64,000 nt of DNA. Origin: Sulfolobales archaeon Acd1 (GTDB lineage Archaea; Thermoproteota; Thermoprotei_A; Sulfolobales; Sulfolobaceae). The stretch spans positions 248,001 to 312,000 of the forward strand of contig APJY01000001.1 in the NCBI GenBank assembly GCA_000389735.1, given 5' to 3'. Position 1 is the stretch's first letter. Each line of letters opens with the position of its first letter. This document shows positions 1 through 64,000 of this stretch, piece after piece. The translations under genes were made by a program, and so were the position numbers. The notes under the pieces were generated by a model. The model saw only the letters and a program-made list of their open reading frames with translations, had not been told where the DNA came from and ran no database searches.

Positions 1-147
1 CGAGTAGAAGAGCTATTCCCCCTAGCGGTTAGAATAGTCAAAGACGGGAAGGAGAAGATCGAGCCATTAGGTTACAGCGTCGATGAGCTGATCGGCTTAA
101 TGGAAGAGCTCAAGAGACCCAGAATAGAGAAAATCAAGGCGCTTTGA
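1..147 (+). CDS. C-terminal 48 residues of an unidentified protein (truncated by window edge)
   Basis: An open frame enters the window at base 1 and stops with TGA at 145-147. The fragment is rich in Glu, Lys and Leu (it contains YSVDELIGLMEELKRP and ends KIKAL), with no membrane segment. A basic/acidic tail of this kind would fit the end of an anticodon-binding domain of a tRNA synthetase, possibly ThrRS, but this is only an impression. About 175 bases separate its stop from the next start, so it is probably the end of a transcription unit. Confidence 0.55.
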   Translation, partial: RVEELFPLAVRIVKDGKEKIEPLGYSVDELIGLMEELKRPRIEKIKAL

Positions 148-289
148 GCTCTATTTGTCAGTCTTTTACGAAGATCTCCCCATGAAATTAAAGTATTAAA
201 CAGAAATATTAAATTTATTCTATAATGTTATAAAAGAGAATCGTATAGACTTGGTCAAATTCAAAGCTTACCCGAAGTCCCTTATCAAG

Positions 290-296
290 TTATATT
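290..296 (+). promoter_or_regulatory. TATA-like box of the AAA ATPase gene
   Basis: TTATATT is centred about 29 nt before the GTG at 322, the spacing expected for a leaderless transcript in Sulfolobales. No Shine-Dalgarno-like sequence precedes the GTG. This supports the chosen start. Confidence 0.5.
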
Positions 297-321
297 CCCT
301 CGCCCGGTAATACATCTCTCA

Positions 322-2100
322 GTGGTAGCTAGCAACGTCTCATCTCAAGCTCCGCAAGCGGCTCCTGAGGTCACAGCCCTATCCGTCATGCTCACCCTCC
401 TTCCTTACCTACTCTGGATCGCCGCGTTCCTCTTCATGGTTTACATGGTTACCAGGATGCAGGTGGGTTTGGGAATAAACAGGAAACAGGACAGGAGGGT
501 CTACTTACCTCCTTCCGTATCATGGGATTCGGTCATCGACATGAACGAGGTGAAGAGCAGGCTCTTGGAGATAGCGGAGTGGGTGAAGGCGAGGAAGAAG
601 CCTTACGGGGTGATCCTTTTCGGGCCCCCGGGAACAGGGAAGACCCTCGTAGCTAAGGCCTTAGCCAACAAGTTGGGCTGGAAGTTCATGGAGCTTAGGG
701 CTAGGGACGTCATGAGCAAGTGGTATGGCGAAAGCGAGTTCCTTCTGGAGTCCTTCTTCGACCAGATACCCCTCGTGGCCCCAGTGGTTGTCTTAATAGA
801 CGAGATCGACGGCTTCGCCATGAGTAGGGAGGAAGGGGTTCACGAGGTCACTCACAGGTTGATTAACATAATGCTCTCGAGGCTTCAGGAGCTCCACGAC
901 TCGAACGTCCTCGCAATAATCATAGCTACCACTAACCTGCCCCAAGAGATAGACGAAGCCCTCCTGAGGCCCGGGAGGTTCGATGAGGTCATTTACGTCG
1001 GTCTCCCCAACGAGGACGCCAGGAAGGAGCTATGGAAAGCCTTGGCGGGGTCCGAGGTTGATTACGAGGCTTTAGCCAAGTCGAGCAATAGGCTCACCCC
1101 GGCCGACATAAAGGCAGTGGTCGAGGCCGTCAAGAACAAGGTTGAGCTGGGAGAAAGGAGGAAGCCCACCACCGAGGACTACATGAGGGAGCTTGAGTCT
1201 TACAAACCTTCCTTGAGCCTACAGACCCTATTGAAGTTCGAGGACATAGCCAAGAAGTACTCCAGACATAAGGTCAGCGAGAAACCATACCTGGTTAAGG
1301 AAGTCAAATGGGACGACCTAGGGGACTTGGAGGAAGTCAAGAGGGAGATAAGGGAAGCGATAGAGATGCCCATAAAGCACAGGGAAATAGCCAGGACCCT
1401 AGGGGTAAAGCCCGCCAAGGGGGTTCTCCTATACGGCCCTCCAGGAACGGGAAAAACCAGCCTGGCTAAGGCGTTAGCTTCGGAGCTGAACGCCTCGTTC
1501 ATAATACTGTCTCACGAGGAGCTTTCTAGGGTAGGACCGTTTGAGGCTCCGAAGGTTATATCCGAGAAGTTCGCCTTAGCTAGGGAGTACGCCCCTTCCA
1601 TAGTTTTCATAGACGAGATAGACTCGTGGACTAGGGTGAGGGAGGCCAACGAGTGGAGGAGCGCCCTTACCGAGCTCCTGGTTCAGATGGACGGGATTAG
1701 GGAACTCGAGGACGTGGTGGTAGTGGCTACTACCAACAGGCCTTGGGACCTAGACCCGGCGTTGCTTAGGCCCGGCAGGTTCGACAGGCTGATTTACGTG
1801 CCTCCTCCCGACGAGAACGGCAGGAAGGCCGTGTTGAAGGTTCTGATGCGAGGATTAGAATACGACGAGGAACTAATCGCTGAGGTGGCCAGAAAGACTA
1901 CCAACTTCACTCCCGCTGACCTGAAGGCTGTCGTTGACGAGGTCAGGAGGAGCATGATGAAGGAAGCCCTAGAAAAAGGGCAGATAAGGATTAGGGTAAC
2001 CATAGAGGACTTTGAGAAGGTCTTGCAGAAGTCCAAGCCGTCAGTCGATCCCTCAACGTTGGCCATGTATGAGGCCTGGAGGAGGAACCATCAGTCCTGA
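322..2100 (+). CDS. Membrane-anchored double-AAA ATPase (CDC48/VAT-like, no N domain)
   Basis: 592 residues. One hydrophobic segment lies at about residues 25-45 (LLPYLLWIAAFLFMVYMV) where CDC48/VAT carries its substrate-binding N domain. Two AAA modules follow. Both have Walker A GPPGTGKT (residues 101-108 and 372-379), Walker B ending in IDEID, and the RPGRFD arginine-finger segment. Both look catalytically intact. By family, such enzymes unfold or extract proteins using ATP; the anchor implies that this one works at the membrane, perhaps on membrane proteins (inference). It uses a leaderless GTG start with a TATA box 29 nt upstream. It is monocistronic, as the next gene is convergent. The missing N domain and the anchor separate it from the soluble Cdc48 homologue, which should be encoded elsewhere. 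Confidence 0.9.
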   Translation: MVASNVSSQAPQAAPEVTALSVMLTLLPYLLWIAAFLFMVYMVTRMQVGLGINRKQDRRVYLPPSVSWDSVIDMNEVKSRLLEIAEWVKARKKPYGVILFGPPGTGKTLVAKALANKLGWKFMELRARDVMSKWYGESEFLLESFFDQIPLVAPVVVLIDEIDGFAMSREEGVHEVTHRLINIMLSRLQELHDSNVLAIIIATTNLPQEIDEALLRPGRFDEVIYVGLPNEDARKELWKALAGSEVDYEALAKSSNRLTPADIKAVVEAVKNKVELGERRKPTTEDYMRELESYKPSLSLQTLLKFEDIAKKYSRHKVSEKPYLVKEVKWDDLGDLEEVKREIREAIEMPIKHREIARTLGVKPAKGVLLYGPPGTGKTSLAKALASELNASFIILSHEELSRVGPFEAPKVISEKFALAREYAPSIVFIDEIDSWTRVREANEWRSALTELLVQMDGIRELEDVVVVATTNRPWDLDPALLRPGRFDRLIYVPPPDENGRKAVLKVLMRGLEYDEELIAEVARKTTNFTPADLKAVVDEVRRSMMKEALEKGQIRIRVTIEDFEKVLQKSKPSVDPSTLAMYEAWRRNHQS

Positions 2101-2133
2101 ACCTTGGCTCGATCAACTTAATTTCAGAACTCC

Positions 2134-2697
2134 TCAGTAAATTAATTTGAACTGTCTGAACGCCTTGAAGAGTATGAAGCCCAGGATTCCCATCATAATG
2201 GCCATCATGACGAAGCCCGTTAACTGCTCCGATCCAGGCGTCCAGGGGGAGTAAGGGACGGGAGGGTTGGAATAGAACGGGTACGAAGCAAGAAGTGCCA
2301 CGGCTAAGGTAGAGTCTCCAATGAGCCAAAGGATCAAGAGCGCCAGCTTCTCAACGTACCTCATCGAATGAACGGACGCCCCTATCAGGAACCCCGCAAC
2401 GAAGACGGTTAGGGAGTCCGCCGCCCTGAATAGCAAGTCAACCGCGCTTAGGACGTAAAGGTCGGGGTAATGCCAGGCTATGAGGATCAATGAGCCTAAG
2501 TAAGCTAGGAAGCTTCTCCTCGCCCTGAAATAATAATAGCCGATGAGGCCCCCGCCGAAGGCCAGGGCGTAATGAGATACCATTAGGGGGGTTGGCGAGT
2601 CGATATATAACGCCTCAACGAACGGATTGACGACGGCAAGCACGAACGCTATGGAGGTTATCAGCGCCCGTTTGTTGCCTGGAAGTCTCTCTATCAC
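2134..2697 (-). CDS. Unknown multi-pass membrane protein
   Basis: 187 residues with about five or six hydrophobic segments (for example ALITSIAFVLAVVNPFVEAL near the N terminus and MMAIMMGILGFILFKAF near the C terminus) and short charged loops. I do not recognise the family. It is translated right after the FAH-family gene: its start overlaps that stop codon by 4 nt (ATGA), so the two are probably co-transcribed and coupled. No catalytic motif stands out. Its role may be linked to the FAH enzyme, but it could equally be an unrelated passenger. Confidence 0.75.
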   Translation of the reverse strand: MIERLPGNKRALITSIAFVLAVVNPFVEALYIDSPTPLMVSHYALAFGGGLIGYYYFRARRSFLAYLGSLILIAWHYPDLYVLSAVDLLFRAADSLTVFVAGFLIGASVHSMRYVEKLALLILWLIGDSTLAVALLASYPFYSNPPVPYSPWTPGSEQLTGFVMMAIMMGILGFILFKAFRQFKLIY

Positions 2698-3533
2698 TCC
2701 CTTCTTCTCACGTAGTTTCTTAATATTCCTATATCCGTTACTTCCACTTCTATCACGTCCCCGTGCCTAAGGTATTTCCTGCCGGTGAACTCCGCCACCC
2801 CTGCGGGCGTGCCAGTGGCTATCACGTCCCCAGGCCTCAGCGTTATCCCTTGGCTAGCGTAGTGTACAAGCTCCTCCATTGAGAATATCATATCGTCGGT
2901 AGTACCGTCCTGCACGACTTCCCCGTTCAGTCTCGTCGTTATTCTGAGGGGTAGTTTCACCTCGTCCTTCGGAACGACCCAGGGACCTATGGGTAGGCCC
3001 GTGTCCAGGTCCTTGCCCAAGACCCAGTTGAGGCCTAGTTGCGGTATTCCTGGGAATTGGTAGTCGCGGTAACTGACGTCGTTCAGCACGGTAAAGCCGA
3101 AGATGTAATCCCACGCCTTCTCCTTAGGTATGTACTTTCCCCTTTTACCCATTACAATACCGATCTCTCCCTCGTAGTCTACCCTCTCTAGCCCCCTTGG
3201 GAGCTCTATGAAGCCGTTGTGAGGGACTAGGGTATTGGGGGTCTTAACGAAGAAGTACGGATAGGGAGGCCTCTCGAAGCGTCCCTCGCTTGCATGGGAC
3301 CTGAAGTTAACGGCGGGCATGAGCACCTTCTCTGGGACCACTGGAACAAACAACTCCCTAACCTTCACTTCCCCCATCTCCAACCTCGACAGGATGTCGT
3401 AATTGCTGATCACGGCGTTAGGGTTGGCTAAAAGGCACTCGAGCCCTTCCCTAATAGGGGACAAGTAACGGCTTCCGTTAATGAAGACGGCCATCCTCTC
3501 GCCGTTCTCCAAGACGGCGTAAGCGACCTTCAC
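2694..3533 (-). CDS. Fumarylacetoacetate hydrolase (FAH) family protein
   Basis: 279 residues. The C-terminal two thirds is a typical FAH fold: metal ligands in DYEGEIGIVMGK, the LNDVSYRD loop with its acidic residue, GPWVVPKDE, and the signature TGTPAGV. Family members (2-oxo-3-deoxy sugar acid dehydratase, acylpyruvase, HpcE-type decarboxylase/isomerase) act on 2-oxo acid enols with a divalent metal. In Sulfolobales one member dehydrates 2-keto-3-deoxy-arabinonate, but the substrate cannot be read from this sequence. The start is a leaderless GTG at 3533. The short A/T tract at about 3553-3562 sits 20-25 nt from both this start and the divergent start at 3579, so it may serve both. A small membrane protein is coupled downstream. 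Confidence 0.88.
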   Translation of the reverse strand: MKVAYAVLENGERMAVFINGSRYLSPIREGLECLLANPNAVISNYDILSRLEMGEVKVRELFVPVVPEKVLMPAVNFRSHASEGRFERPPYPYFFVKTPNTLVPHNGFIELPRGLERVDYEGEIGIVMGKRGKYIPKEKAWDYIFGFTVLNDVSYRDYQFPGIPQLGLNWVLGKDLDTGLPIGPWVVPKDEVKLPLRITTRLNGEVVQDGTTDDMIFSMEELVHYASQGITLRPGDVIATGTPAGVAEFTGRKYLRHGDVIEVEVTDIGILRNYVRRRE

Positions 3534-3578
3534 GCGAAAACCTTTTGGCTAGGAATAAAAACGGATTCGTCGAACCTG

Positions 3579-4769
3579 ATGGACGCTTACGAGTTCGTGT
3601 ATTACGTGCTGAGGCACGCGGTTCCAGGCTCCACCGCGGGGTTCTCGACAGGTAGCGCTCAATTCATTCTGATGAAGGACGAGGTTGGGATGGCCAGGTT
3701 AGTCTACTGCCTGAACGACGAGGTGGAGGAGAGGAAGTTTCGGTTCAGCGAGGAAAACGTGAACAGGGTGGCCAACGAGATCGTGAACCTGATCGGCGAG
3801 GTCTCGGGTTTCGAGGCCAAGGAGGTTCAGCTACTCAAATCGGTCGACTTCTCGGGCTGCTTCAGAAAGGAGGAGAGGCCTAGACGTAAGGCTGAGCCTA
3901 AGGAAGAGCTGAACCAGATCCTACAAAGTCTCAAGCAGTTGCCGCAGGCGTATTCCTTCATCCCTCTCTTCTCCTTAGAGGGCAAGATCGTAGGTCTTGT
4001 GCCTGAGACCTTCGCGCTAGTCGAGGGGAATCATAGGGAGCCCGCTAGGGTGAGGAGGGAAGGCGCGTCCCCTTTAACCCTCGACGCCGACAGGTGGTTC
4101 AGGTACTCAGGGTACCTGAAGGCTGATAAGAAGTTCGGGAACCCCCTGCTCTCTTACGGTTCCGTCACGACGTTTTCGGCCCTACTGGTCGAGACAGCTC
4201 AGGACGGTCAGCAGGGCGAATGGAGGGGGAGGAGGATACCCAAGAAGACGGGGACGTTCTTCGTCTTCAACTCGAGGGGTAAGGCCCACACGGAGGAGCT
4301 AGAGTTCCTGGACTACTCCCCCTTACAGCCCAAGAGGCTATCCTACGGCCTCTTCGTTAAGGAAGGGGAGACGATCGTGAGGCTAGGGGGAGGAGTTGTG
4401 AGTAGCGTTGAGGCCTTAGCGGACTACGTGATCAGCTCCACGTTCGCGGTCTCTAATAACGGTGAACTCAGCGTAACTACGTTAAGGGAGCTCTCCGACT
4501 TCGTGATAAACATGATAGTTTCGAAGTACATGCCCTCTAAGAGCCTTAAGGACTTCATACTCGTTATATCGAACCCGATACAGTCAACCGCGGTTCTAGC
4601 CTTTGATGGCAGGGCGTTGAGGCTCTCCGACCCAGTGAGCTACTGGATCTGTCAGGTTCTGGAGGAGTGCGAAAGAGGAGAAGCAGGCACAGACGGCAAG
4701 AAGGAGGAGGTTAAGAGGGCGTTCAACCTCCTGTCGAAAAAGGGGATGTACAGGTCGGTCTTCCTTTAG
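3579..4769 (+). CDS. Unknown soluble protein, 396 aa
   Basis: I do not recognise this protein. It is hydrophilic without a signal peptide or membrane segment. A charged linker at about residues 105-120 (KEERPRRKAEPKEEL) divides an N-terminal part of about 105 residues from a larger C-terminal part of mixed strands and helices. The C-terminal part has a Gly-rich turn (RLGGGVV) and two Cys residues (ICQVLEEC). The start ATG is close behind an A/T tract shared with the divergent FAH gene. The gene appears monocistronic. Confidence 0.7.
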   Translation: MDAYEFVYYVLRHAVPGSTAGFSTGSAQFILMKDEVGMARLVYCLNDEVEERKFRFSEENVNRVANEIVNLIGEVSGFEAKEVQLLKSVDFSGCFRKEERPRRKAEPKEELNQILQSLKQLPQAYSFIPLFSLEGKIVGLVPETFALVEGNHREPARVRREGASPLTLDADRWFRYSGYLKADKKFGNPLLSYGSVTTFSALLVETAQDGQQGEWRGRRIPKKTGTFFVFNSRGKAHTEELEFLDYSPLQPKRLSYGLFVKEGETIVRLGGGVVSSVEALADYVISSTFAVSNNGELSVTTLRELSDFVINMIVSKYMPSKSLKDFILVISNPIQSTAVLAFDGRALRLSDPVSYWICQVLEECERGEAGTDGKKEEVKRAFNLLSKKGMYRSVFL

Positions 4770-4820
4770 TCGATCAAATAATTAAGGCTTATATTTTCAG
4801 GCTTGTACTTCTAAGCTGAA

Positions 4821-6857
4821 ATGACGCTGGTTGTCCAATGGTTTGCTATTTTGTATGACACCGTTATGATGGCCTTGAATTTCCTAATTTTTTGGCATCT
4901 CTTGAGGGCGGAATACGTCAGCAACAGGGCAGTGATGTTCTTCTCGTCCATAATCCTTTACATGGCGGCAGAAGGGTTCGCGCTCGGTTACATTATTTAC
5001 GAGGGAGGATCACCGTTAGCGGAGTTACCTGCCCTAGTCCTAGCTTCCGTTCCTCTCCTCGTCTCAGGAGTGATAAAGCCTCAGAACGTGAGGCTTCAAG
5101 GGTCCGTCAAGTACTCCCTGCTACTTGCCACGTCTTTGGTGGTGGACGAGGTTGGCATGGGGTATCTATACGCCAAAGCTTTCGGCGTTAGCCTCGGCAA
5201 CTGGCTGGTGGACTCGGTGAGTAACGTGGCTTTCGGCCTTATGATGCTGGCCGATGCCCTCTTCTTCCTGTTGGTCTCGAGGAGACGCGGGAAGCCGGAG
5301 TACGCCCTCTTCACGTTCGCTACCGCCATGGTTTTCCTGCCGAACGTGGTGTTCGTTTACGGCAAAATGATTATGCTGATTTTTTCTATACTAGCTTCCG
5401 TTATAATGGTCACAAACGTAGTCTTACTTTACCTAGTCCAGTTGAGCGGGTTCACGTTCAGGAGGCAGTTCCTCGCTATCTCGATGGCTCTCCTCAACTT
5501 CCTAATGATGTACGGGCTCAGCGACTTCGCCGTAACCGGTAGCCTCGTAGTCCTCTCCCTGACCTCGGCGATATCTATGGCCTGGTACCTTTTCGCTGAA
5601 GTGTGGGAGTCGAAGGATGTTAAAATAGAACCGAGGCCCGGTCTCACGTTCCTCTTCTTGGTTCTCGTTAATCTGGCGGAGCTCGCCATGGGGTTCGGAA
5701 TGACGGTCTTCGGATTCAGAACTTCGCTCGACCTGTTCATGCCGTCAAGTGCTGGCGGCGCAATGGGCCACATGCACGATGCGAGCGGGCAAATGGCTGT
5801 GTCCAGCACCATGTCTCAATCAGGTAACATGCCGAGCGGGACGACAAGCAGTATGAACATGGGTATGGGAGGTCATATGCCCATGATGAGAGTACAACCC
5901 TGGTCCTCTTGGGACCCGCTCTGGTGGCTCTTCCCGTTCGACATATACTCCATGATGACCATGATGAAGATAAGCGGTAACGCGTTAATCAACATGTTCT
6001 GGTCTTCCTTCATGCTCATAATGATGACCACTATGTCGCCGTACTATGTTATCATGATGGGCTCCGAAATGGCGTTTCTCGTATGGGAGAGGTACAGGAG
6101 GGCTAAGAACTTAGGTGTGAAGAGATGGACCCTGGTCATCCTCGTTTCAATACCCATATTCGTGGTGCTAGTACCTTACTACACTCCCTTCTACGTCTTC
6201 GGCATGTCTGGTATGATAATTCCGGTCGAAGTGATTCCCTACTTAATATCTTTAGCCGCTGTAGCAATCGCGGTCATTCTCCTGGGCAGGAGGGCTTACT
6301 GTAACGCGGTTTGCATGGCCGCCCATATGTGGACCAACGTCTGGTACGACCAGTTCAAGCCGAAGAGGCACTGGAGAGGTTGGGATTACCTCAGGTGGGC
6401 CTTCCTGGTTCCGGCCATCATAGTTCTCGCGCTGTACCCGCTTTACGGCCTTGGCCTACTCCAACCCCCCGCGGTGAAGCTACCGGGAGCGAAATCGTTC
6501 GCTAACTTCATCCTCGACTTTTACGGCATGTTCGTGCTGAACTACGTCTGGTGGTTCTTCTTCTTCCTGACCCCGATATTCGGCGCCTACTCTTGTGCCA
6601 GGCAGGGCTGGTGCGGCTTCGGTACATTAGCCGGCTTAGGCAACAAGGTCTTCTTCAAGGTTAAGGCTAACAGCGTGGAGACTTGTAAGGCCTGCCGAAG
6701 TGTGGAGTGCGAAGGAGCGTGTCCTGTGAAAATACCTATAAGGTCTGATGTGCTTTCGAAGGGCTATACGAACAGAATAGCGTGTGTGGGCTGCGGGGAT
6801 TGCGTGGAGGTGTGTCCTTACGGTAATCTGACCATCAGGTCTTTAATAGGCCGATGA
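4821..6857 (+). CDS. Membrane polyferredoxin with Met/His-rich loop (NapH/NosR-like C terminus)
   Basis: 678 residues. About eight N-terminal membrane segments are followed by an external or linker region (residues about 310-360) very rich in Met, His and Ser (GHMHDASGQMAV, MNMGMGGHMPMM), then further membrane segments. The C-terminal third has the NapH/NosR/RdxA look: YCNAVCMAAHMW, YSCARQGWCGFG, and two 4Fe-4S sites near the end, CKACRSVECEGACP (CX2CX4CX3CP, an irregular first cluster) and CVGCGDCVEVCP. By family it passes electrons between the quinone pool and an acceptor across the membrane. The Met/His loop suggests copper or another soft metal, as in copper-transport proteins (inference). 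A TATA-like box (CTTATATTTT, 4788-4797) lies 28 nt before the ATG. It is the only gene in its unit. Confidence 0.8.
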   Translation: MTLVVQWFAILYDTVMMALNFLIFWHLLRAEYVSNRAVMFFSSIILYMAAEGFALGYIIYEGGSPLAELPALVLASVPLLVSGVIKPQNVRLQGSVKYSLLLATSLVVDEVGMGYLYAKAFGVSLGNWLVDSVSNVAFGLMMLADALFFLLVSRRRGKPEYALFTFATAMVFLPNVVFVYGKMIMLIFSILASVIMVTNVVLLYLVQLSGFTFRRQFLAISMALLNFLMMYGLSDFAVTGSLVVLSLTSAISMAWYLFAEVWESKDVKIEPRPGLTFLFLVLVNLAELAMGFGMTVFGFRTSLDLFMPSSAGGAMGHMHDASGQMAVSSTMSQSGNMPSGTTSSMNMGMGGHMPMMRVQPWSSWDPLWWLFPFDIYSMMTMMKISGNALINMFWSSFMLIMMTTMSPYYVIMMGSEMAFLVWERYRRAKNLGVKRWTLVILVSIPIFVVLVPYYTPFYVFGMSGMIIPVEVIPYLISLAAVAIAVILLGRRAYCNAVCMAAHMWTNVWYDQFKPKRHWRGWDYLRWAFLVPAIIVLALYPLYGLGLLQPPAVKLPGAKSFANFILDFYGMFVLNYVWWFFFFLTPIFGAYSCARQGWCGFGTLAGLGNKVFFKVKANSVETCKACRSVECEGACPVKIPIRSDVLSKGYTNRIACVGCGDCVEVCPYGNLTIRSLIGR

Positions 6858-7209
6858 GATCAGGCGGGTAACCGCTAGGTCATCGGTCCCGCTCCCCGAA
6901 AATTCATCATTCAAATATTTCACCAAGTTTTCACTTTTTATAGTTTGGCTCGGAAGCGCTAGACCTTTTATCATGAAACAAGGCTAGCTGAGTTAGCTCA
7001 GCGTATCTAGAATCGGACATGTACACAATTGTTCTTGGTATTACGGCGTCCATGAACATTATTAATAATACAGTACCTTTATTGAGATGCGCTTGTTTGA
7101 CTTATGAGATTGCCTCTATCCCGAGAATTTTTTAGTGTGGCGAAAGAACATATTTTCTCTCCCACAGTACTAGTCAAGATTTAAATAATATGGTGATTAA
7201 AACGTATTT
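6858..7209. other. Intergenic region with a hairpin, no convincing gene
   Basis: This is a 352-base A/T-rich gap between the polyferredoxin and the small winged-helix gene. It holds a perfect inverted repeat GCTGAG-TTAG-CTCAGC at 6987-7002. It also holds the TATA-like tract TTTAAATAATA (7180-7190) of the next gene, 26 nt before its GTG. A 38-codon frame (7019-7135) is present, but its composition does not look like the neighbouring genes. Confidence 0.5.
6987..7002. repeat. Inverted repeat, 6-bp arms with 4-nt loop
   Basis: GCTGAG, loop TTAG, CTCAGC. The arms are perfectly complementary. It lies 130 nt past the polyferredoxin stop and about 180 nt before the wHTH promoter. It could be an operator, a structured 3' UTR element or part of a small RNA; it is not followed by a T run. 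Confidence 0.45.
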
Positions 7210-7548
7210 GTGAGCCAGGCCAAACTCAGGAGGAAGAAAAGAAGCAGGTATGAGATAATACACGACGTCTTGGATCAATGTCAGACCGGATCAAAGAAAA
7301 CCTGGGTAATGTACAGGGCCAATCTGTCTTACGATTTAACGACTAATTATCTCAATGAGCTCGAGAAGTTGGGCCTCGTGGAGAACAAAGAAGGTCTATA
7401 CTATATAACCGAAAAGGGGAAACAGCTGCTCGAGCTCCTCAAGGCCTGGAGGCAGAAGAAGGCCGAACTGGACGACGTAGCTAAGAAGATTAAGGAAATC
7501 CTCCCTGAAGAAGGAAGGAGAGAGAGGAAGGCCAAACAAGCGTCGTAG
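7210..7548 (+). CDS. Small winged-helix DNA-binding protein
   Basis: 112 residues. A basic N terminus (KLRRKKRSRYEII) precedes a winged helix that looks like the archaeal HTH_45-type fold: YEIIHDVLDQC, MYRANLSYDLTTNYLNELEKLGLVE as helices 2-3, and GLYYITEKGKQLLELL as the wing and helix 4. A C-terminal charged coiled coil runs at residues 75-110. Such proteins are usually dimeric repressors or chromatin-associated factors in Crenarchaeota. The start is a GTG 26 nt behind a TATA-like box (leaderless). The gene stands alone, so its targets are unknown. The hairpin upstream may be its own operator (inference). Confidence 0.85.
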   Translation: MSQAKLRRKKRSRYEIIHDVLDQCQTGSKKTWVMYRANLSYDLTTNYLNELEKLGLVENKEGLYYITEKGKQLLELLKAWRQKKAELDDVAKKIKEILPEEGRRERKAKQAS

Positions 7549-7587
7549 CGAGGGTTACTAGCTCACTAAGATCTTATGTCTGGGATT

Positions 7588-7620
7588 TTCAAAATAAAAA
7601 TAAATCCGTTTTTGTTTTTA
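7588..7620. terminator. Bidirectional T/A-rich terminator between convergent genes
   Basis: The plus strand reads CCGTTTTTGTTTTTA (7606-7620) after the winged-helix gene. The minus strand has a T-rich run from the A-rich block at 7589-7606, after the stop of the ABC permease at 7652. Pyrimidine runs of this type end transcription in Sulfolobales. Confidence 0.5.
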
Positions 7621-7651
7621 ACCCTTATACAGCCTGGTTTTTCCGAGATCA

Positions 7652-8860
7652 TCAAACCTCGTATCTTAAAGCCTTGGCAGGTTCGATCTTCCTAGCCCTG
7701 TATGCTGGTATGAGTCCTCCAATCGCCGAGACTAGGATCATAGTTAAATCCACCTCCAGGACTTGACCGGGTGAGATGTACGGTTGAATCGATACGGGCG
7801 TCCCGTTAGGCCCGGTGGAGAACAACCTCGAGGCGACCTCTGCCATTACATAGGAGCCTCCCAGTCCTAATAGCGTCCCTACAGAGGTGCCTATTATGCC
7901 CATTATCAAGGCCTCCAACAGAAACAACAGCAAGACGTCCCTTTTGCTGAAACCTAACGAGCTCAGTAGTCCTATTTCCCTGGTCCTTTCTACCACCGTG
8001 GTCAACATCGTCGTTGTAACGCCTATGAAAGCCACGATGAACGAGGAGGCTCCGGCAATTATAAGCAAGGCCTCAAACGAGCCTAAGCTCTGCTTGATGA
8101 AGGTCAGGAACTGTTGAACGGTTTGAACGGTGACGTAATTTCCATATCGTGATTGAATCGCGTTAGCTACTTGATCTACGTTGGACAGCTTCGCGACCAC
8201 TATAGCTCCTGAGTACTGATCACCGTATATAGCTCTCCCTAACGCGTCTGATGTGTAAATCGCCTGATCGAAGTTGGCTCCCCCGAACGAACTGATCTCC
8301 TTAAGCGCGCCCACCACGGAGAACGACATTGTCTCTGTTTGGCCGTTCGGAAGCGAGATTTCCACGCTCATGACGTCTCCAGGCTCGAACGTGGGCTGAC
8401 CAGGGTACCTGGGGTTAGCGATATAGTAGCCTACGGCCACCTGAGTGTATGAACCCTCTATTGGCATTCTGCCTGAGTAGGGTTTAGCGGAAGGGAGCAC
8501 TAGGTCCACGTAATTGACGTTCATCGAGAAAATCGTTGTGGGCATTGGTCCTTTCGGCGTGTTAATACTGGCGGGGATTAGGTAGTATGGAACCACAGCT
8601 TCGACGCCTGGGATCCGCTCGATTTGATAAACTATGTAGGAGTTCAAGCTTCCGGGCGTTTTAGGACTCAGGAATATGTCATTAGGCGCAAAAGTTTGTA
8701 GGATAAGGTTCTGATAGTAAATTGAGAAGCCCTGAATCATGCCCGTCATCGCAATCACTATCGCTGGCCCCACCATAATGCCGAGAACGGTGAGTATCGT
8801 TCTCGTTCTCTTTTCCTTAAGGGCGTTGAAAGCGAGCGTTGCCAGGTCGCTTAACCTCAT
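7652..8860 (-). CDS. ABC transporter permease, MacB/FtsX family
   Basis: 402 residues. One N-terminal membrane helix after the conserved start (LATLAFNALKEKRTRTILTVLGIMVG) is followed by an external domain of about 220 residues (MacB periplasmic-core-like). Three C-terminal helices (FGLL-type FtsX domain, containing ERTREIGLLSSLGFSKRDVLLLFLLEA) complete the protein. This is the standard 4-TM MacB/LolCE topology. Such proteins are mechanotransmitters: ATP hydrolysis in the partner moves an external domain rather than pumping a solute through the membrane. It is the last gene of a three-gene minus-strand operon (ATPase, 823-aa surface protein, permease), overlapping the surface-protein gene by 4 nt. 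The partnership strongly implies that the surface protein is the external partner. Confidence 0.92.
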   Translation of the reverse strand: MRLSDLATLAFNALKEKRTRTILTVLGIMVGPAIVIAMTGMIQGFSIYYQNLILQTFAPNDIFLSPKTPGSLNSYIVYQIERIPGVEAVVPYYLIPASINTPKGPMPTTIFSMNVNYVDLVLPSAKPYSGRMPIEGSYTQVAVGYYIANPRYPGQPTFEPGDVMSVEISLPNGQTETMSFSVVGALKEISSFGGANFDQAIYTSDALGRAIYGDQYSGAIVVAKLSNVDQVANAIQSRYGNYVTVQTVQQFLTFIKQSLGSFEALLIIAGASSFIVAFIGVTTTMLTTVVERTREIGLLSSLGFSKRDVLLLFLLEALIMGIIGTSVGTLLGLGGSYVMAEVASRLFSTGPNGTPVSIQPYISPGQVLEVDLTMILVSAIGGLIPAYRARKIEPAKALRYEV

Positions 8861-11328
8861 CCGTTGGACCTCCTTCTTTTTCTTATTATAATTAATACAA
8901 TAATTAGCACAATTAATACAATTATTGCATAGAAGTAGACTGATAAGAATAAGTTCGGTCCGTATGTATGAGGCGTAGTCGAGGAGTTGGCTATCGTCAA
9001 GTTATACGAATACGAATACGACGTGTTAACGACGGTGTATAGAGGGGTCTCGTAGGATACGATGAAGTTCACCGAGGCCGTCTTACCGTTCCACTGCGCA
9101 GGGATCTCAAAATTGAGCGGGGAGTTCGGCGGTAATTGACCAAGGTACAGGCTCCCTCCAGGATAGTAAACGATCACGTTGTTCGCTTGCGTGTTCCCCA
9201 CGTTCAGCAGCGTTCCAGAGAACATCACGCTACCGTTGTTGTACGTAAAGTTAGGCGAAAGCAACTCGAGCTTGATGAGTCCAGTAAAGGTGAGGACAAG
9301 AGGGATCGTCTCCACTTGTAGTCCTTCGTTCGACAGGTAGCTTACCGTGAGAGTTACCGGAACCACTTGAACAGTGTTTAGGTTCGTGAAGACTGTGATG
9401 TTCAGGCTCGCCGTCGACTTGGGCTTAAGCGAGCTCAGGTACGCGTTTTGAGGGCTTATCTGAACCGCGACGGATGGGGTAGTAATTGTAATTGACACGT
9501 TCCGTAAAGTCTCATTCAAAGCGTTAGTTAGAGATAGGACGACCGAGTTAGGAGTTTGATAATACAGGACGCTGGGCTCTAATGTCACTTCGATCGGATT
9601 AATTCCTTGAATAACGTAAACGGGAACGAGGTAATTCTGAAGTACTCGTATTCCGTTATAAACGTACGAGACGTTGACGTTGACGTAGTAAGTGCCTGTA
9701 GGTAGGTTCTGAGGAACGGACAGCTGTAGCGGGATCAGCGTCCACTCGTGAGGCCCGATCTCTCCCAATGCCGTAGGCTTCGAGATCGTTTCAATTCCTT
9801 GCGAGTACAGGGTCACGATTAACTGGCTTATTGGGCTCGATAGCCCGTTGCTAATGTTCAGAAAGCCAGTCAGTTGCACGCCAGCATAAAGGACGCTCGG
9901 TTTAATGGTCAGGCCGAGCGTGGGGTACTCGGAAAGGTTTATCGTGACTTTTCCCGTTGAGTTATACCGCTGGCCGTTCACGTAATAACTCAAGGTGTAA
10001 GAAACGTTTAACGTCCCTGAAACGTTGGGGAGTCTTACCGTGGCGGCTATCTGCGAGTAACCCATTGGTTGAACTACCTGCACTGTCTGCTCGTTATCCA
10101 GCGTAACTCCGTCGCCGAAGGTTACCTGGACGTCATAGATAGGGAAGTCGTACGGGTTGACGACATTCATTAAAACCTGCGTGGTCCCGCCAGGTATGGG
10201 GACTCCCTGCCACGTCAGGGACTCTATGAACGGTTGTGCGTCACTGAGCGTCACGTTTATGAACGAGTTATACGCTGCCTGGTAGTTGCTTTCGTAACTC
10301 AAGTAGTTCAAATTAATAGTAATAGGATAAATCCCTGGACCATCGCTGGCCGGAATCAGAAGCTTGAACGCGAAGACTGCCTCGCCGTTAACCGGGAAGT
10401 TAGGGGTGAAATTGGAGGCTAATATCGAGAATGGAGAAACTAGGTTAAGGGCTGTTATCATCCCTTGGCCCTTCGCCTTAACAATAAGCGTCGCTACCCC
10501 GCCTGGGACGGCTGTAACGGGGCTGACTTCTAACCTCAGCGGCTGAGAAGGAATGACGTAGACTGTGGCATTATAGTACATATTCGAATGAACTCCTCCA
10601 AGGGGGTCAGTGTACTGCTCCTTGTAGGCTAAACTGTAGGTTCCGGGTTCAACTTGAGTTGTAACGAGGACGAAAGCCTCGCCCTGTGCGAGCGAGTAAG
10701 GAGGCACCTGCGGGATAAGCACAGTGACGTACTGGTTCCCGTTCAGCGAGTATACACCGTCCGGCAAGGAGAGGGTTATAAATACATTCCGCATTAAGAC
10801 GTTTGAAGGGTTATACACCGTAACTTGTAGGTTCGTCACTCCCGAGCCTTGCACGGCGAACGGATTGCCATTAAATAAAATATCTTCTAGAATCGGAAAC
10901 GAAGGACTAGACACATATATCGGCAAAGTTAGGGTAGTTCTCTGAATACTTTGTGTAGACGTATAGTAATAGACCTCTAGCGGAACGTAATAAACGCCCG
11001 ACGACACCAACGATACTACGAACTCGACTTCCGTTTGGGTGCCGCTTTGAGACAAGATAACCCCGTATATTGGTGAGGTCGTTCCAAAGGGCTGATACGA
11101 GTTCGGTAACAAAGTGGCGTTGATTACGTCGCCGGAGAGCACGACGTAAAGCGGTACGTTGTAATCCCCTGCGGTGGCATTAACGGGCTGCTGGAGCGAG
11201 CCCCAGGCCACTAAAAGCACTTGTGGGGTCGAGGCTGCGGATATTATCGGGCTAACTGACCCAAGTAGGCCCAGGGCCATCAAAACCATTATAATTGACG
11301 AGATTTGCGCTCCGGTTCTGTTAGCCAT
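8857..11328 (-). CDS. Large surface protein with Ig-like repeats, partner of MacB-like ABC system
   Basis: 823 residues. An N-terminal signal segment (IIMVLMALGLLGSVSPIISAA) leads into an exported region of about 750 residues. The exported part is made of repeated beta-sandwich units (CARDB/NEW3-like, with recurring NVxxP, LPxGxYxxxV and many NxT/NxS sequons). A C-terminal membrane helix (YFYAIIVLIVLIIVLIII) is followed by a basic stop-transfer tail RKRRR. It sits between the ABC ATPase and permease genes. GGTGGTGAG lies just before the ATG, supporting the start. Known MacB systems use a membrane-fusion protein here; this one is far larger and looks like an S-layer-associated stalk. It may act as an adaptor through the S-layer or as the substrate itself; both are inference. 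Confidence 0.85.
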   Translation of the reverse strand: MANRTGAQISSIIMVLMALGLLGSVSPIISAASTPQVLLVAWGSLQQPVNATAGDYNVPLYVVLSGDVINATLLPNSYQPFGTTSPIYGVILSQSGTQTEVEFVVSLVSSGVYYVPLEVYYYTSTQSIQRTTLTLPIYVSSPSFPILEDILFNGNPFAVQGSGVTNLQVTVYNPSNVLMRNVFITLSLPDGVYSLNGNQYVTVLIPQVPPYSLAQGEAFVLVTTQVEPGTYSLAYKEQYTDPLGGVHSNMYYNATVYVIPSQPLRLEVSPVTAVPGGVATLIVKAKGQGMITALNLVSPFSILASNFTPNFPVNGEAVFAFKLLIPASDGPGIYPITINLNYLSYESNYQAAYNSFINVTLSDAQPFIESLTWQGVPIPGGTTQVLMNVVNPYDFPIYDVQVTFGDGVTLDNEQTVQVVQPMGYSQIAATVRLPNVSGTLNVSYTLSYYVNGQRYNSTGKVTINLSEYPTLGLTIKPSVLYAGVQLTGFLNISNGLSSPISQLIVTLYSQGIETISKPTALGEIGPHEWTLIPLQLSVPQNLPTGTYYVNVNVSYVYNGIRVLQNYLVPVYVIQGINPIEVTLEPSVLYYQTPNSVVLSLTNALNETLRNVSITITTPSVAVQISPQNAYLSSLKPKSTASLNITVFTNLNTVQVVPVTLTVSYLSNEGLQVETIPLVLTFTGLIKLELLSPNFTYNNGSVMFSGTLLNVGNTQANNVIVYYPGGSLYLGQLPPNSPLNFEIPAQWNGKTASVNFIVSYETPLYTVVNTSYSYSYNLTIANSSTTPHTYGPNLFLSVYFYAIIVLIVLIIVLIIIRKRRRSNG

Positions 11329-11339
11329 TTCTCACCACC

Positions 11340-12047
11340 TCAGGCCCTTTCCACTGAGACTATCGAGCCATCCTTCATTCTCACCCTGGTTTTTCCGTAC
11401 TCCGCTATCTCCGGCTCATGGGTTACGACTATCACGGTTCTTCCGAACTCGCGGTTGGCCTCTACGAAAGTCTCCATTACGACCTTGGCCATTTCGGAGT
11501 TCAAGTTCGCCGTCGGCTCGTCAGCAAGTATGATATCAGGGTTTTGTGCCAAAGTCCTAGCTATCGCAACTTTTTGTTGTTGTCCGCCAGAGAGCTCGTT
11601 TGGCTTTCTGTGAGCTAAATGGTCTATTTCCAAGACCCTAAGTACTTCCATCGCGATTTTCCTCCTCTCAGACTTGGGAACACCCCTCGCGATCAGCGGC
11701 AGCTCCACGTTCTCTAGCACGGTCATCCTCTCAACCAGGTTGTAGTTCTGGAAAACCAGACCTATCTTTCTGTTCCTTAAACGCGATAACTCGTCGTCAC
11801 CGAGCTTAGTTACGTCAATTCCGTCGATAAGTACCGTCCCGGAAGTGGGCCTGGTGAGGGTCGCCATGACGAGAAGTAGCGTGGTTTTGCCCGAGCCAGA
11901 AGGCCCGGTAATAGTGACGAAGTCGCCTCTTTCGACTCTCAAATCCACGTTCCTTAGGGCCTCGACGGGAACCTTCCCCTCGTAAACTTTACGCACGTTC
12001 ATCAAGCTTATGACGTATTTGTCCTCGGGCTGTGGATTGACGATCAT
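11340..12047 (-). CDS. ABC transporter ATP-binding protein, MacB/LolD type
   Basis: 235 residues with all nucleotide-binding motifs: Walker A GPSGSGKT, Q-loop LVFQNYNL, signature LSGGQQQKVAIART, Walker B DIILADEPT followed by ANLNS (typical LolD/MacB), and the H-loop VVTHEP. It is the first gene of the ABC operon and drives the FtsX-like permease. The ATG at 12047 is preceded by GGTTGAT. A TATA-like tract lies at about 12090-12100 (minus strand) and a 20-bp perfect palindrome directly behind it. This suggests a short leader and repressor control. Confidence 0.95.
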   Translation of the reverse strand: MIVNPQPEDKYVISLMNVRKVYEGKVPVEALRNVDLRVERGDFVTITGPSGSGKTTLLLVMATLTRPTSGTVLIDGIDVTKLGDDELSRLRNRKIGLVFQNYNLVERMTVLENVELPLIARGVPKSERRKIAMEVLRVLEIDHLAHRKPNELSGGQQQKVAIARTLAQNPDIILADEPTANLNSEMAKVVMETFVEANREFGRTVIVVTHEPEIAEYGKTRVRMKDGSIVSVERA

Positions 12048-12098
12048 AAATTAATCAACCCCAAGACGTTCGACAGCTCGTCCCCCTCAGTTATTAAG

Positions 12099-12118
12099 TA
12101 TATCGATATATCGATATA
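12099..12118. promoter_or_regulatory. 20-bp perfect palindrome, likely operator of the ABC operon
   Basis: The 20 bases read TATATCGATA followed by TATCGATATA and equal their own reverse complement. The following bases continue the TATC/GATA pattern to 12120. The site abuts the TATA-like tract of the minus-strand ABC operon and lies about 150 nt before the divergent efflux-pump gene. The position is typical of a repressor site, with PadR/MarR-type regulators as candidates. Confidence 0.6.
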
Positions 12119-12185
12119 TCTTTGGTTTGTTCATTTTAATTGGAGTCGTATACAATTCGAGACATCCAAATTTCTACTTCAACAT

Positions 12186-12199
12186 GAACTAAAAAGTTC
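12186..12199. promoter_or_regulatory. Inverted repeat upstream of the efflux-pump promoter
   Basis: GAACT-AAAA-AGTTC is perfect. It lies about 30 nt upstream of the TATA-like CTTTTATAG (around 12227-12235) of the MFS gene, where an activator or repressor could bind. Confidence 0.4.
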
Positions 12200-12265
12200 G
12201 CCCAAAAGAGATCGTTCGATGTCTAACTTTTATAGCGTGGAAAGCTGTTGAAGCGTGTTATTCGG

Positions 12266-13693
12266 ATGAGCGGAGACCTTGAATCAGTTAAGGAAAGGGT
12301 CGTACTGGCTATCGTTGCGTTAGGCGTCATGATGGCTGCAGTGGACACGACCATCGTTATATTGGCGATACCGAACATAATGAAGTATTATAACACCGAT
12401 CTGATCACTACGGTCTGGACGATACTGGCTTACCTCCTAGTTGTGGCCACGCTTACGACACCTTTGGGCAGGTTGGGAGACAGTTACGGGAGGTGGAAAG
12501 TCTACAACCTGGGCTTCGTTATATTTACCGTAGCTTCATTCCTATGCGCCCTCTCCCCCACCATATATGCCCTCATCGCCTTCAGGTTCCTTCAAGGTTT
12601 CGGAGGGGCCATGCTACAGGCTAACTCCTCCGCCATAATAACCGAAACAATGAGAAAGGACAGGCTGGGAAGGGCTTTCGGGATAACGGCGATAGGCTGG
12701 AACGTAGGTGCCACACTAGGCATAGTTCTAGGGGGTGTGTTGACAACTTTCTTCGATTGGCAGAGCATTTTCCTCATTAACGTGCCAATCGGGATAGCGG
12801 CTTCTCTGGCCGGGTTCAAGTACTTAAGAACGAAATTGGTCACAAAGGTCGGCTTCGACTGGTTAGGCTCGAGCGTTCTACTCGTCTCACTTGCCCTGAT
12901 ATCTTACGGTTCCATAGACATGACGGGCTTCGGCTTAGACTTACAGAACTCCTTAATCATTTTGATCGGCGTGTTGCTATTATTCTTACTTTTTACATTT
13001 ATAGAAACTAAAGTAAAAAATCCTATTTTAGATATAAATGCATTAAAGTTTAGACAGTTCAGCCTTCCGTTACTCATCTCGTTGTTTCAAAGCGTGGGTT
13101 ACCTCTCGATAATCTTCTTGGTCATTATGTACCTACAGGGAGTTAAGGGCTTAGATCCGCTTACGGCGTCTTTGGTGTTGGTTCCAGGCTACGTACTATC
13201 TAGCGGTATGGCTGTAGTGTCGGGCAGACTCATCGACACGTTCGGTTATAGGGTCGCCGTTATCGGGGGTCTAGCCCTTCAGTTGGTGTCGGTTTTATTG
13301 TATACTCAGCTTAGGATTAATACCCCAATAGAATACGTCATTCTCGCCTCCGTTCTGGGAGGAGTAGGAAGCGCCCTTTACTTCCCTGGGAACAACAAGG
13401 CCGTCATGGTGAACGCTCCCCCACAGTACCTGGGTAGCGCGGGCGGGCTTCAGAGGACCTTGACCAACATAGGGACCATCGTGAGCTACACTTTAGCCAT
13501 CGTGGTCTCCTCAATCTCGATCCCTAGGCAGTACGCCTTCGAGATATTCGTAGGGACCACAGTCCTTAACTCGACGCTTGTTACGGAGTTCGTTAAAGGG
13601 CTTACGGTAGCGTTCGTCACCTCTGGAACCATCCTCATGATAGCCTTGATCTTGTCAACCTTGATGAAATCTACCGATAGAATCCAGAGTTAG
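12266..13693 (+). CDS. MFS drug/proton antiporter, DHA2 (14-TM) family
   Basis: About 475 residues with 14 predicted membrane helices. It carries the DHA signatures: motif D1 near the N terminus (VALGVMMAAVDTTIVILAIPNI), motif A LGRLGDSYGRWKVY, and motif C-like GWNVGATLGIVLGG. Family members export drugs, metals or organic acids using the proton gradient. The frame is also open from a TTG at 12248, but the TATA-like box at 12227-12235 puts transcription start at about 12256-12262, so I prefer ATG 12266. It is divergent from the MacB-like ABC operon, with several palindromes between them, suggesting joint stress regulation. A noticeably A/T-rich patch lies inside the gene (about 12975-13050). 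Confidence 0.9.
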   Translation: MSGDLESVKERVVLAIVALGVMMAAVDTTIVILAIPNIMKYYNTDLITTVWTILAYLLVVATLTTPLGRLGDSYGRWKVYNLGFVIFTVASFLCALSPTIYALIAFRFLQGFGGAMLQANSSAIITETMRKDRLGRAFGITAIGWNVGATLGIVLGGVLTTFFDWQSIFLINVPIGIAASLAGFKYLRTKLVTKVGFDWLGSSVLLVSLALISYGSIDMTGFGLDLQNSLIILIGVLLLFLLFTFIETKVKNPILDINALKFRQFSLPLLISLFQSVGYLSIIFLVIMYLQGVKGLDPLTASLVLVPGYVLSSGMAVVSGRLIDTFGYRVAVIGGLALQLVSVLLYTQLRINTPIEYVILASVLGGVGSALYFPGNNKAVMVNAPPQYLGSAGGLQRTLTNIGTIVSYTLAIVVSSISIPRQYAFEIFVGTTVLNSTLVTEFVKGLTVAFVTSGTILMIALILSTLMKSTDRIQS

Positions 13694-13783
13694 GACTAGG
13701 CGTCGCTTCACCGGTTTAAAGTAATAAATAGCTCTATTAAGTAGAACATAAATTCTAAGGGGAACAAGACAAGCAGTAGGGAG

Positions 13784-14740
13784 ATGTTTTTCGGGAAAGG
13801 AGGACAGAAGGGAAACAAGGTAAAGATACTATTCACCTCAGACGTTCATGGCTCCGATATAGTCTTCAGGAAGTTCCTCAACGCGGGGCTAATGTACGAA
13901 GTCAACGCGTTAGTCATCGGAGGTGACATAGCCGGGAAGGCTTTGCATCCCATCATAGACCTCGGAAACGGAAGGTATGAGTACGAGGGTAAACCTGTCG
14001 ACAACTTGGAGGCATTGATCAAGGAGATTAGAGGGAGGGGCGATTACTACGCGGTAGTGACAAAACAGGAGTACGAGGAGTTATTGCACAACAAGTCCCT
14101 CAGGGACGAGCATTTCAAGAGGGCGATGATCGACGTGCTAAAGGGATGGGACAGGATAGCGGCGGAGAAGCTTAGGACGAGAAGGATTCCGATTTACGTT
14201 AATCTGGGTAACGACGACCCGGAGTTCCTCTTCGACGTGTTGAAGGAATCGGAGTTCATGACACCGACGGAAGGGAAAGTGATCGACATAATGGGACACG
14301 AGATGATATCTTTCGGTTACGTCAACCCTACCCCTTGGAACACCCCCAGGGAGTTGCCTGAGGACGAGATCTACAAGAGACTGAAGGCCGAGGCGGAGAA
14401 GCTCAGCGACAAGGAGAAGGCGATATTCAATATCCATGCGCCTCCCATAAACACCAATATAGACAATGCTCCCCTGCTGGACAAGGATCTGAAGCCTGTC
14501 ATTAAGGGCGGCCTTCCCGTTTACGTTCACGTAGGCTCAGTGGCGGTGAGGAAGGTGATCGAGGAGTACCAACCCTTGATAGGACTACACGGTCACATTC
14601 ACGAATCGAGGGGTTACGATAGGATAGGTAGGACCCTCGTCTTCAACCCAGGGAGCGAGTACAGCGAGGGCTTATTGCATGCCGTTTATGTGGTTCTAGA
14701 GGGGGCATCAGTTAAAGCCCACCAGCTCATTATAGGCTGA
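13784..14740 (+). CDS. Calcineurin-like metallophosphoesterase
   Basis: 318 residues with the five metallophosphoesterase motifs: FTSDVHGS (DxH), VIGGDIAG (GDxxx), NLGNDDPEF (GN[D]), IFNIHAPP (H), and GLHGHIHES (GHxH), then [11 protein letters not shown] two-metal centre should therefore be intact. Family members hydrolyse phosphomonoesters or diesters; the substrate is unknown. A GGGAG precedes the ATG. Its stop overlaps the start of the next gene (TGATG), so it is translated together with the alpha/beta hydrolase. Confidence 0.9.
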
Positions 14741-15321
14741 TGAAGGCCTTAGTACTCCACGGCAGGAACTCCTCTCCCAAGAACGTCGAGTGGTTGGCGT
14801 CCCCCTTCAGGGAGTTCGGAGAAGTGATAGTCCCCGAGTTCGACGTGGAGGTCTCGGAGGGGATTCGCATCAGCCTATCCTACGGCTTCGACGTGATAGC
14901 CGGCCATTCTAGAGGAGGTCTCGTAGCCCTCATCGCGGGAGCGCTGAAAGGCAAGCCTGTAGTTGCTGTAGGGGCTCCCGCGGACAGGAGGAGGCAGTTC
15001 GAGTACGTTTCCAAGTTCCCTCCTGGGACGTTCCAGGCAAGGATATACGAGGAGCTTAAGTCCCTCCCTAAGGAAGAGAGGGAGGTAAGCGCCTTCAACT
15101 ACGTTGACAGGTTAACTAACGTACTACTCATTCATGGCGGGAAGGATCCCATAGTAGAGCCGAGGCAGAGCCTCGACCTGTGTGAGGCGCTAAAAAAGGC
15201 GGGTAAAAAGTGTGAACTTCACGTAATTCAGAACATGGGCCATTCGCCAATCGGGGAGACGGTAAAGGTAGTCCAGGAAATAATAAGGGCGTGGATTATG
15301 ACCTCTGTTCTCGGCTCGTAA
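14740..15321 (+). CDS. Small alpha/beta hydrolase
   Basis: 193 residues with the catalytic elements of a small serine hydrolase: HGRNSSP oxyanion strand, nucleophile elbow GHSRGG, acid in LLIHGGKDPIV, and His in MGHSPIGE. It lacks a lid domain. It is coupled by a 1-nt overlap to the phosphoesterase upstream. It resembles the dienelactone hydrolase/RBBP9-like small hydrolases; the substrate is unknown. Confidence 0.85.
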   Translation: MKALVLHGRNSSPKNVEWLASPFREFGEVIVPEFDVEVSEGIRISLSYGFDVIAGHSRGGLVALIAGALKGKPVVAVGAPADRRRQFEYVSKFPPGTFQARIYEELKSLPKEEREVSAFNYVDRLTNVLLIHGGKDPIVEPRQSLDLCEALKKAGKKCELHVIQNMGHSPIGETVKVVQEIIRAWIMTSVLGS

Positions 15322-15352
15322 CGGTTTTTACCTAACTCCCTTCGCTTACTTC

Positions 15353-15727
15353 GTGGATTACCTGGAGAAGGTCTTCGAAGTGAGACCGGAACACGCCGCC
15401 TCGAACGTTTCCTCGGGTGCCGTTTACGTCCTTTCGACCCCGAGCATGATAGGCTTCATGGAGGACGTCTCGTTCCAGCTTTCTTTGAAGTACGTGAAGG
15501 AAAATCAGACGACGGTGGGAGTGAGGGTCGATGTCAGACACCTCAAGGCAGTGGCTATAGGCGAGAGGGTAAGGGTGAGGTCTGAGCTTACGGAGTTCGA
15601 TGGCAAAAGGATGAAGTTCAGAGTTTCGGCCTATTGGAACGACGTTCTGATAGGGGAGGGAACTCACGAGAGGGTCGTCGTGGATTACGATAAGTTCATG
15701 TCCAACGTGCTCAGGAGTAATGATTAA
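15353..15727 (+). CDS. Hot-dog fold thioesterase-like protein
   Basis: 124 residues. The pattern of a central helix (GFMEDVSFQLSLKYV) and the strands TVGVRVDVRHLKAVAIGERVRVRSELTEFDGKRMKF-V is that of fluoroacetyl-CoA thioesterase (FlK)-like hot-dog proteins, which cleave small acyl-CoAs. The start is a GTG with a TATA-like GTTTTTACC about 27 nt upstream (leaderless). It is followed by its own stop and the separate thiC promoter. The function is inferred from fold pattern only. Confidence 0.8.
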   Translation: MDYLEKVFEVRPEHAASNVSSGAVYVLSTPSMIGFMEDVSFQLSLKYVKENQTTVGVRVDVRHLKAVAIGERVRVRSELTEFDGKRMKFRVSAYWNDVLIGEGTHERVVVDYDKFMSNVLRSND

Positions 15728-15761
15728 CGACTTATTAACTTGCTAATATTGTAAATCAACT

Positions 15762-17090
15762 ATGCCGACTCAAATTGAACTAGCGAGAAGCGGTTCGATA
15801 ACGGAGGAGATGAAGATAATAGCCCAGCAGGAGGGCCTGGAGCCTGAGAAGATCAGGAACAGGGTGGCCAGGGGGACTGTAGTAATCTTCCACAACGTAG
15901 TGAGGGATAACCTGAGGAGGTATACCGCGATTGGGGAGGGCCTCTTCACGAAGGTCAACGTGAACTTAGGAGCTTCCACGAACCACTATGACCTGAACGA
16001 GGAGCTCGAGAAGGTCAGGATAGCCAACGAGTACGGCGCCGACACAATCATGGACCTCACCGACGGGGGCGACATAGATGCGGCGAGGAGGGCGATAATT
16101 AAGGAGGCCTGGATGCCAGTAGGCACGGTTCCGATTTATCAGGTCTATTACGATTCCGTGGTGAAAAGGAAGTATGCGATAAACTTCACGGAGGACGACG
16201 TGTTTAACGTCCTGGAAAAACACTTCAAGGACGGCGTCGACTTCGTTACGGTTCACACTGGCATAACCCTCGAGCTGGCCAAGAAGGCTGTGAAGGCCGA
16301 CAGGGTAGCTGGAGTGGTGAGCAGGGGAGGAACGATCCTCTTAGCCTGGGAGATACAGAACGAAAAGGAGAATCCCCTGTACGCTAACTTCGATTACCTC
16401 CTAGAAATGGCTAAGGAATATGATGTGGTGCTCAGCCTAGGCGACGCCCTAAGGCCAGGAGGGATAGATGACGCTCATGACGAGTTACAAGTAGGCGAGT
16501 TAGTCAATAACGCTAGGTTGGCGAGGAGGGCCATAGAGAAGGGAGTCCAGGTGATGATCGAAGGCCCAGGTCATATGCCTTTAGACCACATAGAGGCCGA
16601 CATAAGGCTCGAGAAGGCCCTGACGGGAGGGGTTCCTTATTACGTTCTAGGGATTCTACCGACTGACATAGCTGCGGGCTACGATCATATAGCCGGCGCT
16701 ATCGGGGGAGCTATAGCTGCCGCTGCTGGTGCCGATATGCTGTGCTACTTAACTCCGGCCGAGCACCTCAGTCTCCCGAACCCAGAGCAGGTCAAGGAAG
16801 GGCTCATAGCTTTCAAGATAGCCGCTCACGTGGGCGACATAGTCAAGTTAGGCGAACGGGCGAGGAAGAAGGACAGGGAGATGAGCTCAGCAAGGAAGAA
16901 CTTGGACTGGAAGAAGATGTTCGAGTTGACCTTCGATCCTGAGAGGGCGAGGAAAATCTATAGGCAGTACAAGGACTACGAGTCGGGGTCGTGCACTATG
17001 TGTGGTGACCTTTGCGTGTACTTAGTGATCAAGAGGACCACTAAACAGGCCGGCTCCCAAGGCCAAGCCCAGACAGCGGTTCAGGGTTGA
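15762..17090 (+). CDS. thiC: Phosphomethylpyrimidine synthase ThiC
   Basis: 442 residues, the length of archaeal/bacterial core ThiC. It converts aminoimidazole ribotide to hydroxymethylpyrimidine phosphate with SAM and a 4Fe-4S cluster. Recognisable segments include [35 protein letters not shown]-like [11 protein letters not shown], the substrate-site [12 protein letters not shown], and [15 protein letters not shown]. The C-terminal cluster motif reads CTMCGDLC (Cys411, 414, 418), that is CX2CX3C instead of the CX2CX4C of well-studied ThiC. The promoter is leaderless, with TTATTAAC about 27 nt before the ATG. The thiamine partners thiN (27495) and thiR (52540) are elsewhere in the window, so ThiR probably controls this gene. 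Confidence 0.96.
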
Positions 17091-17331
17091 AGGAAATCTG
17101 TAACGTCAGATGTTTTTCAAATCGCACATCGTATGAGGAGACATAATTTAACAATTTTCATGAAGATCTGGCCGAACTATAAATCATCGAGCCGAAATAA
17201 GGTACGATAAATTGAAAATCATTAAGAATGATATATCTAATTCCGAATTCGAACGAATATATACGTTTTCCGAACCATTCCTTTCGTAATCTCGTAGACT
17301 CGGATACGATAATCCGAATCGATTCTAACAA
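17091..17331. promoter_or_regulatory. Glutamate synthase promoter region with inverted repeats
   Basis: This is a 241-base A/T-rich gap without a gene. It holds ATCATT-AAG-AATGAT (17218-17232) and TCGGAT-ACGATA-ATCCGA (17300-17317), both perfect. The second lies 15-32 nt before the TTG start at 17332 and encloses the best TATA-like position. A regulator bound there should block transcription. The region is a candidate nitrogen-responsive control site. Confidence 0.5.
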
Positions 17332-19509
17332 TTGAGATTAAAAAGCCCAGTGGGGCGGTTGAGACCAGCATTGCTGATAATCAATAAGTACCTTCCGATC
17401 CCCAAACAGACCGATAACGAGTTTTGGACTGTGGAGAGGATAGAACACATACGTAAGCTCTCGCTTGAAGGTAAACCGGTCAAGCTTTTCCCTCATTATA
17501 ATACTAACAGAATTTTGGATAGGATCTTCTTCGAGAGGGAAGACGAGACTATCAAAGAGAACCCGAAGGCTAACACCGAGATAGAGTTCTCCGGCATCTG
17601 GCTGAGGTATCCGATTTATTTGGGCGATATGTCATACGGGGCTCTCAGCGGCAACCCTAATATAGCGATAGCCACAGCCGCCGACATAACGGAGACCCTG
17701 GCGGGCACGGGAGAGGGGGGTTTACATCCTGAGGTCGCGAAGCACAAAAGGATATTCGTTCAGTGGGCCTCCGCTAGGTTCGGCGTGGACGTCGACGTCC
17801 TAATGAAGGGTTTAGGCGTCGTCATTAAGATAGGCCAGGGGGCTAAGCCCGGAATAGGAGGTCACTTACCTGGGAGTAAGGTTACGGAACCGATCTCGTT
17901 AACCAGGAGGATCCCCGTGGGAATCGATGCCATATCTCCCGCTCCCCACCACGATATATATTCGATTGAGGACCTGGGTCAGAGGATTGAGGCCCTCAAA
18001 GAAGTTACGGGCAAACCCGTATTCGTGAAAGTGGCCGCGACCAACTACATCCCCTACGTGGTCTCCGGAATAGCCAGGATGGGCGCTGACGGCGTGATAA
18101 TAGACGGCCACGGGGCCGGCACGGGAGCGACGCCGCTAGTGATTAGGGACAACGTGGGGATCCCGATAGAGCTCGCGGTGGCTTCAGCGGACAGGGTGCT
18201 CAGGGAACAGGGGTTAAGAGAGAACTTCACTATAATAGCTGGAGGTAGGGTATCGAACGCGTATGACGCGGCAAAACTGATCGCCTTAGGTGCGGACGTA
18301 GTCAACATCGCTACTGGGGCCCTGATATCCATGGGCTGCGTGATGGTTCATAAGTGCCACATAGGTTCGTGCCCGACTGCACTCACTAACAAGATAGACG
18401 GCACGAGAATGATGGACTTAGACTTCGGTACTAAGACGCTTGTAAACTACATCAGGGGCTTCGGCTTGGAGCTCGCGAACATCTTGGACAACTTGGGTCT
18501 TTCTAACCTAGACGAACTCAGGGGGAACAGGGATCTATTGATCGCTAGAGGGCTTTCCAGGGATACCCTTGAGGTCTTAGGCATTGAAGGTGAGGTTGAA
18601 GAAGAGCAACCGAAGCAGGGGGAGCTATGGACTAGGAGGAGGAAGGTCTACCTCCACGAGCTGTCAGTTAAGGGCGACCCAGTAATAACCAGCATGGGGA
18701 GCACCGCGCCTCCTGAAATAGAGAAGCCCGCCAGAATACTTGACTGGTTAAGGAGCGACGGGGCCCAGGTCACGAGACCTCCCATAGATCCTTATAGGGA
18801 GGATATAGACACGAGCTTTTACATTAACAAAGGTCGCTTCTTCCTCGGCCTTCCGATAATGATAGACGTCATCGACCTCCCTGAGGACGAAAAGGAGGCC
18901 TGGAAGTGGGCCGCTTACGCATTAAGCTCGGCGATCTTCGACGAGGTGACGGATCCCAAGTATTCCGAGATAATGTTCACCAAGGACGGAAAGGGAGCGC
19001 TCACGTGGTCGGAGGAGTTCTCGCCCGGTAATTATCTGCTGATTTCCAACGCCGATGAGGCCGTCGAAGTGGCCGTGAGCGTCAAGGGGCTGCCTGGACT
19101 TATCATAGACGAGGATTCGGCCGATGACGACTTGGAGCTGTTAATATCAGACGTCGACACAAGGCTCAAGGAACACGGCGTTAGGAAAAGGTTGGACGTA
19201 ATAGCTAAGTCGTCAAGGATCAGGGATTCGGCCGACGTCTTCAAGCTAGTCATGCTCGGGGCCGACGCTGTGATCCTATCTGGCAAGGTTTTAGAGATCG
19301 CCATCGGCGAGGGGGCTAGGAAGGACTTGAAGGTTAAGGCCTTCAACCTCGTCGCAGGATGGAGAAAAGAAATAGCTTTACTGGCTGGGGCAGCTGGAGT
19401 GTACAGCGTTCAGAACACCATAACCGGGAACAGGGAGCTCTTAAGGGGGGTAAACCTGAACTCTTACGTTCTAAAGAGGCTCAGGATCAAGGCGGCGGGG
19501 TCTTTATGA
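17332..19509 (+). CDS. Glutamate synthase, FMN/3Fe-4S synthase-domain subunit
   Basis: 725 residues. The core is the FMN-binding TIM barrel of glutamate synthase ([65 protein letters not shown]). The 3Fe-4S ligands in [13 protein letters not shown] (Cys336, 342, 347; CX5CX4C) are complete. It makes glutamate from 2-oxoglutarate and the ammonia released by the partner GATase. The last 280 residues contain a second, partial FMN-barrel-like stretch ([27 protein letters not shown]), so the C-terminal region may be a diverged repeat. It starts with TTG; no other start is near. It overlaps the next gene by ATGA. Confidence 0.9.
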
Positions 19510-21488
19510 GCATCGAGTTAAGCCCTTCCGGTTGCGGAGTTTTGGGAGTTTTAAGGAGACATAACGCTCCGAAAATCAAGGGTGAAGCCGTAGCAAGGGC
19601 GATAGAGAGGGTCAGATATAGGGGCAGCGACAGAGGAGCGGGTTTCGCGGTATTCAACAGGGATTTCGGTAACGCCTATGTGTTTAAGGTGTTCTATCAG
19701 GGCAGTCCAGAATCGTTGAGGGAACTTTTGGAGGCCGAAGGTATCAAGGTAGCTAATTCTAGCGTTCGCGAGATAGCCGGAGGCGTATGTGACTGCGAGT
19801 TCAGAATAACGCTTGGAAATGTGGCTGACGGCAAGAAGGCTTTCAGGACCGTTAACGAGATCCTGTGGAAGGTCAACAGGAGGGGAAGGATTTACAGTTT
19901 CGGCAATTCGCTCAGAGTGTTTAAGGGCGTCGGATATCCAGCAGACATAGCCAGGCAGTACGACATCGCTTCCTTAGAGGGTGACATGTGGCTAGCCCAT
20001 ACCAGGCAACCGACGAACTCCCCTGGCTACTTGCCTTACTGGTCCCACCCGTTCTCCACCTTCAACATAGCCATCGTGCACAACGGTGACGTAAGCTCCT
20101 TTGGCGCCAACCTGGAGTACTTAATGGAAAAAGGTTGGGAAGGTTTCGTCGGAACCGACAGCGAGGTAATGGCTTTCCTCTTCGAGGAGCTATTGTCAGA
20201 AGGTTTATCGATAGAGGAGGTAGTCAAAGTAATGATAAACCCGTCGAGGAGGTTGAACCCCCTCGACCCAGAAACGGATTACTTATACAGGGGAGCCAGG
20301 CTGGACGGTCCCTTCACGGCGGTGATAGGTTACGACTCCGGCGACGACTTCTACATGATAGCCTTAGCTGACAGGTCCAAGTTCCGTCCCGTTGTGGTGG
20401 GCGTTGATGAGAACTACTTCTATGTGGCTAGCGAAGAGAACGAGATAAGGGAGATAAACCCAAAGGCGACGGTATGGACCCTGAAACCAGGTTCCTACTT
20501 CATAGCTTCCATGAACAAGGGCGTCATAGCCTACGGTAGGCCACAGGAGGAGATCCACTCGTTTGCACCTCCTCCCGTTTTCGTCCCGGAGCGTTACGAC
20601 ATCGACGCTTCTAAGTACGATTATAGGAGTCTAAACCTCGCGATCGCTGAGGTAGCTAAGCGTAAGGACGAAATAACCGTCGCTAATGTTATGGGTCACA
20701 GGTACATAGGCCTCTCCTTCAAGAGACTCGGGGTCTCCAGAAAGAGGATACACCTATACGGTGTAGTGGGTAACGTTCTGGCCAACCTCAACGAGGACAA
20801 CGAGTATTGGATATATGGCAACGTGGGGGACGACTGCTGTGACACCATGCATGGCGGCAAGGTCGTCGTAACCGGTGACGCGAGGGACGTACTTGCACAG
20901 ACGTTCCAAAACGGAAAGATATTCGTAAGGCATAACGCCGGTAACAGGGTCGGCATCCAGATGAGGGAGTACAGGGACAGGAGGCCTTACCTAGTAATAG
21001 GCGGGATGGTCGACGACTACCTCGGCGAGTACATGGCTGGAGGAGCCATTGCGGTTCTGGGGATGAACGTCAAGGGAGTGCCTGTAGGCAGCTTCGTGGG
21101 CACAGGTATGGTAGGAGGGAGGATTTACATAAGGGGGAAGGTGCCAACCTCGAGGCTTGGGCTACAACCCAACAGGGTCGAGCTGATGAGGCTACTCAAG
21201 GCCTTCTGGATGGAGAAGCTGATAAGCGACGAGACGTACAAGGAGCTTAAGGACGCTGATTACACCGAGATAATCAACAAGCTGGAAGGAGAGGCCAAGA
21301 CGCTCGCGAGGAAGATGTTCGAGGAGAGGATTGGCGTTCCGAAGGCGGAATATAGAGAGCTTACCGAGGAGGAGTTCAAGGAGCTGGAGCCGATAATAAA
21401 GGAGTTCTCGGCGGATCTAGGTGTGAACGCCGTAGAGCTCTTAAAGGAGAGGTTCACTGTCGTTACGCCGAGGAAAGAGATCGCTTGA
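19506..21488 (+). CDS. Glutamate synthase, fused GATase class II and GXGXG subunit
   Basis: 660 residues. The ATG at 19506 overlaps the stop of the upstream gene (ATGA); the longer open frame upstream only shadows that gene. Cys10 in [12 protein letters not shown] is the class II glutaminase nucleophile, exposed after propeptide removal. [12 protein letters not shown] and the HNGDVSS-type segment complete the glutaminase domain (about 1-390). Residues about 440-600 form the GXGXG beta-helix ([45 protein letters not shown]). A helical tail of about 90 residues follows. Together with the FMN subunit it gives a two-gene synthase. In bacterial GltB all three domains are one chain, and in many archaea they are three, so this pairing of outer domains is notable. 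Confidence 0.9.
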
Positions 21489-21535
21489 AAAAACTAATAA
21501 AAACCTAGTACAGAAATAAGGACAGAAACGAAGCT

Positions 21536-22348
21536 TTGTATGTGAGCTCTTTTTATGTTAGGGGGAATAACGACTTAGCGTTTGAGCTGGAGGAGTATTT
21601 ATCTTCTTTAGGGTATTACAGGGCGTCGTCCTTTGAGAAGGCTGACCTGATAGTTAACGTGGGATACCTAGGGGCTGTAATGAAGCTCTTGTTGAAAAAG
21701 GTGTACAAGCGTATACCGGTCATAATTAACGTGACGGCCAACGGGGAGTACATAATTCCTCTCACGCGCGAGAAGTCGGGAGGGAGCTTCTTGAGTCAAA
21801 TAATAGCCGAGAAAACCGGAGGGGAGGTCGTGCTTACCTCGAGGAGCTCTCTGATGGGCGTTTATAGCCCCGAGGAGTTCGCCTGGTTGAACGGGCTTTA
21901 CTTCGTTAACGGTTCCGGGATGAAAAGGGTGTACAAGACCCTCGAAGAGAAGGGGGAGCTCTCGGTCTACTACGAGGGGGTTAAGCTCAAGTTTCCGAAA
22001 GGCTACTCGGTAGCCGAGGACATAGAAGAGGCGGACTTAGTGGTCAACGTATTTGACCGCAGGAAGCCGAGCCTTTACGCTTACACATTCGCCATAGGCA
22101 TAATGGTTTCCGAGGACGTACCCGAGCGCGTGATACAGGCCAGCACGGAGTTGACGGCTAAATCCCTAGGCCTATACCACGAACGACTCACGAAGAGGTT
22201 CGTGTTTAAGGGCAACGATCCCGTCCTATGTGAGGATATGCTGAGGATCAGAGGCTTTAAGGTTCTTCTCAAGGGAACCAAGAGGGCGAAGGGGGTACAT
22301 ACCTGCCTTGGGATCCAGCTACGAGGTCTACAACCCGTTCTTGGATAG
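21536..22348 (+). CDS. cbiG: CbiG-like cobalamin biosynthesis protein (cobalt-precorrin-5A hydrolase)
   Basis: About 270 residues. The pattern follows CbiG: an N-terminal domain with IPLTREKSGGSFLSQIIAEKTGGEVVLTSRSSLMG and EEFAWLNGL in the places of the family's 'GGHHGAN...ITTATD...DEFARRNGL', then a C-terminal domain where VSEDVPERVIQASTELTAKSLGLYHERL aligns with the CbiG_C helix. CbiG opens the delta-lactone of cobalt-precorrin-5A in the anaerobic B12 route. The usual HHGAN is replaced by KSGGSF, so activity is not certain. The start is TTG (21536) or GTG (21542). Its 3' end overlaps the BtuF-like gene by about 40 nt. Confidence 0.75.
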   Translation: MYVSSFYVRGNNDLAFELEEYLSSLGYYRASSFEKADLIVNVGYLGAVMKLLLKKVYKRIPVIINVTANGEYIIPLTREKSGGSFLSQIIAEKTGGEVVLTSRSSLMGVYSPEEFAWLNGLYFVNGSGMKRVYKTLEEKGELSVYYEGVKLKFPKGYSVAEDIEEADLVVNVFDRRKPSLYAYTFAIGIMVSEDVPERVIQASTELTAKSLGLYHERLTKRFVFKGNDPVLCEDMLRIRGFKVLLKGTKRAKGVHTCLGIQLRGLQPVLG

Positions 22349-23120
22349 CTACGTTAAGTTCGATGAGCCTCCTAGGAGAATCGTTTCCCTAAATCCCGCG
22401 GTGACGGAAACGCTCTTCATGCTGGGCTTGGGGGACAAGGTAGTTGCGACTGACGCCTTCAGCTACAGGCCGGAAGAGGCTAAAAGGTTACCGAAAATAG
22501 GCAGTTATACACACGTGATTTGGGACGAACTAGCGGAGCTCAAGCCAGATCTAATTTTCACCACTACCGGAGCTCAAAAGGATCTCACCAGGCAGCTTTT
22601 ACAGAAAGGCTACAAAGTGTTCCCGGTTCCTGTACCTATAACAGTTCACGACATCGTTTCGGGAGTCCTCGTTGTAGCAACTGTGATGAACGCATTCGAG
22701 ATAGGAAGGGAGCTAGAGCTGTCACTAGTTCAGAAAATCACGGAATTTAAAGGAAGGGCGAAAAGGAAAAGGGTTTACGTGGAGTTCGATCTTGGAGGAC
22801 CAATCACTGTAGGCTATCCCACTCACGTAAGTGATGGTATAAGGCTCTTGGGAGCGATCAACGTTTTCGATGACGTTCCTATCGCGTATTTCACCCCCAA
22901 GGACTCCGAAATAGCGGCCAGGGATCCCGAAGTGGTCGTTCTAGAGCCGAAGAGACTGGTCGAGCATGAAGTCCAGAGGATGAAGTCCTCCCTCGAGAGG
23001 AGGGGTCTATCGGTTCTCCTGGGTAAGGCTCACTTCACTCGGGGGGACTTCTTAGCCCACACGGGGCCCAGCTTCATAACGGACGCGTTGCCGTGGCTCC
23101 TTAGCGTCCTTTCAGCCTGA
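22308..23120 (+). CDS. BtuF-like cobalamin/iron-chelate binding protein without signal peptide
   Basis: 270 residues. The whole chain is a periplasmic-binding-protein fold of the BtuF/FhuD type (PPRRIVSLNPAVTETLFMLGLGDKVVATDAFSYRPEEAKRLPKIGSY, then ELKPDLIFTT, and DALPWLL at the end). Normal members are exported lipoproteins, but this frame begins only about 20 residues before the conserved core with no hydrophobic leader. No alternative start would add one, because upstream is cbiG in another frame. It therefore looks cytosolic. The overlap with cbiG indicates co-translation and a role in intracellular corrinoid handling (inference). Confidence 0.82.
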   Translation: MGSSYEVYNPFLDSYVKFDEPPRRIVSLNPAVTETLFMLGLGDKVVATDAFSYRPEEAKRLPKIGSYTHVIWDELAELKPDLIFTTTGAQKDLTRQLLQKGYKVFPVPVPITVHDIVSGVLVVATVMNAFEIGRELELSLVQKITEFKGRAKRKRVYVEFDLGGPITVGYPTHVSDGIRLLGAINVFDDVPIAYFTPKDSEIAARDPEVVVLEPKRLVEHEVQRMKSSLERRGLSVLLGKAHFTRGDFLAHTGPSFITDALPWLLSVLSA

Positions 23121-23607
23121 GGTAGAGGCCGTAGGCAGCTAAGACTATGCCGAGGGTTATGAAGAACTCAGAAACGTTTTGCGCGAAGCCGGTGTAGGTG
23201 TAAAAGCCCTGGATGGTTGAATACGGGAAGACCCCGTAAGTCAGTGCGACGGTTTGAGTCGAGTCGAGCGGGTTTATCGCGACTAAGCTGTAATTACCAG
23301 GGGACGGCAACTTCACGGAGACTAACTGTCCGGGTTTCGTGACTATTGACCCAGAGCTCGAAATCACGGTGAGGTTAACGCTGGAGGAATTCAGGAGGAA
23401 CGCCACAACCGCCGAGTCGTTACTCGCGAAGAAGGTCGCTACGACCACGCTCATGTGAGGAGGGAGCGTAACTATCCTCGCGTTTTTGGCGAAAGCCTGA
23501 CTCACGGATTGATAACCAGGCACTATGAGCGGGACGGAAATCCAGACAGCCAGGGATGTTAGAGCTATGAGTAAACCAATAAGCACGAACTTACTGCTAC
23601 GTTTCAT
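23101..23607 (-). CDS. Unknown exported protein with N- and C-terminal membrane helices
   Basis: 168 residues. The N-terminal helix (FVLIGLLIALTSLAVWISVPLIV) and the C-terminal helix (EFFITLGIVLAAYGLYLRLKGR) flank an external domain of about 110 residues rich in Val, Ser and Asn, of beta type. I do not recognise the family. Its 3' end overlaps the convergent BtuF-like gene by 20 nt. It starts with ATG and is divergent from the citramalate synthase-type gene. Confidence 0.72.
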   Translation of the reverse strand: MKRSSKFVLIGLLIALTSLAVWISVPLIVPGYQSVSQAFAKNARIVTLPPHMSVVVATFFASNDSAVVAFLLNSSSVNLTVISSSGSIVTKPGQLVSVKLPSPGNYSLVAINPLDSTQTVALTYGVFPYSTIQGFYTYTGFAQNVSEFFITLGIVLAAYGLYLRLKGR

Positions 23608-23666
23608 GCCTTCTCCTCCTACACCAAGCTTATTAATTCGTCGAGGTCTTCAATAAACCGTCATGG

Positions 23667-25280
23667 GTGGCCAGAAAATCACGAGTTAAGATAGACATTT
23701 TAGATACAACCCTTAGGGACGGGGCCCAAGCGGCTAACGTCTCCTTTACCCTGAACGATAAGATAAGGATAGTCCAATTGCTGGATGAATGGGGAGTAGA
23801 CTACATAGAGGGCGGCTGGCCTGGGTCTAACCCTAAGGACGAGGAGTTCTTCGCCAAGATGAAGGAAGTGAGCTTGACTCACGCTAAGCTTGCCGCCTTC
23901 AGCAGCACCAGAAGGAAGGAATTAAGTGCAAAGGAGGACCCCAACTTGAACGCTATACTGAAGGCCGACGTTCCTGTAGCTGTGCTTTTCGGTAAGTCCT
24001 GGACGCTTCATGTGACTCAAGTCCTTAAGACCACCAAGGAGGACAACCTAGACATAGTTTACGACAGCATCAGCTACCTGAAATCGCATGGTCTCGAGGT
24101 GATATTCGACGCCGAGCACTTTTACCAGGGTTACATGGAGGATCCGGAGTACGCCCTGTCCGTCGTGAAAACGGCAGAGGAGGCTGGGGCGGACGTCATA
24201 GCTTTGGCGGATACAAACGGCGGCACATTGCCTCACCAGGTCTTCGAGATTACCTCAAAGGTGGTGTCCTCCGTCAAGGTCAAGGTCGGCGTCCATATGC
24301 ACAACGACTCCGGTACGGCCGTAGCGAACTCACTAATGGGAGTATTAGCGGGAGCCAGACACGTTCAAGGAACCGTGAACGGGATAGGCGAGAGGACAGG
24401 AAATGCGGATCTAATACAGATAGTGGCTAACTTATTCCTGAAGCTGGGTTACGATGTACTGAAAGGGGAGGAGAGTATAAGGAGGCTGAAAGAGATCTCT
24501 AAGAGGATCTATGAGATCACGGGGATCCCACCAAACCCATATCAACCCTTCGTTGGCGACAACGCATTCACTCATAAGGCTGGAGTTCACGCCGATGCCG
24601 TGATGAAGGTCTCCAGGGCTTACGAGCACATAGACCCATCGTTAGTGGGGAACGCTAGAAGGTTCGTGGTATCGGAGCTGGCTGGGACCTCCAACTTACA
24701 GACCTTATTGAAGGGCCTGGGCATCGAGATGGACAAGAAGGACGAAAGGCTGAAGGAAGCCCTGAAGGAGATAAAGGCGCTCGAGAACAAGGGCTATTCC
24801 TTCGACGTGGCACCGGCCTCAGCGATTCTCATAGCCCTCAGGGCCTTGGGACTATACACCGACTTCATAAAGGTCGACTACTGGAAGGTGGTCAGCGAGA
24901 ACGACCTCAACATAGCAGTGGTTAAGGTCAACGGCCAGCTTGAGGTGGCCGAAGGTGTAGGACCTGTACACGCGGTGGACGTGGCTCTCAGGAAAGCGCT
25001 GACGAAAGTCTATCCAGAGCTGGAGAAGGTCAGGCTTACCGATTACAGGGTGCTTTTGCCCACCGAAATAAAGAGTACGGAGAGTGTGGTGAGGGTCACT
25101 ATAGAGTTCAGCGACGGAGAGTCCAGCTGGAGGACGGAGGGGGTCTCCACCAACCTAATCGATGCCAGCGTTAAGGCCCTGCTGGACGGCATAGACTACT
25201 ACCTACAGGTCAGGAACTTAAGAGCGAAAGGCGTGATCGGAATGGTTAAAGTGGCCGGAGGGGCACTACAACACGCCTAA
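23667..25280 (+). CDS. cimA: Citramalate synthase-type acyl transferase (LeuA family)
   Basis: 537 residues. The N-terminal HMGL-like TIM barrel has the family motifs LDTTLRDGAQAANVSFT, GGWPGSNPKDEEFF, GVHMHNDSGTAVANS, and GTVNGIGERTGNADL. An acceptor-lid segment (THKAGVHADAV) and a C-terminal LeuA-type regulatory domain follow. The GGWPGSNPKD loop is characteristic of the (R)-citramalate synthase subgroup (TIGR00977 type), which condenses pyruvate and acetyl-CoA to start isoleucine synthesis from pyruvate. Homocitrate or isopropylmalate synthase are less likely. The start is GTG at 23667; an ATG 4 nt earlier is out of frame. The gene stands alone, and feedback by isoleucine at the C-terminal domain would be expected. 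Confidence 0.88.
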   Translation: MARKSRVKIDILDTTLRDGAQAANVSFTLNDKIRIVQLLDEWGVDYIEGGWPGSNPKDEEFFAKMKEVSLTHAKLAAFSSTRRKELSAKEDPNLNAILKADVPVAVLFGKSWTLHVTQVLKTTKEDNLDIVYDSISYLKSHGLEVIFDAEHFYQGYMEDPEYALSVVKTAEEAGADVIALADTNGGTLPHQVFEITSKVVSSVKVKVGVHMHNDSGTAVANSLMGVLAGARHVQGTVNGIGERTGNADLIQIVANLFLKLGYDVLKGEESIRRLKEISKRIYEITGIPPNPYQPFVGDNAFTHKAGVHADAVMKVSRAYEHIDPSLVGNARRFVVSELAGTSNLQTLLKGLGIEMDKKDERLKEALKEIKALENKGYSFDVAPASAILIALRALGLYTDFIKVDYWKVVSENDLNIAVVKVNGQLEVAEGVGPVHAVDVALRKALTKVYPELEKVRLTDYRVLLPTEIKSTESVVRVTIEFSDGESSWRTEGVSTNLIDASVKALLDGIDYYLQVRNLRAKGVIGMVKVAGGALQHA

Positions 25281-25358
25281 GCGAACGTTCAATTTTGTTC
25301 GTTTTCCTTAAGAGGCAAATAACCGCTTATAAGGCGAGCCTGGGCTTTAATCACTCGG

Positions 25359-26255
25359 ATGACGTCCTGGGACCCAGGCGGCGCGTCGTTACAATCCAGG
25401 AACAAGCTCTACGTTTACATGAGGTTCTTGAGAATAGAACAGACCTTCTTCAGCCTCCCAATGGCTTACGCCGGGGCGTTTATAGCAATCCACGGCGTTC
25501 CTCCTACGCCCACCCTTCTCCTTATCTTCCTGGCTCTCCTGTTCTTAAGGACGGCCGGCATGACCAACGACAATTTGGTCGACAGGGAGATAGACGCTAA
25601 GAACCCAAGGACCAAGACAAGGCCCTTGGTGACAGGAGCGATCACAGTAAATGAGGCTAAGGCCATGATAATCGCTTCCCTCGTAGGCTTCTTCGTTACT
25701 GCTTACTTCGTGAACGTGTACGCCTTCCTGTTGTCCCCCCTGGTCGCCGCCTTTGTGATGCTCTATCCGTACTCCAAGCGAGTCACGGCTTTCGCTAACT
25801 ACCATATAGCATCCGTGCTGGGCCTTTCAGTCTTCGCCGGAGGGGTCGCGTCAGCGGGCCTCATAGCTTCCTCAATGGTCCAAGTCCTAGAAATGGTCCC
25901 GTGGCTTTACGTGGTTTCCACTATCTTTTGGGCAGTGGGGTTCGACCTGTATAATCACATCCCGGACGCGGAGTTCGACAGACAGATGGGGCTCCACAGC
26001 TTCGCCGCGCTCCTGGGCGATAAAGCGCTCCCGTTCGCTGGACTCAACCAGCTCGTCTCAGTGATCCTAGCGTTCCTTGGGGACTACGTCTATGGTTTAG
26101 GGCTGATAGCGTATATCGCTACCTTGCTTCATGGCCTCATAATGCTTTACGCTTACGTTTTGGCCTCACGCGGCGACTTCGGCAGGGCCTTCTACTACAA
26201 CATCTACTCCTCGGTGGTACTGGGCTTAGGCGTAATCGTCTCGTTCTTAGTATAG
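25359..26255 (+). CDS. UbiA-family prenyltransferase
   Basis: 298 residues, about eight membrane helices. Both Asp-rich catalytic motifs are present: NDNLVDREID (NDxxDxxxD) near residue 70 and DLYNHIPDAEFDRQMG near residue 200. Family members attach a polyprenyl chain to an acceptor. In Archaea these are ubiquinone/menaquinone-like quinone, digeranylgeranylglyceryl phosphate or haem O synthesis. The sequence resembles 4-hydroxybenzoate octaprenyltransferase-like members, so a role in caldariellaquinone synthesis is possible but not shown. CTTATAAGG lies 29 nt before the ATG. It is monocistronic. Confidence 0.9.
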   Translation: MTSWDPGGASLQSRNKLYVYMRFLRIEQTFFSLPMAYAGAFIAIHGVPPTPTLLLIFLALLFLRTAGMTNDNLVDREIDAKNPRTKTRPLVTGAITVNEAKAMIIASLVGFFVTAYFVNVYAFLLSPLVAAFVMLYPYSKRVTAFANYHIASVLGLSVFAGGVASAGLIASSMVQVLEMVPWLYVVSTIFWAVGFDLYNHIPDAEFDRQMGLHSFAALLGDKALPFAGLNQLVSVILAFLGDYVYGLGLIAYIATLLHGLIMLYAYVLASRGDFGRAFYYNIYSSVVLGLGVIVSFLV

Positions 26256-26330
26256 AAGCGTACAGGGTAAAAGACCGAAAAACGGGATCAGACTCGGGTT
26301 CGGACATCACCCTTCAGCGCTCAGCCAGGT

Positions 26331-27170
26331 TCACATCACTTCCTTCAAACCGGTGCTAATACAGGAGCCCTTCCATTCCTCGTTGAGTCCCTCGAGTATC
26401 AAGTTAATGTAGTCCTTCGTGGGCTTAAGGTTGTAGTCCACGGTAGGCGAGACGTACGCGTAGGCGAAGTACTCCCTCCCCTCGGGATCCTCCACCCTAA
26501 CTACCTCCTTTATATACCTTATGAGGTTGGACTCAGCCTTGTCCAGGAACTTGAGCTCTTGGTCGGTTAACTGATAGAGGTAACCGCAGACCACACCTGC
26601 AGGGTTTTCCCTAAGGTTAGCGCAGGCCCCCCACTGACACGGCACGTTGAACGTTAGCTCATAACCTTTCAACACTACCTTGATCTTTCTCGGTATCTTA
26701 TTGATCCCCCGCTCCTCGAGAACTATGCTGTTGGTGTTCTCGGCGTAAGCGAAGTAATTGATCAGGCTCGGCATACCCATGTACGCCGAGTAGTCTCCCG
26801 ACTCAACCCTGGGCCTACTCCTTATCTCCCTCTCGAGGCTGGGGTTTATTGCGTACATCTGCACGTCGTCGTAATAATACTTCCTCCTGTCGTCAAAGTA
26901 GACCCTAACGGAAGTCCTGACGAACAGTTCGTCCTCAGATCCCTCGAAGCCCTCTATCTCGTCCATTAGACGCAACGTCCTCTCGTCTATCTCGTAAACC
27001 TCGCCGACCACGACCCCATCGCCCTTTAGGGCCCCAGGATAACCTCTTAAGTCATAGAGCTCGTATCCGTCAACGTAACCCCTTCCCACGAAGCGGTGCT
27101 TCTTCACCAGGTGATGGAGCTCGAAGCCGTACCTGAAGGATCCGTAAGCGAAAATGTAAACCCTGCTCAT
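26331..27170 (-). CDS. Tandem gamma-glutamylcyclotransferase-like (GGCT/AIG2) protein
   Basis: 279 residues with two GGCT-fold units. Residues about 1-100: FAYGSFRYGF, DGYELYDLRGYPGAL, GEVYEIDERTLRLMDEIEGF. Residues about 140-245: YFAYAENTNSIVLEERG, LKGYELTFN, GVVCGYLYQLTDQELKFLDKAES. Most GGCT proteins are a single unit. In the second, the 'DxxEG' segment has become DKAES, but its Glu is kept. These enzymes cleave gamma-glutamyl amines to oxoproline. It is coupled by ATGA overlap to the small gene 27167-27481. Confidence 0.85.
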   Translation of the reverse strand: MSRVYIFAYGSFRYGFELHHLVKKHRFVGRGYVDGYELYDLRGYPGALKGDGVVVGEVYEIDERTLRLMDEIEGFEGSEDELFVRTSVRVYFDDRRKYYYDDVQMYAINPSLEREIRSRPRVESGDYSAYMGMPSLINYFAYAENTNSIVLEERGINKIPRKIKVVLKGYELTFNVPCQWGACANLRENPAGVVCGYLYQLTDQELKFLDKAESNLIRYIKEVVRVEDPEGREYFAYAYVSPTVDYNLKPTKDYINLILEGLNEEWKGSCISTGLKEVM

Positions 27171-27481
27171 GAGGCCACCTCATTGAAATAATCCGCCCAA
27201 AGTTTAAGTTCGTCTAGTTCCATTACCGTTCTAGTTCCGTACTCAAGGTCTTCTAAGAAGGCCTGTGAAATGCTTACCCATTCACCCCTCAGCTCTCCAA
27301 CGATCCTGACAGATTTCAGCCCTCCCTTCGCTTGAGTCACGTAACGTATCTCGACTTCGTTCCCCCTAACCTCGACCGTGTAACCTTGTATCCTGCTGAG
27401 GACCTCCAGCGCTCTGGCTTTAAGCGAGATACCTTCAGGTGGACTAGGACTCTTCACTGATCTGCTTTTATCGCTCATCAT
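27167..27481 (-). CDS. Unknown small protein, 104 aa
   Basis: It has a basic, Ser/Pro-rich N terminus (DKSRSVKSPSPPEG) and then a mixed alpha/beta domain (ALEVLSRIQGYTVEVRGNEVEIRYV, VRIVGELRGEWVSI). I do not recognise it. The start is one of two tandem ATGs (27481, 27478), only 13 nt from the divergent thiN start. The 4-nt overlap with the GGCT gene makes it the first gene of that operon. Confidence 0.7.
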   Translation of the reverse strand: MMSDKSRSVKSPSPPEGISLKARALEVLSRIQGYTVEVRGNEVEIRYVTQAKGGLKSVRIVGELRGEWVSISQAFLEDLEYGTRTVMELDELKLWADYFNEVAS

Positions 27482-27494
27482 CTACTTAACACAT

Positions 27495-28046
27495 ATGGAC
27501 GACGTAAGGGTAAAAGTTTTAAAACAGTTGAAGGAGGCGGCGGACTATTTCGTAAATTACGTCCACGCGGCCGACCTAATACCGGAGATCCGTACCAACA
27601 TAGTTTACGCCCTTCCAGAAGCCAAGTCAGTGGATGAAGTCGCGGGAATCCCCGGGAGAGTGACGAAGGCCTTCGGCAGGGCCTTCTATTGCATGGAGCC
27701 GGCCTTCGGCGCCTCAGATCACATGGCCAGGCTGATCCTGGCGGCGATGAGGTATGACGGGGAGCTGAGGGGGGCCATAAACGTCAGGCTATTCACAATC
27801 CCTGAAGGGGCCTACGTCTTCGATAGGAGGAAAGAACCAGAGGAGAGTAGGAGGAAGGAGGGAGGGACTATGCAGCTAATAATTGACGCGGCTTACGGGG
27901 AGCTAGGCAGGGTTCCTGAGGTGATAGTTGACACAGGCGACCTAGGGAAGGAGCCAGGGATCTATGTGCTGGGAAGAACTCCGCTGGAGGCAGTGAGGAA
28001 GGTCATCGATATTTACGAGGGATGGAGGCGGCAATCACTCGAATAA
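27495..28046 (+). CDS. thiN: Stand-alone thiamine-phosphate synthase, ThiN type
   Basis: 183 residues covering a complete ThiN domain: NIVYALPEAKSVDEVAGIPGRV, the conserved FGASDHMARLILAAMRYDGELRGAINVR, and the C-terminal VPEVIVDTGDLGKEPGIYVLGRTPLEAVRKV. ThiN joins hydroxymethylpyrimidine diphosphate to thiazole phosphate, replacing ThiE in many archaea, and is usually fused to ThiD; here it stands alone. The ATG has CTTTTATCG 26 nt upstream, inside the start region of the divergent gene. The 3' end overlaps the convergent padR gene by 12 nt. It completes the thiamine route begun by ThiC. Confidence 0.85.
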   Translation: MDDVRVKVLKQLKEAADYFVNYVHAADLIPEIRTNIVYALPEAKSVDEVAGIPGRVTKAFGRAFYCMEPAFGASDHMARLILAAMRYDGELRGAINVRLFTIPEGAYVFDRRKEPEESRRKEGGTMQLIIDAAYGELGRVPEVIVDTGDLGKEPGIYVLGRTPLEAVRKVIDIYEGWRRQSLE

Positions 28047-28484
28047 GACCCTCGTGATCTCCTTCTCGCAAGACTTTAACAATTCTAGAATTATTTTATG
28101 TTTTTCATCATCTATTTTCTTCCTGTTTTCCTTTATTAACAGGCCTACTGAGACGAGGACGTCTATGAGCTCCCTCCCTGGACCCTTTAAGAACTGTTGG
28201 AAGAACTCCTCTCTATCCTTCCTCATCTCGTTCAACATCTTCATTCCAGTCTCGGTGATTCTGTAAGTCTTCTTTGAGTTCTCCACTATTAGCTCAACAG
28301 CTCCCGAATTCACCAACTTCTTCAGGACCGGGTAAAGGGAGCCCGGGCTCGGCTTATACCTCCCTCTAGTGACCTTCTCTATCTCCTTGATCAGCTGATA
28401 AGCGTACATGGGCTTAGCGCTTAGGACCTCTAGGACGAGGTATGTGAGCATGCCCTTCTTGAGCCTCTCCAACGCGTTGGCCAT
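28035..28484 (-). CDS. PadR-family transcriptional regulator
   Basis: 149 residues. The PadR winged helix is at residues about 8-85 (MLTYLVLEVLSAKPMYAYQLIKEIEKVT, KPSPGSLYPVLKKLVNSGAVE, KTYRITETGMKMLNEM). A C-terminal dimerisation helix pair follows. PadR proteins repress efflux or detoxification genes until a small molecule binds. A TATA-like GTTTAATAGG (minus strand, about 28514-28523) is flanked by GCTGATC and GATCAGC, which suggests self-repression. Other possible targets in the window are the MacB-like ABC and MFS genes near 12 kb (inference). Confidence 0.9.
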   Translation of the reverse strand: MANALERLKKGMLTYLVLEVLSAKPMYAYQLIKEIEKVTRGRYKPSPGSLYPVLKKLVNSGAVELIVENSKKTYRITETGMKMLNEMRKDREEFFQQFLKGPGRELIDVLVSVGLLIKENRKKIDDEKHKIILELLKSCEKEITRVLFE

Positions 28485-28491
28485 TTTCCTA

Positions 28492-28531
28492 GCTGATCAG
28501 GAATCCGTCGTTACCCTATTAAACGATCAGC
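28492..28531 (-). promoter_or_regulatory. padR promoter flanked by inverted heptamers
   Basis: GCTGATC at 28492-28498 and GATCAGC at 28525-28531 are perfect inverted copies 26 nt apart. The TATA-like element lies between them. The inner copy is next to the expected transcription start. A dimeric regulator bound to both would cover the promoter. Confidence 0.5.
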
Positions 28532-28601
28532 GGTGGTCCTCTAATCATCTCTCATTAGTGCTCGGCCTCATCACGTCAGTGTCGCGGATGTTCTTCACCC
28601 A

Positions 28602-29006
28602 TCAGGTTCTTCCCACGTCATCATGCGGGCACTCTCCCTTGTACTCGAGGATAGACATATCGTCCTCATACGAGATTATGCAGAAGAACTCTAGGTCCTC
28701 ATCCCCTACGCTTTCTATATAATGAGGTACGAACGAATTTATAAAAACGTACTCGTTGGGTCCTAGCACCTGGACTTTGTCGCCCGCACATATCTTAGCC
28801 TTTCCCTTCGTGATCACGACGGTCTCCGTGTACTTGTGGTAGTGCTTAGCGATTATCCCTCCCTTTTTAACCCAGAACTTCCTTACCGCGTAACTCAGCG
28901 ACCCGTGGTCCTTAGTTACTAGCCACTTTATGAAAGCGTCCTTAGAGCCAGGAATGGTAACGGGCTTCCACTCGACGTTATCGACCTTGTTGAAGAAGTA
29001 CTCCAT
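28602..29006 (-). CDS. Cupin-domain protein
   Basis: About 134 residues. A single cupin barrel has metal ligands in GGIIAKHYHKYTETVVITKGKAKI (HxH...E) and PHYIES (His of motif 2), so a divalent metal is likely bound. Small cupins of this kind are isomerases, dioxygenases or sensors; the substrate is unknown. The frame opens with GTG at 29009 directly followed by ATG at 29006; I take the ATG. It lies 58 nt from the divergent DUF364 gene. Confidence 0.85.
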   Translation of the reverse strand: MEYFFNKVDNVEWKPVTIPGSKDAFIKWLVTKDHGSLSYAVRKFWVKKGGIIAKHYHKYTETVVITKGKAKICAGDKVQVLGPNEYVFINSFVPHYIESVGDEDLEFFCIISYEDDMSILEYKGECPHDDVGRT

Positions 29007-29064
29007 CACGAATTCAATTGAACCATCAGTTTTTAGATCTAAGCGAGAGGTATTTCATGACCCT

Positions 29065-29766
29065 ATGTTTTATCAAGACGTAGTAACCGAGCTAAGACCT
29101 TTCTTCTCTTCTAAGAAACTCGTTAACATCTGTGTGGGAACAGTTTACACCGTCTCAACGCTAAGCGACGGGTCCTCAGGTATAGCCCACACGGTGCCAG
29201 AGGGCGAGGTTCCCGCCGCGGGCGAGCTGCTTTCTATGAAAACCGAGGACATAATCTCCATGGGACCTGAGTCGCCCATTGTGAGGTCTATCACGCTCTC
29301 TATACTGAGCTCTTTTATTGACTCCTCCTTTGAGAGGGGCGATCCTTTGGACGTCATTGAGGGCGGTAAACTCTGCGTTTTCGGCTATTCCCCAAGCGTC
29401 GATCCCAAAAAGTACAGTTCGTTAGTGGTTTACGACTTCTCCGAACCAGCCGTTCAGAACAGGGGGAACCTCACGATAAGGCCCTTCTCGTCCTTCCAAA
29501 AGGAGAGCTGCACCCACGCCGTCGTTTTCGGCTCAGCCATAGTAAACGGTCAAATCGACAGAATATTAGCGAACGTGAGCGCAGACAATTTAATCCTGGC
29601 AGGTGTGTCGAGCGTTTACGCCCCGAACACGTTAAGGAAGTACGGGTTCAGCGTAATCGGTAAGGTCATTCCTATTGAGAAGGTGAAGGCCCTCAGGGTC
29701 GCGTGCGAGGGAGGCGGGGCGTCTCAGATGATCCGATACGTCGGTAAGTTCTTCAAAAAGCTCTGA
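29065..29766 (+). CDS. DUF364-like putative heavy-metal chelation protein
   Basis: About 233 residues starting at ATG 29065; the frame stays open upstream only as antisense to the cupin. Order: N-terminal DUF4213-like segment (VNICVGTVYTVSTLSDGSSGIAHTVPEG), then the Rossmann-like DUF364 part (LDVIEGGKLCVFGYSPSVDPK, RPFSSFQKESCTHAVVFGSAIVNGQID, AGVSSVYAPNTLRKYGFSVIGKVIP). Members are believed to bind or transfer metals; the biochemical role is unproven. It overlaps the convergent YyaL-like gene by 14 nt. Confidence 0.78.
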   Translation: MFYQDVVTELRPFFSSKKLVNICVGTVYTVSTLSDGSSGIAHTVPEGEVPAAGELLSMKTEDIISMGPESPIVRSITLSILSSFIDSSFERGDPLDVIEGGKLCVFGYSPSVDPKKYSSLVVYDFSEPAVQNRGNLTIRPFSSFQKESCTHAVVFGSAIVNGQIDRILANVSADNLILAGVSSVYAPNTLRKYGFSVIGKVIPIEKVKALRVACEGGGASQMIRYVGKFFKKL

Positions 29767-30901
29767 TTTTATCATCTATTTCACTTAAGGAACTGTAGCA
29801 AGTGCCCCTGAACTTATACTCGCACTCCAGGTCCCTCGCGGTCTCGCACTGAAGGCTGGAGCAGCTTCTGGCCAAGTAGCCGTAATCGAGCTTAAGTTTC
29901 GCTATTCCCAGCCTACTTAAGACTGGAACATCCCTCCTGTGTGCGGAAGCCCTTATCGCTTTGTCGCTTGCCTTCAGCGCTTCCTCCGAGCCGGTTAAGA
30001 GCCAGAGCCTCGCCGCGAAGACAGCGAACTCTGAGTTCATCAATGCCTCTATTACGACCCTGCTCGTTACCGGATCCTGAGGCCTTACGTCGCGGAAGCC
30101 CATTTCATGGGATAGGTTTTCCACGGTCCATCTGAAGACCTTGTTAGCTGCCTCTAGGTACTTCTCGATGCCTGTTGCCTGGTAGGCCGTGAGTAGGCAG
30201 TTGCCAACGTAGGCCTGATCTATGAGTAGGCCCGAGTTGTACGCTTCTTTGCCTCTCCTCACCTTCCCATCGTCCTCTACGTAGCTGAGTAACTCGTCGT
30301 AGTCCTTGCTGAGACCCAGGTCAATAGCTATCCCCCACTCGGAGCTGTAACCCTCTAAGGGGACGTTGACCCCCTTCACGAGACTCTCTGAGAACTTATC
30401 CGCAGGTCTGAAGGCCTTCCTCACGGCCTGATACTCCTTATCGACGCTGGACAACCAGGTTATGAACTGATAAGCCCTGAAGTCCCCAGGCACGCCGGCC
30501 AGGATCTGGTTAACAACGTCTAAGGACTCTATTAACTCGAAGTCCTTCGGCGAAGGGACGAAAGAGTAATCGACCTTAATCAGCTTGTCCAGTCTCTCGT
30601 AGGTAAGCATGAGCTTCTCCTTGACGAAGCCTTGGTTTGAGGACTCTATGAGCGAGAGGAGGTTCCCCTCGTGATCTATGACCGAGACGGAAGGAAGTAT
30701 ACCCCTAGTCAGCCTCACGAAATAGGGTAAGTCGTCGTCTGCCCTTACTTTGACCACTATGAACCTTTTCCTGATTTCCCGGTCGTTGCTTATCTCTTGA
30801 AATGCCGTCTCGCACTGATCACAGTTCTTCGAGGTGAACGTTACGGCTATGGGCTTCCCGTAGAACTTGGAGTCCTCGAATACCCTAGGCTCTAAAGGCA
30901 C
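29753..30901 (-). CDS. Short thioredoxin-like/six-hairpin protein (DUF255/YyaL-like)
   Basis: 382 residues from GTG 30901; the longer upstream frame is antisense to the DUF2175 gene. The N-terminal thioredoxin-like unit has AVTFTSKNCDQCETAF with a CxxC in the active position and LPSVSVIDHEGNLL with the cis-Pro. The rest is helical, of the alpha/alpha-barrel type (LLIDQAYVGNCLLTAYQATGIEKYLEAANKVFRWTVENL), as in the YyaL/spermatogenesis-associated 20 family. Typical members have about 650-700 residues, so this is a half-size form. A TATA-like GCTTTATTTACG lies about 28 nt upstream. The function is unknown; redox use of the CDQC is likely. Confidence 0.75.
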   Translation of the reverse strand: MPLEPRVFEDSKFYGKPIAVTFTSKNCDQCETAFQEISNDREIRKRFIVVKVRADDDLPYFVRLTRGILPSVSVIDHEGNLLSLIESSNQGFVKEKLMLTYERLDKLIKVDYSFVPSPKDFELIESLDVVNQILAGVPGDFRAYQFITWLSSVDKEYQAVRKAFRPADKFSESLVKGVNVPLEGYSSEWGIAIDLGLSKDYDELLSYVEDDGKVRRGKEAYNSGLLIDQAYVGNCLLTAYQATGIEKYLEAANKVFRWTVENLSHEMGFRDVRPQDPVTSRVVIEALMNSEFAVFAARLWLLTGSEEALKASDKAIRASAHRRDVPVLSRLGIAKLKLDYGYLARSCSSLQCETARDLECEYKFRGTCYSSLSEIDDKIRAF

Positions 30902-30913
30902 CTCGAAGGTAAT

Positions 30914-30934
30914 GCTTAAATGCGTAAATAAAGC
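30914..30934. promoter_or_regulatory. Interleaved divergent promoters
   Basis: The plus-strand TATA-like GCTTAAATG (30914-30922) is 29 nt before ATG 30947. The minus-strand box (30923-30934) is 28 nt before GTG 30901. The two boxes abut, so only one polymerase is likely to bind at a time. They also decide both start codons. Confidence 0.55.
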
Positions 30935-30946
30935 TGAGAAACCGCC

Positions 30947-31279
30947 ATGAGTAGGCCAGCAACTAAGTGGACGTGTGGAATATGTAACCAAACGATATAT
31001 TGGGACGAGCTCTTCACCTTCATGAGCAACAGGACAGTAGTACACTTCGCATGCCTCAGGAGCAAGGCCTTGGCCAACCCCAAGGGGTCTTCCGAGGACG
31101 TTCAGGCGGTCTTAGACGGTCTTGAAACCGAATTGAAGAAGATAGTCGAATACAAGGCTAGGATAAATAAGGTGAGGGACGAGGAACTGAAGAAGGTCCT
31201 GGAGGCGGTGGAGAAGGACGCCGAGAAGAACGCGGGTATCCTCACGAGGCACGTAGAGAGGTTGGCGAACGTTCTCTAA
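30947..31279 (+). CDS. DUF2175-family small zinc-ribbon-like protein
   Basis: 110 residues. The N terminus has WTCGICNQTIYWDELFTF followed by VVHFACLRS, giving a CxxC...HxxC metal site (likely zinc). The C-terminal two thirds is a long charged helix or coiled coil (residues about 45-110). This is the layout of DUF2175 proteins, which are common and conserved in Sulfolobales; no function is established. It has a leaderless ATG and is the only gene of its unit. Confidence 0.85.
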   Translation: MSRPATKWTCGICNQTIYWDELFTFMSNRTVVHFACLRSKALANPKGSSEDVQAVLDGLETELKKIVEYKARINKVRDEELKKVLEAVEKDAEKNAGILTRHVERLANVL

Positions 31280-31411
31280 AGGGCGATGTGCGTTTTTTGT
31301 TGGCTTTACGGACCGAAACGTGAGCTCTAAACCGGTATTCGCCTGCTTGATTAACTAAGGGCATGATCTGGGTTTTCGGTTAATAGATATATCTTAGCTA
31401 AAAGATAGTTA

Positions 31412-32185
31412 GTGGTGCAGACCCTTAGCACGATAAAAGTAACGCTCGTTTCCTTCACGAAGGACGGCGAGCGAGTAGTAGCGGTAGCCAGTAAGATGAG
31501 CAGGTCAAGGAAGGGCTGGGATTACCACTGGCAGAACATGAGCGATGAGGAGGTCGAAACATGGATTAGGGACGCGATAATTCACGGCTATTGGAGCGTG
31601 TTAGAGCACTCGGTTTACACTTTCTCCATTGAGGGCATATCTAGGGTAGCTTCCCATCAGTTAGTCAGGCATAGGATAGCCTCTTATACCCAAATGAGTC
31701 ACCGCTTCGCTAAGCCCGTCGACGAGTACTATCGTCCCGTTTATCCCCCATCGGCCGAAAGGAGGGCCAAGGACGTTATAGAGGAAGCGTACAGAGACGC
31801 TTACGAGCGTTACTATAGGCTCTTAGAGTTAGGAGTGCCCGAGGAAGACGCTAGGTACGTCCTGCCGAACGGCGTCAACACTAACATAGTAGTCACCATG
31901 AACGCCCGGGAGCTCTACAACTTCTTCGCGTTGAGGCTGTGCTCAAGGGCACAGTGGGAGATAAGGTTGGTGGCCTGGAGGATGTTGGAGGAGGTCAAGA
32001 GAGTCCACCCGAGACTCTTCAAATACGCTGGGCCGAATTGCTTGATCCATGAGAACTTCGTGAGGAAGGAACCCATTGCACTTGAGGACTTGTTGAGCGG
32101 CGCTAAGCTAGTTTCGGAGAGGTGTTCGGAGGGGGTGGAAAGGGAAGGCATTGCGAAGTGCGTGAGGAACGCCATGAGCGTGTAG
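31412..32185 (+). CDS. thyX: Flavin-dependent thymidylate synthase ThyX
   Basis: 257 residues. The ThyX motif [11 protein letters not shown] (RHRx7S) begins near residue 86 and is intact. The helix [17 protein letters not shown] and the region LFKYAGPNC complete the fold. It methylates dUMP using methylene-THF and FADH2. The start is one of two tandem GTG codons (31412, 31415). A hairpin TATCTT-AGCTAA-AAGATA (31390-31407) sits at the expected transcription start, next to the palindrome AGATATATCT, so it may be regulated. Confidence 0.95.
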
Positions 32186-32219
32186 AAGGCCGAAGAGGAA
32201 GAACATCACGAATAAATAA

Positions 32220-32246
32220 ACTTTATCTTTTTATTTAAATTATTTA
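32220..32246 (+). terminator. T-rich terminator after thyX
   Basis: A run dominated by T (ACTTTATCTTTTTATTTAAA and on) starts about 35 nt past the thyX stop. No stem is needed in Sulfolobales. Confidence 0.4.
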
Positions 32247-32366
32247 TGAAACTATCGGGTTCACTATCGCGGAATTTAAACAATTAAAGCTTCCTCAAAC
32301 AGAACTGAAATCTTGAATTCTTAACAAAACGCATTTATTTACCCAGTAGGTGTGTACTCACCGCAC

Positions 32367-32756
32367 ATGAGCCTAATCCAGGCCCTCGTAGGCCTAGGAA
32401 TACCAATCGTGCTTATGTTCCTCGCAGGTTACGGTGGATACTTCGCTCTTTCCTTAATCCTGGGTCTGAAACGCAACCCAGTGAAGATCGCGAGGTTCGA
32501 GGCAGGTAACATCCCTTACGGAGAAGGGAGACTATGGTACCCTTTACAATATTACGGTTACCTACTGATTTACACGTCCATAGAGCCACTAGTGGTAATC
32601 CTCCTATTACTAGCTCCCTCAACTTTCTACGTTTCCGAATCTTTGGCGTTTCACCTTCTAGCTATAGTAGGTACGTTCATAGCGTTGCTCTACCCCGTGA
32701 TATACTATGGCGCCAGGTTAGCCGACGTGATTAATCAGTGGGAGGTGAGGCGCTAA
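32367..32756 (+). CDS. nuoA: NADH dehydrogenase-like complex subunit A (NuoA)
   Basis: About 129 residues with three membrane helices and the NuoA loop KIARFEAGNIPYGEGRLWYPLQYY, the quinone-cavity region. The frame opens at GTG 32352, but the TATA-like ATTTATTT (32332-32339) predicts transcription from about 32362, which favours ATG 32367. It is the first gene of a long nuo operon. Its stop overlaps the nuoC start (TAATG). Confidence 0.9.
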   Translation: MSLIQALVGLGIPIVLMFLAGYGGYFALSLILGLKRNPVKIARFEAGNIPYGEGRLWYPLQYYGYLLIYTSIEPLVVILLLLAPSTFYVSESLAFHLLAIVGTFIALLYPVIYYGARLADVINQWEVRR

Positions 32757-33316
32757 TGAGCGCACAGCCAGAAGCTAAGCCCCCTCAGGTTCCCCAGCAG
32801 CAGGCCCAGCAAGCTCAACAGAAGCAGGAGAGCTCCCTGAGCAGGAAGTTGAACGAAATGAAAACCAGGCTTAACGTACCCGTTAACGTGAAGGTGGAAT
32901 CTGAGAGGCGTGCCACCATCGAGGTTGACAAGTCGAATCTCCTTGCCGTAGCTATGGCCCTTAGGAGTATAGGCTTCGATCACGTGAAGACCGTCACGGC
33001 TATAGACTACCCGGAGACCGAAACCTTCGAGGTCCTGTACCACGTTTCGTCCTACACCGATTTCGAGCTTGCCAAGACCATAGTTACGCTGAGGACGAAG
33101 GTGAGTTATAAGGATCCGACCCTACCTTCGCTTCACCCTGTTTGGGAAAGCGCGTGGACGGGGGAGAGGGAGACGTATGAGATGTTCGGCATAAGGTTCG
33201 AGGGACATCCCGACCTCAGGAGGCTCTTCTTGGATGAGGATTTCGAAGGAGTGTACCCCATGAGGAAGTCTTACAAGGTTAAAACGGAGGGTCTCTTCGT
33301 TGACCGCCCAGCCTAA
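32756..33316 (+). CDS. nuoC: NADH dehydrogenase-like complex subunit C (NuoC)
   Basis: 186 residues. The first 40 are a Gln/Pro/Ala-rich tail ([11 protein letters not shown]), then a standard 30-kDa subunit with [24 protein letters not shown] and the signature [39 protein letters not shown] 8 nt before ATG 32756 fixes the start; a GTG at 32738 is also in frame. It belongs to the peripheral arm next to NuoD. The disordered Q-rich head is unusual. Directly upstream one would often find nuoB, which is absent. Confidence 0.93.
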
Positions 33317-34514
33317 CGTATTCACAATGGATGCCACGCAGATAGACATAGTCCCCATCGAAGGGGAGCTCAACGTAGGGCCTCAACACCCTGGCTCAGG
33401 ACACCTGAGAATCTACGTCAAGCTCAACGGCGACATAATAGAGAAGGCCGAGCTGGATGTGGGTTACGTCCACAGGTCGGTCGAGAAGCTAGCGGAAGTG
33501 AGAAACTACATGCATCTCATCCCGTTGGTCGAAAGGCCTGCAATACTCGACTCAATCCACATGAACCTGGGTTACATCCTTGCGTTAGAGAAAATTATGG
33601 GAGTCGACGTCCCTGACAGGGCCCAGTATCTGAGGAGCCTGGCTGCGGAGATCAACAGGATAGCCAGCCACCTTTACGGCACTGGGATCCTCGCTGTGTT
33701 CCTTGGCCACTCCACAGGGTTCATGTGGGGCTTCGGCGACAGAGAGGTTTGGGTTGAGGTGCTTCAGGCGCTGACCGGCGCGAGAGTCACTAACTCTTAC
33801 ATCATTCCTGGAGGTGTGAGGAGGGACTTGACTCCTACAATTAAGGAGATGATCGAGAAAGCCATCAGGTACCAGAGGAAAAGGATACCAGAATGGAAGA
33901 GGATTTTCTTAAACAACCCGAACATAAGAGCGAGGCTCGAGAACGTCGGCGTGATGAGTAAGGAGCAGGCGATAGCTTGGGGCGCAGTAGGCCCGAACCT
34001 GAGGGGTTCGGGAGTGTATTACGATGTTAGGAAGTTCGAGCCCTACGCGGCTTATGATAGGCTAGACTTCGAGATCCCTGTATACAAGGAGGGTGACGCG
34101 TACGCGAGGGTCCACGTAAGGTTCAACGAGATCGAGGAAAGCATGAAGATTATAGAGCAAATAATCAAGGAAATACCACAGGGCAATATACTAAGCGACA
34201 GGTTCTTCAAGCAGATACCCCCCACCAGGCTAAAGAAGCACTACGAGACTCACGGGAAGATCGTGTTCCCTGGCTATTACGCCTCCTTTAGGCCTCCAAA
34301 AGGGGAGGCGATCTCCAGGGTCGAGGCCGCTAGGGGCGAGCTGGTGTATTACCTCAATAGTGACGGCTCTCCAAAGCCCTACAGGCTCAGGATGGTAACC
34401 CCCTCATACAGGACCATATACGTGTTCGAACAGTTGGCGAAGGGGGCAAGGTACGCAGACCTGGTCGCGATCTACGGAAGCCTAGACTACTTCCCTCCGG
34501 AGGCTGATAGATGA
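33300..34514 (+). CDS. nuoD: NADH dehydrogenase-like complex subunit D (NuoD)
   Basis: 404 residues of the 49-kDa/hydrogenase-large-like fold, with [13 protein letters not shown] (quinone-site HPGxGH region), [16 protein letters not shown], and the C-terminal APRGE-like segment here ARGELVYYL. Motif PTY-type ends have no Ni ligands, as expected for complex I. The TTG start is preceded by GGAGG and overlaps nuoC by 17 nt; ATG 33327 is an alternative. NuoD forms the quinone site together with NuoB. Confidence 0.94.
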
Positions 34515-35569
34515 TGGACATCCTACAGGACATTAAATACGTGATCTTCTACCCCTCGTTCTTCGTCATGATAATATTCCCTGGTCTCATAGCGGGAGGG
34601 CTCTTCGTACTCTTTGCGATATGGTTCGAGAGGAAGATAGCCGCCAGGGTTCAGATGAGGGTGGGTCCTTACTACGTTTCAAGGTTCGGCGGGATAGCTC
34701 AGCTTTTGGCCGACGCGATAAGGGTGGCACTTCAGGAAATAATAATCCCAGCCGGAGTCAATCCTACTCTTTACGTCATAGCCCCTATATTCCCGTTACT
34801 TTTCGCTTTCCTACCCCTGGCTTTCCTGCCAATCGGCGTGATCCCCGAGCAGGGATCGGTGTTTTCAGCCTATTACCACTCGTTCTTCGATCCCGGCGTG
34901 AACATGGGCGTAATAGCGGCCCTGCCGACGGAGTATAGCCTAATTGCCGTTCTGGCCGTCGAGGCAGCCTACCCGATCTTCATCATCCTCCAGGCTTGGG
35001 CGACAAACAACAGGTTCGCGCTAGTGGGAGCGGTCAGGGAGGCCTACCTCTCCGTCGCTTATGACGTCTTAATACTAATGTCCGTCATAGCAACAGCAGT
35101 AGAGTACCATACACTCGACGTCGCCAAGGTGGTTCAGTCGGGGATCCCGGGGATAGTGGCGAACCCGCTGGCTGCCTTTGTGTTCTTCGTGGGGCTCATA
35201 ATGGCTACCAGCAGGTTTCCCTTCGAGATAGTCGAGGCGGAGAGCGAGCTGGTAACCGGTCCCGCAACGGAATACAGCGGTCTCCTGTTCCTGCTCGCTA
35301 TGGGAGGATCGTACTTCGGAACGTACGTTTACGCCCTATACTTCGCGGCCGTATTCTTGGGCGGCTGGTATCCGCTCTCTGGCTTTCCAGGTGCTGTGAT
35401 ACTTTTCTTGAAAGCGGCGGTAATTGTCCTCTTCTCCGTGTTCCTAAGGTCAGTTTACGGCCGTTATAGGATAGATCAGGCCCTTAGGAATTCCTGGCGT
35501 TTACTCCTACCTGTAGCCTTAGCTTCCATAGTTCTCGGGATCGTGGGTGGGTGGTTATGGATCAGGTGA
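34511..35569 (+). CDS. nuoH: NADH dehydrogenase-like complex subunit H (NuoH)
   Basis: 352 residues, about eight membrane helices. [32 protein letters not shown] is the NuoH quinone-chamber loop, and [23 protein letters not shown] is the second conserved acidic loop. It links the quinone site to the proton channels. It starts at ATGATG within the nuoD stop (overlap 4 nt) and overlaps nuoI. Confidence 0.95.
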
Positions 35570-36066
35570 AAATTAGGGAATACGACAAGAACAAGAATCC
35601 GTTCAGGCTGTTCGGTGCACACGTAGCCGCGGTAGGTGAGGGAATAAAGCACGCGATCAAACCCAAGACAATAACGCTAAGGTACCCTGACGTCTCGATG
35701 ACGCTCCCTACTAACTACAGGGGTATGATAAGGCTGTATAAGGACGTGTGCATAGGCTGTTCGCTCTGCGCTATGATATGTCCGGCTGACGCGATGAAGA
35801 TGACCACTTGGGAAGGGAAGAAGTTGCCGCAGATAAACTACGGCAGGTGCGTCTTCTGCGGCTTCTGCGTAGACGTATGCCCTGTCGACGCTCTGAGAGA
35901 AACTAGGGTTCATGACGCCGCTTTCCAGAGCAGAAGGGAACTAGTCTTCAACCCGGACAAATTCAACCAGGACTTCGATCAGACCCTACCCGTCAAGGGA
36001 ACCGTGAGGAAGGTAAGGGCTGTGATAGACGAGAATAAGGGGATTAGGTATGTACCTGACGAGTGA
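35557..36066 (+). CDS. nuoI: NADH dehydrogenase-like complex subunit I (NuoI)
   Basis: About 169 residues with two 4Fe-4S sites, [16 protein letters not shown] and [16 protein letters not shown], near residues 65-115. It carries electrons from the input side to NuoB. GGTGGGTGG precedes ATG 35557; a GTG at 35551 is also possible. No NuoE, F or G follows, so the electron donor is not NADH through the usual module; reduced ferredoxin or another protein is more likely. Confidence 0.94.
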
Positions 36067-36565
36067 CGTCTCAAGTTATTTATATGAAGGGGTTACGGCG
36101 CTTCTCGCGGCCTTCGCCATAGCTTCCGCCATAACAATAGTTAAACAGAAAGTCGTCCTTTACTCGGCAGTAGCGTTAGCCTTCTTAGGGTTCTCCACCG
36201 CCGCGCTGATAGCCCTCCTCTCACCATCAGCTTACGGGATATACTCGGTATTCCACGTGTTGCTATACGTGGGCGCTACGGTGACCTTCATAGCTTTGAC
36301 CATTGTACTCTTTAGGGGAATAGACGTAAAGCCTTCCCCCTCTGCCGGCGTAGCCCTGGGGGTCGTTATAGCTGTATTAGTAGCTATCGTAACGGCGATA
36401 CTGATCTACCCCAGCGTTCAGGCTAGCTCGACGGTTCCGCCTGCACTGAGTCTGACCGAGCTAGCGAATCAGCTCCTGGACGCTTACTGGTTCCCTATAA
36501 TAGTGCTTATAGTTGGCCTGATTACGACCGTTATCGAGGCGTTAGCCTTAGCTAGGAGGAGGTGA
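36050..36565 (+). CDS. nuoJ: NADH dehydrogenase-like complex subunit J (NuoJ)
   Basis: 171 residues with five membrane helices, including the NuoJ segment [24 protein letters not shown]. It is part of the membrane arm between H and K. It starts inside the nuoI end (17-nt overlap). Its stop lies in the Shine-Dalgarno region of nuoK. Confidence 0.92.
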
Positions 36566-36570
36566 GGCAG

Positions 36571-36855
36571 ATGCTGGTCGGTTTGATAGTTTTGTCCACC
36601 TCAATCGTCCTAATAGCCATAGGCCTCTATGGGCTAATGAGCAGTAGGAACATTATCAGGACGCTCTTGTCTTCTGAAATCCTTTTAAACGCCTCGATTT
36701 TGTTCACTTTCACATTGTCATATTTGAACGGCCTGACCTACCCTCCCGTGATTTACTCGGTTTTCGCTATAAGCACCGCCCTAATAGAGGTGGTAGTCGC
36801 CTTCGCCGCTGTGATACTTTACTTCAGGTCAAAGGGGAGCCTGGAGGTGGACTGA
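36571..36855 (+). CDS. nuoK: NADH dehydrogenase-like complex subunit K (NuoK)
   Basis: About 94 residues with three membrane helices ([57 protein letters not shown]). The conserved acidic residues in the second and third helices (SEILL, LIEVV) are present; these belong to the proton path. GGAGGTGAG 5 nt upstream supports ATG 36571 over the GTG at 36562. Confidence 0.92.
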
Positions 36856-36858
36856 GCG

Positions 36859-39800
36859 ATGCTCATGTGGTACATCCTAATTGTAGCGTTCGTCCTGGCC
36901 TCTCTACCCTTCTTAGTTAAGTCGAAAAAGGTTTCGGCCACGCTCTCCGCCCTCTCTATAGCGGTTACCTTAGCTTACTTCGCTTTTTACAACAGGCTTG
37001 AGTCTTTCTACGTAGCGCCCACAGTAGGGTCTTTCGGTCTCGTCGTTAACAACCTGAACCTGGCAATGCTCGCCACGATAGTTCCTGTCACATTGGTGAC
37101 CACGATCTACTCGTTGCGTTACATGGAGGAGAGGTTCCACGAGCTCGGCTACGGCTCGTGGGGGACTTACTACGCCCTTTACTCCCTCTTCGCCCTCTCT
37201 ATGGTTTACACGGTGATGTCCACCAACCTACTCGAAATCTACCTTTTCTTGGAGCTGGGTCTTGTGACCTCGTTCCTCCTCATCCTCCTTTATGGCTACG
37301 GGGATAGGAAGAGGATAAGCCTGATGTACTTCGTTTGGACCCACGTGGGTACCATCTTAATGCTGATCTCGATAGTTCTGATAGGCATCGAATCGGGTAG
37401 TATGGACGTTTACGAAACCGCTACTACCCTATATAACTACAGCGGCCTGACCTACGCCGAGCTGATCTTCCTGGCCGGAGTCGTGGGTATGATGATCAAG
37501 GGAGCCATGGGTGGCGTAAACGTCTGGCTACCTTACGCTCACGGTGAGGCCCCCACTCCCATATCGGTGCTCCTGAGCCCTAACATGGTGGGCTTGGGAG
37601 TTTTCGCGGCAATGATTTACATGTACCTATTCAGGGACCTAACGTACCTGGCCCCCATCTTTCTGGCCTGGGCGGTCTTCACTATGATCTACGGTGGGCT
37701 GAACGCCCTAGCTCAGATGGACTTCAAGAGGTTCCTAGCCTACTCGAGCGTCTCTCAGATGGGTTACATGCTCCTGGGGGCCTCGGTGGCGTTTTACTTG
37801 GGCCTTAAGGGCAACATACTTGAGCTACCATTAGGAGTCATAGCTTCTCTCCTGATATACGTGTCCCACGGCTACGGTAAAGCCATTCTGTTCATGAGCG
37901 CAGGAGCCATGATAACGGAGATCCACGAGAGGAACATTTACAACTTGGGCGGGCTTTACTCCAACTCCCCGTTACACAGCACTTTAGCCTTCGTAGGGGC
38001 ACTTAACTTACTCGGGTTGCCCCCGAGCGTGGGGCTGATAAGCGAGGTCCTACTCCTGTTGTCCGTCGGTGATTTACTCAACGTACTCGGGCTTTGGGCC
38101 TACGTAATACTCGTGGCCTTCCTTATGGTAGCCATCGCCGTGTCTTCAGCCTACTTAACGTACTTGTACAAGAGGGTATTCGCTGGAGCTCCTAGAGGAT
38201 CCAACCTGGATGCGGTCAACGAGTATAAAGTTCCTATGGCTCTCCTGGCGGCGATATCGATAATTCTGTTCTTCGTGCCCGAACTGATCGTTCCACCCTT
38301 GTCCGGCTTTTACACCCACATAGGCGGTTCGGACTACTACCTATCGTTTATAGTCTTCCTCCCATCGGTGGGGGCTTTGCTGGCTTTGATCACACCAAGG
38401 AAGCTCAACCAGGACGTGAGAGGAGGGCTGGTCGTTGCCCTAATAGGGGTTTCGGCCGTTTTGGCCACCCTCGAGTTGTTGAGATCTCTGTCCTCCTTCT
38501 CGTTGACGGCGCTTCTGAATCAGGTTAGCTCTTACGACCTAGGAGGTTACTTCACCTTCAGGCTCTCCCCGATCCAGGCCTACTTGGGAGCCCTAGTTGC
38601 CTGGCTTTCCTTCTTCATCTCCCTTTACAGCGTGGGCTATATGAGGGAGGACAAGGTCCTTAGGAGGTATTGGGGCTTCTTCGGCTTCTTCGTCTCCTCA
38701 ATGCTCGGCGTAATTTACGCTGATAACCTCTTACTCTTCCTGGCAGGCTGGGAGGGGACGAGCCTAGCCTCTTACGGCCTCATAAGCTACTGGCTCGACG
38801 ACAACGATAAGAACATAGTGGGCGACATAGGGAGGTACATATTCGGCCTAGAGTACGTTTCTCGGCCGACCACCAGCGGCGTCAGGGCAATGATCTTCAC
38901 GAGGATAGGGGACGTCGGCCTGATATCAAGCTTCGGCTACTTACTGTTCCTTACATCACACTCGCAGTACCTAGGGAACCTCTCGTTGTACTCGGCCCTA
39001 CTGCCTCACATAACAGATCTCTATCAGCTACAAGTCGCCGTCATAGTCCTCCTGTTCCTCTTCCTTGGAGGCCTGGGCAAGAGCGCGCAGTTCCCGCTGA
39101 CCCAGTGGTTGCTCACCGCCATGACAGGCCCAACCCCCGTGAGCGCGCTTATACACGCCGCCACGATGGTTAACCTGGGCGCCATACTGACCTATTTCGT
39201 CTATCCATACCTCAAGTATCCCGACCCTCAGACTGAGATCTTCGCGGCCGTTGTGTTCTGGATAGCCGTATTCACGGCAATCTACACGAGCACCTCAGCT
39301 TTAGCCTCCAACGAACAGAAGCTGATCCTGGCATACTCCACGGCGGATCAGATATCGCTTATGATTATGACGACCTCCTTCGGTGCCTTCCTAGCCGCCC
39401 AATCTGGTCTTTTGTATATACTCTATATCTCCATTATCATATCCCTGCTCCAGATGACGGCCCACGGCGTCTACAAAGCCACGTTGTTCATGAACGCCGG
39501 AACCGTGATTCATTACACGGAAAGCAGATACGTTGGGGTATTCCCGAAGCTATACAGGAGGCTGAAGCTCGTGTTCGTCTTGCAGCTAATAGCCGCGTTG
39601 AACTTGGCCAACCTTATCCCGCTGGTAGGTTTCTGGGCACACAACGCGATCTCAAACCTAATAGAGGGTTTCAGCCCAGCTTGGGCCCTTTACGTTTTCA
39701 CAGAGTTCCTGGGCGCCGTTTACATAACCAGATACATAGCCAAGACCTTCCTGTGGCCTAAGGGAGAGGAGCCTCACGAGGAAGGACATTATAGCTCGAT

Positions 39801-40272
39801 CATGCTGGTCTCCCCATTCGTCTTGGCTTTAGCTTCTGTAGTCTTGGGCTTGACGTTCCCTCAATTAATGAGCTTCCTTATAGGAGGCGAGGCAAGCGAG
39901 TACCTTAAGGTGGACGTCATGGAGTTAATCCTTTCCCTAGTGGGGATAGCCTTAGGACTAGGCCTTTACATCAGGGGGTTCGAGATCAAGTCCTCCATCA
40001 CCGAGCCTCTATATTACGCTTGGTACGTTAATCCCGCGTTCGACAAGTTCGGAGTGAAGTCATTCGGGTTCGCTAAGGGTCTATACAATAAGTTCGAGTT
40101 CGGCGTCGTAGATAACTACCTTAACGTGAGGCTACCGAACTGGCTCATAACGTCTGGGAACTCGCTTGTGAAAAGCATCCAGAACAACGTCTTGAGGGAC
40201 TACATAGCGGTTTACGCCTCTGGAATAGTTATCCTGATCGTTATTGTTCTGATCATACTCTCGGTGGTGTGA
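36859..40272 (+). CDS. NuoM-NuoL fusion: two antiporter-like subunits in one chain
   Basis: 1137 residues, far beyond the usual 450-650. Residues 1 to about 490 are NuoM-like: YLFLELGL (Glu132), IKGAMGGVNVWLPYAHGEAPTP (Lys214), YSSVSQMGYMLLGASV. From about 490 on it is NuoL-like: FLAGWEGTSLASY (Glu632), LGGLGKSAQFPLTQWLLTAMTGPTPVSALIHAATMV (Lys741), a long amphipathic region and a last membrane helix (YASGIVILIVIVLIILSVV). Both proton-pumping Lys/Glu pairs are kept. The fused order M-L differs from the separate L-then-M gene order in bacteria. There is no stop or frameshift in between. It sits between nuoK and nuoN with tight spacing. Confidence 0.93.
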   Translation: MLMWYILIVAFVLASLPFLVKSKKVSATLSALSIAVTLAYFAFYNRLESFYVAPTVGSFGLVVNNLNLAMLATIVPVTLVTTIYSLRYMEERFHELGYGSWGTYYALYSLFALSMVYTVMSTNLLEIYLFLELGLVTSFLLILLYGYGDRKRISLMYFVWTHVGTILMLISIVLIGIESGSMDVYETATTLYNYSGLTYAELIFLAGVVGMMIKGAMGGVNVWLPYAHGEAPTPISVLLSPNMVGLGVFAAMIYMYLFRDLTYLAPIFLAWAVFTMIYGGLNALAQMDFKRFLAYSSVSQMGYMLLGASVAFYLGLKGNILELPLGVIASLLIYVSHGYGKAILFMSAGAMITEIHERNIYNLGGLYSNSPLHSTLAFVGALNLLGLPPSVGLISEVLLLLSVGDLLNVLGLWAYVILVAFLMVAIAVSSAYLTYLYKRVFAGAPRGSNLDAVNEYKVPMALLAAISIILFFVPELIVPPLSGFYTHIGGSDYYLSFIVFLPSVGALLALITPRKLNQDVRGGLVVALIGVSAVLATLELLRSLSSFSLTALLNQVSSYDLGGYFTFRLSPIQAYLGALVAWLSFFISLYSVGYMREDKVLRRYWGFFGFFVSSMLGVIYADNLLLFLAGWEGTSLASYGLISYWLDDNDKNIVGDIGRYIFGLEYVSRPTTSGVRAMIFTRIGDVGLISSFGYLLFLTSHSQYLGNLSLYSALLPHITDLYQLQVAVIVLLFLFLGGLGKSAQFPLTQWLLTAMTGPTPVSALIHAATMVNLGAILTYFVYPYLKYPDPQTEIFAAVVFWIAVFTAIYTSTSALASNEQKLILAYSTADQISLMIMTTSFGAFLAAQSGLLYILYISIIISLLQMTAHGVYKATLFMNAGTVIHYTESRYVGVFPKLYRRLKLVFVLQLIAALNLANLIPLVGFWAHNAISNLIEGFSPAWALYVFTEFLGAVYITRYIAKTFLWPKGEEPHEEGHYSSIMLVSPFVLALASVVLGLTFPQLMSFLIGGEASEYLKVDVMELILSLVGIALGLGLYIRGFEIKSSITEPLYYAWYVNPAFDKFGVKSFGFAKGLYNKFEFGVVDNYLNVRLPNWLITSGNSLVKSIQNNVLRDYIAVYASGIVILIVIVLIILSVV

Positions 40273-40276
40273 TGCC

Positions 40277-41653
40277 ATGAACCTGTCGATCTACGTCCCG
40301 ATAGTCGTTCCCTCAATCGTCGTGGTAATCGCCTCGATAGCTGTTTTACCTATGAGGTCTTTCAAGGGTGTTGTCGCTACAGGGATCACCGCTCTAGTCG
40401 TTTCTATACTCAGCGAGGCGTACGGCTTGCTTGCCAAGCTATCGGGAATTTCTTTATTTTCTAACCAGGTTCTTTTAGATAATACTTACTATTTGTATTC
40501 TATCGTAACCGATATAACCGGACTCCTAGTCTTGCTTGGGTCCTACAATTTGGTGAGCGCTTGGGCTACCAGGAACTCCCTAGTTTCACTTGTTCTCCTT
40601 TCGGTCCTGGGTATCCATTACCTGTCGGCCTCGGAGACGATACCGATGTTCTTGGCGTCCTGGGGGATAAGCTCGGCGGCTATGTACGCTATAGCCATGC
40701 TGTCCAAGGACAGGCTCTCCGTTGTCTCAGGAATCAAGTACTTGGTCATGGGAGTGGTCAGCAGCTCTATAATGGTCCTGGCTTTGGCCTTTTACGTCTC
40801 CTTTACAGGGAGTCTGAGCTTCGTAAATGTTGAGGTGACCCCAGGCGTGATCTTCTCCGTAGTCCTTCTCAGCATAGCCTTCATGTTTAAGATGGGGACA
40901 TTCCCGTTCCACGCATGGCTTCCCGACCTCTACTCTAAGGCAGACAGAGGTGCCTTGATGGCGGTTTCAAGCATAGGCAAAATAGTGGCTATCGCGCCGT
41001 TCGTCAGGATCCTCACCTTATTGGACCCGACCCCGTCTTTAATTCAGGCGGAAATACTGGTCTTCTCAGTATTCGCGATTGGAACCCTTACCTTCGGAAA
41101 CGTCATGGCTTTCGGCAGGAAAGACTTGAGCGAGATGATAGCTTACAGCTCCGTTTCTCAAGCAGGTTACTTCCTTCTGGCTTTCGCGATGATTACCGTG
41201 AGTCCGACTACTGCCTACTTAGGACTAGTCATACAGACGCTCGCTTACACTATCGCTCAAGTCGGACTGTTCGCGGGAATAGCCTATATAGAGAAGGTCA
41301 GCGGTAGCTCCGAATACACGTTTTTAAGGGGTTTCGCTTCTAACGATAAGGTTGCCGCGTTCTCCCTCATAGTTCTCCTTCTCAGTCTCTTAGGTTTCCC
41401 CCCAATCATCGGCTTTTGGGCTAAGCTCTTCATTTTCGAGTCAACGTTCTCTTACCCCATTCTGACCATACTGGGCCTCCTCAACAGCGCGGCTTCTGCA
41501 GGCTATTACATTCAGCCGTTCAGGGAGATGTTCTCTACAGGGGTCTGGACCCCTGTCTCCTCACCCGAGAGGTCGATAATGATAATTACTGCAGTCCTAT
41601 CGATAGCTTTAGGTATAGTTTTACCCTTAACGCTGGTAGGTGTCAGCTTTTGA
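40277..41653 (+). CDS. nuoN: NADH dehydrogenase-like complex subunit N (NuoN)
   Basis: 458 residues, about 14 membrane helices. FKMGTFPFHAWLPDLYSKADRGALMAVSSIGKI holds the channel Lys, and MIAYSSVSQAGYFLLAF the second antiporter motif. The upstream GGTGGTGTGATG serves as a ribosome site. It is the third antiporter-like unit, so the complex should pump with M, L and N. A local A/T-rich patch at about 40440-40510 codes for LFSNQVLLDNTYYLYS. It overlaps the inositol-phosphate synthase start by 4 nt (TTGA). Confidence 0.93.
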   Translation: MNLSIYVPIVVPSIVVVIASIAVLPMRSFKGVVATGITALVVSILSEAYGLLAKLSGISLFSNQVLLDNTYYLYSIVTDITGLLVLLGSYNLVSAWATRNSLVSLVLLSVLGIHYLSASETIPMFLASWGISSAAMYAIAMLSKDRLSVVSGIKYLVMGVVSSSIMVLALAFYVSFTGSLSFVNVEVTPGVIFSVVLLSIAFMFKMGTFPFHAWLPDLYSKADRGALMAVSSIGKIVAIAPFVRILTLLDPTPSLIQAEILVFSVFAIGTLTFGNVMAFGRKDLSEMIAYSSVSQAGYFLLAFAMITVSPTTAYLGLVIQTLAYTIAQVGLFAGIAYIEKVSGSSEYTFLRGFASNDKVAAFSLIVLLLSLLGFPPIIGFWAKLFIFESTFSYPILTILGLLNSAASAGYYIQPFREMFSTGVWTPVSSPERSIMIITAVLSIALGIVLPLTLVGVSF

Positions 41654-42669
41654 GACTCTTGATAATCGGAGTGGGAAACCTCGTAGCTTCCGTCGTTCAG
41701 GCAATTGAGGACATGAACGAGGGAAGGAACGATTACTTCTCCTTCGTTCCTCACTTACGCTGGGAGGAGGTAAGGATAGTAGGGGCCCTTGACGTTGACA
41801 GGAAAAAGGTAGGCTTGAAGTTGAGCCAAGCCCTCTTCGTCCCTCCTAACGTGGCCTCCAAGTTCAGGGAAGTTAAGAGCGACGTGACCGTGGAAGCGGG
41901 CATCCTGATGGACGATCTGGGCTTCCTCTCGGGCCTAATAGATCCCGTGCATAAGGACGAAGGCGAGGTCGAGGACTATATAAGGGGCGTGAAGCCAGAC
42001 CTTATCCTATTGGCCACATCATCAAACGTCATTCACTCGAATACGGCCTACGCGGAGATCGCCGCGAGGAATGGGATATCCATGATTAACTTAACCCCCT
42101 CACCCATCGCCAAGGAATTGGCGGGGAAGTTCGAGGAGAATGAGGCCTTCGTGCTGGGGGACGACCTACTCAGCCAGATAGGCGGCACAGCTTTCCACAT
42201 GGGACTAATCGAGTTCCTCGAGTCAAGGGGAGTTAGGGTCCTGAGATCCTATCAGGTCGATATAGCGGGCACTACCGAGGCCCTGGTGACCATCCAGGAT
42301 GACGTGAAGGACGTTAAGAAGGGCATAAAGAGCTCCTTCATTAGGGGCCAGAGGGGCGTGGAGGTCGTCGCGGGGACTTCGGATTACGTCCAGTTCCTCA
42401 AGGACAGGAGGGTGAGTTACATAGTAGTCGAGGGTTATTACGGCGCGGGCGCGAAGATAAGGGTCGACATATCGCTCAAAACGCTGGACTCTCAGAACGC
42501 GGTGGTTCCCGTCCTAGATCTCCTGAAGGTTTCCTCCCTCCTTAAGAAGAGAAGCGCCAGGGGTAACGTGCCTGAGGTCTCGGGCTTCTACTTCAAGAGC
42601 CCCCCGAAAACGTTTAAGAGTATAAGTGAGGCAAAGGAGGAACTGGTAAGGTTCACGAAAGCTCTGTGA
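41650..42669 (+). CDS. myo-Inositol-1-phosphate synthase
   Basis: 339 residues, the short archaeal/actinobacterial form. The NAD-binding start is LLIIGVGNLVASVVQAIED (GxGNxxS). Then come VGALDVDRKKVG, LLATSSNVIHSNTAYAEIAARNGISMINLTPSPIA, and GDDLLSQIGGTAFH. It isomerises glucose 6-phosphate to inositol 1-phosphate for archaetidylinositol and related lipids. The TTG start overlaps the nuoN stop, so it is probably the last gene of the nuo transcript, an unexpected coupling. Confidence 0.92.
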   Translation: MRLLIIGVGNLVASVVQAIEDMNEGRNDYFSFVPHLRWEEVRIVGALDVDRKKVGLKLSQALFVPPNVASKFREVKSDVTVEAGILMDDLGFLSGLIDPVHKDEGEVEDYIRGVKPDLILLATSSNVIHSNTAYAEIAARNGISMINLTPSPIAKELAGKFEENEAFVLGDDLLSQIGGTAFHMGLIEFLESRGVRVLRSYQVDIAGTTEALVTIQDDVKDVKKGIKSSFIRGQRGVEVVAGTSDYVQFLKDRRVSYIVVEGYYGAGAKIRVDISLKTLDSQNAVVPVLDLLKVSSLLKKRSARGNVPEVSGFYFKSPPKTFKSISEAKEELVRFTKAL

Positions 42670-42718
42670 TGAGAGAACCCCGGCATGACGGATGATTGAG
42701 CCGTGTGAGGACTGAGGC

Positions 42719-43816
42719 TTACCCTGTGAGGGGCTCATAGAGCTTCTCGTAATCTAGGCCCAGCTCTTCCTCTGCTTTGAGAACCTCTTCTAAGCTTACG
42801 TGAGTGGATGACTTGGTACTGAGGGAACAGTACTCGGGGAGTCTGGCGCTTATCTCATAGGTGCCTATTCTCCTCGCCGTTTCCACAATTTCATCCTTAT
42901 CAAAGCCTATCAGAGGCCTTAGTACCGGCACGTTAATGCCGTAGTTCGTCACGAAGAGGTTGTGCCCCGTTTGAGAGGAGACCTGGGACAGGGACTCTCC
43001 TGTGGTTATGGAGTGCGCTCCCAGGGACTTAGCCAGGGCCTCCGCGGTCCTGTACATAACCCTCTTCAGGACCACCACTCTGACAGATTCGTTCACCAGG
43101 GCGAGCCTAGGCAACACACTGTCGCCCGGGACTACGTAAATGGGAATGACGTGACCGGAGCTCCACTCGTTCAAAGCTTTCACGATCTTCTTAACGGCCT
43201 CCACGTGAACCGCTCCTCCCAAAGCGAAATTCAACGCGACTACTTCGCTACCCCTCTTCATGAGGAACCATGCAGCCACAGCGGAGTCGAATCCTCCGGA
43301 TATCAGCGCCACCGTTTTCCCTGTAGTACCGACAGGTAAGCCCTTAGGGCCGTTGAACTCCCTCAATTTCAGTAACGCCTTATCGTACCTAATGTCCACC
43401 TTCACCTCCACTTGGGGGTTCTTGAGGTCTACACCTTTGGAGTAAGGGTAGAGGCGGGACCCGATCACCTTGGCGGCTTCCACGCTCGTGAAGTTGTGTT
43501 GCCCGACCCTCCTCACCCTAACGGCGAAGGTCTTGTTCTTGACAACGTCGCGAAACCTCTCCTCAACGAAGTTAGCTAATTCCTCTAAATTGCCGAGCCT
43601 GAACTCCTCTACAACCCAGTACTTAGCTATACCGAAAACCTTCGATAATCTCTCCACTTCGCCCTCTATGTCGGCGTAAATGATCCCTCCCTCTATATTG
43701 AAGTCCTTAACCTTCACTACGCTCTCCAAGTTCCTGATGAGCGCGAACTGCATGTTATGCCTGGTCCTAGGCCCCTTGAGCGCAATCTCACCGCTCAGGC
43801 TTATTTCGACTCTCAA
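42719..43816 (-). CDS. thiI: tRNA 4-thiouridine synthase ThiI
   Basis: 365 residues. An N-terminal ferredoxin-like/THUMP region (GEIALKGPRTRHNMQ at the start, FAVRVRRVGQHNFTSVEAAKVIGSRLYP) is followed by the PP-loop ATPase (KTVALISGGFDSAVAAWFLMKRG). It lacks the C-terminal rhodanese domain, so the persulfide must come from another protein, as in many archaea. CSLSTK near the end may give the catalytic Cys. The start is TTG 43816. The role is s4U formation in tRNA; a thiamine-thiazole role is less likely in this lineage. Confidence 0.92.
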   Translation of the reverse strand: MRVEISLSGEIALKGPRTRHNMQFALIRNLESVVKVKDFNIEGGIIYADIEGEVERLSKVFGIAKYWVVEEFRLGNLEELANFVEERFRDVVKNKTFAVRVRRVGQHNFTSVEAAKVIGSRLYPYSKGVDLKNPQVEVKVDIRYDKALLKLREFNGPKGLPVGTTGKTVALISGGFDSAVAAWFLMKRGSEVVALNFALGGAVHVEAVKKIVKALNEWSSGHVIPIYVVPGDSVLPRLALVNESVRVVVLKRVMYRTAEALAKSLGAHSITTGESLSQVSSQTGHNLFVTNYGINVPVLRPLIGFDKDEIVETARRIGTYEISARLPEYCSLSTKSSTHVSLEEVLKAEEELGLDYEKLYEPLTG

Positions 43817-43863
43817 GTCCCTTCTTAAGAGGAGAAAAATGGGCTAACTTATAACTGAGGGCT

Positions 43864-45183
43864 TTAGTACGTGAGGGTCGCGGAGTAGACCGTGGTGCTT
43901 GTGCTCTGTGTGCTGGTTACGTCGTTCAGGAACGGATAGGCTAGTACCCATGGCACGGGCTTCTTGAAGGTCAGGTTTATCACTAGGCCAGGCGCTGTGA
44001 GTATCGGGTCCTGGAACTTGTATCCGTATCCTCCGGAGACCGGTCCCCAAGTCCACATTTGGGCGTTGTTGTTGGGAGCTAACATGACCGTTATAAGCGG
44101 CTTGGAGAAGTTTATGTTGAAGTTGACTACGCCGTTAACCGCGTAGGCAAATACCTCGAAGGGTTGCGCGCCGCTCGGGGCCGAGGAGACGTTCAACGGG
44201 TCGTAAAGCACTACGGAGAAGTTGTAGTTGTTGAGTACACCCACCGTCGTCGATACGTTATCACCAGGCGGTATCACGACCATTATGTTGCCGTACATGA
44301 AGGCCGCTCCCTGCTGCGAGTTAACCTCAATGGTTTCTGCAGAGATCGGCGACAGCCCGTAAGCGTTACCTAGTTTCACGGTGGAGAGCTGCGGGCCCTG
44401 ACTCAACGGGGTCTGGGAAGACAGTATCACCCACAGCACCGGCCTGACGAAGGCCAGGTTCACCATGAACCCGTTACCGTATATCCACTTATCGGCGAAC
44501 TTGTAGCTTCCTCCCACGTAAGCCGTACCGTTGAAGGTCCCGCCGAACCAAGTCCAGGAGGTCCAGGTGGTCGGGGCCTCCATGATTATAGTTATCGCAG
44601 GCCTTGGCTTACCGTTGGAGTCCACTAGCTCCCATGTCGGTGCTATGTGGCCGTTAATCGCGAACGCGAAGGTGTAGAGGGGGGTCAATGTAGTGTTAGG
44701 CGGGCTGAAGACGCCCAAGTTGCTGAACGTTATTAATGAGAAGTTGTAGACCGCAAGGGTCTGATTAGTCGCGAGGTTCTTCGCGTACGTTCCAGGAGGC
44801 AGAATAACTATGATGTTGCCTACCTGAAGTACGGCACCCTTCGTTGCGTTCACATTGACGGTCTGCTCACCGTTCGCTAGGAAGGTCGGCGGGCTCAGCT
44901 CTGAAGCGAGCTTCTGCAGCTCGGTCACGTTACCCTTAAGGTAGGCCATCAGCGTGGAGTAAGCGGCGCTCAGTGAAGTGTAGTTAGAGTACAAGCTCTG
45001 ATATTTTGACATTAATGCTGTATAGTTCGAGTTAATTGTAGAGATATTACTCTGCAACTGTGATACCTTGGTTAGTAACGAGTTATAGTTGGACAAGGCC
45101 GCATAGTATTCATAAAATCCTACAGCCGCTATTACTATTAGAAGAACTACAACTATAGCGAAAATCCTCGCGCTTACGGCCAC
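43864..45183 (-). CDS. Exported N-anchored protein with coiled coil and two repeat domains
   Basis: 439 residues. A single N-terminal helix (IFAIVVVLLIVIAAVGFYEYYA) anchors it. Residues about 30-90 form a Ser/Asn/Tyr-rich coiled coil (LTKVSQLQSNISTINSNY). Two similar beta domains follow: about 105-270 (GAVLQVGNIIVILPPGTYAKNL, VRPVLWVILSS) and about 285-425 (GAAFMYGNIMVVIPPGDNVSTT, KKPVPWVLAYP). The repeats share 'GNIxVxxPPG', 'YNFS', 'FAxAxNG' and 'PVxWV'. It has many N-glycosylation sequons. I do not recognise the family; an S-layer-associated or adhesion role is an inference. It starts at GTG 45183 behind CTTATAAAGG. Confidence 0.75.
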   Translation of the reverse strand: MAVSARIFAIVVVLLIVIAAVGFYEYYAALSNYNSLLTKVSQLQSNISTINSNYTALMSKYQSLYSNYTSLSAAYSTLMAYLKGNVTELQKLASELSPPTFLANGEQTVNVNATKGAVLQVGNIIVILPPGTYAKNLATNQTLAVYNFSLITFSNLGVFSPPNTTLTPLYTFAFAINGHIAPTWELVDSNGKPRPAITIIMEAPTTWTSWTWFGGTFNGTAYVGGSYKFADKWIYGNGFMVNLAFVRPVLWVILSSQTPLSQGPQLSTVKLGNAYGLSPISAETIEVNSQQGAAFMYGNIMVVIPPGDNVSTTVGVLNNYNFSVVLYDPLNVSSAPSGAQPFEVFAYAVNGVVNFNINFSKPLITVMLAPNNNAQMWTWGPVSGGYGYKFQDPILTAPGLVINLTFKKPVPWVLAYPFLNDVTSTQSTSTTVYSATLTY

Positions 45184-45264
45184 TTTCGGTCGGGGTCAGT
45201 GAAACCTGAGCCTTTATAAGATTATTCGATATATAAAAATTTTTAATAAAGTAGAGAATCAAGT

Positions 45265-45283
45265 TTAATAAAATTAAAAAAAT
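45265..45283 (-). terminator. T-rich terminator after the CBS-RAM gene
   Basis: On the minus strand, directly after the stop at 45288, the sequence is GATTTTTTTAATTTTATTA. This strong T run should end that transcript. Confidence 0.5.
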
Positions 45284-45287
45284 CTAA

Positions 45288-46259
45288 TTATATAGCTTCC
45301 GCCTCAATTAGCGTTAAAGTCTCCTTTACGCCACTTAGGTTGCCGATGGATTGAGTTACGTAGGTGCCCAGAACGTCGGAGGCCTCGACGTCGACGGTGA
45401 CTAGCACGTCATATGGGCCGAATATAGGGCTTATCGAGGTTACCCTGGGCATGGAAGCCAATGTAGTAAGAAGTCCTCTCAGTTTACTCGGCTCAGCTTT
45501 GAGCAACACGTAAGCCCTAACAGAGCTCGCGTATGTCCTGACCAGGTCCCACTCCGTCACTATCCCGCGAACGTCCGAAGCGTTGTCGGTGGGCTCTTCA
45601 GTTAGGATAACCGAACCGACGTTATTAGCCGTTATTATATCAGCGACGTCGGCTATAGTCGCGTCAGTCGTCAAAGAGATAACCTTCTTGCTCCCGTAAT
45701 CCTTCTCCCTTATCTTGGAGTTAAGGTCGTTGTTAATTAAAGCCTTCAGCGCATCCCTGATGGATATAATTCCCTTAAGCTTCCCTCCCTCGACTACAGG
45801 CACGTGCGAAATACCTAAGCTTACCATCGCCTGGGTAGCGTCGTTAAGTGTGGAGTCTGAGTCCAGCATATAGACTTGGGTGGTGGCCACAGCTATAGCG
45901 GGGATCCTCATTCTGGGTATCGCTTTCGCTACGTCCCTCTCCGTCACTATTCCCCCACCCCTTATCAACAACGAGCCTACACCGTACCTAGCCATCATCT
46001 TAGCTCCCACCTTGATCGGCGTATCGGGATCCGCAAAAATCCCAGGCCTAGCTATGTCCTTAACCGGCTTTTCCCCCCAGTTGGGGTTCGACAGGGCCTC
46101 CCTCAAGATCGTCCTCGCCGACACAACGCCGAGAGGCGTTGGACCCAGGCTAACGACAATCCTCCTAACGTTCCCGTTCACCATTTGTTCTGCTACCTTC
46201 TTCAGCGGGGTTTCCGGTTGAACCGTTATGAGGTTTGTTTGCATTATGTCGCGGAGCAT
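45288..46259 (-). CDS. Four-CBS-domain protein with C-terminal Lrp/AsnC-type RAM domain
   Basis: About 323 residues from ATG 46259; the frame is open to a TTG at 46286, but the TATA-like TTTTTATTGG (46285-46294) is 29 nt from the ATG. Four CBS units occur in order: MLRDIMQTNLITVQPETPLKKVAEQM, VKDIARPGIFADPDTPIKVGAKMMA, TTQVYMLDSDSTLNDATQAMVSLGISHVPVVEGGKLKGIIS, SLTTDATIADVADIITANNVGSVIL. Residues about 250-323 (VLLKAEPSKLRGLLTTLASMPRVTSISPIFGPYDVLVTVDV) are a RAM ligand-binding domain without its DNA-binding part. CBS pairs bind adenylates or SAM and RAM domains bind amino acids, so this looks like a two-input sensor (inference). Confidence 0.87.
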   Translation of the reverse strand: MLRDIMQTNLITVQPETPLKKVAEQMVNGNVRRIVVSLGPTPLGVVSARTILREALSNPNWGEKPVKDIARPGIFADPDTPIKVGAKMMARYGVGSLLIRGGGIVTERDVAKAIPRMRIPAIAVATTQVYMLDSDSTLNDATQAMVSLGISHVPVVEGGKLKGIISIRDALKALINNDLNSKIREKDYGSKKVISLTTDATIADVADIITANNVGSVILTEEPTDNASDVRGIVTEWDLVRTYASSVRAYVLLKAEPSKLRGLLTTLASMPRVTSISPIFGPYDVLVTVDVEASDVLGTYVTQSIGNLSGVKETLTLIEAEAI

Positions 46260-46284
46260 TGCAACACTATATTCCTCTTTACCC

Positions 46285-46294
46285 AATAAAAAGT
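46285..46294 (-). promoter_or_regulatory. TATA-like box of the CBS-RAM gene
   Basis: The minus-strand sequence TTTTTATTG is centred 29 nt before ATG 46259. It overlaps the in-frame TTG at 46286, which therefore cannot be translated from this promoter. Confidence 0.5.
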
Positions 46295-46302
46295 TACCTT
46301 AA

Positions 46303-46342
46303 AAATCGAATAATTCGATTTATAAACTGTTGAACAGTTTAT
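46303..46342. promoter_or_regulatory. Two back-to-back perfect palindromes upstream of the CBS-RAM gene
   Basis: First: AAATCGAAT, centre A, ATTCGATTT (46303-46321, 19 bp). Second, with no gap: ATAAACTGTT, centre G, AACAGTTTAT (46322-46342, 21 bp). Both are perfect. They lie about 10-50 nt behind the TATA-like box of the CBS-RAM gene and about 75-115 nt past the acetyl-CoA synthetase stop. Two regulators or two dimers could bind side by side. Confidence 0.65.
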
Positions 46343-46417
46343 GTCAATCATTATAAATTCTTCTCCTCGCTATTCAACCGGTTGTGAAAATGAAAATAGA
46401 TAAAAACAAGTGAAATT

Positions 46418-48400
46418 TTATGAAATCTCCTTTCTCAACTCCTCGTAGGCCCTCTTAATCTCCTCGACGCTCGTTTCGTCCTCCAGAGTGGTCAGGTCTC
46501 CAAGAGGGGCGTTGGTCAGAACCGCCTTAATTACCCTTCTCATTATCTTTCCCGACCTGGTCTTCGGGAGCTTAGTTACGAACTTTATGTCTGCGAACGA
46601 GGCTATTGGCCCTACCTGCTCCCTCACCCAGCTGTTGAGCTCCCTCTTAAGCTCCTCGCTGGGGTGATAGCCTTGCTTAAGTACCACCATCGCGACAGGT
46701 ACCTCACCTTTAACCGGGTCGGGAATCCCTACTACCGCAGCTTCCGCCACGGCCTTGTGCTGGATTAGGGCGGACTCTAGTTCGTAAGTTCCCAGCCTGT
46801 GCCCGGCCACCTTAATAACCTCATCAGCCCTACCTAAGATCCAGAAGTACCCGTCTTCGTCCTTAACAGCGAAGTCTCCAGGGTAGAACACTCCCTGGAA
46901 CTTCGACCAGTAAGTCTTGACGTACCTTTCGTCATCTCCCCAGATCGTCAATGGCATCCCGGGCCACGGTTTCCTTATTACTAGGTAGCCCCTTTCCCTG
47001 TCCTTTACCGGGTTACCCTGGTCGTTGAGCACGTCAGCGTCGACTCCCGGCATCGGAGGGCCGTTTGTTCCGGGCTTCATGGGCACCAGGAGGAAGCCGG
47101 GGGCGTGGCTGATCATTATGCCTCCGGTCTCCGTCATCCACCACGTGGAGCCGAAAACGGCGTTAGGGTTAACTACCTTTAGGAACCACCTGAAGGCTTC
47201 TGGATTTATGGGCTCGCCCACGCTGTGCATGATCCTTACGGACCTAAGGTTATGCTTCGTGACCCAGCTCTCGCCGTACCTCATGAACATCCTGATAGCG
47301 GTAGGGGAAGTGTACAGGATCGTGACGCCATACCTCTCGGCTATGGCGGCCCACCTATCAGGCTCAGGGTAGTCCATGGCGCCCTCGTACATTACCTCGG
47401 TTACTCCCTCGAGGAGGGGGCCGAAAACGATGTAACTGTGACCGGTTATCCAGCCTATGTCGGCGGTACACCAGTAGACGTCAGTATCCCTTACGTCGAA
47501 CACGTACTTCATGGTGGCGTGAAGGATCGTGGCGTAACCTCCGGTGTCGTGGACTATCCCCTTGGGCTTCCCCGTGGTTCCAGAGGTATAAAGGATGAAC
47601 AGGGGATCTTCACTCTTCACCCTCTCGGGCTCTACGTAGACGTTCTGGGGAACGTCCTTCAGTAGTTCATCGAAGTAATAGTCCCTGCCAGAAACCATGT
47701 TCACGTTGTTCCCTATCCTCCTTAAGACCACCACTTTCTGGACGGAGGGAGTTGACTCGAGGGCCTTATCCGCTATCTCCTTGAGGGGGACTACCTTGCC
47801 CCTCCTCCAGCTCCCGTCGGCAGTGAAGAGCACTTTAGCCTTGGAGTCGTTTATCCTATCGGCGAGGGCCTGAGCGCTGAAGCCCGAGAAGATCACCGTG
47901 AAGATCACTCCCAGCCTGGCCGCTGCGAGCATGACTATCGGGAGCTCAGGTACCATCGGCATGTAGATCGCTATCGTGTCCCCCTTCTTGAGACCTAGCA
48001 CGTGTCTCATCATATAGGCGACCCTGTTCACCTCCCTGTACAGGTCGCCGTAGGTCAGCACCCTAACCTCCTTCGGCTTCCCGTCCTCGATGGGTTCTCC
48101 TTCCCATATTATAGCCGCTTTGTTCTTCCTCCAGGACTTGGCGTGTCTGTCGACGGCCAAGTAGGACAAGTTGAGCTCGCCGCCCACGAACCACTTGTAG
48201 AAGGGAGGCCTTGAGTCGTCTAGAACTTTCTCCCAAGGCTTGAACCACTCGAGCTCCTTAGCCACGGACTCCCAGTACTCCTTGTAGTTATCCGTGAGGA
48301 CCTTGTGAACCGCCTGATAAACGGAGGGAGGTACGACCTTACCTTCGTAACCTGGCGGTATCAGTTTCTCTTCAAAGGGAAGAGCCCAGTTTACAGACAT
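46418..48400 (-). CDS. Acetyl-CoA synthetase-like AMP-forming acyl-CoA ligase
   Basis: 660 residues, full ACS length. N-terminal ACAS segment (WFKPWEKVLDDSRPPFYKWFVGGELNLSYLAVDRH). ATP loop LFILYTSGTTGKPKGIVH. Acyl pocket GSTWWMTETGG (Trp as in acetate/propionate enzymes). Hinge YFWILGRADEVIKVAGHRLGTYELESAL. Catalytic Lys in KTRSGKIMRR, probably controlled by acetylation. It makes acetyl-CoA from acetate, ATP and CoA. In Sulfolobales close relatives activate 3-hydroxypropionate or 4-hydroxybutyrate for carbon fixation, and the sequence alone does not exclude this. It is monocistronic. Confidence 0.9.
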   Translation of the reverse strand: MSVNWALPFEEKLIPPGYEGKVVPPSVYQAVHKVLTDNYKEYWESVAKELEWFKPWEKVLDDSRPPFYKWFVGGELNLSYLAVDRHAKSWRKNKAAIIWEGEPIEDGKPKEVRVLTYGDLYREVNRVAYMMRHVLGLKKGDTIAIYMPMVPELPIVMLAAARLGVIFTVIFSGFSAQALADRINDSKAKVLFTADGSWRRGKVVPLKEIADKALESTPSVQKVVVLRRIGNNVNMVSGRDYYFDELLKDVPQNVYVEPERVKSEDPLFILYTSGTTGKPKGIVHDTGGYATILHATMKYVFDVRDTDVYWCTADIGWITGHSYIVFGPLLEGVTEVMYEGAMDYPEPDRWAAIAERYGVTILYTSPTAIRMFMRYGESWVTKHNLRSVRIMHSVGEPINPEAFRWFLKVVNPNAVFGSTWWMTETGGIMISHAPGFLLVPMKPGTNGPPMPGVDADVLNDQGNPVKDRERGYLVIRKPWPGMPLTIWGDDERYVKTYWSKFQGVFYPGDFAVKDEDGYFWILGRADEVIKVAGHRLGTYELESALIQHKAVAEAAVVGIPDPVKGEVPVAMVVLKQGYHPSEELKRELNSWVREQVGPIASFADIKFVTKLPKTRSGKIMRRVIKAVLTNAPLGDLTTLEDETSVEEIKRAYEELRKEIS

Positions 48401-48452
48401 TGGGTTAAGAGTAATGTTTTGTCATTATAAAAGTTAGGATCTCAAACAGCCC

Positions 48453-48863
48453 CTAATCTTCTATGGCTGAGTGGAACAACAGGAGTATCGGTAAGTAATT
48501 CAAGGCCCTCGAGTAGGCCGACTCCACTAATTTGGTATACACCGAATAATCTCCTTTGCAGAGCTTGATCTCAGCGGCCAGCAACATGATCATGGCCCTG
48601 AAGAGCTCGTACTTCTTTTCCCTCCACACTTCCTCCAGTACCTCGTGGGCCTCCCAGAACCTCCTCGTTAGAAGTAATGACATGAGGTCGTCGGGTAGCG
48701 CTAACTCCCCGTTTAATTTGACGTAACCATCGACCTCGGTGAGGAGACACGTTCTGACATCTATTACCCTTTCGCGGGGCAATGAGTCCTTAATCCCTGA
48801 GGGGTCCTTAGGAGGGATTAACGCTATCCTCCTTTCATTGGCAGGGACCCACTCGTAGCCCAT
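48453..48863 (-). CDS. DUF309-family protein
   Basis: About 136 residues, all helical in the C-terminal two thirds. The DUF309 signature is LLTRRFWEAHEVLEEVWREKKYELFRAMIMLLAAEIKLCKGD, with the conserved His-Glu pair. The function is unknown in the literature I recall. The frame stays open upstream only as overlap with the B3/B4 gene. ATG 48863 is taken as start; the A/T motif GCAATATTATTGC just upstream is itself an inverted repeat. Confidence 0.82.
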   Translation of the reverse strand: MGYEWVPANERRIALIPPKDPSGIKDSLPRERVIDVRTCLLTEVDGYVKLNGELALPDDLMSLLLTRRFWEAHEVLEEVWREKKYELFRAMIMLLAAEIKLCKGDYSVYTKLVESAYSRALNYLPILLLFHSAIED

Positions 48864-48895
48864 AGGGATTTGCAATAATATTGCTTCGGCGCGAT

Positions 48896-49555
48896 TTATG
48901 CGATCTGGGTGTCCTTGACGACCTGAGCGCTCCCGTACTTGACGAGTAGGTCCTTGACTTCGTCGCAGGCCTGCTTGACCAGGGATTCTGGGACCCCAGG
49001 AACGCCCGCACATACAACCAGGACGTCAGTGGTCTTATCGTCGACGCTGGTGAGAAGCGAGTCCCTGTGGGGGTAAATGTGCATCACTGCCTTACCCGAG
49101 AGCATTATTGGAACTCCCGGCTGTACCCTCTCGACCTTCTTCTTCCCTATTCCTAGGAATTCCTCGCCGCCCTCGCTTATGGTAATGACTGGCTCCTCCA
49201 CGAACTTTTTCCTGTCGTAAATCCCTATGGGGACGAGGGTCTTGGCGCTCACCATGTTGCCGACGTCAACTACGAAGCTTATCCTGGGCAACTTCCCGTC
49301 CCTTATCAGCCTCCTCCTCAAGGCCTCCCCCGCGGGCCTAGTCTTGGTGGGGTCTATCCCGATCCTCCAATAGAAGTCCCTGTATGCCCTCACAACCGGG
49401 TCGTCCTTAAGCCCCTCCAAATCACCCTTAGAGTACTCCCTTTCGAACTCGCTGATCTCTCCCTCGAACTCGGGGTAACCGTTCCTTATTCCCGACAGCT
49501 CGTTGAAGGCTACGAAGATCCCCCAGGACTTGGCTTTCTGGTCTACCTTAACCAT
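48896..49555 (-). CDS. B3/B4 tRNA-binding domain protein
   Basis: 219 residues that form a free-standing version of the B3/B4 domain of phenylalanyl-tRNA synthetase beta: VVRAYRDFYWRIGIDPTKTRPAGEALRRRLIRDGKLPRISFVVDVGNMVSAKTLVPIG. In the synthetase this region edits Tyr-tRNAPhe; free-standing members may edit mischarged tRNA in trans or act on other substrates. ATG 49555 lies about 22 nt past a CTTATAATT tract. It is followed closely by DUF309 on the same strand. Confidence 0.88.
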   Translation of the reverse strand: MVKVDQKAKSWGIFVAFNELSGIRNGYPEFEGEISEFEREYSKGDLEGLKDDPVVRAYRDFYWRIGIDPTKTRPAGEALRRRLIRDGKLPRISFVVDVGNMVSAKTLVPIGIYDRKKFVEEPVITISEGGEEFLGIGKKKVERVQPGVPIMLSGKAVMHIYPHRDSLLTSVDDKTTDVLVVCAGVPGVPESLVKQACDEVKDLLVKYGSAQVVKDTQIA

Positions 49556-49604
49556 TTAAAACGAGTTACTATACTTATAATTAAAAAATTACTTCTCGAA
49601 TTTT

Positions 49605-49967
49605 TCAGAAATGATGGTGATGATGCTCGCCGTGAGTGGGGCCTTCGGCCTCCTTCAGCTTTCCCTCAATCAGGAGCCTTAGGGCCTCCTCAACCGGCAT
49701 TGGTTCCACTACGTATATTGAGGCGTTGTTCTGTTTCAGGAGTCTGAAACCCGGAGGCCCGATCTCCGCCACCAGGAAAGCCGTGGCCCCTCTCTCCAAG
49801 GCGCTCCTCAACATCCACAGACCCCTCGCGGTTTCCTTAGTTAAGGCCGGGTTGGGGTACTCCTCAACGAGCTTTACGGAGTTTCCATCGACCTCATAGA
49901 TCCTGACGGTCTCTCCTTCTCCAGGTCCATCGACGTACCCATTTGTTACAGGCACCGCTACCTTCAT
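49605..49967 (-). CDS. NifX/NifB-C-like protein with C-terminal His run
   Basis: 120 residues. The fold is that of the dinitrogenase iron-molybdenum cofactor family (MKVAVPVTNGYVDGPGEGETVRIYEVDGN, ERGATAFLVAEIGPPGFRLLKQNNASIYVV, VEEALRLLIEGKL). It ends GPTHGEHHHHHF: five consecutive His plus one more, a likely metal-binding tail. Archaea without nitrogenase use such proteins in metal or Fe-S cluster handling (inference). It is monocistronic. Confidence 0.85.
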   Translation of the reverse strand: MKVAVPVTNGYVDGPGEGETVRIYEVDGNSVKLVEEYPNPALTKETARGLWMLRSALERGATAFLVAEIGPPGFRLLKQNNASIYVVEPMPVEEALRLLIEGKLKEAEGPTHGEHHHHHF

Positions 49968-50066
49968 TCGTTTAGGATAGCCCTTAAAGTGACTAATAAG
50001 CGAAGATTTAGAACGCTTACAAAAGCCCTAACGGCTGATCGCATAAGAGCTGTCAGCTCGAACTCT

Positions 50067-51854
50067 TCAGGTGCTCGGGTTCTGGGCTCTCTTACCTGAG
50101 CTTCGAAAGCCCTCAAGGAAGTTCTTGAGGTAGTCGCTGTTGTTCTCGGCCTTGAAGAACACCGGTATGTCCTCAGGCAGGGCTGACTTGAACGTCATGA
50201 GTAGCCACTGTCCGCTCTCTAAGTCTAGGGTTCTCTCGAGCAGGGAATCGCTCACACCGAAGGTTTCGGCTATCAGTTGCCTGTCGTAAGGCCTCGGGAG
50301 GGTGCTAAGGAAATAGGTGTGGATCTGTTGAAGCACGTTAGTGTTCAGGTAGGCCAACCTCTGTGTGCTTATGAGGCCGTTGAGGAAGTATTTCCTGCCA
50401 TGCCTGAGCAGCCTCTCGACGGCTAGGGAGGAGGCCTCGCTGTAGTCCTTCTGCCTGGCGTCAATTGGGATGAACTCCTGGGCCTCGTCTAGTACGAACA
50501 GGACTTGAGGCTTGTTCGAGTAGAGCTTCTTCCTTCTCATGAAGACGTTATTTATTAGGCTAGAGGCGACGAGCCTTGCCTCCTCCAAGTTGGGAACCTC
50601 CACCACGAAGAGTCTCGGCGAGGACTCGTCGGAGTCAAGGATCTCCACGGCTAGAGCGTCGATGTCGTAGTCCTCCCTTATTATGTCCGAGCTGTTCAGG
50701 TAGGCCTTGAGGGACGAGAGGAAGGAGAAGACGGTTGCCGTCTCCCTGAGGCCCGACTCCCTCGCCTTGAGCTCCACCTCGTTTATGACTTCCTTAAAGG
50801 ACTCGTCGAGGACGTCGTCCCTGTCGAGCTTCTTGTCCCTCATGAATTCGTCTATTCTCTGTATCATTAGCTGTAGTATGGGCTTTTGTGAGGAAGAAGT
50901 GTACTTGTCCTCTATCATCTGCCTTACCATAGCTATTAGGTCGCCGTATGTGAGGTAGCTCACGCCCTGAGGCGGTATATAGAGCTTCCTGATCTTGCCC
51001 TGCTTGAATATCTCCCCGAAAACCTTCTTGATCTCCTCCCTGTACTCTGAGAGCTCCTCGGGGATGACGTGCGTCCTAACTAACCTCCTTTCGGCGTCGG
51101 CCTCGTTCGCTGGGAGCTTGTCCGTTATTGCGAGCCTAGAGTTCATCCTGTATAAAACGTCCAAAAGCAGGACAGCGTACTCCATGGAAACGTCTAGGAC
51201 GACGACCTTAAGAGACGGTATAGACTCGAGCGCCTTCCTAATTATCACCGACGTCAGATTGGACTTCCCTGATCCGGTATAGGCGAATATCCCTAAGTGA
51301 TACTTTATCGCGCTCGCCAGGTTCAGCCTGAGCTCCACGTTCTCGTTCAACACGTTCCCTATCCTAACGCCCTCGCTATAGCTCACGAACCTGCTGTATG
51401 CCTGGGGCGTGAACAGGTAAACTCTTGAAGCGGGTAACGGAGGGATGTAACCTTTGACGAACTTCACGTTGTCTCCTTCCGCCTCCATGATGTAACCCAC
51501 ATGGGAGGCGAAGACCTCCAGCCAGGCCTCGTCCAGGCTCCCCTCCTTTATCACCCTCTCGACGTTCTCTAGCACGTTCTTCCTCAGCTCCCTCGGCACG
51601 GAGCCGTCCAAGTTGACCAGTCCGAAGTGCATGGGCACGAAGTCTATTACCTCGGTTATCAGGTACGTGTTGGGCTTAGTGGTTTCCAACGCCATCAGCT
51701 TTCCCACGTTCAGCTCTCCGGCGAGCTCAAAGGGGGCCTCAACGACGAACGTCCTGAAGCTTACGGTTCCCCTTCCGTCCGCTGAAGTTCTGGTTACTAC
51801 CCTCAGCTCCCTGAGCCTGGCCTCCGTCTCCTTGAACAGTTCCCTGTTCAGCAA
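50067..51854 (-). CDS. HerA-like hexameric ATPase/translocase (DUF87)
   Basis: 595 residues. An N-terminal HAS-barrel-like region is followed by the RecA/FtsK-type core: [46 protein letters not shown] (Walker A with the HerA follow-on Asp), a helical insertion of about 150 residues, [15 protein letters not shown] (Walker B), and [24 protein letters not shown] (sensor/Gln). Canonical HerA works with NurA, Mre11 and Rad50 in end resection. Here the partner upstream is a NurA-like protein and there is no Mre11/Rad50, so this is probably a paralogous pair. It starts with TTG 9 nt past the NurA-like stop; an in-frame stop just before excludes longer starts. Confidence 0.88.
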
Positions 51855-51863
51855 CGTTCATCA

Positions 51864-52565
51864 TTAAACCAGAGGCTTTCCTAAAAACCTCCTTCGCTCC
51901 ACGTTGCTCCTCATGAACCTGTAGCTCAGGGAGTGCATCGCTCTGTACTCGTACAAGGGGAGGAGCTTGTTCCTCTCGAACTTCACGGCCTTGTCCACAA
52001 TGTAAAGGGGATAAACGTAACCTAATGCCTCAGGGATGGGGTGGAACGACGTAACGTAAACGAGTCTAGCTATCTCGTCCCATGGGGCGTCGTAGTTGAC
52101 CTCGACCAGGAAAGGTCCTGTGCCCCCAACGAACTGGAACACCGCGCTCCTAATGTCGCTGTCCAAGGGTATCAAGAAGGGAGGCTTAGCGTAGTTAGCG
52201 AACTCACCCTTCCCCTCGAAGTCCTTGGAGACCGCTATGACGTTTCTCTTCACGTCCTTCTTATACTCTAATGATCCATCGATGAAGACCACTTCCTCTT
52301 TCCTAGAGTTAGCAACGGACACCTCGAGCTCCTCCATGTAAACTGAGGGCTCGCATGAGTAACACTCCTCGGTCTTGAAGTAGATCTCCTCAATCCTAGT
52401 CCTAAACCCCTCCTGGTAACCTTTGACCACGCCCACTATAATCAGGGGCCTCTGGCCCGGAACGTCGACGAGAGTGCCGTCAATGGCGGCGAACTCGTAT
52501 TTAACCTCTTTAGCGTTGTCGAATAACGGTTTTACTAGAGTGCCTAGGACGCCCCTGTACCTCAT
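51864..52565 (-). CDS. Short NurA-like nuclease domain protein
   Basis: 233 residues against about 330-350 for canonical archaeal NurA. Features of the NurA RNase H-like fold: KYEFAAIDGTLVDVPG (first catalytic Asp strand), EEVVFIDGSLEYKK (second Asp strand, IDGS), and near the end YPLYIVDKAVKFERN (third Asp and basic residues). The RNase H-like acidic set is thus recognisable. A CYSC insert (EECYSCEP) may bind metal. It is translated just ahead of the HerA-like gene, forming a two-gene operon. Its first codons overlap the divergent thiR gene. Confidence 0.78.
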   Translation of the reverse strand: MRYRGVLGTLVKPLFDNAKEVKYEFAAIDGTLVDVPGQRPLIIVGVVKGYQEGFRTRIEEIYFKTEECYSCEPSVYMEELEVSVANSRKEEVVFIDGSLEYKKDVKRNVIAVSKDFEGKGEFANYAKPPFLIPLDSDIRSAVFQFVGGTGPFLVEVNYDAPWDEIARLVYVTSFHPIPEALGYVYPLYIVDKAVKFERNKLLPLYEYRAMHSLSYRFMRSNVERRRFLGKPLV

Positions 52566-53493
52566 TACCGATTACCTTCTCCCACAAATGAGGGTGCTCC
52601 TTGCTAAAAGGCTTAGGCGTGAGGGGTACAGCCAGCTAAGGATAGCCCAGCTCCTGGGGGTTAGCCAACCCGCGGTTAAGAACTACCTAAGCGAGGACGA
52701 GGAGGAGGTGCTGAGAAAGCTGGAAGGCTATGGGATTTCCAGGGATGAGGTCGAGGGCTATGTGGACGAGCTCGTGAGGGTGATAACCGCCCACGACGTT
52801 CCTTCCGCCATGAGTTACGTAACTAGGTGGTCCCTTAGGGTGCTCTCCAGCCTGAAGCTCTGCGACTTTCATAGAGCCATAGACCCAGAGGTACCGAAAT
52901 CGTGTGACGTGTGTAAGCTCCTTTACGTGAAGGACGAACTCCAGGAGCTGAACGACGCGGCAGCCCTACTCTCGAACGAACTCATTACGCCCCTGATCCC
53001 GGAAGTGTTGAGCAACTTAGCCTATGCGAAGGAGAACGCGGAGACTATCAATGACGTCGCGGCCTTCGAGGGAAGGATAACCAAAGTGAGGGGCGTGCCC
53101 ACGCCGGCCTCTGGCCCGGCCTGGGGAGCCAGCGTGCATTTGGCGAAGGTCTTACTGAAGGTCATGAAAAGGGACAGGATGACCAGGGCGGTCATGAACG
53201 TGAGATATGATGAGGTTATAATGAGAACCGTGAAGGCTTTAGGCCTGGCCTTCGCGGTGGCGGGTCCCCAGGACTGGGCCAGCGACGATGAGATAGCAGA
53301 AGCGGTTTACAGGGCTTTCAGTCCCGGCACCGAAGTGGTCTTCCACTTGGGCGGCAAGGGCCTTGAGCCCGTGACTTACGTCTTCGGCCCCAACCCGATA
53401 GCTGTAATTAAAAAAGTTCTAGAAATAGGGAGAAAATACAGGGAGCTTATCGAAAGTGAAAAGGCCGAGAATAATACCAGATCTAGCCTATGA
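52540..53493 (+). CDS. thiR: ThiR: HTH plus ThiN-domain repressor of thiamine genes
   Basis: About 317 residues. The N-terminal helix-turn-helix (LRREGYSQLRIAQLLGVSQPAVKNYLS) is followed by a linker with CDFHRAIDPEVPKSCDVC and a C-terminal ThiN-like domain (VPTPASGPAWGASVHLAKVLLKVMKRDRMTRAVMNVRYDE, FHLGGKGLEPVTYVFG). In archaeal ThiR the degenerate ThiN domain senses thiamine phosphate. Family members have a 'YVLPxIRxxLAKEL' helix at the very start; here LITDYLLPQMRVLLAKRL matches, so the start must lie before ATG 52588, and GTG 52540 is the nearest. That start overlaps the divergent NurA-like gene by 26 nt. ThiC, ThiN and ThiI are in this window. Confidence 0.85.
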   Translation: MPRTPLYLITDYLLPQMRVLLAKRLRREGYSQLRIAQLLGVSQPAVKNYLSEDEEEVLRKLEGYGISRDEVEGYVDELVRVITAHDVPSAMSYVTRWSLRVLSSLKLCDFHRAIDPEVPKSCDVCKLLYVKDELQELNDAAALLSNELITPLIPEVLSNLAYAKENAETINDVAAFEGRITKVRGVPTPASGPAWGASVHLAKVLLKVMKRDRMTRAVMNVRYDEVIMRTVKALGLAFAVAGPQDWASDDEIAEAVYRAFSPGTEVVFHLGGKGLEPVTYVFGPNPIAVIKKVLEIGRKYRELIESEKAENNTRSSL

Positions 53494-53529
53494 AACACTA
53501 ATCTAGCCGAGGACTCCCAGAAACAAGCG

Positions 53530-53697
53530 ATGTCCTCGATAAACGACGTGGAGGAGCTTTTGAAAAAGGTGGAGGAGGCCGTAAAGGACCTCAAGGTAGC
53601 CTCGTCGGACAAATCGATTCTGGAAAACGTTCTCATCAAGACTATGGAAATCCACGCCGATCTTTATGCGAAGTATATTAACTTAGGAAAGGCTTAG
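53530..53697 (+). CDS. 55-residue helical protein
   Basis: The frame ATG 53530 to TAG 53697 encodes a charged, probably two-helix peptide (MSSINDVEELLKKVEEAV at the start, IHADLYAKYINLGKA at the end). Codon choice (AAG, GAG, GTG) matches the neighbours, and it fits exactly between thiR and the next gene (16-nt gap). The family is not recognised. It may form a small coiled-coil dimer. Confidence 0.65.
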   Translation: MSSINDVEELLKKVEEAVKDLKVASSDKSILENVLIKTMEIHADLYAKYINLGKA

Positions 53698-53713
53698 AGC
53701 TTTTGGGGAGGCC

Positions 53714-54304
53714 TTGTTCCAGACGTTTTTTAACTCCCCCAGTTATCCCGGGGTGAAGATTCTAACGTCCTCTGGGAACCTGATCACGCTCTCCCCGAAC
53801 TTAGCATACAGCCTAACCTCCAGAGGACAGGACTTGAAGGCGCTGGCGAACTTTATAGACGCCTACGTAACGGAAGGGGAACCGCCTATATTCTGGACGA
53901 GCGTTGGCGTCCATGAGAATGAAGGGGACTGTCTTAACGGCGTGCTCTTCCTAACTGAGCTATTCGCTAAGTACAACAGGCTCGACCTCTTCGTGATACT
54001 CTTTAAGGATTTAGCAATCGCCTTCGTCCCCGAGGCCAGCGGGGACGCGGCCGAGTTCGTCCTTTCGAACCTGGCGGGCTGTCGGACCGTCGATATGCTC
54101 TACGTCTACAAGTTCTTCCCCCTGGAGCTCATGTCGAAGGCCTTGAAACTTGACGAGGGTAAGGTAGAGCTGAGGAGCGACAATACGTTCGTCTTTATGG
54201 GCAAGAACCTGTCGGTAGAGTGGACCTTCGAGGCTAACAAAGTGACGCTCTCGGTTAAGCCTAAGTACTTCGAGGGTTCACTCAATCGAAGTGAAACGTC
54301 CTAA
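53714..54304 (+). CDS. Unknown protein, 196 aa, co-transcribed with membrane proteases
   Basis: Soluble mixed alpha/beta protein without signal or membrane segment (FFNSPSYPGVKILTSSGNLITLSPN, FWTSVGVHENEGDCLNGVLFLTELFAKYNRLDLFVILFKDLAIAFVPEA). I do not recognise it. TTG 53714 is preceded by GGGGAGG, supporting the start. Its 3' end overlaps the site-2-protease-like gene by 14 nt, so it is translated together with it and could be a substrate or adaptor (inference). Confidence 0.72.
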   Translation: MFQTFFNSPSYPGVKILTSSGNLITLSPNLAYSLTSRGQDLKALANFIDAYVTEGEPPIFWTSVGVHENEGDCLNGVLFLTELFAKYNRLDLFVILFKDLAIAFVPEASGDAAEFVLSNLAGCRTVDMLYVYKFFPLELMSKALKLDEGKVELRSDNTFVFMGKNLSVEWTFEANKVTLSVKPKYFEGSLNRSETS

Positions 54305-54941
54305 ACCGAGGCCCCTAACAGGTATAGGCGAAGTCACAAGCTTCATCCTCGCCATCCTCTCGATAAGCGTCTATTTCATCGTAGCTGACCTCCTAAGCCT
54401 ACAAGGCCTTCAAAACGCCATTTACTCCGTCGTGATCCCCATAGCGGCCGCCGCCGTAGCCATAGTGCCTCACGAGCTGGCCCATAGGTTCGTCGGGAGA
54501 TCTATGGGATGTTTCGCTAGGTTCGCCCTGGACGAAAGGGGCTTCGTGATGACCACCTTAATCAACGTATTCTTAGGTTCCCTTACGTACTTCGGTCTGT
54601 ATATCGGGGGCGTGTTCTTCTCAGGCTATACGATAGTGTCGTGCCCATTCAGAGGATTCTACGGCTTCAGGACGCCCAATGAGGGCTTAATAAAGGTCGC
54701 GGGGCCGATAACTAACATAGCGCTCGCACTACTGTCCATAGCCCTTTACGAAGCGATACCAATTAAAGGCGCGGTAGCCTCCTTCATAGTTTATTCGGGC
54801 GCGTTGAACGCCTGGGTAGCGTTCTTCAACCTACTCCCTTTCGGCCCCTTGGACGGGAGGGGAGTGATAGAGTGGAACAGGACAGTGTGGCTACTCCTAA
54901 TCGTAATAAGCGTGCTAATTTGGGCCTTCTACCCCATTTGA
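54291..54941 (+). CDS. Site-2 protease-like membrane metallopeptidase (M50)
   Basis: 216 residues, about six membrane segments. The zinc motif HELAH (residues 61-65, HExxH) lies in a helix, GPITNIALALL follows the usual 'GP..N' helix, and FGPLDGRGV (Asp188) gives the third ligand. M50 enzymes cut transmembrane segments, often to release a regulator. It starts with GTG within the preceding gene. There is no PDZ domain. A rhomboid-like protease is encoded 9 nt downstream. Confidence 0.87.
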   Translation: MKRPKPRPLTGIGEVTSFILAILSISVYFIVADLLSLQGLQNAIYSVVIPIAAAAVAIVPHELAHRFVGRSMGCFARFALDERGFVMTTLINVFLGSLTYFGLYIGGVFFSGYTIVSCPFRGFYGFRTPNEGLIKVAGPITNIALALLSIALYEAIPIKGAVASFIVYSGALNAWVAFFNLLPFGPLDGRGVIEWNRTVWLLLIVISVLIWAFYPI

Positions 54942-54950
54942 GGGTCTACG

Positions 54951-55517
54951 ATGAGGTTTCCCGGCTACCTGCCCACGCTCCTGTTAATGACTGCGGTGGC
55001 CCTCGGGTTCGTTTTGACCTTTACCCTCCCTCCAAGCGAGGTACTTTCCCTAGAGCTATATAACAGGGCCGTGACCTATTACGGTCAGTATTACGAGCTA
55101 CTTAGTGCAGTTTTCGTTACACCTTACTTGTCGGATGTATTCTTCAACGAGGCCTCCCTCGTAGTGATTTACAGTTTCTTCAGAGGCGAGGCGGGTTGGA
55201 GGGAAGTACCGTGCTTCCTCCTAGGAGGGGCCGTGGGCAATTTAGCCACAGTTCTGCTGTTGCCTCCTGACACCATCTCGAGCGGGGCCTCGGGAGGCGT
55301 GATCGGACTCCTCGGGTATTACCTAGCCAGGGATGCCCTGATCAGGGGAGGATCGCTGAAAGGCTTGGTGGTGGCGGCAGCCTTCCTCGGTTTCGTAATA
55401 ACCTTCTCCTCGCTCCTTTTCTCCAACGTGAACAACGTAGCCCACGTGTTCGGTGGACTTAGCGGGATGCTCTGCGGCATCTCGGACTATTTGTTTTATA
55501 AACGGCACAACGGATGA
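54951..55517 (+). CDS. Rhomboid-like intramembrane serine protease
   Basis: 188 residues, six membrane helices. TISSGASGGVIGLLGYYLARD holds the GxSG nucleophile (Ser114), and NNVAHVFGGLSGM the catalytic His165. The L1 loop is weakly conserved, so this is a diverged member. Rhomboids cleave single-pass membrane proteins. It lies between an M50 protease and a small two-helix membrane protein. Confidence 0.85.
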   Translation: MRFPGYLPTLLLMTAVALGFVLTFTLPPSEVLSLELYNRAVTYYGQYYELLSAVFVTPYLSDVFFNEASLVVIYSFFRGEAGWREVPCFLLGGAVGNLATVLLLPPDTISSGASGGVIGLLGYYLARDALIRGGSLKGLVVAAAFLGFVITFSSLLFSNVNNVAHVFGGLSGMLCGISDYLFYKRHNG

Positions 55518-55540
55518 GCTAAGTTTCGACTGAAGCGATA

Positions 55541-55708
55541 ATGCTCGATTTCCACTTGATTGAGGAAGCGCTTATAGTTATAGGCATAGTTACATTACCC
55601 TACGGAATCTACGAGGTTCTAAAGGGCGGAGGGACTAGGAAGGCTAAAGCTGTGTTGATTGGTATATCGGTAGGCCTATTTATAGCGGAGCTCTTGCTGA
55701 CCTTGTGA
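55541..55708 (+). CDS. 55-residue two-helix membrane protein
   Basis: ATG 55541 to TGA 55708. One hydrophobic helix (EEALIVIGIVTLPYGIYEVL), a short basic glycine loop (KGGGTRKAK), then a second helix (AVLIGISVGLFIAELLLTL). The stop overlaps the start of the AK6 gene (GTGA). Its place after the rhomboid gene suggests a partner or substrate; the family is not recognised. Confidence 0.7.
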   Translation: MLDFHLIEEALIVIGIVTLPYGIYEVLKGGGTRKAKAVLIGISVGLFIAELLLTL

Positions 55709-56151
55709 TAATAATAGTAGCCGGCACCCCCGGGACGGGTAAGTCGACTGTAGCCAGGGCTTTAGCCGAGAGGTACGGCATGTGCTATTTGAACGTCTCG
55801 GATTTCGCTATATCGAGGAGGCTTTACACCGACTTCGACGAGGAGTCCAGGAGTTACGTCATAGACGAGGAGAGGCTAGTTGAGGAGCTCAACGGGTATC
55901 TGGGATCCAGAGATTACGTCGTGGAGACCATTTATCCCTCGCTCGTGAGGAGGGCGGATAAGGTACTCGTCCTGAGGAGACACCCTAAGGAGTTATGGGA
56001 GGAGCTGACGAGGAGGGGATGGCCTTTAGCTAAGGTCGCCGAGAACGTCGAGGCTGAAGTCCTGGGGGTCGTGAGTCAAGAGGCTAGGGAGAGCTTCGGT
56101 GAGGTTTGTGAGATAGACGTCACAGGCATACAGCAGGTTCGTGAGCTATAG
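55705..56151 (+). CDS. AK6/Fap7-type nucleotide kinase
   Basis: 148 residues. P-loop VAGTPGTGKSTVARALAERYG at the N terminus, then NVSDFAISRRLYTDFDEESRSYVIDEERLVEEL and a VLVLRRHPKELWEELTRRGWPLAKVAENVEAE region as in AK6 (hCINAP/Fap7). The family acts in small-subunit ribosome maturation and has adenylate kinase/ATPase activity. It is slightly short for the family. It begins with GTG overlapping the small membrane gene. Confidence 0.88.
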   Translation: MIIIVAGTPGTGKSTVARALAERYGMCYLNVSDFAISRRLYTDFDEESRSYVIDEERLVEELNGYLGSRDYVVETIYPSLVRRADKVLVLRRHPKELWEELTRRGWPLAKVAENVEAEVLGVVSQEARESFGEVCEIDVTGIQQVREL

Positions 56152-56204
56152 CGAGGGCGTTAGGATAGGGAACGTGTTAAATAGCCAGTTTATGAGAGGC
56201 TCAT

Positions 56205-57116
56205 GTGAGCAACAATCCCTTCAGGATAACGGCCCCCACAGGAGGAGGTACTCAAGGTAAACAGCCCAGGGACTTGAGGAAGGCCGCTCCTCCAGTTCAG
56301 GCGGTCGATACGAAGATACAGCTTAGAATGAAATCCGTCAAGTACAAGATAGCGGTACTCAGCGGGAAGGGTGGGGTAGGCAAGTCCTTCGTTTCCTCAA
56401 ACCTTGCGGTAGCTTTGGCTGCTGCAGGCAAAAAGGTAGGCATCCTGGACGTGGACTTCCACGGCCCTTCAGTGCCTAAGATGCTTGGGCTCAGGGGCCA
56501 GATGCTTACCGCGGATGACAAGGGGATAAACCCCGTGGTGGGCCCGTTCGGCATGAAGGTAGTCTCGATAGACTTCCTCCTCCCTAGGGACGACACGCCA
56601 GTGGTCTGGAGAGGTTCGATAAAACACTCTGCGATCAGACAGTTCTTGGGCGACGTCAACTGGGGGGAGCTCGACTACCTGGTCCTCGACCTACCGCCTG
56701 GAACGGGGGACGAACCCCTCTCGGTGGTGCAGCTGGTCCCTAACTTGACGGGTATAATCATCGTCACTATCCCCTCAGAGGTCTCGACGCTCGCGGTCAG
56801 AAGGTCGATAAACTTCGCGAGGACGGTCAACACCAGGATACTAGGAGTAATAGAGAACATGAGTTACTTCGTGTGCCCCAGCGACGGTAAGAAGTACTAC
56901 GTATTCGGAGAAGGGAAGGGCAAGAAGATGGCGGAGGAGATGGGCGTACCGTTACTCGGGGAGATCCCGCTGGACCCATCAATTGCGGAATCCAACGACC
57001 TCGGCGAGCCGTTCTTCCTTAAGTACCCCACGAGCCCTGCGAGCCAGGAGTTCGTCAAGATAGCGGACAAGGTAATCAAGATCGTTGAGGAAGGCGGAAC
57101 AGGAACTTCCTCCTAG
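56205..57116 (+). CDS. Mrp/NBP35-family Fe-S carrier-like P-loop ATPase
   Basis: 303 residues. Residues 1-45 are a Gly/Pro/Lys-rich tail, then the deviant Walker A VLSGKGGVGKSFVSSNLAVALA, LDVDFHGPSVPKML, VVWRGSIKHSAIRQFLGDVNWGELDYLVLDLPPGTGDE. In the family a CPxC in 'NMSYFxCPxC' bridges a 4Fe-4S cluster; here it is NMSYFVCPSDGKKYY with only Cys224. It may use other ligands or have lost cluster binding. The start is GTG. It overlaps a convergent small gene by 41 nt. Confidence 0.92.
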   Translation: MSNNPFRITAPTGGGTQGKQPRDLRKAAPPVQAVDTKIQLRMKSVKYKIAVLSGKGGVGKSFVSSNLAVALAAAGKKVGILDVDFHGPSVPKMLGLRGQMLTADDKGINPVVGPFGMKVVSIDFLLPRDDTPVVWRGSIKHSAIRQFLGDVNWGELDYLVLDLPPGTGDEPLSVVQLVPNLTGIIIVTIPSEVSTLAVRRSINFARTVNTRILGVIENMSYFVCPSDGKKYYVFGEGKGKKMAEEMGVPLLGEIPLDPSIAESNDLGEPFFLKYPTSPASQEFVKIADKVIKIVEEGGTGTSS

Positions 57117-57285
57117 AGTAGTCAACCGCTTTTTCAACCTCGCCTCTCCTCACCATATCGGCGAGTGCTTCCCTGAACTCCAAGGCCGAGAACTCGAGGC
57201 CCTTATCCCTCAAGTATTCAATTAACTCGGTCGAAGTCATCTCTCCCTTCTCCCTAAGGGCGTTCAGTATTTCCTCCTTCAACAT
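57076..57285 (-). CDS. Small winged-helix-like protein, 69 aa
   Basis: LKEEILNALREKGEMTSTELIEYLRDKGLEFSALEFREALADMVRRGEVEKAVDYSRRKFLFRL reads as three helices and a wing, a minimal winged helix. The ATG is at 57285. The 3' end overlaps mrp by 41 nt on the other strand. A DNA-binding or protein-docking role is likely; the family is not assigned. Confidence 0.72.
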   Translation of the reverse strand: MLKEEILNALREKGEMTSTELIEYLRDKGLEFSALEFREALADMVRRGEVEKAVDYSRRKFLFRLPQRS

Positions 57286-57371
57286 TACGGGTATTCCCTA
57301 AGGAGCACAACTCAATAAAACTTGAGTAATGAAAAATGCAAAATTTTAAAACAATCTAACGTTACTCATAA

Positions 57372-57728
57372 TTGCGAAAGAACTTGTCGGAGAGGCAACT
57401 TTACTTAAGGAGGTTCCTGACGGTGGCTTACGGTCTATCGGACGCTGAGGTCGACGTGTTTTACACTTTAGTGGAGCTCAACAAGAAGGTCGACACGGAT
57501 GAGGTCGCGACGAGAGTTAAGCTAAGCAAGAGCAGGATAAGCCTAATACTCAAGAAGCTCTCGTCCGTAGGTCTGGTGGAGAAAGAGAAGGTGCCCTCCG
57601 AGAAAGGAGGGAGGCCGAAGTTTCTGTATGAGGTGAAAAGGGAAAAAGTGGCAAATACACTGAAGACTAAAGGAGTTGAGGTGTGCGACGACCTACAGAA
57701 AGCGATTTCTGAGCTTCTCAAGGTATAG
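57372..57728 (+). CDS. TrmB/Lrs14-like winged-helix regulator
   Basis: 118 residues: [70 protein letters not shown] is a TrmB-type winged helix, followed by one helix for dimerisation. The TTG start at 57372 lies about 28 nt past TTTTAAAAC (leaderless). The 3' end overlaps the convergent folate gene by 36 nt. Such proteins are abundant regulators in Sulfolobales; the target is unknown. Confidence 0.85.
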
Positions 57729-58424
57729 CTTAAGGTAGGGCGTCCTCTCCACTTTCTCCTTCGTTAGGTACTCCAGTATCAGGCTCGTCGGCTTCTCCCT
57801 TCTCTCAGTTCTTATTATTCGCCTATCCGTAGCTATTACGTCAACTGGAACGTCGTAAGGCATGACCGGTATGCAGTCGACTATTTGAACCTCATGTACG
57901 GTAGTAGCCACTGGAGTCTCATCACTCACCTTACCGACCTCCCTCAGGATGGCCCACTCCAACTCGCTGTAACCCTCTCCTTTACCCACCCTGTCGCCTC
58001 TCAAGGTGACGGCCACCGAGCCCACAACGACGAGGTCTATCTTCGGGATCTCCTCTAGGTCGACCAGCCTCCCGTACTTAGAGGCCCCAGCGATTGTGGA
58101 GGCCTCGCCCAGGTCGTCGATTTCCTTGGGGTCTAAGAGATGGAATTGTCCCCTGAGCCTGGGGGTCGGGACTAGGACGACCTTGCCCTCTTTTAGGGCC
58201 AAGTACCTCACGTGCCTCTGCGGCGAGTCGGGGTTCACTTTAATCACCTTGGCCCTTCTGAACTCCTCCGTTTTGGCAAGGTTTTCCGCGGCCCTAACAG
58301 AGCCCTTGAAGTTGGGTATCCTTCCGTGAACCGGCCTTGGGAAGTCCGCTATGTTCCTCGACTCTAACAGGTCCCATATCCTTTTCCTTACATCATCCTT
58401 TGATTCCCCACACTCCGAGGACAA
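57693..58424 (-). CDS. 5-Formyltetrahydrofolate cyclo-ligase-family protein
   Basis: 243 residues. [54 protein letters not shown], and the C-terminal [27 protein letters not shown] with the GxGxGYsD-like loop belong to the MTHFSD-type branch. The enzyme would make methenyl-tetrahydropterin from the 5-formyl form with ATP. The TTG start is about 30 nt inside the end of the LysE gene, part of a tight minus-strand operon. Confidence 0.85.
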
Positions 58425-58971
58425 TCGCGTACACCCCGAAGGCCAGGAGGACCGCGAAAGAGAAGAGCTTTACCGCGATTACCGCCTTATCGCTGAGGCC
58501 ACCCACTCTGTGAACGATGTAGGGGTAGCTGAATATCCATATAAGGATGCCGAGGAAGAAGCTGGGCCCTATTAGATAGGAGAAGTGGTCTATCATGGGA
58601 ATCCCGTACGCTATCCACCAGGTTATCTGGTAGGGATTAGTGAGACCTAGTTTGAGCCCGTTGAGGTAGCTCCCCGAAATCTTCGTCCTTACTGGTCTGG
58701 CCTTGAGAGCTCCATAGGCGAAGTAGATCATGATTGCGCCACCAACTATGTAGAACCAGGGGATCACGCCTTGTGGTACGTAGTTGGCCAGGAAAAGCAT
58801 CAATACGAAGTACGTGAGGTCGGCCGTCATGGCCCCAGCTCCAGTGGCGGTTCCGTGAAGGGGAGACTTCAGGGCCTCGTTCGCTATCATTGCGTTTACT
58901 GGCCCAGGAGGCGCGGCCATGGAGAGACCCAAGAGAATTCCCGAGGATAAAACGACTAAAGGGTCAGGCAT
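58393..58971 (-). CDS. LysE-family amino-acid exporter
   Basis: About 192 residues, six membrane helices, with the LysE/RhtB start [22 protein letters not shown] and the loop [18 protein letters not shown]. Members export amino acids or related metabolites. ATG 58971 overlaps the DUF72 stop by 8 nt; the frame further upstream shadows DUF72. It overlaps the folate gene downstream. Confidence 0.9.
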
Positions 58972-59674
58972 TCTTGAGCATCTCCTTAAACCTCTTCGCG
59001 TCATCGAAGGAATACACGTTGTTGAACATTACGTATGCGTCGGAGTCCCGTTTTACGATTTCGAGAAGCCTCTTTAAGTCTTCGTCTTTGAACTTGTACC
59101 TGTAGTTAACCTCGCCCTTTCCTAGGCCGTGGAGTCTGTAGTACTTCCTCTCCGTGACGCTGGCTCTCCTGAACGGGTCGACCACGTGGACGAAGCCTAG
59201 CGCGTTGAAGAGGTCCTTAAGACCTTTATAGGAGTCCCACTCCTTCCCCCTCGGCTCCCACGCGTAAGTAAAGCTCCTGTCGAGGACGCCAGCGAACTCC
59301 CTGAGGTTCCTCAAGTTCTCCTCGGTAGGCCTGAAGGACTCGGGTGTCTGGAACACTATAACCTTAGCGCCCAGCAGTTTAGCCTCGGATAGGGTCGTCT
59401 CCAAAGCCCTCATTACGTCCTCGTTCTGCCTGAAGAAGCCGAAGTTCTCCCTGTTTCCCTCGAACCTCTTCATCCTCTTATAAGTGGGCGAGGAGGCAGG
59501 GTGCGTGATGACCTGCAACGCCTTGACCGTGAACTCCAGGGCCTCGGGGGCTTTGCTCCTCCAGTTCCTCAGGGTAGACTCGCTCACCTCGTCGTAGAAC
59601 GTCTGCTGAACCTCCAGGGCGTCGAAAACCGAGAAGTGTTTATACGTAAAGCCGCAAGTGCCTACCTTGATCAA
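58964..59674 (-). CDS. DUF72-family TIM-barrel protein
   Basis: 236 residues. The DUF72 pattern is clear: VGTCGFTYKHFSVFDALEVQQTFYDEVSESTLRNWRSKAPEALEFTVKALQVITHP, VIVFQTPESFRPTEENL, FTYAWEPRGKEW, and YVMFNNVYSFDDAKRFKEML near the end. The activity is unknown in the family. It starts with TTG (59674). It is the first gene of the DUF72-LysE-folate operon. Confidence 0.9.
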   Translation of the reverse strand: MIKVGTCGFTYKHFSVFDALEVQQTFYDEVSESTLRNWRSKAPEALEFTVKALQVITHPASSPTYKRMKRFEGNRENFGFFRQNEDVMRALETTLSEAKLLGAKVIVFQTPESFRPTEENLRNLREFAGVLDRSFTYAWEPRGKEWDSYKGLKDLFNALGFVHVVDPFRRASVTERKYYRLHGLGKGEVNYRYKFKDEDLKRLLEIVKRDSDAYVMFNNVYSFDDAKRFKEMLKNA

Positions 59675-59714
59675 CTCTTACATTTAATTTGTGGACGATC
59701 GACTAAATATTTGG

Positions 59715-60854
59715 TTATTCGTGGATCTTTCTCCACATCTCCCTGGCCAGCTCACCGTCGTACATGTACTTATCCACTAGGCTCTTCGCCTCCTCCCTCC
59801 TCTGCCTGTGGGTTTCTAGGAACTCGTTCAACTTCTCTATCAGGATCTCCTTCAGTTCCCCCGTCAGGAGCTTTCCGCTCCTGTACTCTTCCTCTATTTT
59901 CTTGATCTTCTGGTCGTCGGGTTCGAAGAACATGTATAGGTACTGGAACGACACGTCTATGTCCGGATTCCCCCCGTATTTGCGGTGCAACTCGATTGTC
60001 GGTTGCCCTCCCGAGAACGCGTATTTCATTATCTTAGTCCTCACAGTCTTGGGTTCGTCGGTGAGGTAGATCGTATACTCGGGCAACGAGGACGACATTT
60101 TTCCCTCAACTCCCGATAAGGGCGGGAAGAACTTGCTGTGGATGGCGGCGGTCTTGTAGTAGCCCAGACTTTCAGCGATGTCCCTCTGCAGCCTCCAGTA
60201 GGGGTCTTGGTCTATGCCCGCAGGTATCAGGCACCTTCTCTTCTCGAACATCGTAGGAACGATCTGAAGGGCAGGGTAGAAGAGCAGACCTATGTTGGTG
60301 GACTCGTTGAATCCGAAGGTCGCCCTGACCTCATTGAACGTGAGTTTCTTCGCCACCTTTACCGCCAGGGGGTACATGTTCCTGATGTATTCGGTATCGA
60401 GGAAGATGAACGTCCTGTCCGGGTCGAAGCCAACGGCCGCTATGTCCAGGATGTTGTCCTTGGCCCACTCCCTGGTCTCCTCTAGGGTGTAACCGGCCTT
60501 CTGCAAGAACTTCTCGTCGTCCGTCACCTCTATGTAAACGTTGACCTTGAACACGTCCTGAAGCCACTTGGTGAAGATGAAGGGAATCAGGTGCCCTATG
60601 TGCATCCCCCTGGAGGGTCCTCTACCGGTGTAAAGGAAGAACCCCTTGCCCGCCTTGTGGTCCTGGAGAACCAGATCGAGATCCCTGTGGGAGAAAAAGA
60701 CGTCCCTCCTCAGGAGGACGTGTAACTCCCCGGCCAATTTCCTGATCTCCTCCTTGAGCTCGGGAGTTATCCTCTTGGTGCCGAACTCCTGAATCAGCTT
60801 GTCGTAGTCCACCTTACCTTTGACTTCCCAGGGCGTTACCTCGAACTCCGGCAT
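59715..60854 (-). CDS. trpS: Tryptophanyl-tRNA synthetase
   Basis: 379 residues, archaeal/eukaryal type. Class I signature GRGPSRGMHIGHLIPF (HIGH) and GKMSSSLPEYTIYL (KMSKS). FNESTNIGLLFYPALQIVPTM and LIPAGIDQDPYWRLQRDIAE form the Trp pocket. The enzyme looks complete. A TTAAAT tract lies about 28 nt before ATG 60854. Confidence 0.96.
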   Translation of the reverse strand: MPEFEVTPWEVKGKVDYDKLIQEFGTKRITPELKEEIRKLAGELHVLLRRDVFFSHRDLDLVLQDHKAGKGFFLYTGRGPSRGMHIGHLIPFIFTKWLQDVFKVNVYIEVTDDEKFLQKAGYTLEETREWAKDNILDIAAVGFDPDRTFIFLDTEYIRNMYPLAVKVAKKLTFNEVRATFGFNESTNIGLLFYPALQIVPTMFEKRRCLIPAGIDQDPYWRLQRDIAESLGYYKTAAIHSKFFPPLSGVEGKMSSSLPEYTIYLTDEPKTVRTKIMKYAFSGGQPTIELHRKYGGNPDIDVSFQYLYMFFEPDDQKIKKIEEEYRSGKLLTGELKEILIEKLNEFLETHRQRREEAKSLVDKYMYDGELAREMWRKIHE

Positions 60855-60993
60855 TACTCCGCTTTTAAAGCTCAGGAGAAGATTTAAGGCTGAAAGACGA
60901 AGACCGACGGAAATGTATCGTTTGTTTAAAATATTATTTCACTTAAAGAATAAATTAAAGTTAGTTGTGATTGTCCGAAACGAAAATTGAGGG

Positions 60994-61110
60994 TTAAGAA
61001 GACTTGAGCTTGGCCTTCAGCCTTTGCTCGGCGACCTTCTGTGCCTCCTCTAAGATCTTCTTTACCTCCTCCGATTTGGAGTAACTGGGGGTATAGTAAC
61101 GGTAGCTCAT
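60994..61110 (-). CDS. 38-residue protein copying the C-terminal helix of the CdvB paralogue
   Basis: ATG 61110 overlaps the stop of the CdvB paralogue by 4 nt (ATGA), and the frame ends with TAA at 60994. After a Tyr-rich head (MSYRYYTPSY), residues 13-35 (core VKKILEEAQKVAEQRLK) match residues 175-197 of the gene just upstream (core AKKILEEATLIAEQKMK): 14 of 23 identical without gaps. The copy is therefore a tandem duplication of the ESCRT-III tail helix expressed as a separate micro-protein. It might modulate polymer ends, but no function is shown. It is below the usual gene-calling length. Confidence 0.72.
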   Translation of the reverse strand: MSYRYYTPSYSKSEEVKKILEEAQKVAEQRLKAKLKSS

Positions 61111-61742
61111 AGCTTGTTACCCATCGCAACTGCTCCAGCCGGTAGGGACGGGAATTTCTCCTTCATCTTCTGCTCCGCTATTAAGGTGGCCTCCTCCAGG
61201 ATCTTCTTCGCCTCAGGAGAAGCCGCGAAGCCCACGCCCGAAGAGCCTGTGAACTCTCCCGCGGCCAACGCGACCTCCTGTAGTCCTTCTCCCACTTGGT
61301 CCAACTCTATCGCCAGCTCAGGCATGATGCCCTTTATCACGCCCTTGAGCTCCTTGATCACACCTATTACAGGGGCCAGGCCGACCATCACGTCGCCGAA
61401 CTCGGTTATCGTTTCCAGCCTGAGAGAAACCTGTTCTAGGGCGAGCTGGGTGGCCAGCAGGCTCTTCGCCGCTCTCCTTATTTCAGCGACCTCGTTGGCG
61501 TACATCGTAGCTCTCATCTTGTCGTTATTCTGAAGAGCCTCCACAATCCTCTCGAAGAGGCTCCTGTCCCTCTCTTCCAGCCTGTTTATGTAGACCTCTA
61601 GCCTACTTATTATGGACCTCAGCTGATACTGGGACTGTACGATCCTGGTCCTGAGGGGCGTCTTAGACTTAAAGGGATTGGACCATCCGGGGCTCTTCTC
61701 AGTACCTTCCCACATCTTTATGAAGGATTTGTCCAGGGCCAT
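61107..61742 (-). CDS. ESCRT-III-like division protein, CdvB1/B2-type paralogue
   Basis: 211 residues from ATG 61742; TTG 61748 is possible, with TTATATCAA (about 61771-61780) 27 nt from it. Basic N-terminal helices (TPLRTRIVQSQYQLRSIISRLEVYINRLEERDRSLFERIVEALQNND and on) form the Snf7-like hairpin. MRATMYANEVAEIRRAAKSLLATQLALEQVSLRLETI is the second long helix, and acidic helices (MPELAIELDQVGEGLQEVAL) follow. It lacks the C-terminal winged helix that binds CdvA, which marks CdvB itself, so it is a B1/B2-type paralogue. These polymers constrict the membrane at division and are recycled by CdvC (Vps4). Confidence 0.9.
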   Translation of the reverse strand: MALDKSFIKMWEGTEKSPGWSNPFKSKTPLRTRIVQSQYQLRSIISRLEVYINRLEERDRSLFERIVEALQNNDKMRATMYANEVAEIRRAAKSLLATQLALEQVSLRLETITEFGDVMVGLAPVIGVIKELKGVIKGIMPELAIELDQVGEGLQEVALAAGEFTGSSGVGFAASPEAKKILEEATLIAEQKMKEKFPSLPAGAVAMGNKL

Positions 61743-61840
61743 TGTCAAGTGTATAACTTGGTCGTCGACATTGATATAAGACGAAAGTCGTTAGGTCAAA
61801 GGTATAACCTAAGAGGATGGAGTCAAGTCGAATATTTCGC

Positions 61841-62287
61841 CTAAGCCCGCTTGTTCCAGACCCAAAGGTAAGACATAGCGAACCTTATTACGAAGCCCAA
61901 CATTATGCCAGGAAGGTTGAGGAGCGCGGCCGTAAAGTAGGGAAGCCCCGCCACTTCCCCCACTACCTCGACTAAGTTCACCGGATCACCCTTGTACAAA
62001 GCGAATAGAACGAGGGTAGTCGTCACTTGAATCATTGAGCCTACCGCACTCGCGCTGTGAAACTTGAGAAGCCTCGCGAGGAACGGCGAACCCCTCCTGT
62101 CCTTGAACGTGATGGAGTCGTTCAGGGCGAAGTTCCAGAGTATACTGAGCTCCAAGGCCACGAGAACGGCGATTACCAGAGCCAACGCCTTCTGTAGCAC
62201 CGCGAAAGCGACTTCGTTGACTACTATTCCTGAGGCGCCGACCAACGAGTAGAACACTAACCGCCTCAGGATATCGACTCTCGGCAT
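61841..62287 (-). CDS. GtrA-like membrane protein
   Basis: About 148 residues with four helices: LVFYSLVGASGIVVNEVAFAVLQ, VLVALELSILWNFALNDSITFK (typical GtrA 'NF..n..wtF' segment), and the last helix YLWVWNK. GtrA proteins help move lipid-linked sugars across the membrane. The frame is open to GTG 62389, but a TATA-like CTTTATCC near 62320 favours ATG 62287. Confidence 0.87.
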   Translation of the reverse strand: MPRVDILRRLVFYSLVGASGIVVNEVAFAVLQKALALVIAVLVALELSILWNFALNDSITFKDRRGSPFLARLLKFHSASAVGSMIQVTTTLVLFALYKGDPVNLVEVVGEVAGLPYFTAALLNLPGIMLGFVIRFAMSYLWVWNKRA

Positions 62288-62375
62288 TACGTCTTTCAAA
62301 GGCGGATGTTTGAAAGGTCGGATAAAGCTGTTTCGAATAGGTCGTGATACGCTCTTTAAAGAACCGTTCACTCGC

Positions 62376-63329
62376 TTAAATGAGGTCACTGGATTTCAGG
62401 GCGTCATACAGCTCGCGGTAGTCCTGCCTAACTGCCACCCTGGCCCATTCCTTCTTGAAATTCCTGAAGCCCCTGTGGTCCCTAACGTAGAACCCTAATC
62501 TCAACAGCTTATCGTTGGCTGACACGCTGTCGACCCTCAGCTCGACGACGACGTAGGGCGCGTAACTAACGAAGGCTCTGAAAAGGGTCGTCATCTCGGA
62601 CCTTATAGACCTAACGACCTCCCTCGACTTCTCGAGGAACCGTCGCACCTCTGAATAGTCTAGGTTGGAAAACACGTAATAGACCACGGAGTTGACCCTC
62701 CACTCAGGGAGATACCTTAAGAAGTCCCACTCCTTACGCTTCGAGTGGACGGCGTAGCCTATCCTGAGGCCGGGAACCGTAAGGGACTTGGTGAAACTCC
62801 TCAGGACCAATAGGTTGGGGAACTCGTCAACCAGGTTTACGAAGGACTCGCAGTCCGAAAGTTCTACGAAGGACTCGTCCAAAATCAGCACTCCGCCTTC
62901 CCTCAGGAACCTGACGACTTCCCGCCTATCTATACAGGCCCCCGTGGGGTTGACCGGGTTCGATGTCACGACGCACTCCCCTTTCAGCTCATACTTCCAC
63001 TCCCTCCTGACTAGCTCCGCGGGATAGGACGAGGCCCTCCTATAGCTCGAGTAGTTGGGCTCGGGAACGTTGCAGGGAGGTAGTAAGGGGAAGACCTCGC
63101 TGGTGCCGTTGAGTACCGTGACCTTGCCGCTTCCCACGTAGTCTGCCAACAGGGACTCTAGGTAGCCGTAATCGTTAGGAGGATAGAGCGAGTATACCTG
63201 GAGCCGAACGGCCTCTTCAACGAGTTTCTTGACGAAGTCAGGAACCCCTAGGGGATTCACGGTATAACTGAAGTCCTTGAGGCTCCTCGGCCTGCTCCCG
63301 TCCCAGACCACGCTGCCGTGAAAGCTCAA
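62376..63329 (-). CDS. CobD/HisC-like PLP-dependent aminotransferase-fold enzyme
   Basis: 317 residues, fold type I. The start SFHGSVVWDGSRPRSLKDFSYTVNPLGVPDFV matches CobD ('HGG...DFSxNxNPLG'). SNPVNPTGACIDRREVVRFL, LILDESFVEL and the PLP-Lys in LRSFTKSLTVPGLRIGYAV are present. L-Threonine-phosphate decarboxylase supplies aminopropanol phosphate for B12. Histidinol-phosphate aminotransferase is less likely given the start. It follows the HTH_10 gene by ATGA overlap. With cbiG it makes a scattered corrinoid set. Confidence 0.82.
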   Translation of the reverse strand: MSFHGSVVWDGSRPRSLKDFSYTVNPLGVPDFVKKLVEEAVRLQVYSLYPPNDYGYLESLLADYVGSGKVTVLNGTSEVFPLLPPCNVPEPNYSSYRRASSYPAELVRREWKYELKGECVVTSNPVNPTGACIDRREVVRFLREGGVLILDESFVELSDCESFVNLVDEFPNLLVLRSFTKSLTVPGLRIGYAVHSKRKEWDFLRYLPEWRVNSVVYYVFSNLDYSEVRRFLEKSREVVRSIRSEMTTLFRAFVSYAPYVVVELRVDSVSANDKLLRLGFYVRDHRGFRNFKKEWARVAVRQDYRELYDALKSSDLI

Positions 63330-63907
63330 ATCACTCCCCTTAGGTAGGCCTCCACTAGCCTCTTCTGGGCTCTCCTCAGTAGCTCCGCGGCGGTCGAAAC
63401 GGTCACCCCGAGCGTTTTAGCCACATCGTTTATGTTGGCCTTCTTCGGGAAATCGAAGTAGCCTAAAGAGTACGCGACCCTTATGGCCTCTAGCTGCCTC
63501 TGTGAGAGCCCAGCGTAAGGCCTCAGCCTTATCACCTTACTCACCTTCGCGGTGATCCCTAGCTCGTACATTTCCTTCAGCACGTCCTTTACCTCGGACT
63601 TCTTCGTTATGTAAAGGGACGAGATGAACTCCCCGGGGACCGGATAGGCTGAGGCGAGGTGGTGCTTGTAAAACACCTTCGCGAGGGGATCGTGAAAGGG
63701 GAAGTATCCCACGTAAACGTTGCCCTGGGAGCTCCACCTTCCTCCCAGCGACTGCAGTACCTCGCTCTGTCCCTTGAACTCCGCCAGCGCGACGTACTTC
63801 TCGTCGTTATATCTCTTGAAGCCGAAAATCCTCATACTATTTTTCGACCAATCATAACTGCTAAGCACGTCAGGAATTCTAGTAGACAAAACGATAATGA
63901 ATAACAT
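63326..63907 (-). CDS. HTH_10-family (bacterio-opsin activator-like) regulator
   Basis: 193 residues. The C-terminal LRPYAGLSQRQLEAIRVAYSLGYFDFPKKANINDVAKTLGVTVSTAAELLRRAQKRLVEAYL is the HTH_10 DNA-binding domain. The N-terminal 120 residues are a sensor-like domain of mixed strands (YVALAEFKGQSEVLQSLGGRW). TAAATATTT about 27 nt before ATG 63907 supports a leaderless start. A perfect palindrome lies between them. It is co-transcribed with the CobD-like gene and probably controls it (inference). Confidence 0.87.
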   Translation of the reverse strand: MLFIIVLSTRIPDVLSSYDWSKNSMRIFGFKRYNDEKYVALAEFKGQSEVLQSLGGRWSSQGNVYVGYFPFHDPLAKVFYKHHLASAYPVPGEFISSLYITKKSEVKDVLKEMYELGITAKVSKVIRLRPYAGLSQRQLEAIRVAYSLGYFDFPKKANINDVAKTLGVTVSTAAELLRRAQKRLVEAYLRGVI

Positions 63908-63923
63908 CCCGAAAACATTCGGG
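63908..63923. promoter_or_regulatory. Palindrome between TATA box and start of the HTH_10 gene
   Basis: CCCGAA-AACA-TTCGGG is perfect. It abuts the ATG at 63907, with the TATA-like tract at about 63929-63938 behind it. It covers the expected transcription start, a natural repressor or autoregulatory site. Confidence 0.55.
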
Positions 63924-63966
63924 GTTTGAAATATTTAGGATTGACTGAACTTGTGCTTCGATCGTT

Positions 63967-64000
63967 ATGGGAATAGACCCCAACTACAGGACCTCTAGGC
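63967..64000 (+). CDS. Start of an unidentified gene (cut by window edge)
   Basis: ATG 63967 opens MGIDPNYRTSR and runs out of the window. The TATA-like tract near 63930 is shared with, or next to, that of the divergent HTH_10 gene. There is too little sequence to identify it. Confidence 0.45.
   Translation, partial: MGIDPNYRTSR

Follow-up and report, generated by a model that had tools for sequence, protein, structure and literature searches.

Two predicted intramembrane proteases, a compact M50-type metalloprotease and a rhomboid-type serine protease, are encoded next to each other in the Sulfolobaceae and also occur together, at unlinked loci, in Thermoproteus. As far as can be judged from sequence, the adjacency in the one lineage and the unlinked co-occurrence in the other suggest that the pair works together. 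The reading that we favour, tentatively and at somewhat less than an even chance, is that the cluster represents a dedicated Sulfolobaceae unit of intramembrane proteolysis, in which the two enzymes would share substrates, the rhomboid would cut before the M50 protease, and a further protein of the cluster, u196, would act as a partner of the latter. The window, i.e., the whole stretch of DNA that was analysed, is a 64-kb part of a 1.5-Mb, 8-contig genome whose closest relatives are Sulfolobaceae, and the features of the locus are collected in Table 1.

Table 1. Features of the protease locus, in window coordinates.
Feature	Position	Strand	Remarks
Conserved element	53465..53515	+	approximate place, ~50 nt upstream of h55; AATAC[CT] core, degenerate here
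h55, 55 aa	53530..53697	+	soluble, predicted two-helix protein
u196, 196 aa, TTG start	53714..54304	+	without TM helix
Compact M50/site-2-protease-type metalloprotease, 216 aa, GTG start	54291..54941	+	predicted intramembrane, without PDZ domain
Rhomboid-type serine protease, 188 aa	54951..55517	+	predicted intramembrane; sole rhomboid of the genome
tm55, 55 aa	55541..55708	+	predicted two-TM hairpin, basic loop
Adenylate-kinase-like P-loop kinase (AAA_18, putative archaeal kinase)	55705..56151	+	overlaps tm55 by 4 nt
Mrp/NBP35-type P-loop ATPase	56205..57116	+	next conserved member of the block

An earlier note on this DNA had described five tightly packed open reading frames, from h55 to tm55, and all five are present in that place and on the same strand, with spacings between -14 and 23 nt. 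In particular, h55 and u196 are separated by 16 nt, u196 overlaps the M50 gene by 14 nt, and the rhomboid gene lies 9 nt downstream of the latter and 23 nt upstream of tm55. The five genes thus stand as a cluster, but the block does not stop at tm55 and goes on, beyond what the note had noticed, with the kinase and Mrp/NBP35 ATPase genes. Given its direction and 4-nt overlap, the kinase gene is probably in the same operon as tm55, and the ATPase is probably an unrelated housekeeping protein. A TrmB-like regulator follows the ATPase gene, and an HTH-ThiN protein is encoded upstream of h55. The three proteins that had been called unknown, u196, h55 and tm55, indeed have no credible match in Pfam or NCBIfam.

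Gene order, which the note had proposed as a check, was followed in 31 Sulfolobaceae genomes of 11 genera by locating each cluster member with a profile, and 25 of them were found to have the same five orthologues in unchanged order. All five genes, the 55-residue reading frames included, have a dN/dS below 0.3 in the pairs where it was computable. Such purifying selection marks h55 and tm55 as real genes, and together with the order shared by 25 genomes it indicates that the cluster is not due to chance. The u196 gene is next to the M50 gene in all 31 genomes; the rhomboid is present in 29, where it is the only rhomboid of the genome and always adjacent to the M50 gene (one copy being split by an insertion sequence), at a spacing of -11 to 38 nt, with 4-nt stop/start overlaps in several loci. 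Two rearrangements are informative. In genus g9 (G008, G016), u196 and M50 are kept together, the rhomboid and h55 are absent, and tm55 is found elsewhere, still overlapping the kinase gene. In strain HS-7, M50 and rhomboid remain adjacent, u196 is still beside M50 in divergent orientation, tm55 is 1.2 kb from the rhomboid, and the kinase gene is on the other strand. Thus, the linkages that outlast rearrangement are u196-M50, M50-rhomboid and tm55-kinase.

Both proteases look catalytically competent on the basis of their sequences, and the catalytic residues named in the earlier note proved correct. Indeed, H61, E62 and H65 (HELAH) and D188 (LDG) of the M50 protease are invariant in 25 of 25 aligned sequences, as is the D188-G189 pair, and all 22 intact rhomboid sequences share S114 (GASG) and H165 without exception. 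The M50 protein has about six hydrophobic segments, one of which (41-59) precedes the HExxH motif. Its divergence is such that the window copy, with 25.3 bits, falls slightly short of the Pfam Peptidase_M50 cut-off of 27.2, which most relatives exceed when neighbouring in-frame stretches are included. The closest solved relative is mjS2P of Methanocaldococcus jannaschii (MJ0392, PDB 3B4R), with a profile match (E=1.3e-7) that spans the region of the LDG aspartate; the two share the HExxH, LDG and GP..N motifs and several TM segments. Compared with mjS2P-type M50 site-2 proteases (S2Ps), the protein described here is compact (216 aa), has neither a PDZ nor a CBS domain, and is always accompanied by u196 in Sulfolobaceae. 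Every Sulfolobaceae genome also encodes a second, larger M50 protein of about 360 aa, represented in this genome by one of 355 aa that appears, as judged by eye, to bear a PDZ domain. In genome G004, the M50 gene (L061:8085-8756) repeats about 20 residues (INILPVFGLVFFSGYTLL) of a membrane segment, in frame and almost exactly; its sister L070 lacks this duplication, which may be an assembly artefact.

The rhomboid scores 47.7 bits in its window copy against a Pfam Rhomboid cut-off of 22.6. A rhombosortase model gives weak matches in 21 of the 22 rhomboids, with the window copy below the model cut-off. Averaged hydropathy resolves four clear segments, the family criterion being six TM helices, and the protein consists of a minimal core with no extra N-terminal domain. 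It shares the GxSG serine and the C-terminal AH histidine with GlpG, rhombosortase and Haloferax RhoII; unlike RhoII, which carries an AN1 zinc finger (PMC4343526), it has no added N-terminal domain and is encoded alongside an S2P. The rhomboid is dispensable, since genus g9 has none and one Saccharolobus-type copy is broken: in that genome (G014, L071:6881-8321), an insertion sequence of about 1.4 kb, with terminal inverted repeats and a 321-aa transposase, interrupts the gene.

Among the genomes searched, u196 is confined to Sulfolobaceae, with no profile match in 166 other genomes of the order, and it is not near M50 or rhomboid in the Thermoproteus gene neighbourhoods examined. AlphaFold2 (AF2) models of the window copy and of a relative have pLDDT values of 87.7 and 92.6, respectively, and share one secondary-structure order; neither fold finds a match at E<1e-3 in PDB or viral libraries. 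Recurrent weak matches to longin/Mon1-Ccz1, PAS/GAF and RnlA stayed below significance, and the idea that a beta-alpha-beta4-alpha (TBP-like) unit is duplicated within the protein, prompted by the order of secondary-structure elements, was dropped as profile comparison of the two halves found nothing. The most conserved positions (M137, Y141, F146, F149, F152, G162 and W184 in L062 numbering) fall mostly in one helix and its flanks, which could form a binding face.

In a phylum sample of 398 genomes, searched with thresholds that define the Sulfolobaceae types of both proteases (E<=1e-60 for M50, where the next best match has 1e-49, and E<=1e-58 for the rhomboid, where it has 1e-27), the only outsiders with both types belong to Thermoproteus. 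Five of six Thermoproteus genomes have both proteases, one has M50 alone and none has the rhomboid alone (M50 loci L273, L275, L277, L279, L281 and L282; rhomboid loci L272, L274, L276, L278 and L280, the last with an ambiguous match to the histidine pattern); the two proteases co-occur in 29 of the 31 Sulfolobaceae as well. The genes are far apart or on different contigs in Thermoproteus, where three of the five genomes are single contigs, and in the latter the neighbours of both genes are unrelated. In the trees, the Thermoproteus proteins group with those of Sulfolobaceae with support of 98/96 for M50 and 100/100 for the rhomboid, with the inner branching unresolved. Both proteases were apparently transferred between the two lineages, in one direction or the other, and the Thermoproteus genomes represent one or two such events and not five independent cases; a Fisher test of co-occurrence over genomes was discarded, Thermoproteus being a single lineage. 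Being free of linkage, this co-occurrence is better evidence than gene order for a partnership of M50 and rhomboid. The earlier note had regarded separate genes in relatives, or catalytic residues that are not conserved, as grounds for giving up the two-protease unit: neither was found within Sulfolobaceae, and outside the family the genes are apart, yet both proteases still co-occur.

As a rule, rhomboids cleave a transmembrane segment close to its outer side, and the stubs that remain are targets of S2Ps. In the reading that we favour, both proteases of the cluster would act on common membrane substrates. Most likely, the rhomboid would cut first, close to where a transmembrane segment reaches the outer face, and the M50 protease would then cleave the membrane stub left over, or small membrane peptides, towards the cytosol. 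The protein u196 would act on the M50 protease from the cytosol, whether as partner, as sensor or as gate. In this way a membrane protein could be shed and then cleared or released, and tm55 and h55 would probably be co-expressed accessories. A bolder version, in which the rhomboid is the site-1 and the PDZ-less S2P the site-2 protease of an archaeal pathway, acting on the same substrates under the control of u196 and exchanged with Thermoproteus as a pair, appears rather unlikely. A weightier alternative, still less probable than the favoured reading, is that M50 and rhomboid, each with its own substrates, are mere neighbours in a housekeeping block that is conserved and co-transcribed (HTH-ThiN protein, kinase, Mrp, TrmB-like regulator). 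Indeed, the whole block, functionally unrelated genes included, is conserved in most genera, and adjacency alone is weak evidence because the block also holds such genes. The loss of the rhomboid from g9 and its disruption in one strain fit this alternative, as does the finding that M50 stands alone at the other Thermoproteota loci examined, with no coherent conserved neighbours outside Sulfolobaceae. However, the rearrangement in HS-7 leaves the M50-rhomboid adjacency intact, and Thermoproteus possesses both proteases even though the genes are not adjacent.

The small membrane protein tm55 is present in all 31 Sulfolobaceae, with invariant P20-Y21-G22, E8 and E50. Other members of the order gave no credible match to it, and it was not found in the six Thermoproteus genomes with the same model that recovers the 31 Sulfolobaceae copies. 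A weak Pfam match to CdaA_N (1.6e-4, 2 of 23 sequences) was rejected as chance. In almost all genomes, including those of g9 where the proteases are elsewhere, tm55 overlaps or closely precedes the kinase gene, and the two may possibly form a separate pair.

The earlier note had proposed tm55 as a possible substrate of both proteases, and here the two parts of its claim diverge: the gene cluster is real and conserved, the link between its two proteases goes beyond their being neighbours, and a two-protease unit is plausible, but tm55 as their shared substrate is not supported. That tm55 is a dedicated substrate from which a peptide or fragment is released as a signal would agree with its position as the next gene downstream of the rhomboid in 28 of 29 rhomboid-bearing genomes (at spacings that range, where measured, from a 4-nt overlap up to 23 nt), with the helix-breaking P-Y-G conserved in its TM1, and with the degradation of small membrane proteins by the S2P RseP (PMC10470546). 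Yet g9, which has no rhomboid, retains tm55 at a place away from M50; the protein is also separated from the rhomboid in HS-7 and missing from the six Thermoproteus genomes; moreover, its tight conservation over the whole length is more like that of a working protein than of a scissile one. An obligate substrate is disfavoured because the surviving linkages join u196 to M50, M50 to rhomboid and tm55 to the kinase, and we regard this role as improbable. Improbable, too, is a role of tm55, or of u196, as a regulator of M50 in the way that BofA and SpoIVFA keep SpoIVFB inactive. An S2P gene accompanied by genes for a soluble partner and for a small protein with two TM helices does resemble the SpoIVFB arrangement (PMC9042235), and u196 is strictly linked to M50. 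On the other hand, Pfam searches and fold comparison found no relation of tm55 or u196 to SpoIVFA or to BofA, the inhibitory membrane partner of SpoIVFB, and tm55 of g9 is not linked to M50.

The partnership that we prefer has partial precedents in bacteria. In Bacillus subtilis, the rhomboid YqgP and the protease FtsH act on MgtE in quality control with a division of labour (PMC7231995), which offers a case of a rhomboid that cooperates with a second membrane metalloprotease, as would the M50-rhomboid pair; the partner of YqgP is an AAA protease, whereas that of the present rhomboid would be an S2P. For the S2P side of such a division, RseP with its breakdown of small membrane proteins (PMC10470546) serves as a precedent. 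The pair also recalls the bacterial DegS-RseP system acting on RseA, in that two membrane proteases, one of them an S2P, may act in sequence. It differs in that the proposed first protease is an intramembrane rhomboid, and in that no membrane-anchored regulator or anti-sigma-like substrate was seen: none of the genes of the block is a candidate for the former, and both flanking transcription factors appear soluble. A literature search found no description of an M50-rhomboid-u196 cluster, and the main text of the S. islandicus essential-genome paper mentions neither rhomboid nor protease. What S2Ps and the majority of rhomboids do in archaea, and which proteins they cut, is unknown (PMC4343526). 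Against this background, it is of interest that in the genetically tractable Sulfolobaceae the sole rhomboid goes together with one specific S2P and a lineage-specific partner. The natural losses of the rhomboid provide controls for whether two intramembrane proteases work in sequence, and their sequential action is to be expected not from gene order alone but also from the co-occurrence in Thermoproteus.

At the upstream end of the cluster, h55 occupies its place in 25 of the 31 Sulfolobaceae genomes, and no copy was found in genus g3 or genus g9; a weak single-member Pfam match to Relaxase_C was rejected as chance. An AATAC[CT]-like element precedes h55 by about 50 nt in nearly all of 19 aligned genomes (e.g., at loci L078, L061 and L067). 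In genera g5, g6 and g11, the element takes a 26-nt near-palindromic form that occurs once per genome in 13 genomes, always just upstream of h55, and that is a perfect dyad in Saccharolobus-type genomes. The 26-nt pattern had no control matches and, being drawn from the h55 sites, cannot prove that a wider regulon is absent. In the same three genera, a divergent 838-aa MMPL/RND-family gene is inserted between the HTH-ThiN gene and h55 (L078:3888-6398 and equivalents). In HS-7, h55 has been relocated to a place immediately before the TrmB-like regulator gene (L200:6337-6978), which in other genomes marks the end of the conserved block.

Follow-up and report, generated by a model that had tools for sequence, protein, structure and literature searches.

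The division gene cdvB1 of a deep-branching Sulfolobaceae genome, the sole genome of its genus, is followed by a 38-codon frame (hereafter micro-ORF) that is best described as a real, non-random and so far unique stand-alone frame for ESCRT-III helix alpha5, with a putative coding function. The frame is built from a known domain. The reading that we prefer, with a probability of about 0.4, is that it encodes a translationally coupled alpha5 microprotein, whose translation and binding we infer, and which would dock on the CdvB1 core and tune its open/closed state. Coordinates refer to the window, i.e. the whole stretch of 64,000 nucleotides that was analysed, in which the relevant features are the following.

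61107..61742, minus strand: cdvB1, 211 aa, with ESCRT-III core and MIM2; orthology from trpS synteny and sequence
61155..61217, minus strand: cdvB1 codons of helix alpha5, residues 176-196, from an AF2 model on a 26-sequence alignment
61140..61154, minus strand: cdvB1 MIM2 core FPSLP, residues 197-201, matching the motif phi-P-x-phi-P
61107..61110, minus strand: ATGA stop/start overlap of cdvB1 and the micro-ORF, read from the sequence; expected site of termination-reinitiation
60994..61110, minus strand: micro-ORF, 38 aa, ATG start, MSYRYYTPSYSKSEEVKKILEEAQKVAEQRLKAKLKSS, from frame and translation
61003..61074, minus strand: micro-ORF residues 13-36, homologous to alpha5, SEEVKKILEEAQKVAEQRLKAKLK, aligning with CdvB1 S175-P198
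60855..60993, minus strand: gap between micro-ORF and trpS, 139 bp, AT-rich, with the T-rich stretch TTTTCGTTT just past the micro-ORF stop
59715..60854, minus strand: trpS, whose place downstream of cdvB1 is conserved in most Sulfolobaceae

A bare helix alpha5 behind cdvB1

The gene at 61107-61742 is CdvB1, with core, MIM2 and trpS neighbour all in place. Its product shares 55-62% of its residues with CdvB1 of relatives; it scores 303 bits against NCBIfam CdvB1_B2, under the curated equivalog cut-off of 350, and is thus a divergent member. With a mean pLDDT of 83, the AF2 model of this protein matches 9s98, a subunit of the CdvB2 filament (TM 0.90), and closed CdvB 9s9j (TM 0.88), and places alpha1 at residues 30-71, alpha2 at 75-115, alpha3 at 118-137, alpha4 at 141-165 and alpha5 at 176-196. 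Residues F197, P198, L200 and P201 of its MIM2 are invariant in 26 homologues.

The host genome also encodes CdvA, CdvB, CdvC, CdvB2 and CdvB3, the gene for CdvC, which has an MIT region, adjoining that for CdvB. All four ESCRT-III paralogues (61107-61742 and loci L038, L095 and L143) fall below the NCBIfam equivalog cut-offs, so that automatic annotation may leave them unnamed. Host CdvB (L143, G000:C1:693751-694587, outside the window) is 33-42% identical (mean 38%) to the CdvB of 29 Sulfolobaceae loci, which among themselves average 64% identity (minimum 48.5); host TrpS is much less divergent than host CdvB. By these sequences, the CdvB ring protein seems to have evolved fast in the host lineage.

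The micro-ORF lies on the same strand as cdvB1 and overlaps it by 4 nt, the arrangement expected of a translationally coupled pair. A reading of this DNA made from its letters alone (hereafter the sequence-only reading) had described a 38-residue micro-gene coupled to the ESCRT-III gene and starting in its stop (ATGA), and we recover the same frame and the same overlap. An overlap of 4 nt is the usual form of coupled genes in archaea; it couples them tightly and is over-represented among subunits of complexes (PMC10666635). Ahead of the micro-ORF start, the best Shine-Dalgarno-like match (-3.8 kcal/mol) does not rise above background, being equalled by 32% of random sites. As the T-rich stretch comes right after its stop, the micro-ORF is probably part of the cdvB1 transcript. 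Its product would consist of a short Tyr/Ser-rich N-terminus followed by helix alpha5, with the stop directly after the helix, and a single-sequence AF2 model gives a helix at residues 10-37 (mean pLDDT 78). Codon usage over the frame scores 0.232, versus 0.230 +/- 0.117 for genes, a value attained by only 3.2% of the open windows in wrong frames. Its first 12 codons show neither homology nor gene-like codon use (-0.18).

The identity of 14/23 residues with the CdvB1 tail helix, which the sequence-only reading had already reported, is far from what chance provides. The local alignment of the micro-ORF with CdvB1 scores 73, while shuffled versions average 25.6 +/- 4.0 (maximum 46, with 0/5000 reaching 73); elsewhere in the window, 5416 stretches of 38 codons are open, and none reaches this score (maximum 43). 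The aligned residues 13-36 correspond to CdvB1 175-198, where the AF2 model has alpha5. The helix also matches the NCBIfam models CdvB1_B2 (E 9e-5), CdvB3 (E 1e-4) and CdvB (E 0.003), alpha5 being common to CdvB, CdvB1, CdvB2 and CdvB3. Coverage is limited to positions 175-200 of 212 in the CdvB1/CdvB2 model (NF041005) and 137-162 of 164 in the CdvB3 model (NF041009); alpha5 is thus present, and the Snf7/ESCRT-III core alpha1-alpha4 is absent from the 38 residues by either model. Searched against the whole host genome, the micro protein convincingly matches itself, the CdvB1 tail and the CdvB2 tail, and nothing else. Eleven alpha5 positions vary little or not at all in 26 CdvB1/B2 homologues; at these, the micro protein keeps 8 residues and shows conservative changes at two more (A to V, M to L).

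What follows alpha5 in CdvB, CdvB1 and CdvB2 is MIM2, the Vps4/CdvC-binding element, which is missing from the CdvB3 class (PMC8970359). The micro-ORF has LKSS and a stop where CdvB1 has FPSLP: the MIM2 core phi-P-x-phi-P is not found in it, with 0/4 key residues kept, nor does it match the MIM1 pattern [DE]xxLxxRLxxL[KR]. It thereby shares with CdvB3 (NF041009) an alpha5 at the C-terminus without MIM2, ending 2 residues past the aligned segment. The predicted product is a bare alpha5 lacking MIM2, with homology confined to that helix. Recruitment to CdvC MIT domains, which the sequence-only reading had named as binding partners to be tried, loses ground with the absence of these motifs, and the absence of MIM2 makes an alpha5 acting in trans the better reading.

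Parentage and distribution of the micro-ORF

The micro-ORF alpha5 shares 17/24 residues with a CdvB1/B2-type protein of another family, 16/24 with CdvB3 of genus g7 and 14/24 with its own CdvB1. Being no closer to its neighbour than to other paralogues, it is not demonstrably a copy of cdvB1 itself. The sequence-only reading had seen in it a free copy of the tail of the protein just made; the part that holds is the free helix of a polymer-forming division protein, while cdvB1 as parent is doubtful, since the helices it resembles most are the alpha5 of other paralogues in other genomes. DNA identity neither dates the copy nor points to a clear parent, with 22-28 differences in 72-75 nt from own CdvB1/B2. 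Over the three codon positions, the differences number 8, 7 and 13 versus own CdvB1, and 7, 7 and 9 versus own CdvB2.

Pairwise neutral tests on the similarity score gave P values from 5e-5 to 0.13, depending on the branch to which synonymous changes are assigned, and are weak (P 0.03-0.13) if the nearest own paralogue carries these changes. Comparison with foreign helices is more telling. The micro-ORF alpha5 has a mean BLOSUM score of 58.1 against 52 foreign alpha5 (a thinned set, picked by similarity to known alpha5), while neutral copies of the own CdvB1/CdvB2 alpha5 with 16-26 nt changes score 14-31 and never reach this value, and even copies with 8 nt changes do so in under 1%; a recent copy from elsewhere would also pass this test. 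By the same measure it is more typical than the alpha5 of the host's own CdvB3 and CdvB. As the helix is nearer to foreign alpha5 than neutral decay would leave it, either selection has maintained it or it was copied recently from an alpha5 outside the sample. Gene-like codon use, ATGA coupling and this proximity to foreign helices point indirectly to a coding frame.

The sequence-only reading had taken the lack of a conserved frame in relatives as grounds for refuting its idea, and as far as the available genomes go, no such frame emerged. Among the 31 Sulfolobaceae genomes, from 11 genera, none besides the host has a stand-alone copy; the matches listed for the 214 genomes of the order include no stand-alone homologue; and the complete list at E <= 0.01 for the class (229 genomes with the host) has none in the 228 others, every other short frame on it lying at a contig end. 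There is no similar frame 3' of the gene at 40 further cdvB1/B2-type loci of the order, and phage and plasmid collections gave no match. In relatives, trpS or another gene comes directly after cdvB1, and the cdvB1-trpS gap of 252 bp compares with about 36-91 bp in most Sulfolobaceae relatives. The micro-ORF is possibly a young, genus-specific gene, the genus being represented by one genome.

Several candidates for other stand-alone tails were discarded. Frames of 36-120 aa matching the micro-ORF in genomes G203, G204, G205 and G140 are ESCRT-III genes truncated by contig ends; with its start at base 21 of the contig, a 36-aa frame in G214:C141 is probably another such cut gene; and a 36-aa frame in G125 has little similarity to the micro-ORF. 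The contig end G214:C141:21-309, from a different order of the class, carries a facing pair of alpha5-like tails, an arrangement that suggests convergent ESCRT-III genes. Gene neighbourhoods also vary: in genus g9 (L020, G125), cdvB1 is followed by a frame resembling the start of a CDC48/VAT-type ATPase, not by trpS. In many Sulfolobaceae (loci L003, L021, L062, L066 and L076), a phosphoenolpyruvate-synthase-like frame comes after cdvB2, much as trpS does after cdvB1.

A proposed trans-acting alpha5 and its alternatives

In closed CdvB and CdvB2, alpha5 lies on the alpha1-alpha2 hairpin; in semi-open CdvB, it is swung out by about 120 degrees and MIM2 is exposed for Vps4 (PMC12818579). On the preferred reading, termination-reinitiation at the ATGA would yield the micro-ORF peptide along with CdvB1 and in ratio to it. 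The free alpha5 would bind in trans on the hairpin surface that is normally covered by the cis alpha5 of CdvB-type proteins, either filling the site once the cis helix swings out or competing with it. CdvB1, and perhaps also CdvB2 or CdvB, would thereby be shifted between closed and open states, so that the ring is capped or softened. As it lacks MIM2, the peptide itself would escape pulling by CdvC/Vps4. Several points speak against a trans-acting alpha5: in S. acidocaldarius, the ring did not recruit a LacS fusion carrying the C-terminus of CdvB (PMC12909875); a conserved copy is found in 0/228 other genomes of the class, with one genome in the genus; the pairwise neutral test is weak under the assignment of synonymous changes given above; and at growth temperature a lone short helix may be a weak binder. 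The fuller proposal, namely a genus-specific microprotein kept at a fixed ratio to CdvB1 that controls the state of the ESCRT-III division polymer and that CdvC could not remove, in a lineage where CdvB has also changed fast, appears rather unlikely.

The main alternative, quite conceivable at odds somewhat below those of the preferred reading, is that the micro-ORF is a duplicated piece without function, copied from the 3' end of an ESCRT-III gene and possibly left by a lost paralogue beside cdvB1, which is open by chance and perhaps translated. Its absence from every relative examined would fit such an origin, as would the non-homologous and not gene-like first 12 codons and the near-even spread over codon positions of the differences from own CdvB2. 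Moreover, ATGA overlaps are common, stretches of 38 codons are fairly frequently open by chance, and after neutral decay the helix part would be free of stops with a probability of about 0.4-0.5. However, the micro-ORF alpha5 is far more typical than a neutral CdvB1/B2 copy would be at the observed divergence. A non-functional duplicate would need to stem recently from an alpha5 found neither in this genome nor in the sample.

Other functions can be imagined for the same segment. Binding to the CdvC/Vps4 motor, with the helix entering or blocking the Vps4 pore or contacting the MIT domain and so slowing ring disassembly, is improbable in our view. In yeast, Vps4 does bind Vps2 at a second site, helix 5 (PMC8143795), and its pore binds the Vps2-derived peptide F, DEIVNKVL (PMC6602582); a comparable micro-ORF segment, SEEVKKIL (SPEAKKIL in CdvB1) has 4/8 residues identical to it and 2 more similar, and a CdvC with an MIT region is encoded by the host. 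Peptide F, however, binds no better than diverse peptides (PMC6602582), so that this resemblance carries little weight, its positional homology to archaeal alpha5 is putative, and the micro-ORF has neither the MIM2 core nor a MIM1 match. That the frame matters as sequence only, shielding the cdvB1 stop from ribosomes or the transcript end, or spacing cdvB1 from the trpS promoter, is very improbable: its position between the cdvB1 stop and the T-rich stretch ahead of trpS and the lengthened cdvB1-trpS gap are compatible with this, but the alpha5 amino-acid similarity and the gene-like codon usage of the helix would go unexplained. Least credible is a C-terminal extension of CdvB1 by a second alpha5 through programmed -1 frameshifting near the stop. 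The two frames do overlap at the end of cdvB1, with the micro frame in -1 register, but a TAA in the micro frame two codons before the ATG means that the shift would have to fall within AACAAGCTA, in which we see no slippery heptamer; we rejected such a fusion from the sequence.

Significance and known systems

Helix alpha5 is the switch element of ESCRT-III, lying on the core when closed and swung away when semi-open. A natural gene for alpha5 without the Vps4-recruiting MIM2 would separate two functions of the ESCRT-III tail and would be a ready tool for probing the role of alpha5 in the division ring, of which the micro-ORF may encode a small regulator. Even as a mere scrap of duplication, it would show how a stop-start overlap can give rise to such microproteins. 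In some microproteins, one interaction element of a larger, multi-element homologue stands alone. We found no ESCRT-III or Cdv case of such a single-segment microprotein in the literature searched, in agreement with the sequence-only reading, which was not aware of any such protein described for the Cdv system.

Among the known systems closest to the micro-ORF are the C-terminal alpha5 and MIM2 of CdvB1/CdvB2 (NF041005; structures 9s97-9s99), with a homologous helix, 14-15 identical residues and, for cdvB1, an adjacent gene; unlike this tail, the micro-ORF has neither core nor MIM2 and would be a separate product. CdvB3 (NF041009), a Snf7 core without MIM2, likewise ends just past alpha5, and CdvB3 of genus g7, ESEEVKKVLEEAEKIANEELKEKYKAPA, is the best single match (16/24), but CdvB3 has about 170 aa and all of alpha1-alpha5, the micro-ORF is alpha5 only, and the host has a separate cdvB3. 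Peptide F in the Vps4 pore is a short segment from the same region, similar to SEEVKKIL, but it is artificial and its binding is reported not to be sequence-specific (PMC6602582). Finally, the Did2/CHMP1 MIM helix on Ist1 (PDB 3ggz) offers a mechanistic analogy, in which the tail helix of one ESCRT-III protein sits in trans on the core of another; there, however, the helix is a MIM within a full ESCRT-III protein and not a stand-alone alpha5.
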